From positions 1 through 58,167 of the forward strand of contig JAGANQ010000063.1 of the NCBI GenBank assembly GCA_017624115.1: a stretch of DNA of 58,167 nt, in the 5' to 3' direction. Origin of the DNA: Lachnospiraceae bacterium. Lineage in GTDB: Bacteria > Bacillota > Clostridia > Lachnospirales > Lachnospiraceae. This document shows, piece by piece, positions 1 through 58,167 of this stretch (position 1 is the first letter of the stretch; every line of letters begins with the position of its first letter). The notes under the pieces were generated by a model. It was not told the origin of the DNA and made no database searches. It saw only the letters and a list, made by a program, of their open reading frames with translations. Both the position numbers and the translations under genes were made by a program.

Positions 1-102
1 CCAGCCTAACATACTGTATACTAAAAACCAGTGCACCATATGATACACATCTGTGCCCAAAAACGGCATGTCCCATATTCTCATTTTCCTCTTTCCCCCT
101 AT

Positions 103-570
103 CTACTTACTGCATACCAGAATTGCCAGTGCAATTCCCAACACCGCTCCAGCCAGCACCTGCAGCGGTGTATGTCCGATATATTCCTTCAAAAGCTGCT
201 CCGGCAGTCCCTTATATTCGTGTTTAAATGTACTTACCATCAGATTCAAAAGCTTCGCCTGCTTGCCTGTCTCCCTTCTGACACCCATGGCATCGTACAT
301 AACGATGACTGCCAGAATACAGGAAATGGCAAACTCTGCCGAGTCCGGACCATATATCATTCCTGCCGACGTCGCAAGTGCACATACCGTAGAAGAATGT
401 GAGCTCGGCATACCACCCGAGCCCACCAGACGCTCTGCATTAAATTCCCTTGTCATCAGCGTATTAATCATTGTTTTCAAAAGCTGTGCTGTAACCCAGC
501 CGACTGCTGCACTGATAAATAACTTATTATTAATAAGCGCTATAAAAAACTCTCTTATCTGCTCTGTCAT
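103..570 (-). CDS. DUF212 / divergent PAP2 family membrane protein
   Basis: This 155-residue integral membrane protein belongs to the DUF212 family, also called divergent PAP2 or YuiD-like. The family is thought to descend from acid phosphatase/haloperoxidase folds, but no substrate is established. A GGMPSSHSS motif lies at residues 52-60 and YDAMGVRRETGKQA begins near residue 92; both are family hallmarks. Hydrophobic segments at both ends and in the middle fit three to four membrane spans. The ATG at 570 is preferred over an earlier in-frame start because it overlaps the stop of the upstream HD gene as ATGA, which indicates translational coupling. Family assignment is firm; biochemical function is unknown. 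Confidence 0.85.
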   Translation of the reverse strand: MTEQIREFFIALINNKLFISAAVGWVTAQLLKTMINTLMTREFNAERLVGSGGMPSSHSSTVCALATSAGMIYGPDSAEFAISCILAVIVMYDAMGVRRETGKQAKLLNLMVSTFKHEYKGLPEQLLKEYIGHTPLQVLAGAVLGIALAILVCSK

Positions 571-1121
571 ATCGTTGCTGCCACCTTTCGGGTTCTGAAG
601 CGAAGTACGGTCTCCATAAATCCACAATGCTTATCCGCAAGCATCACCACATATCCCTCCCAGGTTTTCGGAGGAATAATCGTCAGCGGCCACATATGTT
701 TAATAATAATGTCTCTCTCTGTAGCATTCAGTTCAAAAATGCGGCTTGCATTCTTAAGCGCTGTTGACGGATGCGTAAATCCATGCAAATGCTCCCCGGT
801 TTCTCTAGCATGTGTATGCCAGTCATACAGATACAAGTCATGAAGCAGACCGGCCCTCGCTGCGGAACAATAATCCAGCCCGCATTTCCTGCATACCTTA
901 TAGCTAAAATAAGAAACATGCAGACAATGTGTCAATGTCGTTGTACAACCATGCTGTATAAAACTATTCATAGATTGAACTGTCTCATTTTTCAAAATAT
1001 CATGCACACACTCCAGATATTCGATATCTGTCAGACATTCCTCGCCCTGAAGCCATTCCTCTTCCATAAGGCTCTTTAAAATCTGTCCTCTGAGCTGGCT
1101 TCTTCTGATTAATCTTGCCAT
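567..1121 (-). CDS. HD-domain phosphohydrolase
   Basis: This 184-residue protein has an HD metal-dependent phosphohydrolase domain. Candidate metal ligands are H65/H68, the HD doublet at residues 94-95 (LLHDLYLYDW), H102/H104, H117, H142 and D163. The arrangement resembles small Firmicutes HD proteins of unknown substrate. The ATG at 1121 is chosen because an AAAGGG ribosome-binding site lies 8 nt upstream; a GTG at 1130 overlaps that site. The gene is translationally coupled (ATGA) to the DUF212 gene downstream. A possible sigma-A promoter lies about 65 nt upstream. The domain is clear; the substrate cannot be named. Confidence 0.8.
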   Translation of the reverse strand: MARLIRRSQLRGQILKSLMEEEWLQGEECLTDIEYLECVHDILKNETVQSMNSFIQHGCTTTLTHCLHVSYFSYKVCRKCGLDYCSAARAGLLHDLYLYDWHTHARETGEHLHGFTHPSTALKNASRIFELNATERDIIIKHMWPLTIIPPKTWEGYVVMLADKHCGFMETVLRFRTRKVAATI

Positions 1122-1186
1122 GCAATACACCCTTTAAGTTTATATTTTTTTAACATTTATATAAAATTTTTATAATTACCTTATTC

Positions 1187-1214
1187 ATAATATCATATTT
1201 CTTTCCCAATGCAA
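1187..1214 (-). promoter_or_regulatory. possible sigma-A promoter of the HD gene
   Basis: On the minus strand a TTGCAT -35-like box is followed 16 nt later by TATTAT. The region is very AT-rich, so chance matches are easy. Confidence 0.4.
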
Positions 1215-1235
1215 ATGATTTTCGCAATTCTTCAC

Positions 1236-1271
1236 AAAAAATTAAAAAAGAGGCTGTTTTCACAGCCCCTT
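1236..1271 (-). terminator. intrinsic terminator after the CotF-like genes
   Basis: GGCTG and CAGCC arms flank a short loop. On the minus strand they are followed by an uninterrupted T-rich tract. It lies just after the stop at 1281. Confidence 0.75.
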
Positions 1272-1280
1272 TCCAATTTC

Positions 1281-1538
1281 TTACATACTCTGTCCCGGGG
1301 TAAACAGCATACGGACTCTCTTTACTTCCTCCTCCGTTGCCTTTGCTGCCGGAATATAGTACTGTTTACTTCTGGCAATCTGATACAGTTCCTCCTGTGA
1401 CATCTCGCACTGGTTACGAATCTGCTTCAATGTCTGCTTCAGCTGTGCATTCTCTGTCTGGGGAATCATCTCACCATACTTGGTTAAATTCGCATTCACG
1501 CCTTCCAGCGCATCCACTACCATCACTTTTTCTTCCAT
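1281..1538 (-). CDS. CotF-like spore coat protein
   Basis: This 85-residue soluble, predominantly helical protein resembles the coat F family of spore coat proteins. Such proteins are common as tandem small genes in sporulating Clostridia and have a ferritin-like helical appearance. A Gln-rich helical middle is followed by the segment SKQYYIPAAKATEEEV, which is typical of these proteins. AAAGGAG lies 7 nt before the ATG. It follows a 61-residue gene of similar character by 32 nt and ends at a terminator, so the two probably form one short operon. No sporulation sigma-factor promoter could be identified with confidence. The coat role is inferred from family resemblance. Confidence 0.65.
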   Translation of the reverse strand: MEEKVMVVDALEGVNANLTKYGEMIPQTENAQLKQTLKQIRNQCEMSQEELYQIARSKQYYIPAAKATEEEVKRVRMLFTPGQSM

Positions 1539-1570
1539 GCTCTATCTCCTTTCCAACCCAATCCTGCTAT

Positions 1571-1756
1571 TTACTGCAAGAACTTCATAAGCTGCTGCTT
1601 TGTCTCCATTGCAGACTGTGCTGACTTCTGAAAAAACTGCTTAACCTCCTGGTCTGTCGCTGCATCTGCATAAGCAGTCATCTTTCCGCTGCTGGTTTCA
1701 TAGCCCATAATCAGGTGTCTCAAATTCTGTAACTCTAATTCTGATAAATCTGCCAT
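1571..1756 (-). CDS. small CotF-like helical protein
   Basis: This is a 61-residue helical protein. Leu/Glu-rich LSELELQNLRHLI and a Gln-rich C-terminus (QQLMKFLQ) resemble the N-terminal half of coat F proteins. A very strong ribosome-binding site (AAAAAGGAGG, 7 nt from ATG) supports translation. It is the first gene of the pair with the 85-residue CotF-like gene. It could be a second coat component; no catalytic motif is seen. Confidence 0.6.
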   Translation of the reverse strand: MADLSELELQNLRHLIMGYETSSGKMTAYADAATDQEVKQFFQKSAQSAMETKQQLMKFLQ

Positions 1757-1840
1757 AAAAAATTCCTCCTTTTTAAAGATTTTCCACTGCTATTATCTTC
1801 AAAAAGGAGGTTTTCTATACTTATGCTGTATTATTTTTTT

Positions 1841-3280
1841 CTATAGCTGATAATATAATTGCTCATAACGCTTCGCAGAGCTGTTCCATGAAAAATCTGC
1901 TGCCATACCGCGGTCAATCAGCTTGTTCCATTCACGCTTATTATTATAATATACATGCTTTGCATAACGGATTGTATTAAGCATCTCATGTGCATTATAA
2001 TTGCGGAAGGAAAATCCTGTTCCGGTGCTTTCATACTCATTGTACGGCTGTACCGTATCCTTAAGACCGCCTGTCTCTCTGACAATCGGCACAGTTCCAT
2101 AACGCAGGCTCATCAACTGGCTCAAACCGCACGGTTCAAACAGCGACGGCATCAGAAATGCATCACAGGCTGCATAAATCTTATGTGACATCTCTTCTGA
2201 ATAATAGATATTTGCAGAAACACGGTTATTATATTTCCAGTCATAATGGCGGAACAGATTTTCATAACGTGACTCACCGGTTCCCAGTACAACCAGCTGT
2301 AAATCATCACTGCAGATTTCTTCCATAACGCATTCAACCAGATCAAGTCCCTTCTGGTCTGTCAGCCTGGAAACAATACCTACCATAAATTTCCTCTCAT
2401 CCTGCTCCAGTCCCAGGTCTCTCTGCAATGCTTTTTTATTCTTAATCTTTTCCTTGCGGAAAGTTCTTGCATCATAATTTTTATAAATACAGGAATCTGT
2501 CGCCGGATTATATACATCATAGTCTATTCCGTTGACAATACCCATCAGATTATTCGACCTTGCCGAAATCAGTCCGTTCAGACCCTCTCCATAAAATGGT
2601 GTCTTAATTTCTTCTGCATAGGTAGCGCTTACCGTTGTAACATAATCTGCGTAAACAATACCACCCTTGAGAAGATTCGCATCCTTATAGGATTCGAGCT
2701 TATCCGGCGTGAAATAATATGACGGAAGTCCGCTGATATCCTTAATTGTCTTAATATCCCATACACCCTGGAACTTCAGATTATGAATTGTCATAATCGA
2801 TTTCATGTTCCAGAAGAACTCGCCCTCACGGAATTTATCCTTCATATATACCGGAATCAGTCCTGTCTGCCAGTCATGGCAGTGAACAATATCCGGTTTA
2901 AAGCCGATAACCGGAAGAGACGACAACACTGCTCTTGAGAAAAAGGTAAACTTTTCAATATCCCACTTTGTATCACCACTATACGGCTTGTCTCCACTGA
3001 AATAATACTCATTATCTATAAAATAGAACATAATCCCTTCATATTCCAGTTCAAAAATGCCCACATACTGCTTTCTCCATGCAAGATCCATGTAAAAATG
3101 GCTCTTATATGTCATCATATTCTTCCATTTTTCTGCCATACACTTATATTTTGGAAGAATTACCCGAACATCAAACTCATCCTTGTTAAAACATTTCGGC
3201 AAAGAACCGACAACATCTGCAAGTCCTCCGGTCTTAATAAATGGTACTGCTTCCGAAGCTGCAAACAACACTCTTCTCAT
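1841..3280 (-). CDS. glgA: glycogen (starch) synthase, ADP-glucose dependent
   Basis: This GT5 glycosyltransferase adds glucose from ADP-glucose to the non-reducing end of a growing alpha-1,4-glucan in the cytoplasm. The sugar-nucleotide-binding motif KTGGL lies at residues 16-20. IVHCHDWQTG follows in the N-terminal Rossmann domain, and FEPCGLSQL, carrying the conserved Glu of the C-terminal domain, is present. The length of 479 residues is normal for bacterial GlgA. A GGGAGG ribosome-binding site precedes the ATG, and a good sigma-A promoter sits 40-70 nt upstream. No other glycogen genes are adjacent. It follows spo0A on the same strand but is probably transcribed separately. Confidence 0.95.
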   Translation of the reverse strand: MRRVLFAASEAVPFIKTGGLADVVGSLPKCFNKDEFDVRVILPKYKCMAEKWKNMMTYKSHFYMDLAWRKQYVGIFELEYEGIMFYFIDNEYYFSGDKPYSGDTKWDIEKFTFFSRAVLSSLPVIGFKPDIVHCHDWQTGLIPVYMKDKFREGEFFWNMKSIMTIHNLKFQGVWDIKTIKDISGLPSYYFTPDKLESYKDANLLKGGIVYADYVTTVSATYAEEIKTPFYGEGLNGLISARSNNLMGIVNGIDYDVYNPATDSCIYKNYDARTFRKEKIKNKKALQRDLGLEQDERKFMVGIVSRLTDQKGLDLVECVMEEICSDDLQLVVLGTGESRYENLFRHYDWKYNNRVSANIYYSEEMSHKIYAACDAFLMPSLFEPCGLSQLMSLRYGTVPIVRETGGLKDTVQPYNEYESTGTGFSFRNYNAHEMLNTIRYAKHVYYNNKREWNKLIDRGMAADFSWNSSAKRYEQLYYQL

Positions 3281-3319
3281 TCCGTAAACCTCCCTTTGAA
3301 CTTCATACTCTTATCTTAA

Positions 3320-3348
3320 ATTGTATCACAAATTCACATCTATGTCTA
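3320..3348 (-). promoter_or_regulatory. sigma-A promoter of glgA
   Basis: Minus-strand TAGACA and TACAAT are separated by exactly 17 nt. The -10 box lies about 40 nt upstream of the glgA start codon. Confidence 0.7.
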
Positions 3349-3383
3349 CGTTGACGAAATGTTTTTTCTCAGTCCTGCTTTCC

Positions 3384-4178
3384 TTATCTCACCTTGTACT
3401 CCAGTCTTATTTTATCTGAAATCAATGCTATAAACTCTGAATTTGTAGGCTTTCCTTTTCCGTTATTAATCGTGTAGCTGAATAGCTCGTCTATCGTATC
3501 TATCTTTCCTCTTGACCACGCTACCTCTATCGCATGGCGAATCGCACGTTCTACGCGGCTCGAGGTCGTATTATTTTTCTTTGCTATCGTAGGATACAGA
3601 ATCTTTGTAATAGAATTCAGCATCTCTGTGTCATTTACCGACATCATAATGGCATCTCTCAGATACTGATAGCCTTTAATATGTGCCGGAATACCGATTT
3701 CATGTATCATATCTGTTACAGAGCTCTCCAGTGAATACTCTTCCTTACGTATCTTCTGTCCGTAAGAAAGGATTCTTCCTGCTTCCGGTGCACTCTGCCT
3801 CTTCCCTTTAATAAACTTCAGCTGTTTCAGCACAGATTCTGTATCAAAAGGCTTCTTAATATAATAATGTGCTCCTAAATCAAAAGCATTCACTGCAATA
3901 TCTTCCTTCCCGATTGCTGTAATGATAATGAATTTAGGAATCTTTTTAATACCTGTGTCATTATTTACTCTGTCCATAATGCTGAGTCCATCCAGCTTCG
4001 GCATTATCAAATCCAGAAACACCACATCCGGTTCCTTTTCTCTGATAATTTCATAGACATCTTCTCCGTTGGTTGCTCTGCCGACAATAACAACATCCTC
4101 ATCCAGTCCACACACATCGCTTAGCAAATCTACTATTTCCTCATTATCATCTGCAAGTGCAACATTTAATTTCTCCAT
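3384..4178 (-). CDS. spo0A: stage 0 sporulation response regulator Spo0A
   Basis: Spo0A is the master regulator of entry into sporulation. It has an N-terminal receiver (acidic pocket D10/D11, phosphoacceptor D56 in [13 protein letters not shown], conserved Lys in YYIKKPF) and a C-terminal Spo0A DNA-binding domain. The recognition region [20 protein letters not shown] and the nearby [11 protein letters not shown] are near-invariant in the family. From the ATG at 4178 the protein has 264 residues, as expected. This start has a GGAGG site 12 nt upstream, and the receiver begins right there; the 19 extra upstream codons are not family-like. It is monocistronic, between glgA and an EF-G paralogue. 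Its presence shows a sporulating Clostridia lineage. Confidence 0.97.
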
Positions 4179-4322
4179 ATTATATGGAAGCCTCCTTTTT
4201 ACCATACCCCAATAAATTATAAACTCCGTTTCCATGTCACATTATATCCGTAAAATTCGAAACTGGCAATATGATTTTTTCGCATCCATGCTCATATTTC
4301 GACATCTTAGCAATTTTTAAAC

Positions 4323-4376
4323 AAGCAGCTCCTCCTGACGGTATATACACTATACCGACAGAAGGAGCTGCTTTCC
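4323..4376 (-). terminator. terminator of the EF-G-like gene
   Basis: AGCAGCTCC and GGAGCTGCT arms enclose an inner GGTATA/TATACC stem. A T-rich stretch follows on the minus strand. It sits 16 nt after the stop codon at 4392. Confidence 0.8.
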
Positions 4377-4391
4377 TGTCATCTTTATATA

Positions 4392-6482
4392 CTATTCGTC
4401 AATCTTCTCTACCTTGCTTGCACGTTCCTTTATTTCCTTCTCCTGAACATCAGCCGGAGCCTGCTCATAACGGCTGAAGGTATACGAATAATCTCCCATT
4501 CCGCCAGTCATGGAACGCAAATCTGTAGAATATCCGATAATCTCTGCCATCGGAACATCTGCCTCGATAATCTGATTTCCCTTATGATCCGGATTCATAC
4601 CGAGTACTCTGCCTCTTCTCTTGTTCAGATCACCCATAATATCACCAGTATACTTATCCGGCACAGTTACCTTAAGCGATACGATTGGCTCAAGCAGAAC
4701 CGGCTTTGCCTCAAGGAAGCCCTTCTTGAACGCCAGTCTGGCAGCCGTCTTGAACGCCATTTCAGAGGAATCTACCGGATGATAGGAGCCATCCACAAGC
4801 GTTGCCTTTACACCCACTACCGGATATGCTGCCAGAGGTCCGCTTAAGACAGATTCCTGAATTCCTTTCTCTACCGCCGGGAAGAAATTCTTCGGTACGG
4901 CACCGCCGAATACCTTTTCTTCAAATATATATGGCTTCTCCAAATCGCCGGAAGGCTCAAACTCCATATGTACATCGCCATACTGTCCATGTCCGCCGGA
5001 CTGCTTCTTATGCTTGCCCTGAACTCTTACCTTGCCGCGGATTGTTTCACGGAAAGCCACCTTTGGTCTGGACAGCTCTATCTCTACCTTATAACGGTTT
5101 AACAGCATGCTGACGGCTACCTCAAGCTGCTGGTCACCGATACCGTATAACAGTGTCTGTCTGTTTTCTGCATCATTGACTGCCTTCAGAGTCAAATCTT
5201 CATCCATCAGCTTCGCCAGTGCACCGGAAATCTTATCCTCATCGCCCTTATTCTTTGCCTTATAACGCATATAGTTATAAGGAGTGGAAATATCCGGTCT
5301 GCCATAGGTAATCGGCTTTGCCTTGGTCGACAGCGTATCTCCAGTCACAGAATTGGAAAGCTTTGCCACAGCACCGATATCTCCGGCATGCAGCTCCTTC
5401 ACCTCAACAGGTGTCTTGCCCTGCATGATATATACCTTGGAAATCTTTTCCTCCGTGTCCTTATCATAATTATAGATAAGTGCATCGGGCTTTAATACAC
5501 CGGAGCATACCTTTATCAGAGAATATCTTCCGATAAACGGATCGGCGATTGTCTTAAATATCTTTGCGGAAAATGTCTTATCCTCTTTGTAATCTGCCTG
5601 GAAAATGTCATTGGTGCGAAGATCCAGACCGGCTATTGTTCTCTCAGCCGGTGACGGAAGATAATGAACAATGCCCTGCAGCAGCATTCTGGCACCGATG
5701 CCTGTCAGACCGGAACCAATAAGTACCGGAACCATACCGCCATCTCTTACATGTGCGCGAATTGAGCCAAGAATTTCATCTGCGGTAAATTCTTCGCCCG
5801 CAAAGTAACGTTCCATATACTCCTCACTGGTTTCGGCTACTGCCTCAAGCAATGTCTCTCTGGCTATTTTCAAATTCTCCATAGAATAATCCGGAATCGC
5901 AAAATCCTCATATTTTGTAACATCTATAAATCGTCTTCCTTCCATCTTTACGACGTTAACAAAGCCGACAAACTTCTCATTCTCACGAATCGGCAGATGG
6001 AACGGTGCAATCTTCTTTCCAAAGGTCTCATTCATATCCTGCAGTGCCTGGCGAAAGCTTGCATGATCCAGATCCATATCTGTCACAAACATCATTCTCG
6101 GCAGATTATACTTTTCACATAATTCCCATGCCTTGATAGTTCCCACTTCGACACCGTTCTTACCGGACACTACGATAATTGCTGCATCCGCCACACTGAC
6201 AGCTTCCTCCACTTCACCCACAAAATCAAAATATCCAGGCGTATCCAGAATATTAATCTTGGTATTTTCCCATTCCATAGGAATCACAGATGTATGAATG
6301 GAAAACAAACGCTTTGTCTCTTCTTTATCATAATCGCTGACAGTATTTCCGTCTTCTACTCTTCCCTGACGGTTTACCAGCCCTGAAACATATGCCATTG
6401 CTTCGGTAAGTGTCGTTTTACCACAGCCGCCATGTCCCAGCAATACTACATTACGCACCTTACTCGTTGTATAAACATTCAT
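4392..6482 (-). CDS. elongation factor G-like translational GTPase
   Basis: This 696-residue protein has the five-domain layout of EF-G but matches the divergent FusA2-like paralogues of Firmicutes rather than canonical FusA. The P-loop GHGGCGKT is at residues 16-23 and DTPGYFDFVGEVE is the G3 switch. The base-recognition motif reads VTDMD instead of NKxD, so guanine specificity or activity may be altered. Domain IV/V sequences (HGQYGDVHMEFEP, GSYHPVDSSEMAFK) are EF-G-like. The ATG at 6482 follows GGAGG by 8 nt; a TTG 15 nt earlier overlaps that site. There is no rpsL-rpsG-tuf context, which also argues against the main EF-G. It probably acts in ribosome rescue, recycling or protection; the exact role is unknown. 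Confidence 0.88.
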   Translation of the reverse strand: MNVYTTSKVRNVVLLGHGGCGKTTLTEAMAYVSGLVNRQGRVEDGNTVSDYDKEETKRLFSIHTSVIPMEWENTKINILDTPGYFDFVGEVEEAVSVADAAIIVVSGKNGVEVGTIKAWELCEKYNLPRMMFVTDMDLDHASFRQALQDMNETFGKKIAPFHLPIRENEKFVGFVNVVKMEGRRFIDVTKYEDFAIPDYSMENLKIARETLLEAVAETSEEYMERYFAGEEFTADEILGSIRAHVRDGGMVPVLIGSGLTGIGARMLLQGIVHYLPSPAERTIAGLDLRTNDIFQADYKEDKTFSAKIFKTIADPFIGRYSLIKVCSGVLKPDALIYNYDKDTEEKISKVYIMQGKTPVEVKELHAGDIGAVAKLSNSVTGDTLSTKAKPITYGRPDISTPYNYMRYKAKNKGDEDKISGALAKLMDEDLTLKAVNDAENRQTLLYGIGDQQLEVAVSMLLNRYKVEIELSRPKVAFRETIRGKVRVQGKHKKQSGGHGQYGDVHMEFEPSGDLEKPYIFEEKVFGGAVPKNFFPAVEKGIQESVLSGPLAAYPVVGVKATLVDGSYHPVDSSEMAFKTAARLAFKKGFLEAKPVLLEPIVSLKVTVPDKYTGDIMGDLNKRRGRVLGMNPDHKGNQIIEADVPMAEIIGYSTDLRSMTGGMGDYSYTFSRYEQAPADVQEKEIKERASKVEKIDE

Positions 6483-6568
6483 ATTCGTTTCCTCCAATGC
6501 CTTGATATTCGTGCACTATGACGGATTTTTTTTATTTTTCAAATTTTTCCGTTCAGCACCATGGTTAT

Positions 6569-6597
6569 ATTTTACTAAATTTTTCGATATTTTTCAA
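6569..6597 (-). promoter_or_regulatory. sigma-A promoter of the EF-G-like gene
   Basis: Minus-strand TTGAAA and TAAAAT are separated by 17 nt, about 90 nt upstream of the start codon. The rest of the 320-nt divergent interval up to tyrA is AT-rich and shows no gene. Confidence 0.65.
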
Positions 6598-6723
6598 TAT
6601 TTTTTCGGATAAATCACAAAATTATTCTTTTGTTATATTTTCATTTAATTTAAAATGATTAAACTGTTCACTCTTTTCAGAATTTTCTTATCTGAAACTT
6701 TTACGCTTTAAAGCGGTGTATTG

Positions 6724-6752
6724 TTGACAAATCCTTTTCTCTGACTTAGAAT
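6724..6752 (+). promoter_or_regulatory. sigma-A promoter of tyrA-aroA
   Basis: A perfect TTGACA is followed 17 nt later by TAGAAT. The predicted start is about 45 nt before the tyrA ATG. No leader structure was recognised. Confidence 0.85.
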
Positions 6753-6803
6753 AGAACATAGTATTTTACCGCAGTGCGGCATGTTTTTGAAAGGAGCTTT
6801 GAT

Positions 6804-7901
6804 ATGGACATAACTATAGGCTTTCTTGGACTTGGTCTTATCGGCGGTTCCATCGCCAGGGGCATCAGACGCTATCATAAAGATTACACACTGATTGCCT
6901 ACAATCATCATATAGCAACAACACAGGCAGCGCTGGCAGACGGTGTTATTGATGTTGCCGCAGCCGAAGTGGACGACACCTTCTCCGCCTGTGATATTAT
7001 CTATTTATGCATGCCTGTTTCCTATAATGTAGAATATCTTAAGAAAATAAAGCCATTTTTGAAGCCATCCTGTATCCTCACAGATGTCGGAAGTGTAAAA
7101 GGCAATATCCATGAGGCTGTGACCTCCCTTAACCTTGAGTCCCACTTTATCGGAGGTCATCCGATGGCAGGCTCCGAAAAAACAGGCTATGCCAATTCTA
7201 CCGACCACCTGGTAGAAAACGCTTACTATGCACTGACTCCATGTAAAGCTACCAGCCCCGCCTCACTGGAGTTTCTGAAGAGTTTGACCGCTTCGCTTGG
7301 TGCAATCCCGGTAGTCTTATCCCCGGAAGAGCATGACTACGCTGTAGCAGCCATCAGTCATCTTCCTCATATGATTGCATCCGGTCTTGTCAATCTTGTA
7401 AAATCTGTAGACTCTGAGGAACAGATTATGAAGACGATTGCCGCAGGCGGTTTTAAGGATATTACCCGTATTGCCTCGTCTTCTCCTGTCATGTGGCAGC
7501 AGATTTGCCTGACAAACCGGGACAACATTGTTAAAACAATGAATCAATATCTGGATTATTTTGCTGAAATCCGTGATGCTGTTGCTTCCGGAGATGCTGA
7601 TTACCTGTATCGGTTCTTTGAATCAGGAAAGGAATATCGCAATTCGATTCCATCTGCCGCCTCCGGTCCAATCTCCAAGGTATATGGCATCTACTGTGAC
7701 CTTATTGATGAAGCAGGCAGTCTTGCCAAGGCTGCCACGCTTCTGGCTGACTCTGATATCAGCATTAAAAATATCGGTATCACCCATACCAGGGAATTTC
7801 AGGAAGAGGTTCTGCGGATTGAATTCTACAGCGCAGAAGCCGCTCTTCTGGCTGAAAAAGTGCTTCTTGAGCACAGCTACCATGTGACGCGGATTTCCTG
7901 A
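6804..7901 (+). CDS. tyrA: prephenate dehydrogenase with C-terminal ACT domain
   Basis: This enzyme converts prephenate to 4-hydroxyphenylpyruvate with NAD+ in tyrosine synthesis. The N-terminal Rossmann motif GLGLIGGSIARG starts near residue 8. GGHPMAGSE is the conserved family motif, and SHLPHMIASGL lies in the helical dimerisation domain. The last ~70 residues (GSLAKAATLLADSDISIKNIG) form an ACT domain, expected to give feedback control by tyrosine. From the ATG at 6804, which follows AAGGAG by 7 nt, the protein has 365 residues. It is the first gene of a two-gene operon with aroA, 34 nt downstream. Confidence 0.94.
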   Translation: MDITIGFLGLGLIGGSIARGIRRYHKDYTLIAYNHHIATTQAALADGVIDVAAAEVDDTFSACDIIYLCMPVSYNVEYLKKIKPFLKPSCILTDVGSVKGNIHEAVTSLNLESHFIGGHPMAGSEKTGYANSTDHLVENAYYALTPCKATSPASLEFLKSLTASLGAIPVVLSPEEHDYAVAAISHLPHMIASGLVNLVKSVDSEEQIMKTIAAGGFKDITRIASSSPVMWQQICLTNRDNIVKTMNQYLDYFAEIRDAVASGDADYLYRFFESGKEYRNSIPSAASGPISKVYGIYCDLIDEAGSLAKAATLLADSDISIKNIGITHTREFQEEVLRIEFYSAEAALLAEKVLLEHSYHVTRIS

Positions 7902-7935
7902 TGAAATGAATAAACTTTAGAAAGGACTATGACCT

Positions 7936-9243
7936 ATGTCATACGATTATTTTGCAGATAAGCCTGTATACGAAGTACATACATTGCAGGGACCTGCAGC
8001 ACTCTCTGTCTGCGTACCCGGCTCCAAAAGCATCACCAACCGTGCACTGCTGCTTGCGGCACTGGCAAATGGTACCAGTACATTGAGCGGTGCTCTCTTC
8101 TCTGATGATTCCAGGCATTTTCTTGCCTGTCTGAAACAGCTTGGTTTTCCGGTTGAGATTGACGAGGAAAAGCGTACCATGACTGTTACCGGCTTTGGAG
8201 GACAGATTCCTAAAAAGGAAGCCAGCATCTATGTCGGCAGTGCCGGAACTGCAGCCCGCTTTCTTACCGCTATGCTGGGGCTTTCTGACGGCATCTACCA
8301 TCTGGATGCCTCCGAGCAGATGAAGAAGCGTCCGATGAAGCCTCTCTTGGATTCTCTGACTTCGATTGGAGTCGAGGTAATCTACGAGGAAAAGGAAGGC
8401 TTCTTTCCTTTTACGCTGAAGGGATCTGCCCACACAAGGAATACCATTGAAGTAAATATCGGAAGCAGCAGCCAGTTTTTGAGCGCACTTCTTATGTCTG
8501 CACCGATGAAGCCGGAAGGTCTCACTATTTCTCTTGTCGGTGAAAAGCATGCCCTCTCCTATGTAGCTATCACGACCAGGATGATGGAGCAGTTTGGCTG
8601 CACGGTAGAGGTTCCCGCTGAAGGTCAGTATATTGTGCCTGCCGCTTCCTCTTACCAGCCGCAGAGTTATCAGATTGAACCGGACGTATCGGCAGCCTGT
8701 TATTTCTATGCTATGGCACCTCTGGTTGGCGGAACAGTGCAGGTAAAGCACGTGCACAAGACCTCCATGCAGGGAGATATCCGTTTTCTGAGCATTCTGG
8801 AAGCTTTCGGCTGCAGGGTCACAGAGGAACCGGAGGGCATCTGTATAAGCTGCACTTCTCCGCGTTCTTATCCCGGAATAGAGGTTGATTTGTCCGACTG
8901 CTCCGACCAGACCATGACACTGGCAGCGCTGGCTCCTTTTGCGTCATCCCCGGTCACGATACGGAATATCTCACATATCCGTCTGCAGGAAAGCAACCGC
9001 ATCCAGGCAATCATCACCGAGCTCACCAGACTGGACATACATTGTCTTGAGCTGGAGGACGGCATCTATATAGAGCCTGGCATACCGAAGGCTGCGGCTA
9101 TTGAGACGTATGATGACCACCGGATTGCCATGGCATTTGCCCTTATCGGTCTTGTCATACCGGGGATACAGATTAACAATCCGTCATGCTGTAAGAAAAC
9201 CTTTGAAGAATATTTTCAAATGCTGGATGAGATTACCAAATAA
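7936..9243 (+). CDS. aroA: 3-phosphoshikimate 1-carboxyvinyltransferase (EPSP synthase)
   Basis: EPSP synthase joins shikimate-3-phosphate and phosphoenolpyruvate, the sixth step of the shikimate pathway. The substrate-binding segment GSKSITNRALLLAAL is near residue 30, and the C-terminal DDHRIAMAFAL carries conserved catalytic residues. The PEP-site loop reads GSAGTAARFLTAM rather than class I GNAGTAMRP or class II GNSGTTIR, and RLQESNR replaces the common RxxESDR. The enzyme is therefore a divergent class. Length (435 residues) is normal. It shares an operon with tyrA and ends in a strong terminator. Confidence 0.94.
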   Translation: MSYDYFADKPVYEVHTLQGPAALSVCVPGSKSITNRALLLAALANGTSTLSGALFSDDSRHFLACLKQLGFPVEIDEEKRTMTVTGFGGQIPKKEASIYVGSAGTAARFLTAMLGLSDGIYHLDASEQMKKRPMKPLLDSLTSIGVEVIYEEKEGFFPFTLKGSAHTRNTIEVNIGSSSQFLSALLMSAPMKPEGLTISLVGEKHALSYVAITTRMMEQFGCTVEVPAEGQYIVPAASSYQPQSYQIEPDVSAACYFYAMAPLVGGTVQVKHVHKTSMQGDIRFLSILEAFGCRVTEEPEGICISCTSPRSYPGIEVDLSDCSDQTMTLAALAPFASSPVTIRNISHIRLQESNRIQAIITELTRLDIHCLELEDGIYIEPGIPKAAAIETYDDHRIAMAFALIGLVIPGIQINNPSCCKKTFEEYFQMLDEITK

Positions 9244-9272
9244 AGGGCTGGCGCATTCTGCGCCAGCCCTTT
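9242..9272 (+). terminator. terminator of tyrA-aroA
   Basis: AAAGGGCTGGCGCA pairs perfectly with TGCGCCAGCCCTTT around a 3-nt loop. With A and T runs on both sides it could act in both directions between the convergent aroA and nspC genes. Confidence 0.9.
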
Positions 9273-9284
9273 ATTGACAGTTTT

Positions 9285-9340
9285 TGTCGATTTCTTTGTT
9301 CTTTCTCTTATTATTCGACAAAAACTTTTTATTTGTCGAA
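9285..9340. promoter_or_regulatory. cluster of Spo0A-box-like motifs
   Basis: TGTCGAT at 9285-9291, TTCGACA at 9314-9320 and TGTCGAA at 9334-9340 match the 0A-box core (TGTCGAA or its complement) at 6/7, 7/7 and 7/7. The last two form a 9-bp inverted repeat. They lie between convergent gene ends, not at a promoter, so binding is speculative. Confidence 0.3.
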
Positions 9341-9353
9341 AAGTTATCCCGCT

Positions 9354-10565
9354 CTAACCTTTTCCCAGTCTGATTTTGAAATCATCATAGCCGAAATCCG
9401 TCAGCCGCACAAGCTCTCCGCTCGCGCTTCTTTTCCATATGTCGGGCAGAGGCATTCCGTTGAAGGTATTATTTTTGCAGGTTGAATAAATTGCCATATC
9501 ACCGAACAGAAGCAGGCTGCCCTCCTGTAATTCCCGGTCAAAGCTGTAATCACCGATAATATCGCCGGCAAGACAGGTAGGTCCTGCCAGACGGCAGGAA
9601 TATTTCCGTTTATCCCCTTCCTCTGCATCATATAAAGGCGGTGTATATGGCATTTCTATCACATCGGGCATATGGCAGGCTGCACTTGTATCAAGTATCG
9701 CGATGCGGATATCTCCGTTTTGTATAATATCAAGCACACGGCATACAAGATAGCCTGCATTCAATGCACAGGCTTCTCCCGGCTCCAGATAAACCTCCAC
9801 ATTCCATTTTCTCCGTGCCGTAAGAATGCACTGTTCCAATTTTGAAAGGTCATATCCCGGGCGGGTGATATGATGTCCGCCGCCCATATTAAGCCACTTC
9901 ATTTTCGGAAGAATATCTCCGAATTTTTTATCCACCGCCTGAAGCGTCACTTCAAGCGCATCGGAATCCTGCTCACACAATGTATGAAAATGCAGGCCGT
10001 CAAGCAGGCAAATCAGCTCTTGCGTCATTTCCTTATCCCACTGCCGTCTCGTTGTACCAAGCCGGCTTCCGGCTGCACACGGATCATATATCTCATGTCC
10101 CTCCTGTGTAGAACACTCCGGGTTGATACGCAGACCGATGCTCTTACCTGCCTGCTTTGCTTTGAAACCAAACGTTCCAAGCTGATGCGGGGAATTAAAT
10201 ACAATATGGTCGGCATAGCTTAAAAGCTCATCAAATTCATCCTCACGATATGCCGCACAGAAAACGTGAACCTCTTTTCCCGGCATTTCCTCTGCCCCCA
10301 GTCTTGCCTCATACAGACCGCTTGCCTCTGTTCCTGCAAGATACGGGGCAAGCACAGGATACAGGTCGTAATTAGAAAACGCCTTTTGTGCAAGCAAAAT
10401 CTTACAGCCTGTATTCTTCATAACCGATGCAAGGATACTGCCGTTTTTATGAAGCTGCCCTTCATCTATGACATAGCAGGGAGTTGGCAGGGCAGAAAAC
10501 AATTCCTCTGGTTTTTTCCCGTCAAGCGCCCAGAACGCAGGACGGGATTCTATCCTGCCCTCCAT
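9354..10565 (-). CDS. nspC: carboxynorspermidine decarboxylase
   Basis: This PLP-dependent fold III decarboxylase removes the carboxyl group from carboxy(nor)spermidine to give spermidine or norspermidine. The PLP lysine lies in ILLAQKAFSN near residue 60. Other family motifs are GLRINPECSTQEG, LHFHTLCEQ, LNMGGGHHITRPGYD and YLEPGEACALNAGY; CHMPDVIEMPY carries the C-terminal active-site region. Length (403 residues) is slightly above the usual ~380. Its start overlaps the stop of the dehydrogenase gene by one base (TGATG), so the two are translationally coupled. Norspermidine versus spermidine as product cannot be told from sequence. Confidence 0.93.
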   Translation of the reverse strand: MEGRIESRPAFWALDGKKPEELFSALPTPCYVIDEGQLHKNGSILASVMKNTGCKILLAQKAFSNYDLYPVLAPYLAGTEASGLYEARLGAEEMPGKEVHVFCAAYREDEFDELLSYADHIVFNSPHQLGTFGFKAKQAGKSIGLRINPECSTQEGHEIYDPCAAGSRLGTTRRQWDKEMTQELICLLDGLHFHTLCEQDSDALEVTLQAVDKKFGDILPKMKWLNMGGGHHITRPGYDLSKLEQCILTARRKWNVEVYLEPGEACALNAGYLVCRVLDIIQNGDIRIAILDTSAACHMPDVIEMPYTPPLYDAEEGDKRKYSCRLAGPTCLAGDIIGDYSFDRELQEGSLLLFGDMAIYSTCKNNTFNGMPLPDIWKRSASGELVRLTDFGYDDFKIRLGKG

Positions 10566-11824
10566 CAGTCCACCAGTACCGGGTTATGGCTCTCTCTGCG
10601 GGGAAGTCCATATTTATCAAGTGCATCCAGAAATGGATCCGGATTAAATTCCTCAACGGTATATACACCCGCTTTTTTCCACTCGCCTGTCAGCAGCATC
10701 AGTGCACCGCACATGGCAGGAACCCCTGTTGTATAGCTGATTGCCTGGCTTTCCACTTCACGATAGCATTCCTGATGGTCGCATACATTATAGATATAAT
10801 AGGTCTTGTCCTTACCGTCCTTTTTACCCGTGAAGATGCAGCCGATATTGGTTTTCCCGTGTGTACGCGGGCCAAGGCTTGCCGGGTCAGGAAGCAGCGC
10901 TTTTAAAAACTTAATCGGAATGATTTCTCTGCCTTCAAAATCAACCGGCGCAGTTGAGAGCATACCAACATTTTCGAGACACTTCATATGGGTCAGATAG
11001 CTCTGTCCAAAGGTCATAAAGAAACGGATTCGTTTCACGCCTGGAATATTGAGCGCTAATGACTCGATTTCCTCGTGATGAAGAAGGTACATGTCCTTCT
11101 GACCGACACAGTCAAATGCATATTCCCGCTTGATGCTCATTGCCGGTATCTCCACCCAGTGTCCGTTTTCCCAGTAGCTTCCGGGTGCAGAAACCTCACG
11201 CAGATTTACCTCAGGATTGAAATTAGTTGCAAATGGATATCCGTGGTCACCTCCATTGCAGTCCAGAATATCAATTGTATCAATCGTATCAAATTCATGC
11301 TTTGCAGCATAGGCACAATATGCCTGTGTAACACCGGGGTCAAATCCGCAGCCAAGCAGCGCAGTAAGCCCTGCTTTTTCAAATTTTTCGCGGTATGCCC
11401 ACTGCCAGCTGTAATCAAAGTATGCAGAAAAGCCCTGCTCCCTGCAGCGCTTTTCATAAATTTCGCGCCACTTGGGATCCTCAGTATCCTCCGGTTCATA
11501 ATTCGCCGTATCCATATAATTGACACCGCAGGCAAGGCAGGCATCCATAATCGTAAGATCCTGGTACGGAAGTGCAATATTCATTACAAGGTCCGGCCTG
11601 TAGCTGTTGATAAGGTCAGTAAGCTGATTGATATCATCTGCATCCACCTGTGCTGTTGTTATCTTTGTAGCAGTTTTTCCCTGAAGTTCAGCGGCAAGCC
11701 TGTCACATTTGGATTTTGTTCTGCTTGCAATGCAGAGCTCTGTGAAAACCTCGCTCACCTGACAGCATTTTCTAATGGCAACGGAAGCAACTCCGCCGCA
11801 ACCGATTACTAAAACTTTACTCAT
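10565..11824 (-). CDS. carboxynorspermidine dehydrogenase (saccharopine dehydrogenase family)
   Basis: This enzyme condenses a diamine (putrescine or diaminopropane) with aspartate semialdehyde and reduces the imine with NADPH, giving carboxyspermidine or carboxynorspermidine. The N-terminal Rossmann motif VLVIGCGGVASVAIRKC and the saccharopine dehydrogenase pattern GCGFDPGVTQAYCAYAAK are visible in its 419 residues. AAAGGAG precedes the ATG. It directly precedes nspC, whose product decarboxylates this enzyme's product, and follows speB by 22 nt. The family also contains saccharopine dehydrogenases, but the nspC neighbour makes the polyamine role much more likely. Confidence 0.92.
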   Translation of the reverse strand: MSKVLVIGCGGVASVAIRKCCQVSEVFTELCIASRTKSKCDRLAAELQGKTATKITTAQVDADDINQLTDLINSYRPDLVMNIALPYQDLTIMDACLACGVNYMDTANYEPEDTEDPKWREIYEKRCREQGFSAYFDYSWQWAYREKFEKAGLTALLGCGFDPGVTQAYCAYAAKHEFDTIDTIDILDCNGGDHGYPFATNFNPEVNLREVSAPGSYWENGHWVEIPAMSIKREYAFDCVGQKDMYLLHHEEIESLALNIPGVKRIRFFMTFGQSYLTHMKCLENVGMLSTAPVDFEGREIIPIKFLKALLPDPASLGPRTHGKTNIGCIFTGKKDGKDKTYYIYNVCDHQECYREVESQAISYTTGVPAMCGALMLLTGEWKKAGVYTVEEFNPDPFLDALDKYGLPRRESHNPVLVD

Positions 11825-11846
11825 TTTCTGTATCTCCTTTATTTGA

Positions 11847-12704
11847 TTATTTGCTAAGCGCTAAAATCAGTTCACGCAATACCTTGCACGCTGTTGCCGT
11901 GGAAGCTCCGCTGCTGTCAAGCATTGGGGCAAGTTCATTGATATCCGCTCCGACAACGTTTGTCCGGCATACCTTACATATCGCCTCCAGAAGCTGCACA
12001 AAGTTCACACCGCCAGCCTCAGGGGTACCCGTGCCTGGGAACACCGAAGGATCAAGACAGTCAAGATCTATACTGAAATATACGGGAGCCTTTGATTGTT
12101 TCAAAGCTTCCACCACCTCATCAATTCCGTTAAAATCAAACCGGTGCAGGTCCGTATGCTCCCTGGCAAACTGGAATTCAGATTTCTCACCGCTTCTGAT
12201 GCAGAACTGATGGATACGTCCGTCTCCAAGCAAATCATAGGAACGCCGCATGACACAGGCATGGCTCAGTGTTGCTCCAAGATAATCGTCACGCAGATCG
12301 GTATGAGCATCAAAATGAACGATATGCAAATCAGGATACCGCTTGTGTACAGCCCGCACAGCCCCAAGCGTTACCAGATGCTCTCCGCCGATAAGCAGCG
12401 GGAGCTTCGCATCATCTAAAATTTGCGTGGTTCGTTCTTCAATATCAGAAAGTGCAAGCTCCGCCCTGCCAAAGCACAGCTCCAAATCGCCGCTGTCGAA
12501 CACCGCAGCTTCGGTTAAATCCCTGTCCTGATAGGGACTATAAGTTTCAAGTCCAAAGCTTTCGTGACGAATTGCCGACGAGCCAAATCTGGCTCCCGGC
12601 CGAAAGCTTGTGGTGGAATCAAAGGGGGCACCGAAAAGAACGATTTTCGCACTTTCATAATCAGAGTCGCACCCGATAAAGGTTTCAACATTTCGTTCCA
12701 GCAT
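11847..12704 (-). CDS. speB: agmatinase (ureohydrolase)
   Basis: Agmatinase hydrolyses agmatine to putrescine and urea at a binuclear manganese site. The metal-binding motifs are GGEHLVTLG, HFDAHTDLRDD and SIDLDCLDPSVFPGTG. The ATG at 12704 follows GGAGG by 9 nt and leaves a 1-nt gap to the speE stop; an earlier in-frame codon lies inside speE. Length is 285 residues, normal for the family. In the operon it consumes the product of the arginine decarboxylase. In organisms with the carboxyaminopropylagmatine route, SpeB homologues act on aminopropylagmatine, so the substrate is not certain. Confidence 0.93.
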   Translation of the reverse strand: MLERNVETFIGCDSDYESAKIVLFGAPFDSTTSFRPGARFGSSAIRHESFGLETYSPYQDRDLTEAAVFDSGDLELCFGRAELALSDIEERTTQILDDAKLPLLIGGEHLVTLGAVRAVHKRYPDLHIVHFDAHTDLRDDYLGATLSHACVMRRSYDLLGDGRIHQFCIRSGEKSEFQFAREHTDLHRFDFNGIDEVVEALKQSKAPVYFSIDLDCLDPSVFPGTGTPEAGGVNFVQLLEAICKVCRTNVVGADINELAPMLDSSGASTATACKVLRELILALSK

Positions 12705-12705
12705 T

Positions 12706-13557
12706 TTATTCAACCTCCTCAAGCATTTTTTCGAGAAAAGCAGGTAAGTAGAAAGCTCCTATGTGTAATTTCGTTGTATAATACTGCGTCATTAAATTTA
12801 ATGAGAGCCATCTCTTCGCATCAAGGTCATCAACCGGATGATACTTCTTGCTGGCAAAGCCAAACAGCCAGTATCCCGCAGCATAAGTAGGAATATGTGC
12901 CTGATAGACACGGCTGATGGGGAAGGTGCTGGCAATCCGTTTATGGCTTCTTTGCATCGCATCTGCATCATGCTTATAAAACGGACTGCCCTGCTGGTTT
13001 ACCATAATTCCATCCTCACGCAGAGCATTGTAACAGATTCCGTAAAATTCACGGGTAAAATATCCCTCGGAAGGCCCGAAGGGGTCGGTGGAATCAACAA
13101 TGATTAAATCATACTGCTCTTTGCACCGTCTGATAAAGCGAAGCGCATTGTCAAAATAAATATGAACACGGCTGTCGTCAAGACGGCAGGCATTTTCGGG
13201 CAGGTATGTCCGACAGGCCTCCACTACCTGCGGGTCCATCTCCACGAGGTCAATTCGTTTTACCTGTTCATATCTTGCCAGCTCACGCACAACACCTCCG
13301 TCACCTGCACCGATTACTAAAATATCCTGAATATTCGGATGCACGGACATCGGAACATGCGTTATCATTTCATCGTATATAAATTCATCCCGCTCCGTAA
13401 GCATCACATTACCGTCAAGCGCGAGAACCCTGCCGAATTCCGGCGTATCAAAAATATCAATCTGCTGGTAATCACTTTTCTGCGAATACAGATGCCTGTC
13501 CACACGAATGCTGTGCTTCACATCGGGTGCGTGAAATTCACTAAACCATAGCTCCAC
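12706..13557 (-). CDS. speE: polyamine aminopropyltransferase (spermidine synthase)
   Basis: SpeE transfers an aminopropyl group from decarboxylated SAM to putrescine. The methyltransferase-like fold shows VIGAGDGGVVRELARYE, DLVEMDP and IIVDSTDPFGPSEGYFTREFY, the usual binding and catalytic regions. Length (283 residues) is normal. The start is a GTG behind AAGGGGG. It lies between the arginine decarboxylase and speB. Its cosubstrate needs SAM decarboxylase (speD), which is not in this window, and the same operon carries the SAM-independent route. It may be redundant, or may use a different amine acceptor. Confidence 0.92.
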   Translation of the reverse strand: MELWFSEFHAPDVKHSIRVDRHLYSQKSDYQQIDIFDTPEFGRVLALDGNVMLTERDEFIYDEMITHVPMSVHPNIQDILVIGAGDGGVVRELARYEQVKRIDLVEMDPQVVEACRTYLPENACRLDDSRVHIYFDNALRFIRRCKEQYDLIIVDSTDPFGPSEGYFTREFYGICYNALREDGIMVNQQGSPFYKHDADAMQRSHKRIASTFPISRVYQAHIPTYAAGYWLFGFASKKYHPVDDLDAKRWLSLNLMTQYYTTKLHIGAFYLPAFLEKMLEEVE

Positions 13558-13570
13558 TGAAACTACCCCC

Positions 13571-15031
13571 TTACCGTAAAACGTTTATGTTCAAGATGTC
13601 GGGGTCCTCCGGTCCTGTCATGGAGCATCCCTTCACTTTTGCGTATTCAATGTAATCCAGTATTTCTGATGTGATACGCTCACCCGGCGCCAGAATCGGA
13701 ATGCCGGGAGGATAGCACATAACAAACTCGCTGCAGACACGTCCTATGCTCTCGCGCAGAGGAAGACTCTCCTTCTCTGCATAGAATGCCTCCTGCGGAC
13801 TGGTGACAACCTCGGGGTCGATATATTCCTGACTGAGCAGACCATTGCTGTCTGTCTGGTATCTGCGGCGGATTTCTGCCAGAGCACTGACCAGACGTTC
13901 CAGCTCCTGCGGGCGGTCGCCGATAGACAAGTATGCCAGGATATTTCCTATATCTCCAAATTCAATCTGAATATCATATTCATCACGCAGAATGTCATAT
14001 ACTTCTATTCCTGCAAGGCCGATATCCCTTGTATGGACGCTCAGCTTCGTAGGGTCAAAATCAAAAATAGAATTTCCGTTCACCAGTTCTTTGCCGAAGG
14101 CATAATATCCGCCAATGGCATTGATTTCTGCCCGGGCATAGTCTGCCATATTGATAACTCTGGCAAATACCTCCCTGCCCCGCAGAGCAAGATTTCTTCT
14201 GCTTATATCCAGGCTCGACATGAGCAGATAGCTGCCGGATGTAGTCTGAGTCAGGTTTATAATCTGTCTGACATGTCCTGCATTGACATTCGGGCCAATC
14301 AGCAAAAGGCTCGACTGCGTCAGACTTCCGCCGCTTTTGTGCATGGATACCGCTGCCATATCTGCACCGGCTGCCATCGCCGAAGCCGGCATTCCCGCCC
14401 CAAAGTAAAAGTGTGTGCCGTGGGCTTCATCCGCAAGACAGTACATCCCCGCATCATGTGCCATTTTTACAATCGCCCTGATATCACTGCAGATACCGTA
14501 ATAAGTAGGGTTATTGACAAGCACTGCTACCGCATCAGGATTCTCTGCAATTGCTTTCGCGACCTGCTCCCTCTGCATACCGAGCGAAATTCCCAGCCTG
14601 CGGTCAACCTCAGGATTTACGTACACAGGTATGGCACCGCAAAGAACCAGTGCATTGATAACACTTCTATGTACATTACGCGGCAGAATTATCTTATCTC
14701 CGCGTTTGCAGGTGGATAACACCATGCTCTGCACAGAGCTCGTTGTCCCGCCTACCATGAGGAATGCATGCGCAGCACCGAAAGCATCGGCAGCAAGTAT
14801 TTCTGCCTCCCGTATAACCGAAACAGGATGACACAGATTGTCTAACGGCTTCATGCTGTTGACATCTATGCTCACGCATTGTTCGCCCAGAAATGCTGTC
14901 AATTCCGGATTGCCCCTCCCATGCTTATGTCCCGGTACATCAAAGGGTACTACCCGCATCTGCCGAAAGGTTTGCAGCGCCTCGTAAATAGGAGCTTTGT
15001 TCTGATCGATTTTTCTTTTTTCTTCTTTCAT
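13571..15031 (-). CDS. speA: arginine decarboxylase, PLP fold-I (Orn/Lys/Arg decarboxylase family)
   Basis: This 486-residue PLP enzyme belongs to the short Bacillus-type Orn/Lys/Arg decarboxylase family. PFDVPGHKHGRGNPEL is the family signature near residue 30, and ADEAHGTHFYFG precedes the PLP lysine in SMHKSGGSLTQSS. The C-terminal wing carries CYPPGIPILAPGE. Arginine is the inferred substrate because agmatinase is in the same operon; lysine or ornithine cannot be excluded from sequence. GAGG lies 6 nt before the ATG. It is the first gene of the polyamine operon and starts 54 nt after the terminator of the structured RNA upstream. Confidence 0.9.
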   Translation of the reverse strand: MKEEKRKIDQNKAPIYEALQTFRQMRVVPFDVPGHKHGRGNPELTAFLGEQCVSIDVNSMKPLDNLCHPVSVIREAEILAADAFGAAHAFLMVGGTTSSVQSMVLSTCKRGDKIILPRNVHRSVINALVLCGAIPVYVNPEVDRRLGISLGMQREQVAKAIAENPDAVAVLVNNPTYYGICSDIRAIVKMAHDAGMYCLADEAHGTHFYFGAGMPASAMAAGADMAAVSMHKSGGSLTQSSLLLIGPNVNAGHVRQIINLTQTTSGSYLLMSSLDISRRNLALRGREVFARVINMADYARAEINAIGGYYAFGKELVNGNSIFDFDPTKLSVHTRDIGLAGIEVYDILRDEYDIQIEFGDIGNILAYLSIGDRPQELERLVSALAEIRRRYQTDSNGLLSQEYIDPEVVTSPQEAFYAEKESLPLRESIGRVCSEFVMCYPPGIPILAPGERITSEILDYIEYAKVKGCSMTGPEDPDILNINVLR

Positions 15032-15084
15032 CCTCTACCTCACCAAAAAGTCCTGTCGTATGGAAACGCAGTTTCCTAAACGTC

Positions 15085-15463
15085 AAAAAACGCAAGCTGT
15101 AATTACACAGCTTGCGTTACTATCCTATCACCTTATTATGATTATCTCCAAAGATGGATAAATCCTACCGTACCACCAAAAAACAGTTTATCCAGGAGCA
15201 AATATCAGAGAGGATATGCGGGCGTAAACAGAGTCTATATAGCAACAATACTTTTACTACTCTTTATTGACCGTTTCACAAGTCTGCGTAAATACGCATT
15301 TCGGTTATAAAGTAACCAACTTATAAAATTTGAGCTTTTAACTCAATCAATAAGGCGGCAAACCGCCAATCGGCAGTGGACCCGGCTGTCCGTATGGCCT
15401 CAACTCCAGCGGAGTGGTCCGTAATAATCGCTTTGGATAGACTCTACGTCGAAATACAATCCA
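15085..15463 (-). ncRNA. structured non-coding RNA or long 5' leader upstream of the polyamine operon
   Basis: A perfect promoter (15470-15498) and a strong hairpin plus T6 terminator (15085-15118, ACGCAAGCTGTG...ACAGCTTGCGT) bound a ~375-nt transcript with no credible reading frame. The 5' third folds well. GGACC and GGTCC enclose the hairpin ACTCC-GCT-GGAGT and a GGC/GCC stem, followed by a GGCGG-TTTG-CCGCC hairpin. The 3' part has GGTGGTACGG, AGGATTTATCC and GGTGATAGGATAG. I could not match it to tmRNA (no ANA...TAA tag frame or CCACCA end), RNase P, 6S, SRP or a known riboswitch. It may be an independent ncRNA (raiA-type RNAs are worth testing) or an attenuated leader of speA. Confidence 0.65.
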
Positions 15464-15469
15464 TAATAT

Positions 15470-15498
15470 AATATATACAATTTCTGGTATTCTGTCAA
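15470..15498 (-). promoter_or_regulatory. strong sigma-A promoter of the structured RNA
   Basis: Minus-strand TTGACA and TATATT are separated by 17 nt. It is among the best consensus promoters in the window. It has no gene immediately behind it, only the structured RNA. Confidence 0.88.
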
Positions 15499-15630
15499 TA
15501 GTCTGACACTTAATTATGAGCAAAGTGTGCAAAGCTGCCTGTTTCTTTCCTCTCTCCTGCCCGGGGATGGCTCCTTTAGATGCATGTAATACCTGCATGC
15601 ACGGAAATCTTTTCCTGTATTTATTGTACA

Positions 15631-15663
15631 CCAAAAGCAGCTCCTTTTCAGAGCTGCTTTTGG
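15631..15663 (-). terminator. terminator of hag
   Basis: CCAAAAGCAGCTC pairs perfectly with GAGCTGCTTTTGG around a 7-nt loop, about 45 nt after the flagellin stop. The U-rich portion is inside the descending stem. Confidence 0.75.
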
Positions 15664-15705
15664 TGAGTTTAATAATTATCGCGTATATAACATACTGTCC
15701 GCAAA

Positions 15706-17514
15706 TTAACCTAACAGAGACAGAACACCCTGGTTAGCCTGATTTGCCTGAGCCAGCATAGACTGTCCGGCCTGTGCAAGAATGTTGTTCTTGGAGTATG
15801 TAACCATCTCCTTAGCCATATCCACATCACGAATACGGGACTCTGCTGCTGTTGTGTTCTCAACAACATTGTCAAGGTTTGCAATAGTGTGCTCCAGTCT
15901 GTTCTGGATAGCACCAAGAGCAGAACGCTGCTTGGAAACCTGTGCAATGGCGTCCGCAATGGTATTCACTGCCTTGTCAGCATTGGTGGAGTCCTCGCCT
16001 GTCACCGTTACCTTGTCAATGCCGAGGCTCTTTGCGCTCATAGACTCGATATCCACGGAAATCTTATTTTCCTCCGTAGTGTCAGCACCAACCTGAAGGC
16101 TGAAGTTCAGGACATCAGAAGCCTTATCGACAGATGCTTTCTCTGTGATGAGGAGCTGCACCTTGATATCACTGAAATTAACTTCCGTATCCGCTGTATC
16201 AGTAGTATGTTTTGCACCTTTCATACTATCATTCAGGTCTGCATCTGCTATATCCTTAAGCGCTTTACTGAGATCCTTAACCGTAGTTGTAAACTCTTCC
16301 TTAACCGCATCTCCAACCTTATTATTGCTAGCGTCATATTTCTGGCTCACCTTGGTCGCACTAATCTGAATATCCAGCTTGTAATCATCGCCAATCAACT
16401 TCTGCAGCTGGTCAAAGGTCTTGAAGGTATTGGCTTCATCTCCGGTCGTCTTGTTAGCATCATAGGTATAGGTCTTACCGTTGATGGTTACTGATTCGCC
16501 ATCCTTCATGTTCAGCGTAAAGGCATTTGCCGCAGGTGCGGTACCGGCCACAGTATCATTTGCTTTTCCGATTTCCAAGGCATAGGATTCTCCTGTGGCA
16601 ATGGTACGAAGCGCCGCATAATCAGCATCCGTAGCTGTTGTTTGCTCAATACCCTCAAATTTATTCAGTCTCTTAGCAGTTCCTGAGGCAACCTTCGATG
16701 CAGATTCAAAAGTAATTTTCTGTACTGCATTCCTTGTACTATCCGTCTTAGTGCCATCCAGCTTTGACTCCACGCTAATCTTGCCGGAATCGTCGGAAGA
16801 TGCCTTAAAGACATGTTTCAATGTATCATCCTTATTAATAGCCTCCGCCAAATTTGCCGCAGTTGACTTTGCATCTGCACCGGTTTTGAAGGTCACGTCC
16901 TTCGTTCTGGTATTTCCTTCTTCGTCCAGATACTCGATGGTAGCGGTATCCTCAGTTCCCGCATCCAGCTTGGTGCCATCTGCCATGTCAAGAGTACCGC
17001 TGAAGATGTTGCCCTTTGCTGCCGTAGTAACTGCATCCTGAATCTTGCCGTCAACACGTGCGCTTACCTCGTCAGCATTCTTGTTCTTTCCTGAACCCTT
17101 TAACAGATAGGTCTCGTTGAACTTAGTAGTCTCGGATACACGGTCAATCTCTGTTACCAACTGGTCAATCTCATCCTGAATAGCCTGACGGTCTGCTTCT
17201 GAATTCGTACCGTTGGATGCCTGTACTGCCAGCTCGTTCATACGCTGAAGCATGGAATGTACTTCATTCAATGCACCTTCTGCGGTCTGTACTGCAGAGA
17301 TACCATCCTGTGCGTTGGAGGAAGCCCTCTCCAGACCACGCATCTGCTTTCTCATCTTCTCAGAAATTGTCAAGCCTGCTGCATCATCTGCTGCACGGTT
17401 AATTCTGTAACCGGAAGATAACTTCTCTGTGGACTTTGCCTGCTGCCCCGTTGTGATGCCTAACATTCTGTTAGCATTCATTGCCTGTATGTTGTGTTGT
17501 ACTATCATTGCCAT
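15706..17514 (-). CDS. hag: flagellin
   Basis: This 602-residue flagellin is the filament subunit. Conserved N-terminal D0/D1 (NIQAMNANRMLGI, GYRINRAADDAAGLTISEKM, LQRMNELAVQASNGTN) and C-terminal D1/D0 (LGAIQNRLEHTI, ILAQAGQSMLAQANQ) regions surround a long, variable central domain of ~330 residues rich in Thr, Asp and Lys. The N-terminal D1 stretch corresponds to the TLR5-contact region of other flagellins. There is no signal peptide, as expected for type III export. AAGGAGG precedes the ATG and overlaps a CsrA-like site. No promoter was found in the 119 nt between csrA and hag, so the two are probably cotranscribed. Confidence 0.96.
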   Translation of the reverse strand: MAMIVQHNIQAMNANRMLGITTGQQAKSTEKLSSGYRINRAADDAAGLTISEKMRKQMRGLERASSNAQDGISAVQTAEGALNEVHSMLQRMNELAVQASNGTNSEADRQAIQDEIDQLVTEIDRVSETTKFNETYLLKGSGKNKNADEVSARVDGKIQDAVTTAAKGNIFSGTLDMADGTKLDAGTEDTATIEYLDEEGNTRTKDVTFKTGADAKSTAANLAEAINKDDTLKHVFKASSDDSGKISVESKLDGTKTDSTRNAVQKITFESASKVASGTAKRLNKFEGIEQTTATDADYAALRTIATGESYALEIGKANDTVAGTAPAANAFTLNMKDGESVTINGKTYTYDANKTTGDEANTFKTFDQLQKLIGDDYKLDIQISATKVSQKYDASNNKVGDAVKEEFTTTVKDLSKALKDIADADLNDSMKGAKHTTDTADTEVNFSDIKVQLLITEKASVDKASDVLNFSLQVGADTTEENKISVDIESMSAKSLGIDKVTVTGEDSTNADKAVNTIADAIAQVSKQRSALGAIQNRLEHTIANLDNVVENTTAAESRIRDVDMAKEMVTYSKNNILAQAGQSMLAQANQANQGVLSLLG

Positions 17515-17522
17515 AATATTTT

Positions 17523-17560
17523 TCCTCCTTGTTTTTAAAAATTCTGCAAATCCGTTTGCA
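17523..17560 (-). promoter_or_regulatory. two CsrA-binding sites in the hag leader
   Basis: On the minus strand GCAAA-CGGA-TTTGC (17546-17559) is a 5-bp hairpin exposing GGA in a tetraloop, the classic CsrA target. ACAAGGA at 17526-17532 matches the CsrA core consensus and contains the hag Shine-Dalgarno. The pair matches the known two-site arrangement in the Bacillus subtilis hag leader. A larger GC-rich hairpin lies further upstream at about 17581-17610. Confidence 0.7.
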
Positions 17561-17633
17561 TCATTATGGTTTTTATAATAAGCCGAACCCCTAGGTTAGC
17601 TCGGCATTATTACCGTGGTTGACAGCTGACTGT

Positions 17634-17909
17634 TTACTGCTCCTTCGCTGCCTTCTCTCTCTTCTGCTTCGCTATGATGCGCTTCATATCCTCCGCAGAC
17701 ATAGACGGCTCCGGATAATACTTCTTAAGCTTTTCCTTATCCTTCTCAGAGATGGCATTCTTCTCAAGCACCTTGCCTCTGACAATGTTATAGCTTCTCG
17801 GTGCATCCACCATGACCTTATAGTTGTTGGCTGTACCGCCAAGAAATACGACCTTGATGTCATCGCCTATCGTGAAATACTCACCCGGCTTGATTGTAAA
17901 ATTCAGCAT
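17634..17909 (-). CDS. csrA: CsrA-family translational regulator, divergent and extended
   Basis: CsrA binds GGA motifs in mRNA leaders and blocks translation; its main target in Firmicutes is hag. The 91-residue product has GEYFTIGDDIKVVFLGG and APRSYNIVRGKVLEKN, the CsrA beta-strand core including the critical Arg of the VxR motif. The N-terminal LxRKxGE is replaced by MLNFTIKPGE, so the usual basic residues there are missing. About 35 extra charged residues (YYPEPSMSAEDMKRI...) follow the core. The ATG at 17909 follows GGGAGG by 8 nt. It lies directly upstream of hag. FliW, its usual protein antagonist, is not in the window. Confidence 0.85.
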   Translation of the reverse strand: MLNFTIKPGEYFTIGDDIKVVFLGGTANNYKVMVDAPRSYNIVRGKVLEKNAISEKDKEKLKKYYPEPSMSAEDMKRIIAKQKREKAAKEQ

Positions 17910-17963
17910 CTGCAAAACCTCCCTGTTATATGATTTTCACCTGTCCCTGTGACCTGTGTTGTT

Positions 17964-17992
17964 TTGACAGGATGTAACATTCTTTATAAAAT
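17964..17992 (+). promoter_or_regulatory. sigma-A promoter of the recombinase, spanning the left inverted repeat
   Basis: TTGACA (17964-17969) lies outside the left repeat. TAAAAT (17987-17992) lies inside it, with a 17-nt spacer. DNA inversion would therefore separate the recombinase gene from its -35 box. Confidence 0.75.
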
Positions 17993-17997
17993 GTTAC
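17974..17997 (+). repeat. left recombination site (IRL) of the candidate inverton
   Basis: GTAACATT, the 8-nt spacer CTTTATAA, then AATGTTAC. All 24 nt are identical to the reverse complement of 19715-19738. Two arms around an asymmetric 8-nt core is a typical tyrosine-recombinase crossover site. The arms extend to 10 bp here. Confidence 0.8.
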
Positions 17998-18062
17998 ATT
18001 TATGCTATGCCCATGCTTATCATGTACGGGCATTAGTCTTATATTTCAAGGAGGGTATTATC

Positions 18063-18641
18063 ATGGGAACAACACAGCCAATCAAAAGCATCAAGGAATT
18101 AGATGCCTTAAAAGACTACTATCTGACACAAAAACCGAATCTCAGAAACTATGCACTTATCTGCACAGGAGTTAATACTGCGCTTCGTATCGGTGATATT
18201 CTTGGATTGACGTGGGAGGATGTCTATAATTTCAATACAAACTCCTTCCGCGAGCACATCATCATTCGTGAGAAAAAGACCGGAAAAGAAAACATCATTG
18301 CTACAAATAAAAATATGGTTCAGGGTCTCAGACTCTACATGGACAGTCTGCCTGCTGTCATGCCTTCGCATTTTATCTTTTCGGGGAGACAGGCGGAGCT
18401 GCCTATCTCCCGCATTCAGGCATTCCGCATCATAAAGGAAGCCGGAACACAATTAGAGCTTTCCAGCAATATAAGCTGTCATTCACTCAGAAAAACCTTT
18501 GGATATCATGCCTGGATATCAGGTGTAAGTCCCGCAATACTTATGATTATCTATAATCACTCCTCATTTCAGGTAACAAAACGATATCTCGGTATCGACC
18601 AGGAGGATAAAGACAGAGTTTTTCTTAATCTGAATTTGTAA
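18063..18641 (+). CDS. compact tyrosine recombinase (FimB/FimE-like invertase)
   Basis: This 192-residue protein is essentially only the catalytic domain of a tyrosine recombinase, the size of FimB/FimE and other DNA invertases; it lacks the N-terminal arm-binding domain of phage integrases. Catalytic residues are R42 (TALRIGDILGL), a Lys near K72/K75 (REKKTGKEN), H140 and R143 (CHSLRKTFGYH), H166 (YNHSS) and nucleophile Y175 (TKRYLGI). The ATG at 18063 follows GGAGG. A consensus promoter spans the left inverted repeat and a terminator follows. Its place between inverted repeats beside csrA-hag suggests that it inverts its own segment. No phage genes are nearby. Confidence 0.9.
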   Translation: MGTTQPIKSIKELDALKDYYLTQKPNLRNYALICTGVNTALRIGDILGLTWEDVYNFNTNSFREHIIIREKKTGKENIIATNKNMVQGLRLYMDSLPAVMPSHFIFSGRQAELPISRIQAFRIIKEAGTQLELSSNISCHSLRKTFGYHAWISGVSPAILMIIYNHSSFQVTKRYLGIDQEDKDRVFLNLNL

Positions 18642-18665
18642 AATAAGCTATACACTCACATTGTT

Positions 18666-18700
18666 AAAGCAGGTTTCAGACCGTACAATGGGCCTGCTTT
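18666..18700 (+). terminator. terminator of the recombinase gene
   Basis: AAAGCAGG and CCTGCTTT form an 8-bp stem followed by TTATTGTT, 25 nt after the recombinase stop. The rest of the 270-nt gap to 18910 shows only a short GACCG/CGGTC hairpin. Confidence 0.75.
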
Positions 18701-18910
18701 TATTGTTCCCATTGTCCGTTCGATGCAGATTTCGCTTGTTCTAAATCCAAAATTATGCTATGATAAATGCAAGTCTTTCTGACTTATAAGCTTCGGCTTT
18801 TCACGACCGTTTCGGTCACATTTCCTATGTACAGACATAACAGAGGTGGTGCCTATGGACTAAGAACCAGTTTTACATGTATGGAATACAAATTTCGAAA
18901 GGAGCATTGA

Positions 18911-19584
18911 ATGGAGCAGAAAATACACCAGATTTACGACAAGGTTTTTAAGAAGATATTAACGCTGTCGTCCAAATCCGTCATCAATCTCATTAACGGA
19001 CTATTTGAGACAGACTACCCTCCCGACAGCACCATCCGGTATAACTGGACTGAATTCGAGGATGACGGTCTGAAGAAAACTCTGGCAGATACGATTCTCA
19101 CTATTAATTTATCCTCATTCCCTTTGAGCTGATGAAGCTTAGGGATGCCATAAAAAAGAAACGGAGCCCGGAAAATCTGGAAGCATTGAAAAACCTCATC
19201 GAAAATGATATACTTGGAAGTATCCATACGAATATGGAGCTTGGTAATATAACGCTGTCAGACGCGCAGAAGCTGAAACGTCTGACCCACCAGCTGTATA
19301 AGCATATCTACGCGCATTTCGAGGAGATGGAGGTGCTCAATGAGATGACGGATGAATCGTTGATACTGGATATTGATATTCTTGAGAAAAAGCATGAGGA
19401 AGAAATAGCAAATATTGTGGCAAAAAAGGATAAAGAATTACTAAACGCCATCGCTGACAAAGACAAGAAGCTGAATGAGAAAGACAAGGAACTGAATGAA
19501 CAATCAAAAGAATTGGATGAAAAATCAAGGGAAATAGCACTTCTTAAGAAAAAACTGGCGGAAGCAGGGATTCCTCTGAATTAA
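18911..19584 (+). pseudogene. decayed Rpn/PD-(D/E)XK-like nuclease gene with internal deletion
   Basis: The first frame (18911-19132) starts well (GAAAGGAG site) with MEQKIHQIYDKVFKKILTLS and KTLADTILTI. It resembles the N-terminus of Rpn/YhgA-like or Lachnospiraceae PD-(D/E)XK 'transposase-family' nucleases, then runs out of frame. A second frame reads on from about 19110 to 19584 (MKLRDAIKKKRSPEN...) and ends in a Lys/Glu coiled coil with repeats of DKELNE type, as at the C-terminus of those proteins. The central catalytic region is missing. This is best read as one gene after a large internal deletion with frameshift. It is cargo within the invertible segment. Confidence 0.7.
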
Positions 19585-19668
19585 GATACCCAAGCTGACA
19601 GAAATGGATTATATTTACTTTGGAAATTCAGGAAAATGAATGTTTTTAAAAAATTTTTAATTTTGCTA

Positions 19669-19695
19669 TAAAGTAATTTCCAAACTCTCCGATAT
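19669..19695 (+). promoter_or_regulatory. sigma-28 (sigma-D) flagellar promoter at the inner right edge of the inverton
   Basis: TAAA (19669-19672), 15 nt, then TCCGATAT (19688-19695) matches the Firmicutes sigma-D consensus TAAA-N14-16-GCCGATAT at all but one position. No gene follows on the plus strand. It reads out through the right repeat toward the 3' end of the oppositely oriented pilZ gene. After inversion it would drive csrA-hag. Confidence 0.7.
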
Positions 19696-19706
19696 ACATA
19701 TCAAAG

Positions 19707-19746
19707 ACAGGGAAGTAACATTTTATAAAGAATGTTACTTCCCTGT
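19707..19746 (+). terminator. hairpin over IRR acting as terminator in the present orientation
   Basis: A perfect 16-bp stem (ACAGGGAAGTAACATT with its complement) and 8-nt loop is followed by a T-rich tail. It lies 12-50 nt after the sigma-28 -10 box. It would stop that promoter's transcript in the present orientation; the T-rich tail is outside the inverting segment. Confidence 0.6.
19715..19738 (-). repeat. right recombination site (IRR) of the candidate inverton
   Basis: GTAACATT, the spacer TTATAAAG, then AATGTTAC: the exact reverse complement of the left site. The arms here extend to 16 bp because outer flanks ACAGGGAA and TTCCCTGT also pair. Confidence 0.8.
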
Positions 19747-19817
19747 TTATTATTACTTTTATCATACAGATTATACAAAATTACAGCTCTTGTGCGAGTG
19801 CTCATCCCTGCGGAGCG

Positions 19818-19866
19818 TTTTTAATATCATAGGGAAGTTCAAAGAACTTTCCTATGATATTAAAAA
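19818..19866. repeat. 49-bp near-perfect palindrome
   Basis: Arms of 23 nt (TTTTTAATATCATAGG... and ...CCTATGATATTAAAAA) differ at one position and flank an AAA loop. It abuts the pilZ terminator. Function is unknown; it may be a REP/MITE-like element or a second bidirectional terminator. Confidence 0.65.
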
Positions 19867-19891
19867 CGGCTGCTGCATCACTGCAACAGCC
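19867..19891 (-). terminator. terminator of the pheS-pheT-queA-pilZ group
   Basis: On the minus strand GGCTGTTGCA pairs with TGCAGCAGCC over a 4-nt loop, followed by GTTTTTAAT, just after the pilZ stop at 19901. Confidence 0.8.
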
Positions 19892-19900
19892 TCTGCTTTA

Positions 19901-20242
19901 CTATTTATTCTGTTCTTCACCCGGATAGTTAAACAGCTCATATACCTCTATCTTGAACTGGTCAGGTGCCGCCATTCCGACGAATTTCCCGCCATACACA
20001 TCCCCATCCTTGTGCAGAACCTGGATTACCGTATTGATTCTTTCCTTTGTCCATATTGTAATCTGGGTATCATAAAATCCTTTTATAGAAAGCTCTTCCA
20101 AACACTTAAATGCCATACCGCCCCGGGAAATATTCATAACCTCTACTTCATAGGACCTTCCGGCAGTTCCGTCGCCCTCAATCGCCCTCAGGCTGATTTT
20201 TACGTCAATATCCATTCGTTTGGAACGTCTTTTTTCTTCCAT
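19901..20242 (-). CDS. PilZ domain protein (c-di-GMP receptor)
   Basis: This 113-residue single-domain PilZ protein has the c-di-GMP-binding motifs RRSKR (R5 and R9, the RxxxR switch) and N37-I-S39-R-G-G42, the (D/N)xSxxG motif. PilZ proteins bind cyclic di-GMP and control motility, adhesion or exopolysaccharide in the cytoplasm. It lies about 95 nt downstream of queA on the same strand and ends in its own terminator. Its closeness to csrA-hag makes a motility role plausible, but that is inference. Confidence 0.88.
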   Translation of the reverse strand: MEEKRRSKRMDIDVKISLRAIEGDGTAGRSYEVEVMNISRGGMAFKCLEELSIKGFYDTQITIWTKERINTVIQVLHKDGDVYGGKFVGMAAPDQFKIEVYELFNYPGEEQNK

Positions 20243-20337
20243 GTAGCACCCCCTGCTTTTATCTGATTTGTTTCCAAAAACTAACTTCTTTCGATTATAG
20301 CATAAAAAAACAGAGTAATCAACATGGCATCATTAAT

Positions 20338-21384
20338 TTATTTCGCAGCTGAACTGTTGTCTATAATTAACATCGCATCACCAAAAGAAAAGAATCTATA
20401 TTGTTCCTTTACTGCTTCCTCGTATGCCGCCAGTATATGCTCACGCCCTGCCAATGCTGACACCAGCATAAGCAGTGTGGATTCCGGCAGATGAAAATTC
20501 GTAATCAATGCATCCAGCACCTTAAAGTGATAACCCGGATAGATAAAAATTTCTGTCCAGCCGGAACACTCCTTTACAAAGCCATTCTCATCTGCAGCAC
20601 TTTCCAGTGTACGACAGCTTGTCGTTCCTACGCAGATGACACGTCCGCCGTTTTTCTTTGCCTGATTAATTTTATCTGCCTCAGACTGCTCAATGCGGTA
20701 AAATTCGGAATGCATATGATGCTCTGTGATATTCTCCACCTTCACCGGTCGGAATGTGCCAAGACCTACATGAAGCGTCACAGTCGCGATACTGACACCC
20801 ATCTGTTCAATTTGCTCCAGAAGCTCCTTTGTAAAATGAAGTCCCGCTGTCGGCGCCGCCGCTGAGCCCTCATACTTTGCATACACTGTCTGGTAGCGGT
20901 TCTTATCCTGCAGCGGATGTGTAATGTAGGGCGGAAGAGGCATCTGTCCCAGCCTGTCCAACACCTCCTCAAAGATACCCTCATAGGTAAACTGAATCAG
21001 GCGGTTTCCCTCTTCCACTACTTCCAGCACCTCGCCGACAAGCAGCCCGTCACCAAAGGAAATTTTGGTACCAGGCTTTGCCTTCTTGCCAGGCTTTACA
21101 AGCGTTTCCCAAACATCATTCTCATGCCTCTTTAAGAGCAGTACTTCAATTCCCGCATTCGTGCCGACTTTATTTCCAAGGAGCCGTGCCGGGATAACTT
21201 TGGTGTTATTTAACACCAGACAGTCTCCCGGGCGCAGATATCCGACAATATCACGAAAGCCTTTATGTTCCGTCTTTCCTGTACTTTTATCCACGACCAT
21301 CAGCCTGGAGGACGCTCTGTCCTCCAGCGGGTCCTGTGCAATCAGCTCCTGTGGCAAATCATAATAAAAATCCTTTAATTCCAT
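20338..21384 (-). CDS. queA: S-adenosylmethionine:tRNA ribosyltransferase-isomerase
   Basis: QueA transfers and isomerises the ribosyl group of SAM onto 7-aminomethyl-7-deazaguanine in tRNA to make epoxyqueuosine. The N-terminal [18 protein letters not shown], the central [13 protein letters not shown] and the C-terminal [18 protein letters not shown] are conserved family motifs. Length is 348 residues, as expected. AAAGG lies upstream of the ATG, and the gene starts about 50 nt after pheT. No tgt or other queuosine genes are adjacent. Confidence 0.96.
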
Positions 21385-21432
21385 AACATAACTATACCTT
21401 TCCCACAGCCTGCAAGCCCCAAGCCGGGCATA

Positions 21433-23853
21433 CTAGGCTCTTAATTCAACGCCAAGCTCACCCAGAGCCTTCAGAATCTTATTCATGGCTTCTGTCACAT
21501 CCTTGTCCTCCAGTGTACGGTCAGGTGCACGGAAGGTAATCGAATAAGCTACTGATTTGCAGCCTTCCTTAATCTGATTTCCTTCATAAATATCGAACAG
21601 CGAATAGCTTTCCAGAATCTTTCCAGCCTTCTTCTCGATGATATCCTCAATCTGTCCTACCAGAATCGTCTTCGGCATGACCATACTGATATCACGGGTA
21701 ACAGAAGGATACTTGGCAATTCCGCTGTATTTTCTGTCGAAGGTAGTATATGGAAGAATTTCCGGCATATCAAGGACTGCAATATAAGCACGTTCACCGA
21801 TATCATAGTTATCTCTTACCTGTGGATGAACCTCACCCAGATATCCTAATACCTTACCCTTATATTCGATTGCTGCCTGTCTTCCCGGATGCAGGAATTC
21901 CTTGCCGGCTGCCGGATTGTAGAATACCTTTTCACGGATTCCCACCTTCTCCAGGAACTCTTCTACGACACCCTTCATCGTGAAGAAGTCTCCTTCTCCG
22001 TACATACCAAGTGTAAACTGCATCCTCTCCTCCGGCAGCTCCGTAAGCGGAACCTGCTTCGGCAGATAGATATTGCCCAGCTCGTACAGACGTACATTCT
22101 TATTTCTTCTATTATAGTTTGTTGCCAGCGAGGTAAGCATACCATTTAAAGAAATGGTTCTCATAATGCTGAAATCCTCTCCCAGCGGATTGGAAATTAC
22201 AACCGTCTTTCGCAGCGGTGAATCTGCCGAAAGCATCAGCTTGTCAAATACCTTCGGACTTTCAAAGGAATAGGTCATGCCCTGACTGAAACCACAGAAT
22301 TCAGCGATTTCTCTTGCCACTGCTTCAATTCTCAGCTTATAGGACAGTTTTCCTGTTGTTGCCTCACCGGTTGGCAGACTGGTCGGAATATTGTCATAGC
22401 CGTAGAATCTTGCCACTTCCTCCGCTAAATCTGCCAGACGCTCCAAATCCTGGCGGAAGGTCGGCGCAACCACTTCCTTCTTCTCTGCGTCATAGGAAAG
22501 CTCCAGTTTTTTGAAAATATCCAGCATATCAGCCTCAGGAATTTCTGTTCCCAGAAGCTTATTTATCTTCGCTGCATCAAATGGCACACGCTTTGACTGT
22601 CTTACCTCCGGGTAAATATCAATCATACCGCCGACAACCTCACCTGCACCCAGCTCCTCGATTAACTGGCAGGCTCTGTCAATTGCCTCACTGGCATTGT
22701 TCGGATCCAGTCCCTTCTCAAATTTACCTGAGGCATCCGTTCTTAATCCCAGCTTCTTTGCAGACAGACGGATATTTGTTCCATCAAAGCATGCTGCCTC
22801 GAACATCATCGTCTTCACATCATCCGTAATCTTGGAATTTTCACCGCCCATAATTCCGGCGATACCGACTGCCTTTTCACCGTCGTTAATCATCAGTATA
22901 GAAGAATCCAGCTTACGCATCTGACCGTCCAGTGTCTGGAATTCCTCCCCGGCAGCCGCACGCTTTACGATAATTTTCTTACCGGCAATCGTATCTAAAT
23001 CAAAGGCATGCATCGGCTGTCCGTACTCCTCCATAACATAGTTCGTAATGTCGACGATGTTATTGATTGGGCGAATACCACAAGCCGCCAGCCTTCTCTG
23101 CATCCATTCCGGTGAAGGTGCAAGCTTTATATTTTTAACCACTCTTGCACAGTATCTTGGACACAAATCGGTATCCTTGACCTCTACTGACACATAATCA
23201 TTGACATCCTCATTATTTCCCGTTTTCTTCACAACAGGCGGATGGAATTCCTTCTTAAATGTCATAGCTGCCTCTCTGGCAATACCGATGACACTGTAGC
23301 AGTCCACACGGTTAGAGGTAATTTCATATTCCACATTTACATCATGCAGCCCGAGTGCCTCTACCGCATCACTTCCCACCTCCGTGTTCTCCGGAAGAAT
23401 ATAGATTCCGCTTTCCGGTGCGTCCGGGTACATCTCCCTGCTGGAGCCAAGCTCTTCGATAGAGCACATCATACCGAAGGACTCAACACCTCTCAGCTTA
23501 CCTTTTTTAATCTTGATTCCGTCCTCCGGAAGCGGCCCGCCGTCATGTCCGCCTGCCACACGTCCGCCATCCAGCACAACAGGAACCTTCTGTCCCTCTT
23601 TCACATTTGGCGCACCAGTAACAATCTGAATGACCTCATTTCCTACATTGACCTGACAGACAACCAGCTTATCCGCATCAGGATGACGCTCGATTTTCTC
23701 AATCTGTCCTACTACAATCTTCTCCAGATTTTTATCAAGGCAGACATATCCCTCTACCTTGGTTCCGGATAATGTCATGGCATCCGTGTATTCCTGGGCT
23801 GTCACATCAAGATCCGGTACATATGCTTTAATCCATGATAATGGTGTATTCAT
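21433..23853 (-). CDS. pheT: phenylalanyl-tRNA synthetase beta subunit
   Basis: PheT is the large subunit of the (alpha-beta)2 PheRS that charges tRNA-Phe and edits Tyr. The N-terminal MNTPLSWIKAYVPDLDVTAQEY precedes an EMAP/tRNA-binding domain at about residues 40-150 (HPDADKLVVCQVNVG). B3/B4 editing and B5 domains occupy the middle. The C-terminal FDX-ACB anticodon-binding domain (YPSVTRDISMVMP) ends the protein. Length 806 is normal. It follows pheS by 46 nt and is under the same T-box. Confidence 0.97.
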   Translation of the reverse strand: MNTPLSWIKAYVPDLDVTAQEYTDAMTLSGTKVEGYVCLDKNLEKIVVGQIEKIERHPDADKLVVCQVNVGNEVIQIVTGAPNVKEGQKVPVVLDGGRVAGGHDGGPLPEDGIKIKKGKLRGVESFGMMCSIEELGSSREMYPDAPESGIYILPENTEVGSDAVEALGLHDVNVEYEITSNRVDCYSVIGIAREAAMTFKKEFHPPVVKKTGNNEDVNDYVSVEVKDTDLCPRYCARVVKNIKLAPSPEWMQRRLAACGIRPINNIVDITNYVMEEYGQPMHAFDLDTIAGKKIIVKRAAAGEEFQTLDGQMRKLDSSILMINDGEKAVGIAGIMGGENSKITDDVKTMMFEAACFDGTNIRLSAKKLGLRTDASGKFEKGLDPNNASEAIDRACQLIEELGAGEVVGGMIDIYPEVRQSKRVPFDAAKINKLLGTEIPEADMLDIFKKLELSYDAEKKEVVAPTFRQDLERLADLAEEVARFYGYDNIPTSLPTGEATTGKLSYKLRIEAVAREIAEFCGFSQGMTYSFESPKVFDKLMLSADSPLRKTVVISNPLGEDFSIMRTISLNGMLTSLATNYNRRNKNVRLYELGNIYLPKQVPLTELPEERMQFTLGMYGEGDFFTMKGVVEEFLEKVGIREKVFYNPAAGKEFLHPGRQAAIEYKGKVLGYLGEVHPQVRDNYDIGERAYIAVLDMPEILPYTTFDRKYSGIAKYPSVTRDISMVMPKTILVGQIEDIIEKKAGKILESYSLFDIYEGNQIKEGCKSVAYSITFRAPDRTLEDKDVTEAMNKILKALGELGVELRA

Positions 23854-23899
23854 TTTTTATTCCTCCTACATTCGATTCTGTCCTGAAACTGCTTTAAAC

Positions 23900-24919
23900 C
23901 TAGAACTGCTTTAAAAATCTGATGTCATTCTCATATAATAATCTCATATCATCAATTTCGTATTTCAATAATGCGATACGCTCCAGACCTACACCGAATG
24001 CAAATCCGGAATATTCCTCCGGATCAATTCCACTCATTTCCAGTACTCTCGGATGTACCATACCGCAGCCGAGAATTTCAATCCAGCCGGAACCCTTACA
24101 CATTCTGCAGCCCTTGCCGCCGCACTTGAAGCAGGTTACGTCCACTTCGGCACTTGGCTCAGTAAACGGGAAATGATGCGGACGGAATTTTACCTTTGTC
24201 TGCGGCCCGAATAATTCCTTCGCAAACTCTGCCAGTGTTCCCTTTAAATCAGCAAATGTAATATTCTTATCTATGACAAGTCCCTCAATCTGATGGAAGG
24301 ACGGGGAATGTGTCGCATCCACCTCGTCCGAACGGAATACACGGCCAGGTGCAATCATACGGATTGGAAGTTTACCCTTCTCCATAGTACGAACCTGTAC
24401 CGGAGAGGTCTGGGTACGAAGTACGATTTTGTCATTGACATAAAACGTATCCTGCTCGTCCTTTGCCGGATGATTTGCCGGAATATTTAATGCTTCGAAA
24501 TTATAGTAATCAAGCTCTACTTCAGGACCTTCCACTACCTCGTAGCCCATACCGACGAAGATTCTCTCTACCTCTTCAAGAGCGATGGTATTCGGATGAC
24601 GATGCCCTACATTGTTCTTCTTAGCCGGAAGTGTGACATCAATCACCTCTGCCTTTAACTGCTCTTCTCTTACTGCTGCTGCAAGCTTTGTCTTTGTTGC
24701 CTCAAGCTGTTCCTCAATCACCTGTCTGACGTCATTCACCATCTGACCAAACTTTGGTCTTTCCTCAGCCGACATATCCTTCATACTTTTTAATAAAGAA
24801 GTCAGCTCACCTTTTTTTCCAAGATACGCTACACGGATATCATTAAGCTTATCCAGTGCATCAGAAGCTTCAATCTGTTTCATCGCTTCTTCTCTGATTT
24901 GTTTTAATCTGTTTTCCAT
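23900..24919 (-). CDS. pheS: phenylalanyl-tRNA synthetase alpha subunit
   Basis: PheS is the catalytic alpha subunit of PheRS. It has an N-terminal coiled-coil arm (residues 1-90) and a class II synthetase core: motif 2 includes [27 protein letters not shown], and motif 3 is [15 protein letters not shown]. The phenylalanine pocket region [16 protein letters not shown] is typical. Length is 339 residues. It is the first gene behind a T-box leader and forms an operon with pheT. Confidence 0.97.
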
Positions 24920-24960
24920 GATAGTCTCCTTTCATTAATAAAGCGGTTTCCTATAACGCA

Positions 24961-25208
24961 AAAAACCTCCGTCCCAATAGGGACGGAGGTCAAATTTCCG
25001 CGGTACCACCCTGATTCCTGCAATGGCAGGCACTCAAGCAGGCGTAACGTGCCTCTTACGTCATTCCTTACCAGACAAGTCCTTCGGGAATGCAGCTCCG
25101 GTGGGAAATTCAATATTTATCTGAACCCGGGATTGCTTTCAGCCGCTGACATTCCCTCTCTGCTGGAAAATAAATATCTACTGACACCTTCTATGCTTTT
25201 AGCATCTG
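24961..25208 (-). promoter_or_regulatory. T-box riboswitch (predicted Phe) upstream of pheS
   Basis: The minus-strand leader contains the invariant T-box AGGGTGGTACCGCGG at 24998-25012, which pairs with the acceptor end of uncharged tRNA. It ends in the terminator ACCTCCGTCC...GGACGGAGGT plus T6 (24961-24990). A stem I with a likely TTC (Phe) specifier in TTGAATTTCCC lies further upstream. Low charged tRNA-Phe should allow read-through into pheS-pheT. The Phe specifier is inferred from context. Confidence 0.92.
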
Positions 25209-25214
25209 TGGTTT

Positions 25215-25242
25215 ATTTTATCATAACTTTTTAAAGTGTCAA
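25215..25242 (-). promoter_or_regulatory. sigma-A promoter of the pheS T-box leader
   Basis: Minus-strand TTGACA and TAAAAT are spaced by 16 nt, just upstream of the T-box stem I. Confidence 0.8.
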
Positions 25243-25253
25243 GTAATTTCTGA

Positions 25254-27422
25254 TTACTTTCTTCTCTTCTCCGCAAAATTCTTCATGGTCAGCCATAAGG
25301 AACCTGTAATACATACAGAAGAATATGCACCACATACCAGACCCACAATCAACGGAAGTGCAAACTCCCTGATAGATGCCACACCCATGATGTACAACAC
25401 CAGCACCATAACAATTGTTGTAATAGAAGTATAGATGCTTCTTGTCAGTGTCTGTGTAATACTTCTGTTTACTATCTCATTATAATCAACGTTGCTTGTC
25501 TTATCAGCCAGATTCTCACGAATACGGTCGAAGATAACGATAGTTGCATTGATAGAATAACCTACAATCGTCAGCATACATGCAATAAAGGTATTTCCGA
25601 CTGCAATTCTGGATACTGCATAAAATCCGAATACAATCAGTACGTCATGCAGCAATGCTACAACTGCACTCGCTGCGAACTTGATATCGCTGAATCGAAT
25701 CCAGATGTATAATAACATCAGGATGGTTGCAACAATAACCGCTGTAACTGCATCAGACTTCATCTCAGAGCTGATACTTGGACTGATAGTCTCTGCTGTA
25801 ATGAGAGATTCATCTACTGCAAAATTGTCCACCAGCGCCTGATTCAGCTTTTCTCTTGTCGCTGTGTCAAGCTCCTTTGTCTTAATAATAAAGGCTGTGC
25901 TTCCCTCAATCTTCTGTACCTGCGGAGTCGCATCACCGGTTGCCTCTGTGATAACAGGCAATACAGCAGTCTCAAACTCAGCCAGTGTATAATCTTCGTT
26001 AAAGGTTACATTTGTGGAAGTACCGCCTGCGAACTCAATACTGTAGTTCATGGAGCTTCCAATAGAGGACTTGTTTACGAGGGTAAAGCAAAGTCCCAGT
26101 ACAATCACAGCTGCAGAAATGCCGAAGAACAGATTCTTAGGCTTTACAAAATTGATTGTCTTTCTTTCCTTCTGGATTCCATACCACTTCACATCCTGGA
26201 AGCCCAGATTATATAACAGATACATGATAAATCTGGAAACTACCAGTGCTGTAAACATGGACAGGACAATACCTAAAAGCAGTGTCTGTGCAAAGCCTTT
26301 GATTGTACCGGAGCCCTTATACATCAGCACCAATGCTGCGATAATCGTGGTTACGTTACCGTCAACAATCGCAGACATCGCTTTATTAAAGCCGACCTTA
26401 ATAGCGGACTGGACAGTCTTGCCTGCTGCCAGCTCCTCCCTGATTCTCGCATAGATAATAACATTGGCATCCACTGCCATACCAATGGACAGGATAATAC
26501 CTGCAATACCCGGCAAAGTCAGCGTTAAATCAAACGCATTTAACAGTCCCAGCATCAGACCTACATATAAGGTCAGAGCAATACCGGAAGCCACACCGGA
26601 GATGCGATATACGCAAATCATAAAGATTACAACAAGGATAAATCCAATCAGCCCTGCCAGTAAGCTGGTAGAAATCGCCTCCTCACCAAGCTTTGCACCT
26701 ACTACGTTAGAGCGCAGTTCCTTTAGCTCCAAAGGAAGAGAACCGATACGGATTGTGGATGCCAGATTTTCTGCTGTATCCCAGTCCGGCATACCTGTAA
26801 TCTGGCAGCGTCCGTCAGTAATCGGCTCCTGTACAGAAGGTGCACTGACAATCATATTGTCATATACAATCATAATCTGGTCATGGTTTTCCGCTGCCTT
26901 GGTAGTAGCATCAGCAAATGCCTGCTTTCCTGTATCTGTCAGTACCAGTGATACAATATACTGCTTAAGGCCTGTCGTCTGGTCGCTGTAGGAAGCTGCC
27001 TGAGCCTCAGACACATCACTTCCTGTCATAATGACATTGCCTTCCATATCAATAAACATCAGGGAACCCGGCTTTCCAAGCTCCTCCAGAATGGCATTTG
27101 CATCGGTAACGCCCGGAATCTCTACGTTAATACGGTTTGCCCCCTCCTGATATACATCAGACTCTGTACTATAATTCTGTACACGAAGCTGAAGCTTGTA
27201 CACCGTATCGTTCATGTCCTCCTGTGTAACATCCTCACCTACCGCCTCGTATGTGATACTTACACCGCCTGCCAGGTCAAGTCCCAGCTTAATGTTCTCT
27301 GCTGCTCCGGTTTTGGTCGGGCCTATACCAAAAGCAACGGTAATTCCAATCAGCACCATCACTACCAGCAATGCTGCCAGCTCTAAGATATACTTAATCT
27401 TAGAATTTCCATTTGTATTCAT
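25254..27422 (-). CDS. secDF: SecD-SecF fusion, protein translocase subunits
   Basis: SecDF uses the proton gradient to pull proteins through SecYEG. This 722-residue protein fuses SecD (residues 1 to about 410) and SecF (about 430-722). Both halves have a first membrane span, a large extracytoplasmic P1-type domain (LGLDLAGGVSITYE; SIEFAGGTSTNVTF) and a cluster of five membrane spans. Conserved TM4 motifs are GIILSIGMAVDANVIIYARI (SecD) and YSINATIVIFDRIREN (SecF). The ATG overlaps the stop of the SCIFF maturase gene (TAATG), so translation is coupled. Confidence 0.95.
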   Translation of the reverse strand: MNTNGNSKIKYILELAALLVVMVLIGITVAFGIGPTKTGAAENIKLGLDLAGGVSITYEAVGEDVTQEDMNDTVYKLQLRVQNYSTESDVYQEGANRINVEIPGVTDANAILEELGKPGSLMFIDMEGNVIMTGSDVSEAQAASYSDQTTGLKQYIVSLVLTDTGKQAFADATTKAAENHDQIMIVYDNMIVSAPSVQEPITDGRCQITGMPDWDTAENLASTIRIGSLPLELKELRSNVVGAKLGEEAISTSLLAGLIGFILVVIFMICVYRISGVASGIALTLYVGLMLGLLNAFDLTLTLPGIAGIILSIGMAVDANVIIYARIREELAAGKTVQSAIKVGFNKAMSAIVDGNVTTIIAALVLMYKGSGTIKGFAQTLLLGIVLSMFTALVVSRFIMYLLYNLGFQDVKWYGIQKERKTINFVKPKNLFFGISAAVIVLGLCFTLVNKSSIGSSMNYSIEFAGGTSTNVTFNEDYTLAEFETAVLPVITEATGDATPQVQKIEGSTAFIIKTKELDTATREKLNQALVDNFAVDESLITAETISPSISSEMKSDAVTAVIVATILMLLYIWIRFSDIKFAASAVVALLHDVLIVFGFYAVSRIAVGNTFIACMLTIVGYSINATIVIFDRIRENLADKTSNVDYNEIVNRSITQTLTRSIYTSITTIVMVLVLYIMGVASIREFALPLIVGLVCGAYSSVCITGSLWLTMKNFAEKRRK

Positions 27423-28792
27423 TATTCTTCTCCTTCCTGATTGTCAGCCAGCGCTGCCTTTATCATAATTGCACATTCTACTCTCTTTCGCTCCAGCTCA
27501 CAGCCGATGTCATATGCCTCTGTAATAGAACCATGGAACTTATAGGCATTTGCTGCACAGCCGCCGCTACAGTAAAATCTCGCAAAGCAGTCTCTGCATT
27601 TATCCTTTGCATATACGTTGCAAAGCTTAAACTCATCACGGATTTCTGTATTGGTAATACCTTCCTCTACGTTACCTAACAGGAACTTTTCTTCTCCGAC
27701 AAACTGGTGGCATGGATATAAATCTCCCCATGGCGTCACAGCCAGATATTCTGTGCCCGAGCCGCAGCCGGACAGTCGCTTTGCCACACACGGTCCCTGC
27801 TCAAGGTCAATCATAAAGTGGAAGAAATTAAAGCCTCTTCCTTCCTTCTGACGTTTGATATATTCTACTGCCAGCTTGTCATACTCTTCACAGATAGCAG
27901 GAATATCCTCCTCGCGAAGCGCATATTCCTCCTCCGGCGCTGCCACTACCGGCTCCATGGACATCTGCTTAAAACCAAGGTCTGCGTAATGGATTACATC
28001 CTCTGCAAAATCCAGATTATTTCTGGTAAAGGTTCCTCTGACATAATAATTTGTCTGATTTCTGCTTTCTGCAAACTTTTGGAACTTCGGCACAATGATG
28101 TCATAGCTGCCCTTTCCGTTGCGGCTTGGACGCATGAGATCATTGATTTCCTTTCTGCCGTCCAGACTCAGGACTACATTACTCATTTCCTTATTGCAGA
28201 ATTCCATTATCTCTTCATTCAGCAGAATACCATTTGTTGTCAATGTAAACCGGAAGTTCTTGTCAAATTCCTTCTCTTTGGAACGGCCATATTTCACCAG
28301 TTCCTTTACGACCTCCCAGTTCATAAGCGGTTCTCCGCCAAAGAAGTCTACCTCCAGATTTCTTCTGTTGCCGGAATTGGCAATCAGAAAATCCAGTGCC
28401 TTCTTTCCAACCTCAAGGCTCATAAGCGCTCTTCTGCCATGATATTCGCCCTCTTCCGCAAAACAATACCTGCATGCCAGGTTACAGTCATGGGCAATAT
28501 GCAGGCACAACGCCTTTACTACTGTCTTCCGTTTCTTAAAATCCAGTACATAATCCTTATAGGTATCTTCCGCATAGAGCTGTCCGGCCTCCTTCAGTTC
28601 TTCCACTTCCTCCAGAGCCTCATTAAGCTGTTCCCTGCTGTATTTTCCAGATAACTGCTCCAGCACAGCTTCCCTGGAACCATTTTCGAACAATGGTATC
28701 ACATCATATACAATGTCATCCACTACATGAACAGAACCGCTGTTTACATCCAATACAATATTATATCCATTGTTTTTATACTGATGAATCAC
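27422..28792 (-). CDS. scfB: SCIFF thioether maturase, radical SAM/SPASM
   Basis: This radical SAM enzyme installs Cys-Thr thioether bonds in the SCIFF peptide. The radical SAM cluster motif is CNLACRYC, and ATTNGILL-like and EVDFFGGEP motifs follow. The C-terminal SPASM region (CGSGTEYLAVTPWGDLYPC, CNVYAKDKCRDCFARFYC, CSGGC) binds two auxiliary 4Fe-4S clusters. An RRE-like N-terminus begins VIHQYKNNGYNIVLD. The GTG at 28792 gives 456 residues, matching the family length and N-terminus. An ATG at 28873 with a GGGAG site is possible but lies inside the hairpin between scfA and scfB. Confidence 0.93.
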   Translation of the reverse strand: MIHQYKNNGYNIVLDVNSGSVHVVDDIVYDVIPLFENGSREAVLEQLSGKYSREQLNEALEEVEELKEAGQLYAEDTYKDYVLDFKKRKTVVKALCLHIAHDCNLACRYCFAEEGEYHGRRALMSLEVGKKALDFLIANSGNRRNLEVDFFGGEPLMNWEVVKELVKYGRSKEKEFDKNFRFTLTTNGILLNEEIMEFCNKEMSNVVLSLDGRKEINDLMRPSRNGKGSYDIIVPKFQKFAESRNQTNYYVRGTFTRNNLDFAEDVIHYADLGFKQMSMEPVVAAPEEEYALREEDIPAICEEYDKLAVEYIKRQKEGRGFNFFHFMIDLEQGPCVAKRLSGCGSGTEYLAVTPWGDLYPCHQFVGEEKFLLGNVEEGITNTEIRDEFKLCNVYAKDKCRDCFARFYCSGGCAANAYKFHGSITEAYDIGCELERKRVECAIMIKAALADNQEGEE

Positions 28793-28831
28793 GTTTCTAT
28801 ATTCCCTTTCTTTCCTTATCATTACATAAAA

Positions 28832-28876
28832 AGAATGTGCATGAAACCCGCTTAAGCGTTTTGCAATGCACATTCT
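28832..28876 (-). terminator. attenuator hairpin between scfA and scfB
   Basis: AGAATGTGCAT and ATGCACATTCT form an 11-bp perfect stem with a loop containing CGCTTAAGCG. On the minus strand it is followed by TTTTTATG. It would let the peptide gene be expressed more than the maturase. Confidence 0.7.
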
Positions 28877-28930
28877 GAGCGCTCCCGCAAATTCATAATT
28901 CACAGTCGGGCACCAGTGTTTTTATCACCA

Positions 28931-29071
28931 CTATTTATTCTCGCAGGTCTGGTTTCCTACTGTACAGGATGTTTTGCATGCGGACTGGCAGGAAGTCTGG
29001 CACTCGCCGCAGCCACCCTTTTTCATAGTTTCCTTTAAGGTTCTTGTGCTAAGAGTCTTAATATGCTTCAT
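28931..29071 (-). CDS. scfA: SCIFF peptide precursor (six cysteines in forty-five)
   Basis: This 46-residue ribosomal peptide starts MKHIKTLSTRTLKETMKKGG and has cysteines at positions 21, 24, 28, 32, 36 and 43. Those features define SCIFF, a peptide near-universal in Clostridia. The Cys residues are cross-linked to downstream Thr by the adjacent radical SAM enzyme. A strong AGGAGG site precedes the ATG. The natural function of mature SCIFF is unknown. The maturase gene follows after a 138-nt spacer containing an attenuator-like hairpin. Confidence 0.97.
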   Translation of the reverse strand: MKHIKTLSTRTLKETMKKGGCGECQTSCQSACKTSCTVGNQTCENK

Positions 29072-29149
29072 AGTTCTTTCCTCCTAAAATGATTTCAACT
29101 TGTACTAGTATATCATATTCTATTGAATTTTGGAAGTACTTTTTTCTTA

Positions 29150-29515
29150 TCATTTTATATAGGCTCCCAGCATTCCTCCCGCCATCCCTCCTGCCAGACA
29201 AAGCAGGCAAATTGTCACCGCATTGTCCAGGTCTGTATAGAATCCCTGGTGCACTATAAAGGATATCAGCGATATTACTATAAAATACAGGAACCCTGTA
29301 ATAACACCCCACAAAAATTTTTTCTGAGACATTATTTTCCCTATCAAAAGCCCTCCAATAAGATTTACTATGACATACAGCAGCTTTATGCCTGTTGTTA
29401 TAACACGCTCTGATGGCTGCAGCTTCTGAAGCACCAGTGCAAACAAGCACAGCAGCACAAGACTGATAACCGTCTCCAGTACAAGTACTTTACCTACCCG
29501 AACCACTCTCTCCAT
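29150..29515 (-). CDS. TIGR04086 family membrane protein
   Basis: This 121-residue protein has four predicted membrane spans. An amphipathic N-terminus (MERVVRVGKVLVLETV) is followed by GLLIGKIMSQKKFLWGVITG and a Gly-rich C-terminal span ending GGMAGGMLGAYIK. It matches the TIGR04086 family, which in Clostridia is found next to SCIFF and SecDF genes. Function is unknown. It precedes scfA by 78 nt on the same strand and is likely the first gene of the scf-secDF operon. Confidence 0.85.
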   Translation of the reverse strand: MERVVRVGKVLVLETVISLVLLCLFALVLQKLQPSERVITTGIKLLYVIVNLIGGLLIGKIMSQKKFLWGVITGFLYFIVISLISFIVHQGFYTDLDNAVTICLLCLAGGMAGGMLGAYIK

Positions 29516-29578
29516 ACTTTTCTGCCCTTCCTGTTTTCAATTATTTCATATATATGAGTCAAAACAGACAAATAGCAC

Positions 29579-29608
29579 TTGACAATCCTTTCTTTCATAG
29601 TGTATTAT
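29579..29608 (+). promoter_or_regulatory. sigma-A promoter of corC-like gene
   Basis: TTGACA and TATTAT are spaced by 18 nt, about 48 nt before the TTG start of the gene. Confidence 0.75.
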
Positions 29609-29655
29609 CATATTTATTTACATACATTCTACAAAATTTACAAGGAGTGATTTTT

Positions 29656-30936
29656 TTGGCAGACCCCAGTGTCGCGATACGCTTTATCGTATTATTATTT
29701 CTACTTTTCCTATCAGCCTTTTTCTCATGTTCCGAGACAGCTCTTACTACCGTGAACAAAATTCGGATTCGTACTCTCATTGAGGAAGGCAATAAGAAGG
29801 CAATTACCCTTGGAAAGGTGATTGAAAATTCCGGCAAAATGCTTGGTGCCATCCTGATTGGCAACAACATCGTGAATATTTCATCCTCCTCTCTGGCCAC
29901 TGTCCTTGCCATGGATTTGCTTGGCAGCAAAGGTGCAGGCGTTGCAACAGGTGTAATTACTTTTCTCGTTCTGATTTTCGGTGAAATTACCCCCAAAACC
30001 TTTGCTACCTTAAATGCAGAGACGATATCCCTGCACGTTGCCGGCATCATCTATTTCCTGATGTGGCTTCTGACACCAGCTATTTTTATCGTAAACAAGC
30101 TTTCCTTAGGTGTATTAAAGCTTCTGCATGTAGATCCTGACAATAAGGGAACAACCATTACAGAGACAGAGCTGCGTACCATTGTGGATGTCGGTCACGA
30201 AGAGGGGATTATCGAAAGTGAAGAGCGGCGCATGATTAATAATGTATTCGACTTTGGTGATGCAAGAGCCAGAGACATCATGGTTCCGCGTATCGACATG
30301 ATTTTCGTATCGATAGACAGCACCTATCAGGAGCTTCTGGACATTTTTGAGGAATACCGCTATACCAGACTCCCGCTCTATGAAGAAAGCACAGACAATG
30401 TCATCGGCATCATCAATATCAAGGACATTCTTCTGTTCAAGCACGATAAGGAATTCTCTGTAAGGGATTACCTGCGGGAGGCTTATTTCACCTATGAATC
30501 CAAGCGTCTCTCTGAGCTTTTGCTGGAAATGAGAAAGACCTGTGTCAATATCGCCATTGTTCTGGATGAATACGGTGTGACAGCCGGATTAATTACACTG
30601 GAGGATTTGCTGGAGGAAATCGTCGGTGAAATCCGTGACGAATATGACGAGGATGAGGAAGAAATTTTCAAGCCCGTTTCTGAGACAGAATACCTGGCGG
30701 ACGGTCTGATAAAGCTTGGCGACCTGAATGATTTGCTGGGAAGTGACTTTTCCTCCGAGGACTATGATTCCCTCGGCGGCTATATCATGCAAAAGCTTGA
30801 CAGACTGCCGGAGGAAGGTGACACCATCACAGCAGACGGCTTTAAACTGATTGCTGAAGAATTAGACAAGAACCGCATCAAAACGGTCCGCATCTTCCGT
30901 CTACCGGAAGAAACAGAAACCTCCGAAGAAGAATAA
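29656..30936 (+). CDS. HlyC/CorC (CNNM) family divalent-cation transporter
   Basis: This membrane protein of 426 residues has an N-terminal DUF21/CNNM transmembrane domain (FFSCSETALTTVNKIRIRTL; GEITPKTFATLNAE). A cytoplasmic CBS pair starts near RARDIMVPRIDMIFVSID, and a C-terminal CorC_HlyC domain near residues 340-420 (ADGLIKLGDLNDLLG). Members are linked to Mg2+/Co2+ export. The TTG start at 29656 is chosen because AAGGAG lies 9 nt upstream and the first membrane span begins soon after; the upstream in-frame ATG has no site. It converges on the M16 peptidase gene, with a large palindrome between. Confidence 0.9.
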   Translation: MADPSVAIRFIVLLFLLFLSAFFSCSETALTTVNKIRIRTLIEEGNKKAITLGKVIENSGKMLGAILIGNNIVNISSSSLATVLAMDLLGSKGAGVATGVITFLVLIFGEITPKTFATLNAETISLHVAGIIYFLMWLLTPAIFIVNKLSLGVLKLLHVDPDNKGTTITETELRTIVDVGHEEGIIESEERRMINNVFDFGDARARDIMVPRIDMIFVSIDSTYQELLDIFEEYRYTRLPLYEESTDNVIGIINIKDILLFKHDKEFSVRDYLREAYFTYESKRLSELLLEMRKTCVNIAIVLDEYGVTAGLITLEDLLEEIVGEIRDEYDEDEEEIFKPVSETEYLADGLIKLGDLNDLLGSDFSSEDYDSLGGYIMQKLDRLPEEGDTITADGFKLIAEELDKNRIKTVRIFRLPEETETSEEE

Positions 30937-30941
30937 TTTAT

Positions 30942-31474
30942 AAGCTGTGATAACTGCTATTATGGAAGGCAGTAAATCTGCATATTTTCAAATATATGAT
31001 TTGGAGAGATTGGCACGAAATTTGAGAGTTTCTTACATCCGGAGTTTTAGAAAGCCAATTTTGTGTCTTTGATGCAACCGACAAGCCAGGGCAGACGTCC
31101 GCTCAGGGAAAGACAGACAATCAAAGTTTCTAGCCGCTCTAAGGCAGACGTCTCACAAAGTAAATATAAAAGCGCGTAAATGCGAACTCGCTCTAACCAT
31201 AATTGACTCGATAAGGTTGAGCGCTCAGACACACATTTACGCGCTTATTTTTTGCTCGCCGTCTGCCAAGAGCGGCACGAAACTTTTCTATCGTCTGTTC
31301 TTTCTCCTGACGGACAGCCTGTCCGATGGCTTGTTCGGTGCTTCGAAAGACACAAATTATAAAGGCTTTCTAAACCCCGGTGTTAGAAACACCAAATTTC
31401 GTGCTTTCTCCAAAGCTATATTTGAAAATATAGCAGACAAAAATAATTCCTATAATAGCAGTTATCACAAGCTT
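30942..31474. repeat. 533-bp long imperfect palindrome (copy 1)
   Basis: The interval between corC and the M16 gene is almost entirely one giant hairpin with ~260-nt arms. Outermost GTGATAACTGCTATTAT (30947-30963) pairs with 31453-31469. Inward paired blocks are TATTTTCAAATATA, GCACGAAATTTG, TTAGAAAGCC, GTGTCTTT, CAAGCCA, GCCGCTCT and GGCAGACG. The apical stem AAGCGCGTAAATG pairs with CATTTACGCGCTT. No credible gene is present. The left ~300 nt recur at 57831-58167. Confidence 0.9.
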
Positions 31475-31495
31475 GCAGCTATACCAGGTGCAGCA

Positions 31496-34417
31496 TCATT
31501 CAAATAAATTCTCTTTTACCGTAAACAGCTCTGATTTTCCTATCTTCTCTGCATTTCCCACGGCACAGACGATATCATCATCTATTACTGCCTTAAGCAT
31601 CGGTGCAAGAGCGCGGATGCTCTCCTGGGATGCTTCCAGAATCTCTGTCCGTTCCTTCTGCACTCTCTCATAAGTCAGACCTGTCATATAAGCTGTCAGT
31701 GCCCGCATCGCCTTATTCTTAGGAGTCAGCGGCTGGTCTATATCACTGATGGTTCCAATAATATATTTATCCATATCCCGCTCATCTACTGTAAAATTCT
31801 CTACAAATTCCGGTACTCCCTCGAACACCTCATTCGTCTTTTCAAGATTCGGATCACGATAGGACACAAAATAACTGTCACCGTTGCGGAAAAATCCGCT
31901 CATACAGCCATAAGCACCACCCTTCACACGGATATTGGACCACAGATATTCATAATTCATAATCACAGACAAAATCTTAAGGCAGCCGTTATAGTCAAAA
32001 CCTGCATCCTTATAATTTCCGGTTCTTGCCACGTACTGTACCTGTGAAGATGTCATAAAGCCCTCCTTATTCCGGTAAAGCTTCGGCAGCTTCTTCTCCT
32101 TCTTCGGTATATCAGGATAAAGTCCGGCTGCAAATCTCTGTATCAGAGACGGCATCTGCTCATAGCCCTTCTCATCCGAAGTATAACTGACGCAAAGATT
32201 TCCTGCACAGAACACCTGCTTCATAACCTCCCTGAGCTTTTCCTTACACTCATCCTTGTGCTGTTCATAATTCTTATCCAGCTCTTCGATAAATTTATAA
32301 TAAGCAATACCGCTGATATGATCAGAATAGTACTTCTCATAGGAAATACACGACAGCCCCCTGGTAATTGCCGCCACATGCCCGGAGGAAGTAAGGCTCA
32401 TCTGCATACGGGATTTGAGCTGCGCGAGGATTTCCTTCATCCTCTTGTCATCCTCAAAGCTGGATTCCATCAGAATCTCCTGTATCATCTGCAGTGCAAA
32501 ATCCTGCTTATCATACAGTGCTTTAGCACTAATCTGGAATGTCAGTTTTCCCAGTGACTTCTTTGCCTCGCAGTCACCATAAACTACAGCTGCACTGTCA
32601 ATACCGCCCGTCTGACGGTTAATCTCCTGAAACAGCTTTTCATAGCTGTAATTCTTCGTATCTACATAGCCAAGCACGCTCTTTAACAGGCTGAAATACG
32701 GCAGCAGCTCATCTTCAAGAGTGTCTGCACAAAATACCAGATTCAGATAGCCGATGCCATTTGTATAGATTGGATGAAACAGCACCTTAATCCCGTCCGC
32801 TTCTCTCTCCTCCAGTATAAATGGCTCTGCTTCCTTCCTGATATCCTCTCTTTTCAGCATCGGAATCTTCTTTAAATCCTCCTGTGAGGAAGGTGTTTCC
32901 TTATACAAAAGCAGCTTTTCTGTCTGTTCCACCAGACTTCTTCTCTCTTCTGCCGACAGACTCTGCTTATAAGCTTCCAGCTTCTGTCTCAATGCCTCAT
33001 CCTGCTTTGCTGTAAGTCCCTTCTCCGGTTCGATAATCACCAGTGCTGCATGCGCATTGTTTAGCACATACGTCTCCAGCATCCTCTCAAAATAATCCGT
33101 TTTCACCCGCTCCTTCATCCGCGCAAAGCACTCATTCATCTCCAGATTCATAAACGGATTCTTTTCATCATATATCCAGCTTTCATACACCTTAAGTCCC
33201 AGCATCAGTCCCTTCGGGTATCTGCCAAAGTCAGCCTCACGGTACTGGAATTCCAGATAATTGATTGCCGATTCCAGAGCTTCCTTATCAAGTCCCTCTG
33301 CTGCCATTTTCTTAATTGCCGACCTTATAATGCTAACAAACTCTTCCTCCTGATTCTTATTGGCATTCTTCGCCACAACAGAGAACATACTGTACTTATA
33401 GTCTGTGTCAGCACCGCCGTATACATCCTTACCCACTCCTGCATCTAACAGCGCCTGCTTAAGCGGTGCCCCCGGAGCAGCAATCAGAATATATTCCAGA
33501 ATTTCAAACGCAAGATTTCTCTCCTTATCCAGCCCATCTCCCACCGATACACTGTAGGACAAATAGGTATTATCCTCAAGGCTTTCTGCCTCTGTTATGG
33601 AATAGCTCCTGCACTCTCTTCTCATACTGTCAAATGGCTTCTGGTCCGGTATCTCAGAATCCACCTTCTGCTGCTCATAATGGCTCAGGTATTCTCTGTC
33701 AATGAACCGCAGCTTCTCTTCCATGTCCATATCACCATACAGATAGATATAGCTGTTGGACGGATGATAATAGCTCCGGTGGAAATCAAGAAATTCCTCA
33801 TAGGAAAGCTCCGGTATATTTTCCGGGTTTCCGCCCGACTCATTTACATAATTCGTGTCAGGATACAGGGCAGCGAGAATGCTTCTGTCCAATACTCCCT
33901 CCGGTGAGGAAAATGCCCCCTTCATCTCATTATAAACAACACCGTTATAGGTCAGCTCGCCATCCTCTTCCTCCAGACTGTAGCTCCAGCCCTCCTGCAT
34001 AAAGATCTCGGGATATTTATAAATATTAGGATGAAATACAGCATCCAGATACACATCCATCAGATTCTGAAAATCCTTATCATTACAGCTTGCTATCGGA
34101 TATATCGTTCTGTCCGGATAGGTCATAGCATTCAGAAATGTATTGAGAGAGCCTTTTACCAGCTCCACAAAAGGATCCTTAACCGGGAATTTCTCCGAGC
34201 CGCACAGCACACTGTGCTCAATAATGTGAGGCACACCTGTACTGTTCGGCGCCGGTGTGCGGAAGCCTATGTTAAATACCTTATTCTCATCCTCTGTCTC
34301 AATCGCAAAAACTCTGGCGCCGGATTTTCGATGCCGGAGCAGATAGCCTTCTGCCTGAATATCCGTCAATGTTCTCCTTTCTATCAACTCATATTCCGGT
34401 AACTTCAAATTGTCCAT
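31496..34417 (-). CDS. M16C family zinc metallopeptidase (PreP-like)
   Basis: This 973-residue insulinase-superfamily protease has the inverted zinc motif HIIEH (about residue 67) and the supporting region SLNTFLNAMTYPDRTIYPIAS. M16-like repeats extend through to an M16C-associated C-terminal half. Members such as PreP degrade unstructured peptides in a closed chamber; there is no signal peptide, so it is probably cytoplasmic. The ATG at 34417 follows GAGG by 6 nt. A hairpin (AGAATCTCGC/GCGAGATTCT) lies in the upstream leader at 34454-34475. The gene converges on corC over the long palindrome. Confidence 0.92.
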   Translation of the reverse strand: MDNLKLPEYELIERRTLTDIQAEGYLLRHRKSGARVFAIETEDENKVFNIGFRTPAPNSTGVPHIIEHSVLCGSEKFPVKDPFVELVKGSLNTFLNAMTYPDRTIYPIASCNDKDFQNLMDVYLDAVFHPNIYKYPEIFMQEGWSYSLEEEDGELTYNGVVYNEMKGAFSSPEGVLDRSILAALYPDTNYVNESGGNPENIPELSYEEFLDFHRSYYHPSNSYIYLYGDMDMEEKLRFIDREYLSHYEQQKVDSEIPDQKPFDSMRRECRSYSITEAESLEDNTYLSYSVSVGDGLDKERNLAFEILEYILIAAPGAPLKQALLDAGVGKDVYGGADTDYKYSMFSVVAKNANKNQEEEFVSIIRSAIKKMAAEGLDKEALESAINYLEFQYREADFGRYPKGLMLGLKVYESWIYDEKNPFMNLEMNECFARMKERVKTDYFERMLETYVLNNAHAALVIIEPEKGLTAKQDEALRQKLEAYKQSLSAEERRSLVEQTEKLLLYKETPSSQEDLKKIPMLKREDIRKEAEPFILEEREADGIKVLFHPIYTNGIGYLNLVFCADTLEDELLPYFSLLKSVLGYVDTKNYSYEKLFQEINRQTGGIDSAAVVYGDCEAKKSLGKLTFQISAKALYDKQDFALQMIQEILMESSFEDDKRMKEILAQLKSRMQMSLTSSGHVAAITRGLSCISYEKYYSDHISGIAYYKFIEELDKNYEQHKDECKEKLREVMKQVFCAGNLCVSYTSDEKGYEQMPSLIQRFAAGLYPDIPKKEKKLPKLYRNKEGFMTSSQVQYVARTGNYKDAGFDYNGCLKILSVIMNYEYLWSNIRVKGGAYGCMSGFFRNGDSYFVSYRDPNLEKTNEVFEGVPEFVENFTVDERDMDKYIIGTISDIDQPLTPKNKAMRALTAYMTGLTYERVQKERTEILEASQESIRALAPMLKAVIDDDIVCAVGNAEKIGKSELFTVKENLFE

Positions 34418-34718
34418 ACTTTTCCTCATTTCTACTGTTATATTTTATCTAAGAACAAAGAATCTCGCTCGCGAGATTCTACGCGCCGAGCGCGTGTTGC
34501 TTTAAATAGTATATCACAAAACAGTATACCTATGTAAAGCTTTCAGCTGTTAAAATTGCAGGAACTTATAAAATATTTTAAGCTTTTACAAAATTTTGAT
34601 AGTCAAATCTGATTTTATTCAGTATACTGATAATAGCATATGACTCTCTGACACACAGTGTACCTCTTTACCTGTCCGCAGAAGCATGTGCCAGCAAAAA
34701 TCACAAAGGAGCTTTACC

Positions 34719-35945
34719 ATGAAAGAAAAACTTACCAAATCCGAAATCAGCTGGATTTTATACGATGTAGGAAATTCTGCATTTACTATGCTGGTTGCCA
34801 CTACGATACCTATATTTTTCCAGTCACTTGCGGCAAATTCAGGAATCACGGAAGCAGAAACCTCAGGAATCTGGGCAAGCGTGACGGCTGTGTCTGTCCT
34901 GATACTTGCGATTCTCTCTCCCCTCCTCGGTGCCATCGCCGATTATAAGGGAATGAAAAAACCTATTTTTTCCTGTTCCCTGTGTATCTCTATCCTTGCG
35001 CTGCTTGTGCTTTCCTTCACCAATCACTGGCTCATCTTCTTAGTTGTATTTGTCATCGCCCGCCTGTCCTACAGTGCCTGCAATGTATTTTATGACTCCA
35101 TGATTACCGACGTAACTACCGATGAGCGTATGGACATGATTTCCTCCCACGGCTTTGCCTGGGGTTACATAGGTAGCTGTATCCCGTTTGTTGCCGGTAT
35201 TCTGCTGATTTTCACCCGCCCCTTCGGTCTCAGCACCGGGCAGGCAACACAGCTTTCCTTTCTGATAGCGGCTGTGTGGTGGGTCTGCATGACAATCCCT
35301 CTTCTTAAGAATGTAAAGCAGACCTACTACCTTGAGCGCTGTGAGCACACAGTTTCCCATGTATTCAAGCGTCTGGGAGCTACCTTTAAAAAGCTGAAAA
35401 ATGATAAAAGAATTCTCTTCTTTGTCATCGCCTATTTCTGCTATATTGACGGTGTATATACGATTATCTCGCTGTCCACCACCTACGGCGGTGAGGTAGG
35501 AATCGACAGTACAGCCATGATTCTGGCACTTTTAGTAACACAGATTGTCGCTTTTCCATGTGCTATCTTAAGCGGCAGACTTGCGGAGAAATTCGGTTCT
35601 CTGAAGCTGATTAAATTCTTTATTCTGTGCTATATTGTTATCTGCCTGTTTGCTTACCAGTTAGACCAGGCATGGGAATTCTGGCTTCTCGCTATTGCAG
35701 TAGGTATGTGTCAGGGAGGTATTCAGTCTCTTTCCCGTGCATATTACGGAAAACTGATTCCAAAGGAGGAGGCAAGCGAGTATTTCGGTTTCTTTGATAT
35801 CTTCGGAAAATTTGCTGATTTCTTCGGTCCGGTGATTATCGCAGCCTGTGCCTTTGTGTTCGGAACCTCTACCTATGGTCTTCTGGCACTGGCATTGCTT
35901 TTCCTCACTGGGTTTATCCTGCTTTCAAAATCAGAAAAAGCGTAG
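34719..35945 (+). CDS. UMF1-type major facilitator superfamily transporter
   Basis: This 408-residue protein has about twelve membrane spans. The N-terminal SEISWILYDVGNSAFTMLVAT is the signature of the UMF1/Atg22-like MFS family, whose bacterial substrates are unknown. Conserved SRAYYGKLIPKEEASEYFGFF lies in the second half. The ATG at 34719 follows AAAGGAG by 8 nt. The gene stands alone and ends in a strong bidirectional terminator. The 289-nt upstream interval shares the M16 leader; no convincing promoter was seen for the plus strand. Confidence 0.88.
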   Translation: MKEKLTKSEISWILYDVGNSAFTMLVATTIPIFFQSLAANSGITEAETSGIWASVTAVSVLILAILSPLLGAIADYKGMKKPIFSCSLCISILALLVLSFTNHWLIFLVVFVIARLSYSACNVFYDSMITDVTTDERMDMISSHGFAWGYIGSCIPFVAGILLIFTRPFGLSTGQATQLSFLIAAVWWVCMTIPLLKNVKQTYYLERCEHTVSHVFKRLGATFKKLKNDKRILFFVIAYFCYIDGVYTIISLSTTYGGEVGIDSTAMILALLVTQIVAFPCAILSGRLAEKFGSLKLIKFFILCYIVICLFAYQLDQAWEFWLLAIAVGMCQGGIQSLSRAYYGKLIPKEEASEYFGFFDIFGKFADFFGPVIIAACAFVFGTSTYGLLALALLFLTGFILLSKSEKA

Positions 35946-35981
35946 TATCAATATCTGAGACTTTCTATAATAAATAAACAG

Positions 35982-36019
35982 CTGCCGCAGGCAAAGCTTT
36001 TTGCTTTCTCCTGCGGCAG
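35982..36019. terminator. bidirectional terminator after the UMF1 transporter
   Basis: CTGCCGCAGG and CCTGCGGCAG form a 10-bp stem with an inner AAGC/GCTT pair. It separates the convergent transporter and surface-protein remnant. Confidence 0.85.
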
Positions 36020-36070
36020 TTCTTCTGCTGCATATCATACTATCATGCTCATAAGCATCTATCTGGTTTC

Positions 36071-36506
36071 CTACTTCTGTACCGGCTCTCCCGTCCATGC
36101 ACCTGTCTTATCGACATAGTAGCCGTCCGGTGTCATCTCACCCCTGTACATAGAGCCTAACGGTCTCTCTCCGATACCGTCATATACCCAGTCGTTTCCA
36201 ACCTTAAACCAGCTCTGCTGCGGTGCATTCTCATTAAAGTAATACCAGTCGTCGCCCTGCTTCACCCACTCGGATTTCGCGGTGGTGCCGTCTGCCTTCA
36301 CAAATTCCTTTGACTCTCCCTTGTCCTGTACACCAGTCTTCGGCACAGAAGCTGTTCCGCTGCCGGAGGATGAACCGGAAGAAGCGCCGCCGGAGGAACC
36401 GGAATCATCACTGTCATCGTTATCATCGTCATCCGTTCCCGGTGTTGGCTCCGGATCCGATGTCTGAATCTGCTTAAAGGTCACAGCTATGATATGATTT
36501 GTCCAT
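36071..36506 (-). pseudogene. remnant of a cell-surface repeat protein gene
   Basis: The C-terminal ~125 codons closely match the end of the 856-residue surface protein at 41258-43828: Asp/Ser linker, ASVPKTGVQDKG, EWVKQGDDWYYFNE and the terminal GIGERPLGSMYRGEMTPDGYY. A good GGAGGAG site and ATG at 36506 open only ten codons before a frameshift. The signal peptide, beta-helix and most wall-binding repeats are deleted. The promoter region is retained and resembles that of the full-length gene. A shorter product from a GTG at 36484 is conceivable but would lack a secretion signal. Confidence 0.75.
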
Positions 36507-36541
36507 AGATATCTCCTCCGTTCTTTGGTGATTTATTGGTT

Positions 36542-36579
36542 ATTATACCCCACACGAAGCGTTGCAGAACCGTTGCGGA
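36542..36579 (-). promoter_or_regulatory. promoter with 11-bp tandem operator-like repeats (copy 1)
   Basis: On the minus strand TCCGCAACG and TCTGCAACG are repeated at an 11-bp period, then 12 nt to TATAAT. It is closely related to the promoter at 43868-43903. There is no -35 consensus, as at activator-dependent promoters. Confidence 0.6.
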
Positions 36580-36621
36580 TTAGCCCTAAAAAGCAGAAAA
36601 AATGAAAAAAATATTAAAAAT

Positions 36622-37401
36622 TTAAGTTGTGACTTTTATTCCGGCGCCTGTCATCTCACTCCATCCGTACTGTGCCATGTATTCGCCTTGATAGAGATTC
36701 ACGGCATAGATTTTTCCATCCAGCCAGTCGTAATAATCACAGCCCACCTTTTCTCTATCAATGCCGATTTTTCCCCGCTGTCTGATGATGACATCTTCGC
36801 ATCCTGCATCAGAAAATGTATCCCTTAAATCCTTGATTAAGCTGCGGAAATAACTGGGTGAATAGTTATCGCCACGAAGAAGTGCCATAATTTCACCGCT
36901 GGTACATAATACTCCTTTGCGGTCTACCAGATATGCCAGCATTTCTTTTGTCAAATCATATTTAAACTTTGCAGGCTGACCATCAATAAACACTTCAAAA
37001 TTTCCAAAGGTCTGAAAATATACCCGCATCTTTCTCACAGGATTTACGGGAAATCTTAAGTTTTCCAACTCTTTTTTTACCTTTTCTGCAGTAATCGGTT
37101 TCGTCATGTAACCGCTTGCATGCATCTCAAAAGCTTCTTTCATATAATCCGTATAGCCTGTGGCAAAGATAATATTCGTATGGGGATTTAAAAGCTTGAT
37201 TTCTTTTGCCATCTCCACACCGCTCATATTCCGCATCTGGATATCCAGCAGTACAACCTCGCAGGGTGTTCCTTGAAAAAACTCTAACGCTTCCTTTGGC
37301 TTTTGGAAGCGATATATGTTTGCGGATGGCTCTGCCTTTTTCGCAGCAGATACAAGTCCATCCAGCGCAAGCTCTTCATCGTCTATCGCCAATATATTCA
37401 T
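36622..37401 (-). CDS. response regulator, receiver plus SARP/OmpR-type winged helix
   Basis: This 259-residue regulator has an N-terminal receiver of the LytR/AlgR subtype (IDDEE acidic pocket, phosphoacceptor Asp in VVLLDIQMRNMSG near residue 53, Lys in YMTKPI). The output domain (YFQTFGNFEVFIDGQPAKFKYDLTKEMLAYLVD and IKDLRDTFSDAG) matches SARP/OmpR-like winged helices rather than LytTR. Its start overlaps the kinase stop as ATGA. It probably acts on the adjacent promoters with 11-bp tandem repeats, the spacing used by SARP regulators. A truncated second copy is at 44021-44103. Confidence 0.88.
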   Translation of the reverse strand: MNILAIDDEELALDGLVSAAKKAEPSANIYRFQKPKEALEFFQGTPCEVVLLDIQMRNMSGVEMAKEIKLLNPHTNIIFATGYTDYMKEAFEMHASGYMTKPITAEKVKKELENLRFPVNPVRKMRVYFQTFGNFEVFIDGQPAKFKYDLTKEMLAYLVDRKGVLCTSGEIMALLRGDNYSPSYFRSLIKDLRDTFSDAGCEDVIIRQRGKIGIDREKVGCDYYDWLDGKIYAVNLYQGEYMAQYGWSEMTGAGIKVTT

Positions 37402-39176
37402 GCCTCTTTCTCCTTTGGAATACGGATTGTGGATGTGGTACCTTTTCCCGGCTCACTCTCCACCTTAAGCGTGGCGTGGCACAAGATGTCAAGTCTCTGC
37501 CGCACGTTGCGGATGCCTACATGGGTTCCTTTTCCGTTATATTCTGTTCCGGGTACAAATCCAACACCATCATCTGACACAATTACCTCATAGCAGTCCG
37601 GATATTCCTTCGCGATAAGTATGACCGTTCCGACGCCCTCCTCTTTCTGGCAGATGCCATGCTTTACTGCATTTTCCACAAGAGGCTGCACGGACAGGGC
37701 AGGCAGCATAAAGTCTGCACGTTCTATGCGGTACACAACATTCAAATCCTTGCCGAACCGAAGCTGTTCCAGCTTCAAGTACGTTTTTACATGTTTTAAC
37801 TCTTCCTCAAAGGAAATCAGGGTCGTGCGGTCTACTGCACTTAAGCTCCTCTGAAGGTAGTCGGAGAAATCACTGATTGCCTGCTGTGCCATCCCGACAT
37901 CCTTCTCGCACAGATGATAAATGGAATTGAGTGAGTTGTAAATAAAGTGTGGCTGTATCTGGCTCATGGCAAGACTAATCTGATTCTCTTTTAATTCCTT
38001 CTCCAGCTCCTTTGCCCGGATGGATTCCTGATAGTTGACCGCCACCAGCTTAACTGCCCAAAGTAACAGGAGTACAAACAGCACGCCAAAGACCGCTTTG
38101 ATACAAATTCCACTCTGCCACAAGGAAAGGCGGGCATTCAAAAGCTCCGCTATCAGTATCACAGACAGCACACCGGCGGAAATCAGCATAATCCACTCAT
38201 GCTTTTCTCTTTCTTTCGTTTCCCTGACACAAAGGACAATCAAAATCAGGCTGACAATCCCCTGAACAACCGCCCAATATATACCGGTATCATAAATTTT
38301 CATAATTCCGGCAAGGGACACTGCCATATAAATGAAATCTGCGAGCATCAACACGTATACTGCAATCTGCGCTATTTTCTTTCGTTTTTCTTGCAGCAAT
38401 TCCATGATTCCGGCAGCAAGCATCATGGCTGCAAGCATCATGGCTGCCTGTCTCATGTATGTATTGAACACCATCTGATCATTTCGCAGAAAAATGTCTT
38501 TTGTGTCAAGATACATATACACACCCATGAGCAGAGACATAACTCCCATCTTTAATAACAGCGTGCTGTTTGGCAGACGCAAAAGCAGATAGCCGATTGC
38601 CGTTCCGATGAGGGCAATGGATGCCACGAAGACAAAGATGCAGAAATAGCGATAAGCCATCTCATCCTTTTCATAGTGTCGTTTTAATTGTGTCTCGCCG
38701 CTCATATAAAGAGAATCCAACAGTTCGTTGTATGCTTCCTTATTTCCATAGCTGTGTGGATTATGCAGCTGAATTTCAATCACATCGTTCTCTGACATAG
38801 CAGGCAGTATCCACTCCTGCCAACCCGTACCACACATATCCGGATTGATTTCATTGCTTAATTGGTATGGATTATCGCCATTTACCGATACACTCATGCC
38901 GATATGGTCCAGATAAAAATAAACGCAGGCTCCTTCCGGCAGCTCCGGGTCAAATCTGCCACGAAGTGCCAAATCTCCATCAAAAGCTGACAGGTCTGTA
39001 TCTTCCCCTAATGGCTGCCATTCTCCCCCGTTCTGGCTGTATTCGCCCACAAATTTTAATTGCAGCGACATAGCAAGAAAAGGCTGGCTTGTCTGTTTAC
39101 AGGCTGCGAAAATCACAATTCCCGCAAAAAGGAAAATGAGTATGTATAAAGCCAGGTTGATTTTTGGTTTCTTCAA
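37398..39176 (-). CDS. LytS/YehU-type sensor histidine kinase with 7TM sensor
   Basis: This 592-residue membrane kinase has an N-terminal span (ALYILIFLFAGIVIF) and a ~170-residue extracellular beta-rich domain (EYSQNGGEWQPLGEDTDLSAF) of the 7TMR-DISM extracellular type. About seven spans follow (residues ~190-390). A His_kinase domain with the phosphoacceptor in QIQPHFIYNSLNSIYHL and an HATPase (PLVENAVKHGI, VSDDGVGF) complete it. The TTG at 39176 is chosen because AGGAG lies 7 nt upstream. It is coupled by ATGA to the response regulator gene. The ligand is unknown; the extracellular domain may bind sugars. Confidence 0.9.
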   Translation of the reverse strand: MKKPKINLALYILIFLFAGIVIFAACKQTSQPFLAMSLQLKFVGEYSQNGGEWQPLGEDTDLSAFDGDLALRGRFDPELPEGACVYFYLDHIGMSVSVNGDNPYQLSNEINPDMCGTGWQEWILPAMSENDVIEIQLHNPHSYGNKEAYNELLDSLYMSGETQLKRHYEKDEMAYRYFCIFVFVASIALIGTAIGYLLLRLPNSTLLLKMGVMSLLMGVYMYLDTKDIFLRNDQMVFNTYMRQAAMMLAAMMLAAGIMELLQEKRKKIAQIAVYVLMLADFIYMAVSLAGIMKIYDTGIYWAVVQGIVSLILIVLCVRETKEREKHEWIMLISAGVLSVILIAELLNARLSLWQSGICIKAVFGVLFVLLLLWAVKLVAVNYQESIRAKELEKELKENQISLAMSQIQPHFIYNSLNSIYHLCEKDVGMAQQAISDFSDYLQRSLSAVDRTTLISFEEELKHVKTYLKLEQLRFGKDLNVVYRIERADFMLPALSVQPLVENAVKHGICQKEEGVGTVILIAKEYPDCYEVIVSDDGVGFVPGTEYNGKGTHVGIRNVRQRLDILCHATLKVESEPGKGTTSTIRIPKEKEA

Positions 39177-39207
39177 AGTATCACTCCTAAAAAAATAATC
39201 AGAAAAT

Positions 39208-39296
39208 ATTATACCATGTGCTCCGCACATGCTTTCCCCGCAGGATGGCTACTTCGCTTCGCTCCGAGCCGGTATAATGTCTGTCGACATTATACC
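39208..39296 (-). promoter_or_regulatory. two extended -10 promoters of the kinase gene with an operator-like palindrome
   Basis: On the minus strand TGGTATAAT occurs twice (-10 boxes at 39289-39294 and 39208-39213). The first lies within the palindrome GGTATAATGTC-4 nt-GACATTATACC (39271-39296). The second abuts a GCACATG/CATGTGC hairpin. Neither has a good -35 box. Confidence 0.5.
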
Positions 39297-39421
39297 ATAT
39301 TTTGACATAATCTGCATTAAAAGATTTCACATTGTTTTCTGCATCTCCCAGAAACACAAAAGGATATCCTCATCATTTGTTTATATGGTGGAATATCCTT
39401 TATTTTAAAAATCCCTGTTTT

Positions 39422-41116
39422 TCACCCTATCAGTACTTTCTTTCCCTCAAAGGCAAATCCATAGCTTCTGATACGCTCCTTTGGTATGCCGCGTGCCATA
39501 AGCTGTGACGCATACTGCTTCTCTTCTATCTGTCTGAGCGCCGCCTGCACCGTCTCCTTTAATGTTTCCTCATCCTCCGCATCATGCACCTTGAATTCCA
39601 GTATGATGGCATCATACTCCTCCGGCTTCTTAGGCTCCAGCATCACATCATATCTTCCAAACCCGCTCTCCCGGTTCGAGGTGATGACATATCTGTCCTG
39701 CAGCTCCACCATCAGTCCCAGCACAAATCCATGATAAAAACGCTCCGGTTCCTCACACGAAGGATTCCTTCCGGTGTCAAAATAGCTGAATATGCTCAGC
39801 GCCACACGGTTCATATACGCATTCATGGCTTTCCTGTCTCCCAGCAGCAGCGCTTTGATAAAATCGTTATAATCTGCTTCTGCTGCCGAGAACCAGTCAC
39901 GCACCATATTCTGGAACATCAGCTTTACCTCCCGGTTCGTAAGTGCAAGCTCATACATCGGCTCTGCTCCCTCCGGGATATCCCGATAGCTCTCATGGAA
40001 GAGCACCTTCAGATACCCGCTGGCTACCAGAAGGCTCCAGATGGCTTTCTCATTACCATCAAGCTGGTTATATACAATCTGCTCGTCAATCTGCGTCCGC
40101 AGCGTTTCCCCCTTAAGCAATGATTCAAACTTCTCCTTGACACGGCTGCTTCCTTCACGTATGAGCTTGCCCACCAGACTGTTCGAGCTGGTATTCGCCC
40201 AATAGGTCGTAAAATTGCCTTTGTCCAGAAAATTCAGGATAGACCACGGATTATAGATATCCTTATGGCTTCCGAAGATAAAGCCATCATACCATCGCTT
40301 CACCTCTTCTTTTTCGTGCTCCAGCCCGCACTCATCTAACGCAGCGAATACCTCCTCTTCTGTAAAACCAAAAGAAGTCGCGTATTTATCCGATGTGGTT
40401 GTAACTACCTCAAGATTATTTAAATCAGAAAAGATTGACTCTTTGCTGACCCTCGTGATTCCTGTCATAATCGCACGCTCCAGCCATGGGTTCGTCTTGA
40501 AGGCAGAATTGAACAGGCTCCGGGTAAAAGCCACCAGTTCACTCCAGTATCCATCCACATACGCTTCCTGCATCGGCGTGTCGTACTCATCCAGAAGGAT
40601 GATGACCTTTTTTCCATAATAGCGGTACAGATAATCTGAAAGCTTATAAATCGCAATTGTTGCCACTACCTCCGGCATATCTGTTTTTACAGAACGGAAG
40701 AACTCTCTGTCTGCCTCAGTCATGACAGCACTGTCCAGAAGATAATTGTTTTTAATATACAAATCCGTAATCAGCTGATATATTCTGTCTCTTGCGGATT
40801 CATAGTTCGTCTCCTTCACATTGGCAAAGGAGAGGCTGATGACCGGGTACGTTCCCTGTATCTCCCGGTATTTTTCATTCTCCCAGATGGAAAGTCCTTC
40901 AAACAAATCTCCGCGCCCTGCATAATCCACGGAAAAGAACTGCTCCACCATGCTCATGTTGAGCGTCTTTCCGAAGCGGCGCGGACGAGTAATCAGTGTC
41001 ACACTGTCATTACTTTCCCACCATTCCTCAATGAATGATGTTTTGTCAATATAAAAACAATTCTTCTGAATCAAATCCCCAAAATCCTGCAAACCGATTG
41101 CTACTGTTCTTGCCAT
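39422..41116 (-). CDS. AAA-ATPase-like / DUF1703 PD-(D/E)XK nuclease family protein
   Basis: This 564-residue member of a large family common in gut Clostridia and Bacteroidetes has an N-terminal AAA-ATPase-like domain. It has CFYIDKTSFI, Walker A in ITRPRRFGKTLNMSM near residue 50, and the Walker B-like IILLDEYDTPM. The C-terminal DUF1703-type PD-(D/E)XK nuclease fold includes DVMLEPKKPEEYDAIILEFKV. Its function is unproven; it is often multi-copy and associated with genome plasticity. The ATG at 41116 follows GGGAGG by 7 nt. It stands between the two copies of the surface-protein/regulator locus, separated by its own upstream terminator. Confidence 0.88.
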   Translation of the reverse strand: MARTVAIGLQDFGDLIQKNCFYIDKTSFIEEWWESNDSVTLITRPRRFGKTLNMSMVEQFFSVDYAGRGDLFEGLSIWENEKYREIQGTYPVISLSFANVKETNYESARDRIYQLITDLYIKNNYLLDSAVMTEADREFFRSVKTDMPEVVATIAIYKLSDYLYRYYGKKVIILLDEYDTPMQEAYVDGYWSELVAFTRSLFNSAFKTNPWLERAIMTGITRVSKESIFSDLNNLEVVTTTSDKYATSFGFTEEEVFAALDECGLEHEKEEVKRWYDGFIFGSHKDIYNPWSILNFLDKGNFTTYWANTSSNSLVGKLIREGSSRVKEKFESLLKGETLRTQIDEQIVYNQLDGNEKAIWSLLVASGYLKVLFHESYRDIPEGAEPMYELALTNREVKLMFQNMVRDWFSAAEADYNDFIKALLLGDRKAMNAYMNRVALSIFSYFDTGRNPSCEEPERFYHGFVLGLMVELQDRYVITSNRESGFGRYDVMLEPKKPEEYDAIILEFKVHDAEDEETLKETVQAALRQIEEKQYASQLMARGIPKERIRSYGFAFEGKKVLIG

Positions 41117-41146
41117 GTAATGTCCTCCCATGCCCCAAAATGTTAA

Positions 41147-41190
41147 AAAATCCGTTATACCAGGTCTCTTATCCTAGTATAACGGATTTT
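41147..41190 (-). terminator. terminator of the 856-residue surface protein gene
   Basis: AAAATCCGTTATAC pairs with GTATAACGGATTTT around a 16-nt loop, with a T6 tract on the minus strand. Confidence 0.85.
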
Positions 41191-41257
41191 CACTTAAATC
41201 ACAACTCTGTCAGGAATTTTCTTTTTGTATATCTGTACGAAATTACACAGTATGAGC

Positions 41258-43828
41258 CTACTGCACCCATGCACCTGTCTCATCGACATAGTAGCCGTCC
41301 GGTGTCATCTCACCCCTGTACATGGAGCCTAACGGTCTCTCTCCGATACCGTTATATACCCAGTCGCTGCCAACCATAAACCAGCTCTGCTGCGATGCCT
41401 TCTCATTAAAGTAATACCACTTGCCGTTGACATCCTTAAACCAGCCAAGCTTCATCTTTCCACTAGTTCCGTCAAGATAGTACCACTTGCCATCCTGCTC
41501 GTCCTGGTACCAGTGTGTCTCCATCACACCGCTCGTCTGGTTTAAGTAATACCAGTCGCCGTCCTCATCCTTAAGCCAGCCTGTCTTCATGGCTCCGCTC
41601 TCGGTATCGAGGTAGTACCACTTGCCATCCGTATCCTGCAGCCAGTCTGTCTCCATGACGCTTGTTTCCTTGTTGAGGTAATACCACTCGCCGTCGCTGT
41701 CCTCAAACCATCCGGTTTTCAGCTTTCCGTCTGTTCCTGCATAATACCAGTCGTCGCCCTGCTTCACCCATTCGGATTTCGCGGTGGTGCCGTCTGCCTT
41801 CACAAATTCCTTCGAGTCTCCCTTGTCCTGTACACCGGTCTTCGGCACAGAAGCTGTTCCGCTGCCGGAGGATGAACCGGAAGATGAGCCGCCGGAGGAA
41901 CCGGAATCATTGCTGTCATTATCACTGTCATAGTCGTCGTTGTCATCATCACCATCATCCTGTCCCGGAAAAATCGTAAATGCAGCTTCTGCCGTTTTAT
42001 CCTCAACAGTTATGGTCGCCTTATATAATCCTGCATCAACAGGCGCATCAGGACTGGAAGCTGTCTCTCCTTCTTTCACATACTGGATTTCCGGAACAGT
42101 CAGTCCTACTGCTGCCCATGCAGCTTGTTCCGATTTGCTTATCCCTGCACCATGGTAAGGATTACCGGAATAATCTGCATCAGATACCGTCAAGGTTAAT
42201 GTCAGAGCATTATCATGAGAAGCTTCTGTTCCGTAATAAAAACACTGCGAACCATAGCTATCAATCGTACAATATGCTTGCATCACATTTCCATCTGCTT
42301 CATAAGTCCAATCATGTGTATGTATTATTATTTCATTACTATTAAGCATTATCATTTGACTGGTATTGTCTGCAAAAAAGTACCTTTCCGCATCTATGCC
42401 ACTATATCCGTCTGAATATCCACTTGTAACTATACCCATTGTATTCCTATCCTGTCCAATATGTACACCCATTTTTGCATTGTTTGTTAAACCTGTGGTA
42501 TCAAACGTAATTTTACTTCTATTAGCATTATTCAAACAAATATTACTTGTTATTGCATCTGAAATCTGATTGTCAGCGTCAAATGAGCCGGTCTCATTTC
42601 CTGTAATCACAGAATCTCCGCCTACAATCAACCTGCAAGTATCATTGCTGATAAAAATGCCGCCTCCAGAAGTCGCTGCTTTATTATTACAAATAGAACC
42701 ATAATTATAAAACGGTGCTTTGCCCTCATTATAGACACCTCCGCCACTTCCTGTTCCACCATTTTGAGTACCATTTGCAATATTTCCATTAATTTCACCA
42801 TAATTTTTAAAGAATGTCCCTTCGTACTCGCGACGATTTCCAGCAGTTGAAGTGTTATCCACACCGCCACAATGTCTGGCAGCAATATTATTATTTATTG
42901 TACCATAATTTGTAAATTCACCTGCTTTGTTAATTACACCACCGGAGCTTCGTTTAGATTCATTCTCATTTATCTGTCCATAATTAAAAAACTTAGCAGG
43001 TTTCATATGCGAATCTGAATAATTTGCCACACCTCCTGCAGCTGTTTGTTCATTTTTATCATTCGATAAATTCTGATTAATGGTCGCATCAGCATGATTT
43101 TCTTCTGTACCATTATAAAAGGTTCCCAAGTTATTTCTTACTGATGAATAGCTTCCTACATTCTCATTAATATTTCCATAATTATAAAAGATTCCGTTAT
43201 TAAAAACAGCTGCTCCATGTGCATTTCCGTAATTTCCAATTACATCTGCAGCATTGTAAATGGTTGCAGTTGCATTTTCCCGATTATAAATAGCACCACC
43301 ATATGCATGGTCAGATGACGTGGAAGTGTTACCTACAATATTACCACCATATAAATTCAATGTACCATCATTTAAAATAGCTGAACCATGTTCGAAATTT
43401 CCACCAGTAAGAACTCCCCCCTGAATAGTCCTGTCACCTAAGGTTTCATCTAATTTCCATGCACCTTCTTTAGAAGAAATAAACTTATGCTCTGTTGTCT
43501 GACATTCATAAATGTTTAATGTTGCGCCAGATGATATGGATATCAGACGTATATTGCCATTTGCTTTTATAACGTGACCATTCAAACACAAGTTAACAGT
43601 TCCTGTCGTAACCTCCCATGTAGAGCTCAGAGTTATATCCGTTGTTAAATAGTAATTTCCTTCTGCTGTAGGCAGTGCATTATCCGTATTCCACTCTGTT
43701 CCATGTGTATGCTGCTCCGTTCCATTTCCCGCATTTGCAAAAGCAGTTGATGGTGTCATAATCAACACCATTACGAATGTAAACATCCACGCAATTACCT
43801 TTCTTTTGATTTTGCATCCTCTCTTCAT
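41258..43828 (-). CDS. secreted cell-surface protein: beta-helix, Ig-like domain, cell-wall-binding repeats
   Basis: This 856-residue exported protein has a signal peptide (basic KRGCKIKRK, hydrophobic core, cleavage after AFA near residue 32). Residues ~50-480 form a right-handed beta-helix of short Asn/Gly-rich repeats (GGAIYNREN, NNGIFYNYGNINEN). An Ig/MBG-like domain (TLTVSDADYSGNPY) follows, then an Asp/Ser/Gly linker with SVPKTG. The C-terminus has about six choline-binding-like repeats (WYYLDTESGAMKTGW type) and ends with GIGERPLGSMYRGEMTPDGYY. It is probably held non-covalently on the wall and acts as an adhesin or glycan-binding surface layer. AAAGGAG precedes the ATG. Expression may depend on the nearby SARP-like regulator. 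Confidence 0.88.
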   Translation of the reverse strand: MKRGCKIKRKVIAWMFTFVMVLIMTPSTAFANAGNGTEQHTHGTEWNTDNALPTAEGNYYLTTDITLSSTWEVTTGTVNLCLNGHVIKANGNIRLISISSGATLNIYECQTTEHKFISSKEGAWKLDETLGDRTIQGGVLTGGNFEHGSAILNDGTLNLYGGNIVGNTSTSSDHAYGGAIYNRENATATIYNAADVIGNYGNAHGAAVFNNGIFYNYGNINENVGSYSSVRNNLGTFYNGTEENHADATINQNLSNDKNEQTAAGGVANYSDSHMKPAKFFNYGQINENESKRSSGGVINKAGEFTNYGTINNNIAARHCGGVDNTSTAGNRREYEGTFFKNYGEINGNIANGTQNGGTGSGGGVYNEGKAPFYNYGSICNNKAATSGGGIFISNDTCRLIVGGDSVITGNETGSFDADNQISDAITSNICLNNANRSKITFDTTGLTNNAKMGVHIGQDRNTMGIVTSGYSDGYSGIDAERYFFADNTSQMIMLNSNEIIIHTHDWTYEADGNVMQAYCTIDSYGSQCFYYGTEASHDNALTLTLTVSDADYSGNPYHGAGISKSEQAAWAAVGLTVPEIQYVKEGETASSPDAPVDAGLYKATITVEDKTAEAAFTIFPGQDDGDDDNDDYDSDNDSNDSGSSGGSSSGSSSGSGTASVPKTGVQDKGDSKEFVKADGTTAKSEWVKQGDDWYYAGTDGKLKTGWFEDSDGEWYYLNKETSVMETDWLQDTDGKWYYLDTESGAMKTGWLKDEDGDWYYLNQTSGVMETHWYQDEQDGKWYYLDGTSGKMKLGWFKDVNGKWYYFNEKASQQSWFMVGSDWVYNGIGERPLGSMYRGEMTPDGYYVDETGAWVQ

Positions 43829-43867
43829 AATGTTTATCTCCTTTACTTTTGGTAATTAGTTGGTACT

Positions 43868-43903
43868 ATTATACCAAACAAAGCGTTGCAGAACCGTTGC
43901 AGA
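43868..43903 (-). promoter_or_regulatory. promoter with 11-bp tandem operator-like repeats (copy 2)
   Basis: On the minus strand TCTGCAACG occurs twice with exactly 11-bp periodicity (43884-43892 and 43895-43903). It is followed 10 nt later by TATAAT (43868-43873) in an extended TTTGGTATAAT context, upstream of the 856-residue surface protein. Confidence 0.65.
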
Positions 43904-43966
43904 TTACCCCAAAAAAAGGCAGAAAATGAAAAAACTTTAAAAAAATCTTTCCAAAAAGCAAAAAAA

Positions 43967-43996
43967 ACTTCGGATAGCATCTTCTGCCTCCGAAGT
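43967..43996. terminator. bidirectional terminator after the regulator remnant
   Basis: ACTTCGGA and TCCGAAGT arms are flanked by A and T runs on both sides, between the surface-protein promoter and the end of galT. Confidence 0.7.
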
Positions 43997-44020
43997 TTTT
44001 CTTAAACTCTTCTTTCTATT

Positions 44021-44103
44021 AAGTGGTCACTTTTATTCCGGCGATTGTCATTTCGTTCCATCCATACTGTGCCATAGTTTGAAAATAGACCCGCATCTTT
44101 CTC
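44021..44103 (-). pseudogene. fragment of a second response-regulator gene copy
   Basis: 44021-44075 matches the last ~18 codons of the response regulator (36622 region: AQYGWNEMTIAGIKVTT). 44078-44103 matches its internal segment at 37011-37036 (VRKMRVYFQT). About 335 bp between them is deleted. The fragment ends right at the galT stop codon. Confidence 0.75.
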
Positions 44104-44110
44104 GTTGGCT

Positions 44111-45604
44111 TTACAGGCTTTCCACAAATCTCATAAATGCTGCTCTGCCCTCCTCTGTGCATTTGTACACACCGGCATCCTCCAGCACCCTCTTAAACAC
44201 CTTGCCAATCTCCTGTTTTATAATATATTCTACATTTTCCTCTGTGATGGACGGATACTGTCCCTTAAACTCATCCACCCAGTCTGCATGCTTGGCAATG
44301 GACTCATTCGAGCGGATGTCCTTATTCTCCAGAATATATTCCTTCAATAAGGCAATCTCTTCCTTCAATCTGGATGGCAGTACCGCCAGACCCATAACCT
44401 CAATCAGACCGATATTTTCCTTCTTGATATGATGCAGCTCATTGTGCGGATGATACAGACCGAGCGGACATTCCTCTGTCGTAATATTGTTGCGCAGTGT
44501 CAAATCCAGCTCATATGTATCGCCGACCTTTCTGGCAATCGGTGTAATCGTATTATGCGGCTCACCATCCGTCTCCGCAAAGATATAGGCAGCTTCATCT
44601 GTATAGCTGCGCCATTTATTCAAAATCTTCTCACCCAGCTCAATCAGACGCTTCTCGTCCTTACAGCGGGTACGGATTACAGAGAGCGGCCACTTTACGA
44701 TACCGGTCTCCACATCCTCAAAGCCCGGAACCGTAAACCGCTTCTCCATCGGAGCCTTTGCCATGGCAAACGTATAATTGCCGCCCTGGAAATGGTCATG
44801 CGTAAGAATCGAGCCTCCTACAATCGGCAAATCTGCATTGGAGCCGAGGAAATAGTGCGGAAACAGCTTAATAAAATCAAACAGCTTCACAAACGTACTT
44901 CTGTCCACCTTCATCGGCACATGCTCACCGCAGAACACGATGCAGTGCTCATTGTAATACACATAAGGAGAATACTGAAAGCCCCAGTCCTGCCCATTTA
45001 CCGTAATAGGAATAATTCTATGATTATCCCTCGCCGGATGGTTGACTCTGCCTGCATAGCCCTCATTTTCCTTACATAACAGACACTTCGGATAGCTGCT
45101 CTGCTTCATCAGCTTCGCTGCGGCGATTGCCTTCGGATCCTTCTCCGGCTTCGACAGATTGATTGTGATATCCAGAGCACCATACTCCGTATCAACAACC
45201 CATTTCATATCCTTCTTAATGCGGTAGCGGCGGATATAATCACTGTCCTGACTTAATTTGTAGAAATAATCCGTTGCCTCCACAGGTGAAGTCTTATACT
45301 TGTCCCAGAACTTCCTTATAACCTCCGACGGGCGCGGCATCAGACATGCCATCAGCTTCGTATCCAGTAAATCACGGTACACAACACTGTTCTCCTCCAG
45401 CACACCTGTCTCATATGCGTAATCCAGAAGCTTCTTTAATACAGGCTCCAGTTCAATATTCTCAAAGCTTTCCTCCGGCTCTTCATAGCTCTCCATATGA
45501 AGCACTGACAAAATGCGGTTTGTCGCATATACCGCATCCTCTTTCTCTATCAGATTATTTTCCAGTCCATAAGCTACGAGCTTTTTTATCTCTTTATAAA
45601 TCAT
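44111..45604 (-). CDS. galT: UDP-glucose--hexose-1-phosphate uridylyltransferase (GalT2 type)
   Basis: This Leloir-pathway enzyme swaps UMP between UDP-glucose and galactose-1-phosphate. The 497-residue sequence is the Firmicutes GalT2 family, longer than the E. coli type. Motifs are MPRPSEVIRKFWDKY near residue 100, ARDNHRIIPITVNGQDWGFQYSPY, YNEHCIVFCGEHVPM and SILTHDHFQGG, which holds the histidines around the nucleophile. The ATG at 45604 fits the family start (MIYKEIKKLVAYG). No galK or galE is adjacent. The 3' end abuts a fragment of a regulator gene, so the original downstream sequence was probably lost by rearrangement. Confidence 0.94.
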   Translation of the reverse strand: MIYKEIKKLVAYGLENNLIEKEDAVYATNRILSVLHMESYEEPEESFENIELEPVLKKLLDYAYETGVLEENSVVYRDLLDTKLMACLMPRPSEVIRKFWDKYKTSPVEATDYFYKLSQDSDYIRRYRIKKDMKWVVDTEYGALDITINLSKPEKDPKAIAAAKLMKQSSYPKCLLCKENEGYAGRVNHPARDNHRIIPITVNGQDWGFQYSPYVYYNEHCIVFCGEHVPMKVDRSTFVKLFDFIKLFPHYFLGSNADLPIVGGSILTHDHFQGGNYTFAMAKAPMEKRFTVPGFEDVETGIVKWPLSVIRTRCKDEKRLIELGEKILNKWRSYTDEAAYIFAETDGEPHNTITPIARKVGDTYELDLTLRNNITTEECPLGLYHPHNELHHIKKENIGLIEVMGLAVLPSRLKEEIALLKEYILENKDIRSNESIAKHADWVDEFKGQYPSITEENVEYIIKQEIGKVFKRVLEDAGVYKCTEEGRAAFMRFVESL

Positions 45605-45684
45605 CTTCCCACCCTGCCCTTTCCTTGCCATTTTCTTTATCATACCCACTTTTTCTCATAAAGTAAATGTATTATCTGTTACTC

Positions 45685-46716
45685 TTACTGCTTCAGCTCC
45701 TGCCAGTATTTCTCATATATTTCATAGAAATTTTTATTATCAATGCCCGAAAGACTGTCAAATTCCACCTTTTCCCACGCAGACTCATTGAAGTCGGAAA
45801 CAAGCCCTCTGGTAAATGCAATATATTCACTGTCGAATGCTTCCTGCCTGCGTTTTTTCAAAAGTGATAGCTTATTCTGCGCTGTTTTCGCCGCATCATA
45901 ATCACTGATACACTTAATGATATGGCAGCCGGATTCTGTTTCTATCACATCACTTACCTCTCCTGCCTTCAGAGCAAACGCAGCCTCCTCAAATTCCTTC
46001 TCCATCTCACCGCGGCCAAACGCATATTCCAGCTTATCGTCATCGCTGTATTCCTCTGCCAGAGAAGCAAAATCCGCTTCCTGCGTAACCAGCTGCTCCC
46101 GCAGCTCCTCCAGAAGCTTCCTGTCCTGTTCTTCCGCATCCTCTGAGTATGCCCTGAAAATATGCCATACCACAATCACCTTTGCTTCCGCATCACTGAT
46201 TTCCTCATCTACATCCTGTGTAAGCCTGTCATATACCTTTTCTGCAACGGCAAGATTCTTATACAGCTGATATACCTCCTCCACAGAGGTTCCAAGACTC
46301 TGCTGTTCTTTACTGCTCAGATCCCCGAAATAATCCTCCGCCGCCAGCCGGAGACATTCCTCCTCCTCTACCGACAGGTCAATTCCCTCTTTTTCCGCAT
46401 ACAGCACCATACACTTTAACTGTGCAAGCTGGTTTTTCACCATTTCCTTCACATAATCTTTGAAGGATTCTCCCTCTATCTTCTGATTCCAGATTTCCTC
46501 TCCAAAGGCTTCCTCATACTGGTTTCTTACGTTTGCAAGCAGCAGATTTGCCTCTGCAACAGTACCCGTCAGTCCGCCTATTCTGAATATCTCGTTTTCC
46601 TTCAGTCCCGTTGTAAACACAATCTCCTTCGAAAGTGTTTCCTGTGTACAGCCTGTCAGACTGAATGACAGAACAATGGCAGCCACCATTGCCCGCAGAT
46701 ATTTCCCTCTCATCAT
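45685..46716 (-). CDS. PrsA-like peptidyl-prolyl isomerase lipoprotein
   Basis: This 343-residue extracytoplasmic lipoprotein has a lipobox SLTGC near residue 23. The N-terminal helical region resembles SurA_N, and a parvulin-type rotamase domain occupies about residues 180-280 (FASLAEEYSDDD, GEMEKEFEEAAFALKAGEVSDV, GCHIIKCISDY). It would help fold secreted proteins outside the membrane. It starts 4 nt after the sbcC stop and so is in the same operon. PrsA orthology is likely but not certain. Confidence 0.88.
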   Translation of the reverse strand: MMRGKYLRAMVAAIVLSFSLTGCTQETLSKEIVFTTGLKENEIFRIGGLTGTVAEANLLLANVRNQYEEAFGEEIWNQKIEGESFKDYVKEMVKNQLAQLKCMVLYAEKEGIDLSVEEEECLRLAAEDYFGDLSSKEQQSLGTSVEEVYQLYKNLAVAEKVYDRLTQDVDEEISDAEAKVIVVWHIFRAYSEDAEEQDRKLLEELREQLVTQEADFASLAEEYSDDDKLEYAFGRGEMEKEFEEAAFALKAGEVSDVIETESGCHIIKCISDYDAAKTAQNKLSLLKKRRQEAFDSEYIAFTRGLVSDFNESAWEKVEFDSLSGIDNKNFYEIYEKYWQELKQ

Positions 46717-46720
46717 ACGC

Positions 46721-48979
46721 TCATCCTTTTACTCTGCTTCCCGTATTTGTTTTTTCTATCACTATCTGTTTCTCAATCCTGTCCTTAAGCTCCTGGACAT
46801 GCGAAATAATGCCTATCATGCAGTTTTTTCCCGTAAGTCCCTGAAGAACATTCAATGCCTGATCCAATGACTGCGCATCGAGCGCCCCAAAGCCCTCATC
46901 GATAAACAGCGCATCCACCTCGATACCTCCGGCATAGCTCTGTATCATATCTGACATGCCAAGCGCCAGACTTAAGGATGCCTTAAATGCTTCCCCGCCG
47001 GAAAGCGTTTTTGCTGAACGTTTCTTCCCGGTATAATGGTCGAGCACTTCAATTTCCAGACTGTCCCTGCTGCGCAGATCTCCTACTCCTTCGACGCGAA
47101 ACATCTCATACCTTCCATCGCTCATTGGCGCCAGACGCAGGTTCGCCGCATGAAGCATGATATCAAAATACACGGATAATACATACTGCTCCCACACCAG
47201 ACGCTTCGGGTTATTTCCCTTAATCAGCTGCTCTACATCTGAGACAATGCCATAGCGCTTCTTTAATTCAGTCACATCCCCCTGCTTATCCTGTATAGAT
47301 TTCAATGATTTTTCATTGACCGTAATGCGGGCATTCAGTCGTTCCTTCTCTGCAGTCAGCCTGTCCATCTGCTCTCTGCACCCGGCAAGCCATTCCTCTG
47401 AATATGATACCTGTTCCTGCGGACATTCAGACAGTTCCCGTTCCAGAGCCTCCTGCTTGGCCTGCAGACGTTCTGCCTCAAGCTGCTTTTTCTCGATATC
47501 CTTTCTCTGCTTCTCTGCTGTCTCCTTTATCTTCTTATAATAGGTTTTCTTTTGAAGCAGATTCTCTTCCTCCTGACTGAGTGTCTCTTCCCTCGGAAGC
47601 TGTAAGGCCTCTCTCTCAAGCTGTTCCCGGTGGACACGGACCTGTGCATAGCATTCTGCGGTTCTGGCATGCAGACCGGCAGTTTTTTCTCTCTGTCTGT
47701 CCCATTCCTTCTTTGCCCGTTCCAACTCCTCCTGACTGACCGTCTGTGCCTCCTGTGCCTTATGAGGATGCTTCAGTGAACCACATACAGGACACGGTAT
47801 GCCTTCCTTTAAATCCCTTGCCAGGATTCCTGCGCTCATCCGACGGTACATCGAAAAAATCTGCTCATACCCTGCCTGACTTTCCTTTTCCTTCTGCTCC
47901 TGTGCAAGATACTGTTCCTGCAGCTTTTGCAGCTCCTGCTCCTCTGCTGTCAAATCCTCCTGTTCCCGCTTCCACTTAAGATATATTTCCTTCTGTTCCT
48001 GTATTGTGGCAAGCGCTTCTTCTATGGAAGCAAGCTTTTCCTCCGGCTGTTCCTTCGAAATACGCTCAAGCTCTTTCTTCTGCTCTTCAAGATACTGCTG
48101 CAGAAGCTTCTGTTCTTCGCAAAACGCCTCTATATTCTCCAGCAGACGCTGTCTGCGCTTTGACTGCTCTATCAGCAGCGCCGCCCCTGCAGTTTCCTTT
48201 TCAAGTGCAGTATATTCTTTATCCTTCTTCTTATATTCCTTTTTTTCCTTCTCTATCCATCCTGACAATACCTGCAGAAGCTGCGCAAAATCTCCTTTTT
48301 TCACACAAAGCTCTGACAGCTCTTCCTCTGTATCCGCTTCAATTCCTGCGGCAGCCTCCTGTATCCTCTGCATCAGATTATTATAGGAAGCATAGAGCGC
48401 CTTCGCCTGTTCACTTACAAGCCTGCACGTTGTCTCCACATTCCTTGTATGAAAAATCGTGCGGAATATCTGCGTTCTCTCCTTTGCCCCCGCAATCAGC
48501 AACTTCTGGAATTCTCCCTGCGCAATCATCGATACCTGCTTAAACTGTACCGCATTCAGACCAAGCAGAGCCTGCATTGCCTCTGTAACCTCCCTGGCTC
48601 CGTCTGCAAGCAGCTCTCCCTCGCAGAAAAGCTCTGCCTTTTCTGCCTGTGCTACTGTACCACTGCCGCGCTTCTTCTGCCGCTCATATCTAGGACTTCT
48701 GAATATCTCATAATGCTTTTTTCTGTGTACAAAAAATAATCTCACGAAGGTTTCCATTTCCGGCATTGCAAAATCACTGCGCAGGCTGCTGTTCTCCCTG
48801 ACACTGCCGCTGACCTCGCCAAACAGGGCAAAGCTGATTCCGTCAAATAATGTCGTCTTGCCCGAACCGGTCGGCCCTGTGATTAAGAACAGCCCATCCT
48901 CTCCAGCTTTCTTAAAATCAATATCCGTTTCCTCCGGGTAAGGCCCCCACGCACTTAAAATCAAACGCTCCGGCTTCAT
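46721..48979 (-). CDS. sbcC: SbcC-type SMC-like exonuclease subunit, short form
   Basis: SbcC, with SbcD, forms an ATP-dependent nuclease that opens DNA hairpins and trims protein-blocked ends. N-terminal Walker A GPTGSGKTTLFDGISFALFG lies at about residues 35-54. A zinc hook IPCPVCGSLKHP sits near the middle. The ABC signature LSGGEAFKASLSLALGMSD and Walker B VDALFIDEGFGALD are near the C-terminus. At 752 residues it is shorter than typical ~1,050-residue SbcC, so the coiled-coil arms are reduced. It starts 14 nt after sbcD. Confidence 0.93.
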   Translation of the reverse strand: MKPERLILSAWGPYPEETDIDFKKAGEDGLFLITGPTGSGKTTLFDGISFALFGEVSGSVRENSSLRSDFAMPEMETFVRLFFVHRKKHYEIFRSPRYERQKKRGSGTVAQAEKAELFCEGELLADGAREVTEAMQALLGLNAVQFKQVSMIAQGEFQKLLIAGAKERTQIFRTIFHTRNVETTCRLVSEQAKALYASYNNLMQRIQEAAAGIEADTEEELSELCVKKGDFAQLLQVLSGWIEKEKKEYKKKDKEYTALEKETAGAALLIEQSKRRQRLLENIEAFCEEQKLLQQYLEEQKKELERISKEQPEEKLASIEEALATIQEQKEIYLKWKREQEDLTAEEQELQKLQEQYLAQEQKEKESQAGYEQIFSMYRRMSAGILARDLKEGIPCPVCGSLKHPHKAQEAQTVSQEELERAKKEWDRQREKTAGLHARTAECYAQVRVHREQLEREALQLPREETLSQEEENLLQKKTYYKKIKETAEKQRKDIEKKQLEAERLQAKQEALERELSECPQEQVSYSEEWLAGCREQMDRLTAEKERLNARITVNEKSLKSIQDKQGDVTELKKRYGIVSDVEQLIKGNNPKRLVWEQYVLSVYFDIMLHAANLRLAPMSDGRYEMFRVEGVGDLRSRDSLEIEVLDHYTGKKRSAKTLSGGEAFKASLSLALGMSDMIQSYAGGIEVDALFIDEGFGALDAQSLDQALNVLQGLTGKNCMIGIISHVQELKDRIEKQIVIEKTNTGSRVKG

Positions 48980-48993
48980 CCAATCATACCTTC

Positions 48994-50088
48994 CTATTCC
49001 TCCATGGCTTTTTCTGACGCCTCCCTGATAACAGCAAGACGTTCCTCATCCGGCTCCTCACCGCGCACAGCCTGATAGAACTCTGAAAACAGCTCAGGCA
49101 GCGATTTTTCCCGTGCCTGCTTTGCCGACTCCCAGCTCATCTCTTCCCCGGCAAGATTCTTTTTGAGGATGAGCTTCATCACATTCGGGTATACTGTCCG
49201 AAGCGATCCCATGGCATCCAGCAGCTCCTCCCTGTCTGTCAGAGTTACGGACAGATAATCCTCTCTGTCCGCCAGTGATGCTATGTCCTCACGTATCAGC
49301 ACGGATAATTCTCCCTCTATCTCACGCATGTCATGGAGCGGTCTTAGAGGCCATCTCTTTACCGACACATTTCTGCCCTGCGTCTCTACAAGCCACACAG
49401 ACTTTTCCTGGTTGCATTCAGAAAAAGAATATTTTAGCGGTGAACCTGCATAGTATACCGCACCTGTCCCTATCTGCTGCGCTCCGTGCAGATGTCCGAG
49501 TGCAGTATAATCAAATTTATCAAACAGCGAGACGTCCACCGCATCTACCGTTCCAACCTGCGGCAGCACCTCCGAATCCGACAGCTTCGGCAGCTCGCTG
49601 CCCGCCACCGCAAATGCGTGTGCCATCAGAATATTTACGGCATTCTCATCCACGCATACCGCCTCGAGTGCTTCTTTAAGCTGTGTGTTCTTCTGATAAG
49701 GCAGCAGATACAGACAGACCTCCCCTGTCTCATCCGACAGACGGTACTGTCTCGCTTTTCCGTCTGCCTCACCTTCTATTATCAGACCCTGCTTCTTAAG
49801 CAGTCCGCTCGCAAAGCTCAACCGTTCCGCCGAGTCATGATTACCGCTGATTACATAAATGGTAATACCGAGATTTCTTATCTGCTCCACAAAAGCATCA
49901 AACACACTGACTGCCTCAGCCGGCGGCACAGAACGGTCATAGACATCTCCTGCTATCAGCAATGCGTCCACCCGTTCCTTTTTTGCTATTTCAGCTATCT
50001 GGTTCAGAATATAGCTCTGATCCTTAAGCATACTGAACTCATGCACCGTTTTTCCGATATGCAAATCGCCCGTATGAAGAAATCTCAT
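48994..50088 (-). CDS. sbcD: SbcD exonuclease subunit
   Basis: SbcD is the Mre11-like metallophosphoesterase nuclease partner of SbcC. Motifs in order are FLHTGDLHIGK (residues 3-13), LLIAGDVYDRSVPPAEAV, ISGNHDSAERLSF, and TALGHLHGAQQIG with GSPLKYSF. All dinuclear metal ligands are visible. Length (364 residues) is normal. Its ATG overlaps the stop of the 87-residue upstream gene (ATGA). Confidence 0.95.
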   Translation of the reverse strand: MRFLHTGDLHIGKTVHEFSMLKDQSYILNQIAEIAKKERVDALLIAGDVYDRSVPPAEAVSVFDAFVEQIRNLGITIYVISGNHDSAERLSFASGLLKKQGLIIEGEADGKARQYRLSDETGEVCLYLLPYQKNTQLKEALEAVCVDENAVNILMAHAFAVAGSELPKLSDSEVLPQVGTVDAVDVSLFDKFDYTALGHLHGAQQIGTGAVYYAGSPLKYSFSECNQEKSVWLVETQGRNVSVKRWPLRPLHDMREIEGELSVLIREDIASLADREDYLSVTLTDREELLDAMGSLRTVYPNVMKLILKKNLAGEEMSWESAKQAREKSLPELFSEFYQAVRGEEPDEERLAVIREASEKAMEE

Positions 50089-50348
50089 GCTTCCACCACA
50101 AGATATTTTCCACAGGGCAGTTCAAATACCTCCGCGGAATCCAGAATATCGTCATCGCTCATTCCCTGGATGTCCATACCGTTCTCATCCCAATACTCTC
50201 TGATATCCTTTACAGAATCCAGAACTACAGCAAAGCAGTCCTCCAGAAAATCCACTGCTTCCTCCACAGTTTCCAGAACCTCCTCACCAAGCAGCTTCTC
50301 CTGCTCCTTTAAGAATACCTCAGCACACTCTAATTCATAGCCATCCAT
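50085..50348 (-). CDS. small acidic protein of unknown function
   Basis: I do not recognise this 87-residue acidic, helix-rich protein. It has about a quarter Asp/Glu residues, a Glu-rich N-terminus (FLKEQEKLLGEEVLETVEEAVDFLE within the first 40 residues, abridged), one internal Cys in EDCFAVVL and a C-terminal ELPCGKYLVVEA. It is sandwiched between a HAD phosphatase and sbcD, overlapping sbcD by 4 nt, so it is cotranslated with it. GGGAGG precedes the ATG. It could be an accessory to SbcCD, but there is no sequence evidence for that. Confidence 0.7.
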   Translation of the reverse strand: MDGYELECAEVFLKEQEKLLGEEVLETVEEAVDFLEDCFAVVLDSVKDIREYWDENGMDIQGMSDDDILDSAEVFELPCGKYLVVEA

Positions 50349-50367
50349 ATGATTTCCTCCCTGTTCT

Positions 50368-51162
50368 TTATCTAATCAATGTGCGGATTACCTTAAGCAC
50401 TCCGTCATTTACATTGGTGTCTGTTATATAATCGGCAGCTTCCTTGACCTCTTCTCTGGCATTGCCAATCGCATAGCTGTATTTCGCTCTCTCCAGAAGC
50501 TCTATATCATTCAGATTGTCCCCGAATGCCATCGTTTCCTCCGGCAGAACTCCAAGACTCTCCTGAATCTCCTTCAGTGCCGCTCCCTTATTGACATGAC
50601 GCTCCATGATGTCCAGCCATTCGCGTCCTGCTGTCACTACCTTAAGTCTGGCGCCCCATTTCGGCAGCATAACCTTTCCCGCTGCCTGAAATGCGTTATA
50701 ACCCTGATGATAGATAGATGCCTTGATAATCATATCATCGACCTCCTCCAGATTCTCCACCATCTTCACCTCATTGTGATACCCAAGAATCAGATAGTCA
50801 ATAAAGGTCTGATTCTTACTCTCAATATAGATAACATCTCTGCCGGACAGCATAAGATCGCAATCCGGTATCTGACGCACATCCCGGATAATCTCCTTTA
50901 CCTCTTCCGGCTTCATCGGAAAGGTAAACAGCTCCCTGCCTCTGGCACCTACATAGGCACCATTTTCCGCAATATAAAATATCTGATCCTTAACCGGCTC
51001 AAACAGCCGCTCTATGCTCTTCCACTGTCTCCCGCTCGCCGCCACGAAATAAATTCCCTGCCGCTTCAGCTGCGTAATCACCCGGAAAATTTCAGGATTA
51101 ATCTTATCAGACCCATCGGGAACCAGCGTTCCGTCAATATCAGATGCAATCAGTTTTACCAT
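50368..51162 (-). CDS. Cof-type HAD-IIB phosphatase (first of tandem pair)
   Basis: This haloacid dehalogenase superfamily phosphatase of about 264 residues has motif I IASDIDGTLVPDG at the N-terminus, motif II AASGRQW, motif III Lys in the C-terminal half, and motif IV MAFGDNLNDIELL. A C2B cap lies between motifs II and III. Substrates are probably small sugar phosphates or nucleotides but cannot be assigned. The ATG at 51162 overlaps the stop of the neighbouring HAD gene by one base (TGATG). Confidence 0.9.
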   Translation of the reverse strand: MVKLIASDIDGTLVPDGSDKINPEIFRVITQLKRQGIYFVAASGRQWKSIERLFEPVKDQIFYIAENGAYVGARGRELFTFPMKPEEVKEIIRDVRQIPDCDLMLSGRDVIYIESKNQTFIDYLILGYHNEVKMVENLEEVDDMIIKASIYHQGYNAFQAAGKVMLPKWGARLKVVTAGREWLDIMERHVNKGAALKEIQESLGVLPEETMAFGDNLNDIELLERAKYSYAIGNAREEVKEAADYITDTNVNDGVLKVIRTLIR

Positions 51163-51962
51163 CACTTCAGTCCGCCTTTCTGTGTTTCTTCTGCCAGCAG
51201 CCTGTCCAATACTTCCTCCACGCAGGCTGCTTCCGCCTTCGCATATGCCTTTACCTCCAGCACAGCGCTCTCCATCACATAGCTTTCTGCCGCACAGGAA
51301 AACATATCCAGGTCATTATAATTATCTCCAAACACCATCGTTTCCTCCGGTGTAATACTCAGTTTCTGCTGCAGCGCCGTAAGCGCTGTCCCCTTATTGA
51401 CATTTTCTGCTGTAAAATCCAGCCATGCAAAGCCTGACACAGTTGCCTTTGCCCTGTGTCCAAAGGCAGTGTGAAAATGCTCTGCCACTTCCCCGATTCC
51501 TTCCAGACGACAGACCGATATCTTGAGGAACGGCTCCTCCACCTTCATAATATCTTCAACCACTGTCACATTATTTTTGACAATGTTCTTCATGCGGTGC
51601 AGATACTCCTCAGATTTTGGCTGTAAATATGAGGTATTCTTCCCCGAGAGCAGAATTTCACAGCCCTCCATGCTGTAAATGTCTCTCATTATCTCCAGTC
51701 CCAGAGAACGCTCCATCGGAACGGAAGCAATCTCTTCACCCCGGTATACTACATACGCACCATTTTCGCAGATAAATGCCATCTGCTCCGACAGCCCTCC
51801 GAACAGCCGCTGCAGATTCGGATACTGTCTGCCGCTCGCCGCCGCAAATATTACTCCCTGCTCCTGCAGACACCGTATCTGCTCTGCTGCCCTCTCTGTA
51901 AGACTCTGCGCTCCGTTCTGCAATAATGTTCCGTCTAAATCACTGGCAATCAGCCTTAACAT
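51162..51962 (-). CDS. Cof-type HAD-IIB phosphatase (second of tandem pair)
   Basis: This 266-residue paralogue of the adjacent phosphatase has motif I IASDLDGTLLQNG, motif II AASGRQYPNL and motif IV MVFGDNYNDLDMF. The pair share layout (GRQ, FICENGAYV, NKGTAL) but are clearly diverged, so the duplication is old. It overlaps the maf stop by several bases, indicating tight coupling in the maf-HAD-HAD-sbcDC operon. The substrate is unknown. Confidence 0.9.
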   Translation of the reverse strand: MLRLIASDLDGTLLQNGAQSLTERAAEQIRCLQEQGVIFAAASGRQYPNLQRLFGGLSEQMAFICENGAYVVYRGEEIASVPMERSLGLEIMRDIYSMEGCEILLSGKNTSYLQPKSEEYLHRMKNIVKNNVTVVEDIMKVEEPFLKISVCRLEGIGEVAEHFHTAFGHRAKATVSGFAWLDFTAENVNKGTALTALQQKLSITPEETMVFGDNYNDLDMFSCAAESYVMESAVLEVKAYAKAEAACVEEVLDRLLAEETQKGGLK

Positions 51963-52540
51963 AATTCTATACCTTCCTTTAACAGCTCCTGATAAATCCG
52001 CGCAATCGGGAAACCGACCACAGTATTATATTCTCCCGAAAGCGACTTAATATATACGGCACATTTTCCCTGAATTGCATAGGCACCTGCCTTGTCCATC
52101 GGTTCCTTCGTAGCAATATATGCCCTTATCTGCGCTTCACTCATCGGATACATCGTAACCTGTGCCGTTTCATAAAAGGTTCGGACGCTTCTCTGTCCCG
52201 CCCTGTAAAGAATCAGTGTCACACCTGTGCACACTCTGTGGGTATTATTCTGCAGCACAGACAGCATCTTATACGCATCTGCTTCATCCTGCGGCTTTCC
52301 CATAATCATGTCCTCATACGCTACCACCGTATCGGAGCCGATAATCAGCATATCCTCTTCCTTTTCAGCCTGTCGCTCGATATCCTCCGCCTTCTGAAGA
52401 GAAAGCTCACATACCACTTCCTCCGGAAGTGTCTTTGTTATCTTCTCTTCCTTCCGGCTCGGAATGCACACGAACTCAGAACAGATTTGTCCCAGAAGCT
52501 CCTTTCTTCTGGGCGATGCACTTGCCAAAATCACTTTCAT
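51956..52540 (-). CDS. maf: Maf-family nucleoside triphosphate pyrophosphatase
   Basis: Maf hydrolyses (d)TTP/UTP or modified NTPs to the monophosphate and pyrophosphate and has been linked to septum control. Motifs are ILASASPRRKELLGQ (residues 4-18), LIIGSDTVVAYEDMIMGKPQD and MDKAGAYAIQGKCAVYIKSLSGEYNTVVGFP. From the ATG at 52540, which follows GGAGA by 5 nt, it has 194 residues, the normal length. It is first in a long minus-strand operon running at least to prsA. Confidence 0.94.
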   Translation of the reverse strand: MKVILASASPRRKELLGQICSEFVCIPSRKEEKITKTLPEEVVCELSLQKAEDIERQAEKEEDMLIIGSDTVVAYEDMIMGKPQDEADAYKMLSVLQNNTHRVCTGVTLILYRAGQRSVRTFYETAQVTMYPMSEAQIRAYIATKEPMDKAGAYAIQGKCAVYIKSLSGEYNTVVGFPIARIYQELLKEGIELC

Positions 52541-52632
52541 GTCAGTCTCCATTCTATCTCTAAATCTCTTTCCCTTTGCGTATATCTTAGCATATCCAAT
52601 TTTGTTTCTCAACCTTTTTCATAATGCAAAAA

Positions 52633-52666
52633 CTGCCCGGCGACAGAAAATTCCATCGCCGGGCAG
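52633..52666 (-). terminator. terminator of the GltD-like gene
   Basis: CTGCCCGGCGA and TCGCCGGGCAG form an 11-bp stem followed on the minus strand by TTTTTG. Confidence 0.9.
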
Positions 52667-52694
52667 CGTTTTATGCTCTGCTGTTTACAGCACA

Positions 52695-53933
52695 TTACTG
52701 CTCGTTTTCTTCCTTCGGAAGACTCTGCATATATTCATCCATGGCATCTGCCACCTGCTTAGAGTAAGCAACTGCCTCAACTACGGTCTTTGCACCTCTT
52801 ACAACATCACCGGAAGCGAAGATACCGGGACGCTCCGTAATTCCTCTCGGGTCAGCTACCACCAGACCGTTCTTGGTTGTTGTCAGACCGTGTGTCTGAT
52901 TCGGAATCAGACTGGACGGACCCTGGCTGATAGAAATCATGACAGAATCAGCCTTATGAAGGACAGGCTCGCCAACCTTCTCAATCACATGACCTTCTTC
53001 ATCGCATACCGTATCTACAAAGTATACACCCTCATCCGTAATCTCTACCGGTGCCTTGTTGTATTCGAATACAACACCGTCAATCATCGCTAATTCCGCC
53101 TCTACACGGCTTGCGGCATAGGTGCTGTTGATTGAATATACCGTAACATTTCTGGAGCCGTGGCGGATAACGGTTCTTGCAACGTCCATTGCCGCATTTC
53201 CGGCACCGATAATAATGACATTATCACCCAGATGATATACATCAGGATTTGTCAGATAATGAATCGCATAGTGTACATGTCCGAGCGTCTCACCCTTGAT
53301 GTGCAGGGTATTCGGCCACCATACACCGGTTCCGATGGAAATCGCCTTATAACCGTCACGGAACATCTCATCGATGCCGATTGACTTTCCGATAGCTGTA
53401 TTCGGTCTGATTTTAATGCCGAGGTTGATTAACTGGTCATAATATTTATCCAGCAGATTCTTCGGCAGACGGAACTCCGGGATACCATAACGCAGCACGC
53501 CGCCGATTTTATCCTTCGATTCGAAAATGGTAATATCATAGCCTCTCTGAGCTAACAGAATCGCAATCGTAAGTCCTGCCGGGCCGGAACCAATCACGGC
53601 TGCCTTGATTCCGTTCTTCGTCTTCTGTGTCAGCTTCGTCTTGGCAAAGTAGTTCTCAGAAATATAATTTTCAATACTGCTGATATGCACCGGAGCACCC
53701 TTGTGATTCAAAACACAATGTCCCTGACACTGATTCTCATGGTTACAAATCAAGGAACACAGCATGGACAGCGGGTTATTCTCGAACACCATCTCTCCTG
53801 CCTTTGTAATATCCCCTGCGAGAAAGGTCGCTATCATATCCGGAATCGGTGTGTTGATAGGACATCCTGTCCGGCACATGGGCTTTTTACAGTGTAAACA
53901 TCTCTTTGCTTCATCAATTACGTTAATTGCCAT
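52695..53933 (-). CDS. GltD-like NAD(P)H-dependent FAD/Fe-S oxidoreductase
   Basis: This 412-residue flavoprotein resembles glutamate synthase small subunit and the NfnB/sulfide dehydrogenase family. Two N-terminal Cys clusters (CLHCKKPMCRTGCP and CSLICNHENQCQGHC) bind 4Fe-4S centres. FAD-binding VIGSGPAGLTIAILLAQRGYDITIFE lies near residue 112 (given in parts), with a second nucleotide fold IIIGAGNAAMDVARTVI for NAD(P)H. GltB is not adjacent, so it probably transfers electrons in another system such as Nfn-like chemistry. A consensus CcpA site sits at its promoter, predicting carbon-catabolite control. Confidence 0.88.
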   Translation of the reverse strand: MAINVIDEAKRCLHCKKPMCRTGCPINTPIPDMIATFLAGDITKAGEMVFENNPLSMLCSLICNHENQCQGHCVLNHKGAPVHISSIENYISENYFAKTKLTQKTKNGIKAAVIGSGPAGLTIAILLAQRGYDITIFESKDKIGGVLRYGIPEFRLPKNLLDKYYDQLINLGIKIRPNTAIGKSIGIDEMFRDGYKAISIGTGVWWPNTLHIKGETLGHVHYAIHYLTNPDVYHLGDNVIIIGAGNAAMDVARTVIRHGSRNVTVYSINSTYAASRVEAELAMIDGVVFEYNKAPVEITDEGVYFVDTVCDEEGHVIEKVGEPVLHKADSVMISISQGPSSLIPNQTHGLTTTKNGLVVADPRGITERPGIFASGDVVRGAKTVVEAVAYSKQVADAMDEYMQSLPKEENEQ

Positions 53934-53978
53934 TCTCTTACCATTCCCTTCCCAATATGTGTTTCGAATTGCGCTGCA

Positions 53979-54003
53979 TGTAAGCGCTTACATTCTCATT
54001 ATA
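53979..54003 (-). promoter_or_regulatory. promoter and CcpA (cre) site of the GltD-like gene
   Basis: TGTAAGCGCTTACA (53979-53992) is a perfect palindrome matching the cre consensus. It lies just downstream of a TATAAT -10 box (53998-54003, minus strand). Binding there would block initiation. Confidence 0.75.
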
Positions 54004-54054
54004 CAACATATTCCGGGAAATTGCACTAACAAATTGCGTTAGTTTTTTAACCAT

Positions 54055-55869
54055 CTATTCTACCGTCACCGACTTTGCCAGATTTCTCGGCTGGTCCACA
54101 TTTAAGCCCCTGTGTACAGAGGTATAGTAAGCTATCAGCTGCAGAATAACTGCCGTCGGAATCGGCGTAAACTCATCCGGAAGCTTTGGGATTGTCAAAT
54201 GATAGTCATAGATTGCCTCCTCTGCCTCCATGTCCTCCTGCGTAATCAGAATGACCAGTGCACCTCTTGCCTTTACCTCACGGATATTGGATATCATCTT
54301 GGCATAAACACTCTCCTGCGTAGCAATCGCAATCACCGGCACGCCCTCTGTAATCAGCGAAATCGTACCGTGCTTCAATTCTCCCGCCGCATATGCCTCG
54401 GAATGAATATAAGAAATCTCCTTCAGCTTGATAGAGCCTTCACAGGACAGGGCATAATCAATTCCTCTTCCTATAAAGAATAAATCCTCCTTATCTGTCA
54501 GCGCATATGTCAGCTCCTTAATTGTCTCTTCCAGCGTAAGAGATAATTTCAGCGCCTCCACAGATGATTTCAGAAGCTCATAGTCCTTCTTCATTCCTGC
54601 TTCATCCAGTTTTCCCCTGACATATGCCATGCGCATCGCAAGCATCACCAGTGCGGCTATCTGTACGGTATATGCCTTGGTGCTGGCAACTGCTATCTCA
54701 GGACCCGCATGTGTATAGAGTACATAATCACTTTCTCTGGCAATCGTAGAGCCTTTTACATTTACAATTCCCAGTGTACATGCCCCCTCACTCTTTGCCA
54801 GACGAAGGCTTGCGAGCGTATCAATCGTTTCTCCCGACTGGGAAATCACGATAACCAGCGTCTTCTCATCAATAATCGGATTCTGATAACGGAACTCTGA
54901 AGCAATCTCCACGGCAACCGGTATACGCACACGCTTCTCTATCAATACCTTTCCTACCATCCCCGCGTGCATGGCTGTACCGCAGGCTACAATCTTGATC
55001 TGATTGATTTCTTTAAAAATACGGTCCGGTATCTTATCGACTTCAAAATCCGGTATGCCTGCCTTCATCCTCGGAGCAATCGTATTATGAAGTGCCTCCG
55101 GCTGCTCATGGATTTCTTTAATCATATAATGCGGATAGCCATTTTTCTGCGCAGCAGTCGTATCCCAGTTTACATGGAGCATCTCCGGCTCCACGCGTCT
55201 TCCCTGCAAATCCTCCAGATACAGCTCTTCTTTTTTAAGTACCAGTATGGTATCTTCAGGAAGTACAAAATAATCCTGTGTGTATGCAATCAATGCAGTC
55301 ACATCCGATGCCACAAAGGAGCCCTCCTTCGCTCTTGCTGCCACCAGCGGACTGACCTTGCGAATACAGTACACCGTATCCGGCACTCCTTCAAACATAA
55401 TGCAGAACGCATAGGAGCCTTCCAGAAGCTTCACCGCTTTGCGAATCGTTTCTTCCGGTTTTCCCTCATACAGCGCATCAAACAGGGCTGCCGCTATCTC
55501 TGTATCTGTCTGGGAAGCCAGTGTTTTTCCTGCTCCGTATTCCTCCCAGATTTCCTTATAATTTTCAATAATTCCATTGTGAATCAACGTTACTTTTCCG
55601 AAACGGTGTGGATGTGCATTTTCCTCCGATACTCCGCCATGTGTTGCCCAGCGGGTATGGCCGATACCGCAGCTTCCCTCAAACGTTTCTTCTTTTATTT
55701 TCTCCTTCAGTACGCTTACATTCCCCACAGTCTTCGCTGTTTTCACACCCTTTGCAGACTGCACGGCAATACCCGCACTGTCATATCCTCTGTATTCCAG
55801 CTGCTCCAGACCTGCAACCAGCACCGGTGCAGCCTCAAGATTACCGGAAAAGCCAATAATTCCGCACAT
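54055..55869 (-). CDS. glmS: glutamine--fructose-6-phosphate aminotransferase (isomerizing)
   Basis: GlmS makes glucosamine-6-phosphate from fructose-6-phosphate and glutamine, the first step to peptidoglycan amino sugars. The nucleophile Cys follows the initiator Met (CGIIGFSG). The glutaminase domain (residues 1 to ~240) shows GHTRWATHG, and two SIS sugar isomerase domains follow (ACGTAMHAGMVGK, SQSGETIDTLASL, SEAYAAGELKHG). The C-terminus NLAKSVTVE is typical. The ATG at 55869 follows AAAGGAG by 7 nt and places the catalytic Cys second. A glmS ribozyme in the leader controls expression. Confidence 0.97.
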   Translation of the reverse strand: MCGIIGFSGNLEAAPVLVAGLEQLEYRGYDSAGIAVQSAKGVKTAKTVGNVSVLKEKIKEETFEGSCGIGHTRWATHGGVSEENAHPHRFGKVTLIHNGIIENYKEIWEEYGAGKTLASQTDTEIAAALFDALYEGKPEETIRKAVKLLEGSYAFCIMFEGVPDTVYCIRKVSPLVAARAKEGSFVASDVTALIAYTQDYFVLPEDTILVLKKEELYLEDLQGRRVEPEMLHVNWDTTAAQKNGYPHYMIKEIHEQPEALHNTIAPRMKAGIPDFEVDKIPDRIFKEINQIKIVACGTAMHAGMVGKVLIEKRVRIPVAVEIASEFRYQNPIIDEKTLVIVISQSGETIDTLASLRLAKSEGACTLGIVNVKGSTIARESDYVLYTHAGPEIAVASTKAYTVQIAALVMLAMRMAYVRGKLDEAGMKKDYELLKSSVEALKLSLTLEETIKELTYALTDKEDLFFIGRGIDYALSCEGSIKLKEISYIHSEAYAAGELKHGTISLITEGVPVIAIATQESVYAKMISNIREVKARGALVILITQEDMEAEEAIYDYHLTIPKLPDEFTPIPTAVILQLIAYYTSVHRGLNVDQPRNLAKSVTVE

Positions 55870-55943
55870 AAAATCGCTCCTTTCATGCGGCACTCCGCAT
55901 ATGTTCGTTCCTTTCCTGCCCTATTTCAGATACAGAAAAAACA

Positions 55944-55972
55944 GCCTGTCTTCTCAGGCAGGTTCTTTTGTC
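55944..55972 (-). terminator. hairpin between the glmS ribozyme and glmS
   Basis: CCTGCCTG and ACAGGC-type arms are followed by TTTTTTC on the minus strand, about 75 nt before the glmS start. It may be a leader attenuator or a stability hairpin; coordinates include the flanking arm. Confidence 0.55.
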
Positions 55973-56029
55973 TATTATATTCTGTTCTTACACAGATTGT
56001 TCCTCTCCGCGCGGACTGACTGCCTGCAT

Positions 56030-56202
56030 CACAGACTCCGGTCAGAGCGTTTGGACAGTGCTTCAGTTATATCAGCTTTGTGTTGCAGTTGCCCGCTGTT
56101 TTTCTGATATATCACACGCCTGAAGCCGCATGGGAGAGCACCCGCCGAATCCTTCGATAATCTCTCCACCTCGTTAACCCTCCTTGCAAGGGTGCATGGC
56201 GC
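56030..56202 (-). ncRNA. glmS ribozyme-riboswitch
   Basis: The minus strand contains AAGCGCC with the cleavage site before the G at 56202. The conserved core follows: GGGTTAACGAGGTGGAGAG, TTATCGAAGG, TTCGGCGGGTGCTCTCCC. The P3 arms GCTTCAG and CTGAAGC are also present. Glucosamine-6-phosphate triggers self-cleavage and message decay, giving feedback on glmS. The 3' boundary is approximate. Confidence 0.93.
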
Positions 56203-56250
56203 TTTGTTTACCTCTGTTAAATTTAAAACAAAAATCCTCCTTTCCGGATT

Positions 56251-56279
56251 AACTTAACATGAAAAAGGAGGATTGTCAA
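56251..56279 (-). promoter_or_regulatory. promoter of the glmS leader
   Basis: Minus-strand TTGACA and TAAGTT are spaced by 17 nt. The predicted start is about 40 nt before the ribozyme cleavage site. Confidence 0.6.
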
Positions 56280-56291
56280 TATTATAGTTTC

Positions 56292-56320
56292 TTGACGCAA
56301 TATACATCTTGATATATAAT
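56292..56320 (+). promoter_or_regulatory. sigma-A promoter of argH
   Basis: TTGACG and a perfect TATAAT are spaced by 17 nt. The start lies about 58 nt before the argH ATG and diverges from the glmS promoter. No ARG box was recognised. Confidence 0.85.
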
Positions 56321-56384
56321 ATTCGAAAGAAAATATCGTCCGACAGGGACATTTTGCACTTTGTGCATAGAAAGAGAGGTTCTT

Positions 56385-57773
56385 ATGAAATTATGGGGCG
56401 GACGTTTCACTAAAGAAACGAACCAGTTAGTTCACCATTTCAACGCTTCCATTTCTTTTGACCAGCGTTTTTATAAGCAGGACATCGAAGGAAGCATTGC
56501 ACATGTAACCATGCTTGCCAGACAGGGCATTCTTACGGATTCCGAGCGCGATGAAATCATCACCGGTTTAAAGGGAATTCTTGCTGATATAGAAAATGGC
56601 ACCTTCGTTATCGACGAGACCTACGAGGACATTCACAGCTTTGTAGAGGCACACCTGATTGAACGTATCGGTGATGTAGGCAAGAAGCTTCACACCGGCA
56701 GAAGCCGCAACGACCAGGTTGCTCTGGATATGAAGCTCTATATCCGTGACGAGGTTCGTGAAACCGATGCACTCTTAAAGGAGCTGCTGTCCACAGTTCT
56801 TCGCATAATGGAAGCAAACACAGAAACCTTTATGCCGGGCTTCACCCATCTGCAGAAGGCACAGCCGATTACCCTCGCTCATCATCTTGGAGCTTATTTT
56901 GAAATGTTTAAAAGAGACCGCCAGCGTCTTGCTGATATATACAAGCGCATGAATCTGTGCCCGTTAGGCTCCGGTGCACTTGCCGGTACGACCTACCCGC
57001 TTGACAGAGAGTACACTGCCAGTCTTCTTCATTTTGACGGTGCTACCTTAAACAGCATGGATTCTGTTGCTGACCGTGACTATCTGATTGAATTTTTAAG
57101 TGCATTATCGACCATCATGATGCACCTGAGCCGTTTTTCTGAGGAGGTCATCATCTGGAATTCTAATGAATATCAGTTTGTTGAGTTAGATGACTCCTAC
57201 AGCACCGGCAGCAGCATCATGCCGCAGAAGAAGAACCCTGATATCGCCGAGCTGGTACGCGGTAAGACCGGTCGTGTCTATGGTGCTCTCATGTCCCTGC
57301 TCACTACCATGAAGGGGCTTCCGCTTGCATATAATAAGGATATGCAGGAGGACAAAGAGCTGACCTTTGATACGATTGATACCACTAAGGGCTGCATTCA
57401 GCTATTCACCGGTATGCTCGCCACCATGCGTTTCCGTAATTCTGTCATGGAAGCAAGTGCAAAGAATGGCTTTACTAATGCTACTGATGCCGCTGACTAT
57501 CTGGTAAACCATGGTGTTCCATTCCGTGATGCCCACGGTATCGTTGGTCAGCTAGTACTATATTGTATTGATAAGAATATCTCTCTTGATGATATGACAT
57601 TAGAGGAGTACAAGGCTATCAGTCCTGTATTTGAAGCAGATATCTACGAGGCAATTTCCTTAAAGACCTGCGTGGAAAAGCGTCTGACAAAGGGCGCTCC
57701 AAGCCCTGCTGCCATGAAAGAGGCAATCAGGCTTGAGAAGGAGTATCTGGAAACGGCAGGCATACTGAACTAA
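56385..57773 (+). CDS. argH: argininosuccinate lyase
   Basis: ArgH cleaves argininosuccinate into arginine and fumarate, the last step of arginine synthesis. The N-terminal [13 protein letters not shown] is typical. [29 protein letters not shown] and the flexible signature loop [16 protein letters not shown] carry catalytic residues of the fumarase/aspartase superfamily. From the ATG at 56385, after AGAGAGG, the protein has 462 residues, the usual length. argG is not adjacent. Its product arginine is the substrate of the polyamine operon elsewhere in the window. Confidence 0.97.
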
Positions 57774-57830
57774 GCTTCTTATCTTTGGTGCAATCAACAA
57801 GAGGCTGTTGCATTTTGCATAGCTGTAAGT

Positions 57831-58167
57831 TTGTGATAATTGCTAAGGAAAGCAAAAAATCTGCATATTTTCAAATATAAGATTTGGGGAGATTGGCACG
57901 AAATTTGAGAGTTTCTTACATCCGGAGTTTTAGAAAGCAAATTTTGTGTCTTTGATGCAACCGACAAGCCAGGTCAGATGTCCGCTAAGGGAAAGACAGA
58001 CAATCAAAGTTTCTAGCCGCTCTAGGGCAGACGCCTCACAAAATCGATATAAAAGCGCGTAAATGCGAACTCGCTCCTAACCATGGTTAATACGATTAGG
58101 TTGTGAGCTCAGACACACATTTACGCGCTTACGTTTTGCTCGTCGTCTGCCAAGAGCGGCACGAAAC
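57831..58167. repeat. long palindromic element, copy 2 (truncated by window end)
   Basis: Starting ~60 nt after the argH stop, this sequence matches 30947-31285 at roughly 90% identity. It includes TATTTTCAAATATA, GGCACGAAATTTGAGAG, the GCCGCTCT and GGCAGACG blocks and the whole apical stem AAGCGCGTAAATG/CATTTACGCGCTT. The second arm continues past the window. The first ~55 nt after argH show no convincing terminator. Confidence 0.88.

Follow-up and report, generated by a model that had tools for sequence, protein, structure and literature searches.

Introduction

In Salmonella, the Hin-fljBA flagellin switch is worked by Hin, a serine recombinase, and the regulator FljA has a translational role. 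The invertible segment of this system holds the recombinase gene together with the promoter of the flagellin operon, and the operon combines a flagellin with a regulator of the other flagellin, the consulted text describing FljA as a repressor that acts at the fliC promoter (PMC9368917). Among Clostridia, Clostridioides difficile has a flagellar switch in which DNA upstream of flagellar genes is inverted by a tyrosine recombinase. There, a 154-bp leader segment (Cdi4) between the promoter, which lies outside it, and flgB is inverted and termination contributes to the OFF state; RecV works more than one switch, and this one targets the early flagellar operon (excerpts of PMC5386303 and PMC7446863). 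A survey from 2025 tied inverton group 139 of Clostridia to a nearby tyrosine recombinase, invertase group 35, and measured orientation shifts in culture (PMC11892184, consulted in part).

The consulted sections of a method paper on C. difficile inversions mention neither Lachnospiraceae nor csrA (PMC5903667). Those of a survey of motility genes in Eubacterium and Roseburia treat csrA and sigma-28 promoters, contain nothing on phase variation or a recombinase, and state, with a reference, that CsrA of Bacillus subtilis blocks translation of hag (PMC3720852). Lachnospiraceae are common gut bacteria, and the available accounts describe flagellins of the gut microbiota as antibody targets studied in Crohn's disease and other conditions.

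The original prediction for the locus studied here, made from the DNA sequence, was of an ON/OFF switch on csrA and the flagellin gene hag that had been captured in the OFF state, and it held that a self-contained switch of this kind was not known to have been described. The openly readable literature, a scope that lies outside bioRxiv and most subscription papers, likewise yielded no description of an invertible promoter on csrA-flagellin genes in Lachnospiraceae.

An element with inverted ends beside csrA-hag

The window is the whole stretch of DNA that was analysed, 58,167 nt from a Lachnospiraceae bacterium (contig JAGANQ010000063.1). It includes an element flanked on one side by csrA-hag (minus strand, 15706-17909) and on the other by a PilZ-domain gene (19901-20242, minus strand). 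The features are as follows.

17974-19738 (no strand): whole predicted invertible element, 1765 bp, in the OFF arrangement; exact inverted repeats at its ends and a layout kept in 138 related elements
17974-17997 (no strand): left (csrA-side) recombination site, an exact 24-nt inverted repeat
19715-19738 (no strand): right (distal) recombination site, the exact reverse complement of the left site
18063-18641 (plus): tyrosine recombinase, 192 aa, catalytic domain only; PF00589 at 79.3 bits (cut-off 27.1)
18911-19584 (plus): two remnant ORFs within the element, both short (73 and 150 aa)
19669-19695 (plus): sigma-28-type promoter sequence, TAAA-N15-TCCGATAT, directed outwards across the right site; a sequence match
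19705-19748 (plus): terminator-like hairpin with 20 pairs, which has the right site at its centre and lies partly inside and partly outside the element; from folding, with a T-rich end as assembled and not after virtual inversion
17634-17909 (minus): csrA, first gene of the predicted target operon, with its ATG at 17909; PF02599 at 58.3 bits (cut-off 27)
15706-17514 (minus): hag, a full flagellin (602 aa) that comes second, after csrA, in the predicted target operon; PF00669 at 153.7 bits and PF00700 at 99.4 bits
17582-17605 (minus): terminator-like hairpin in the interval between csrA and hag; it contains CCTAGG, which is present in 27 of 92 csrA-hag intergenic regions
17545-17560 (minus): GGA-loop hairpin TGCAAACGGATTTGCA in the hag leader, CsrA-site-like; the same hairpin type is found in 59 of 91 switch-linked leaders

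Exact 24-nt inverted repeats with 8-nt arms around an asymmetric 8-nt core, a tyrosine recombinase between them, and a sigma-28 promoter-like sequence with one mismatch that faces out from the inner right edge had all been reported in the original prediction, and all are present at the positions listed. The repeats, GTAACATT-CTTTATAA-AATGTTAC, are exact reverse complements and reach 28 nt if one mismatch is allowed. When positions 16500-21500 were shuffled 200 times with dinucleotides preserved and arms at least 100 nt apart, the longest inverted repeat was 15 nt (mean 11.4), and a chance origin was rejected. The arms with any centre, GTAACATT-N8-AATGTTAC, were found in the window's genome (76% complete) only at these two sites, and there was one occurrence among the 298 other family genomes searched. 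As the sites, whose crossover cores match, are inverted, exchange between them would flip the intervening DNA and not excise it, and an excising element was also rejected.

The element at 17974-19738 is very probably flipped by its own recombinase, which would turn csrA-hag on, or off as in the assembled orientation. The recombinase would act on its own inverted repeats. With the element ON, sigma-28 RNA polymerase would cross the left site and transcribe csrA and hag. With it OFF, the promoter would fire into the terminator-like hairpin at the right site, which would leave csrA-hag silent and the right-hand neighbour shielded. The co-switched CsrA may tune flagellin translation via the GGA-loop hairpin in the leader, and the predicted outcome is that part of the population would change its flagellin in a heritable but reversible way, OFF being the usual state.

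The window resembles Hin-fljBA in that the recombinase gene and the flagellin promoter are both inside the inverted segment, and in that the operon joins a flagellin to a putative regulator of flagellin. However, PF00589 (tyrosine recombinase) is the sole Pfam match of the window recombinase, whereas Hin is a serine recombinase, and membership in the Hin system was rejected. The partner gene also differs, CsrA here and FljA there, and the promoter here is of sigma-28 type. Two unrelated recombinase classes thus reach much the same flagellin-plus-regulator layout. The locus shares with the C. difficile switch a tyrosine recombinase and a likely role for termination in the OFF state, but here promoter and recombinase are inside the segment and the target is csrA-flagellin; membership in the RecV switch, as it is defined in the consulted part of PMC5386303, was therefore rejected. 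Inverton group 139 is similar in its ties to a nearby tyrosine recombinase in Clostridia, though flagella do not feature in the consulted main text of PMC11892184, and this comparison is one of descriptions and not of repeats.

The recombinase

R42, K72, K75, H140, R143, H166 and Y175, the residues among which we take the catalytic roles to be divided, are all present in the window recombinase and are invariant in 19 aligned rows. Like the FimB/FimE-type invertases, it is approximately 200 aa, consists of the catalytic domain only and is predicted to invert a promoter. It nevertheless scores just 25.8 and 31.2 bits against the curated models for that type (NCBIfam PRK09870 and PRK09871), far below their cut-offs of 221 and 222, and was not assigned to it. 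Neither of the remnant ORFs that share the element with the recombinase gene returned a Pfam, NCBIfam or PHROGs match at E <= 0.001, and over 261 nt their DNA shows 71% identity to a second place in the window's genome.

A family of elements adjoining flagellin genes

Relatives of the recombinase (E <= 1e-15) are present in 31 of 299 genomes of the window's family. Relatives of the window csrA (E <= 1e-6) were found in 9 of 150 family genomes, and all nine carry the recombinase. A scan of species genomes gave at least 595 matching stretches, with 559 relatives among the matches listed. The best 80 of these (at least 559) were kept and, with further whole-genome searches, make up a set of 201 de-duplicated recombinase loci, in which loci that share an identical 240-base stretch of recombinase DNA count as one. 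An automatic rule was applied that called for an inverted site pair, a sigma-28-like sequence 10-66 nt from a site and pointing out through it, and csrA or a flagellin gene within 900 nt outside the element; because the promoter is demanded, elements without one are uncounted. The rule returned 138 flagellin-linked elements, including 135 that are OFF, one that is ON and two with flagellins on both sides. The remaining loci comprise 45 without csrA or flagellin nearby, four with a promoter for which csrA or flagellin was not found, and 14 that are near csrA or flagellin and failed the rule. When these 14 were inspected by eye, L417 was found to be ON and L390 and L400 to be OFF, and several had no site pair that could be found.

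The recombinase is located inside the site pair in 131 of the 138 elements and outside it in seven. Where it is inside, recombinase and promoter have the same direction in 126 of 131 cases; in the other five (L129, L150, L302, L303 and L307) the recombinase is reversed and the promoter still points away from csrA.

The 45 of 201 loci that have no csrA or flagellin nearby, and a further 79 loci of more distant recombinase relatives in viral contigs, are what might be seen if a mobile or decaying recombinase element had come to lie upstream of csrA-hag by chance and had no regulatory role. We consider this highly improbable, as inverted sites lead to flipping and not to excision, and as 138 elements adjoin flagellin with the promoter laid out alike. 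In addition, when the flagellin label is placed on a tree with 142 recombinases, 14 changes are needed, compared with 31.5 in shuffles, indicating that the association between recombinase and flagellin is old.

Recombination sites in related elements

Site pairs in the 138 elements are exact in 29 cases, have 1-2 mismatches in 77 and have 3-6 mismatches in 32. The centres of the sites were compared in an earlier set of 66 csrA loci, in 50 of which sites could be picked by their 6-nt arms alone with variable spacing; a fixed 24-nt site model scored only 12 of the 66 because many sites are 25 nt. The arm spacing is identical on both sides in 48 of the 50 loci. The mean edit distance between centres is 1.2 when both belong to one locus and 5.4 when they belong to different loci, and 48 distinct left centres were found. 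Centres that match within a locus and differ between loci are the pattern expected of working crossover sites.

Promoter and right-site hairpin

TAAA-N15-TCCGATAT has one mismatch from what we take to be the sigma-28 consensus. This sequence match is inside the segment and would face the target in one orientation: following virtual inversion, it extends from 134 nt (start of the -35) to 108 nt (end of the -10) upstream of the csrA start, the ATG at 17909, which has GGGAGG upstream. The original prediction that the inverted promoter would point at csrA-hag is retained, and its distance of about 130 nt is refined to these values. Among the 138 elements, 107 have 19-25 bp between the end of the -10 and the site, and 25 have 31-40 bp.

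In the window, the interval from the element to hag gave no sigma-28-like sequence on the csrA-hag strand, in agreement with the original prediction for the assembled orientation. That prediction had also named a csrA-hag start outside the segment as evidence that would count against a switch, and in the assembled orientation csrA-hag of the window has no sigma-28-like promoter outside the element. For fixed flagellins of related genomes, 9 of 12 have a sigma-28-like sequence within 450 nt upstream, and two of the other three had less than 160 nt of upstream sequence to scan. Those with such a sequence include L318, the second flagellin of the window's genome. The corresponding count for switch-linked flagellins, in the interval between element and hag, is 2 of 91, both weak, where the 91 are those of the 98 OFF elements in an earlier set that have a flagellin within reach. 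The fixed promoter is thus missing where the invertible promoter is present.

As assembled, the predicted transcript enters the hairpin centred on the right site and then reaches T residues. Folding covered 54 of 56 loci and left out two with less than 30 nt of flank. In the assembled orientation, 35 of the 54 have a terminator-like hairpin, and once the element is virtually inverted this number is 5 of 54. The right-site hairpin is predicted from this folding to insulate the right-hand neighbour in the OFF state. The fixed distance from promoter to site and the T-rich ends of hairpins as assembled might also be explained if the OFF orientation were the working one, producing a short sigma-28-dependent regulatory RNA that ends at the right-site hairpin, with control of csrA-hag secondary. 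This has very little probability in our view. The predicted RNA would be mostly recombination site, the centre of which is variable (48 distinct left centres in 50 loci), an insulating terminator is the simpler account of the hairpin, and the switch-linked flagellins are without a promoter of their own.

Both orientations in related loci

In an earlier tally of 56 csrA-adjacent elements, 54 had promoters pointing away and none was ON; a scan towards csrA gave two weak matches (L064 and L159), neither of them at a site. ON states appeared only once genome G323, and later the genus of G085, entered the set. Seven recombinases of the window type are found in G323. One is cut by a contig end, and the six that can be read comprise five OFF loci and one ON locus, L311, in which promoter, site, csrA and hag all have one direction. 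L310, in the same genome, is a paralogous cassette that is OFF. Between L311 and L310, identity is 94.0% for the elements (over 1001 nt) and 89.3% for the csrA-hag parts (over 2074 nt). In L311 the flank on the csrA side comes after the promoter-side site, and in L310 it comes after the other site; for the flank with the T-run the two sites are exchanged. The outer flanks correspond, with a local score of 32, compared with a maximum of 20 in 20 shuffles. The simplest reading of these two sequences is that a single inversion has occurred between the sites.

A second ON locus, L417 in G528, has a degenerate csrA-side half-site and was recognised by eye, having been missed by the automatic rule. 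Relative to L415 and L401, OFF loci from congeners, csrA-hag of L417 is 87% and 83% identical, respectively, and the elements, which are 75% and 78% identical, have the opposite relative orientation. The OFF locus L363, from a congener of G323, has both csrA-hag and the sequence downstream in common with L311. The score for its far flank against L311 was 18, below the 21 obtained in shuffles, and the L311/L363 pair alone is therefore no clean inversion. The other contigs of the window's genome (76% complete) did not include a second orientation, and its genus mate (74% complete) gave no match. A comparison of related genomes for the opposite orientation had been proposed as a check on the switch, and both orientations are now seen across related loci, in L310/L311 and in L417 with L415 and L401. 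Together with a promoter that points away from csrA-hag, these relatives support the original view of a switch caught OFF. That prediction did not extend to the large family to which the element belongs, to OFF as the assembled state in 135 of 136 one-sided elements, or to the terminator-like hairpin in which the OFF side ends.

Assemblies show only the majority orientation. The bias towards OFF may reflect an equilibrium that is far towards OFF, or the carriage of several cassettes per genome with few of them ON; growth conditions before sequencing and loss of switching in some lineages are other possible reasons. In the extreme case, a once-active switch would now be locked or nearly locked OFF in most lineages, the window's included, the promoter and repeats would be remnants, and csrA-hag would be silent or use another promoter. 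The 135 of 136 one-sided elements that the rule calls OFF, the 32 of 138 site pairs with 3-6 mismatches, and the loci near csrA or flagellin that have no site pair or promoter are all in line with a locked state. However, the window has exact sites and an intact recombinase, the promoter and its spacing are conserved, and recent paralogues (L310/L311) are in opposite orientations, while matching centres that differ between loci require continued exchange or selection. A locked switch is therefore unlikely, and a working one, flipped by its own recombinase, is preferred.

CsrA and its possible control of flagellin

The csrA product has a CsrA domain (58.3 bits against the Pfam cut-off of 27). 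It was not accepted by the curated csrA equivalogs of NCBIfam, with scores of 31.3 and 27.8 bits against cut-offs of 73 and 70.1, and judged by these scores it is a divergent paralogue of CsrA. Hairpins with a GGA loop, which we call CsrA-site-like on hairpin details that we assume to be general, are found in 59 of 91 switch-linked hag leaders and in 11 of 12 fixed flagellin leaders. In shuffles that preserve base composition only, the mean was 3.25 (maximum 8) for the former and 0.6 (maximum 6) for the latter. As both kinds of leader have these hairpins, the CsrA of a cassette could limit the flagellin encoded beside it, the fixed ones, or both. The csrA-hag leader gave no Rfam match at E <= 1. 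In the window's genome (76% complete), no FliA over the cut-off (best 118 against 189.6 bits) and no FliW were found; its genus mate has both.

A broader scheme, which we put forward tentatively and hold to be somewhat doubtful, is that Lachnospiraceae keep a wardrobe of flagellins. A genome would have as many as seven csrA-flagellin cassettes, and each of them would be controlled by a self-flipping sigma-28 promoter of its own that is nearly always OFF. When a cassette was turned ON, its CsrA would repress translation of the resident flagellins, the leaders of which have GGA-loop hairpins, so that the filament would be swapped and not added to. This would amount to a convergent reinvention of Salmonella Hin-fljBA in which the recombinase is a tyrosine recombinase and the repressor binds RNA.

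As the same layout is found beside flagellin genes in more than 130 related loci and is nearly always OFF, its carriers likely vary a surface protein that is closely watched by host immunity. If many flagellins sit behind usually-OFF, self-flipping promoters, the flagellin shown to the host would be a variable of the population that is missed by gene counts.

Carriers and two-sided elements

Carriers among the matches listed include Roseburia faecis M72, Butyribacter intestini, Lachnospiraceae bacterium GAM79, Eubacterium sp. 14-2, Velocimicrobium porci and Petralouisia muris. A testable rule, that the flagellin can be predicted from the orientation that is read, is available for named commensals such as R. 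faecis.

The two elements among the 138 that have flagellins on both sides are L149 and L167. In L149, the invertible promoter is between two divergent flagellin genes (492 and 491 aa), and each orientation would therefore drive one of them. The arrangement in L167 is the same, with a weaker site pair (20/25).

Variant layouts of the proposed switch

Among the loci that encode relatives of the window's recombinase, two have flagellin genes diverging on either side of the invertible sigma-28 promoter:

L149, 5919-6677
L167, 4450-6724

As each orientation would drive one flagellin, the sequence of both loci predicts a two-flagellin alternator. At a further seven loci (L069, L096, L100, L102, L144, L153 and L165) the site pair does not enclose the recombinase, which sits immediately next to it. 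In five of these (L069, L100, L102, L153 and L165) the segment able to invert spans only about 180-215 bp and includes little beyond the promoter.

Some elements carry additional ORFs. Remnant ORFs at 18911-19584 in the window's element share 71% DNA identity with contig C81 of the same genome (G000), and a 378-aa ORF in the L060 element (8574-9707) has a sub-threshold match to Transposase_31 (20.3 versus 21 bits). L076 was grouped with these two.

Recombinase expression and the csrA-hag intergenic region

Two features could bear on expression at the window's locus:

17964-17992, plus strand: sigma-70-like promoter (TTGACA-17-TAAAAT, matches 11/12), spanning the left site
17575-17612, minus strand: intercistronic hairpin between csrA and hag

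Because the -35 of the sigma-70-like promoter is outside the element, and the equivalent position in the inverted element offers only TAAACA (9/12), orientation might govern recombinase expression. Sites of such quality numbered 11, against 7.7 in shuffles, and the 17964-17992 site was not seen conserved.

The hairpin has counterparts in the csrA-hag intergenic regions of relatives, where the layout GGTAATAA-stem-TAACCTAGGG-stem-TTATTATAA is conserved. Exact CCTAGG was found in 27 of 92 csrA-hag intergenic regions, compared with 0.039 per kb across loci. An Rfam search with E up to 1 returned no match to the hairpin. It may serve as an attenuator or a processing site and adjust csrA relative to hag.

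Related recombinases in other settings

Related recombinases with inverted sites of the same kind on both sides were also found next to genes that, judged by eye, resemble polysaccharide genes:

L055, 9124-9891
L061, 8226-9130

No sigma-28-like promoter was found inside either element. Relatives of the window's recombinase are also encoded on 79 viral contigs (L220-L298; identity up to 49%), where they may flip phage genes.

Other features

A 25-nt inverted repeat with a 3-nt loop and arms 96% complementary lies just past the element's right end (19816-19868). Three structured RNAs in the window exceeded Rfam thresholds:

15370-15420, minus strand: SpF59/ldcC RNA, with a decarboxylase-like gene downstream
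24976-25202, minus strand: T-box leader, with a pheS-like gene downstream
56058-56214, minus strand: glmS ribozyme

In Roseburia faecis M72 (L130, 5280-5406), three near-identical copies of one sequence, spaced 51 nt apart, each with a CCGATA end and on the csrA strand, sit beyond the end of the csrA match.
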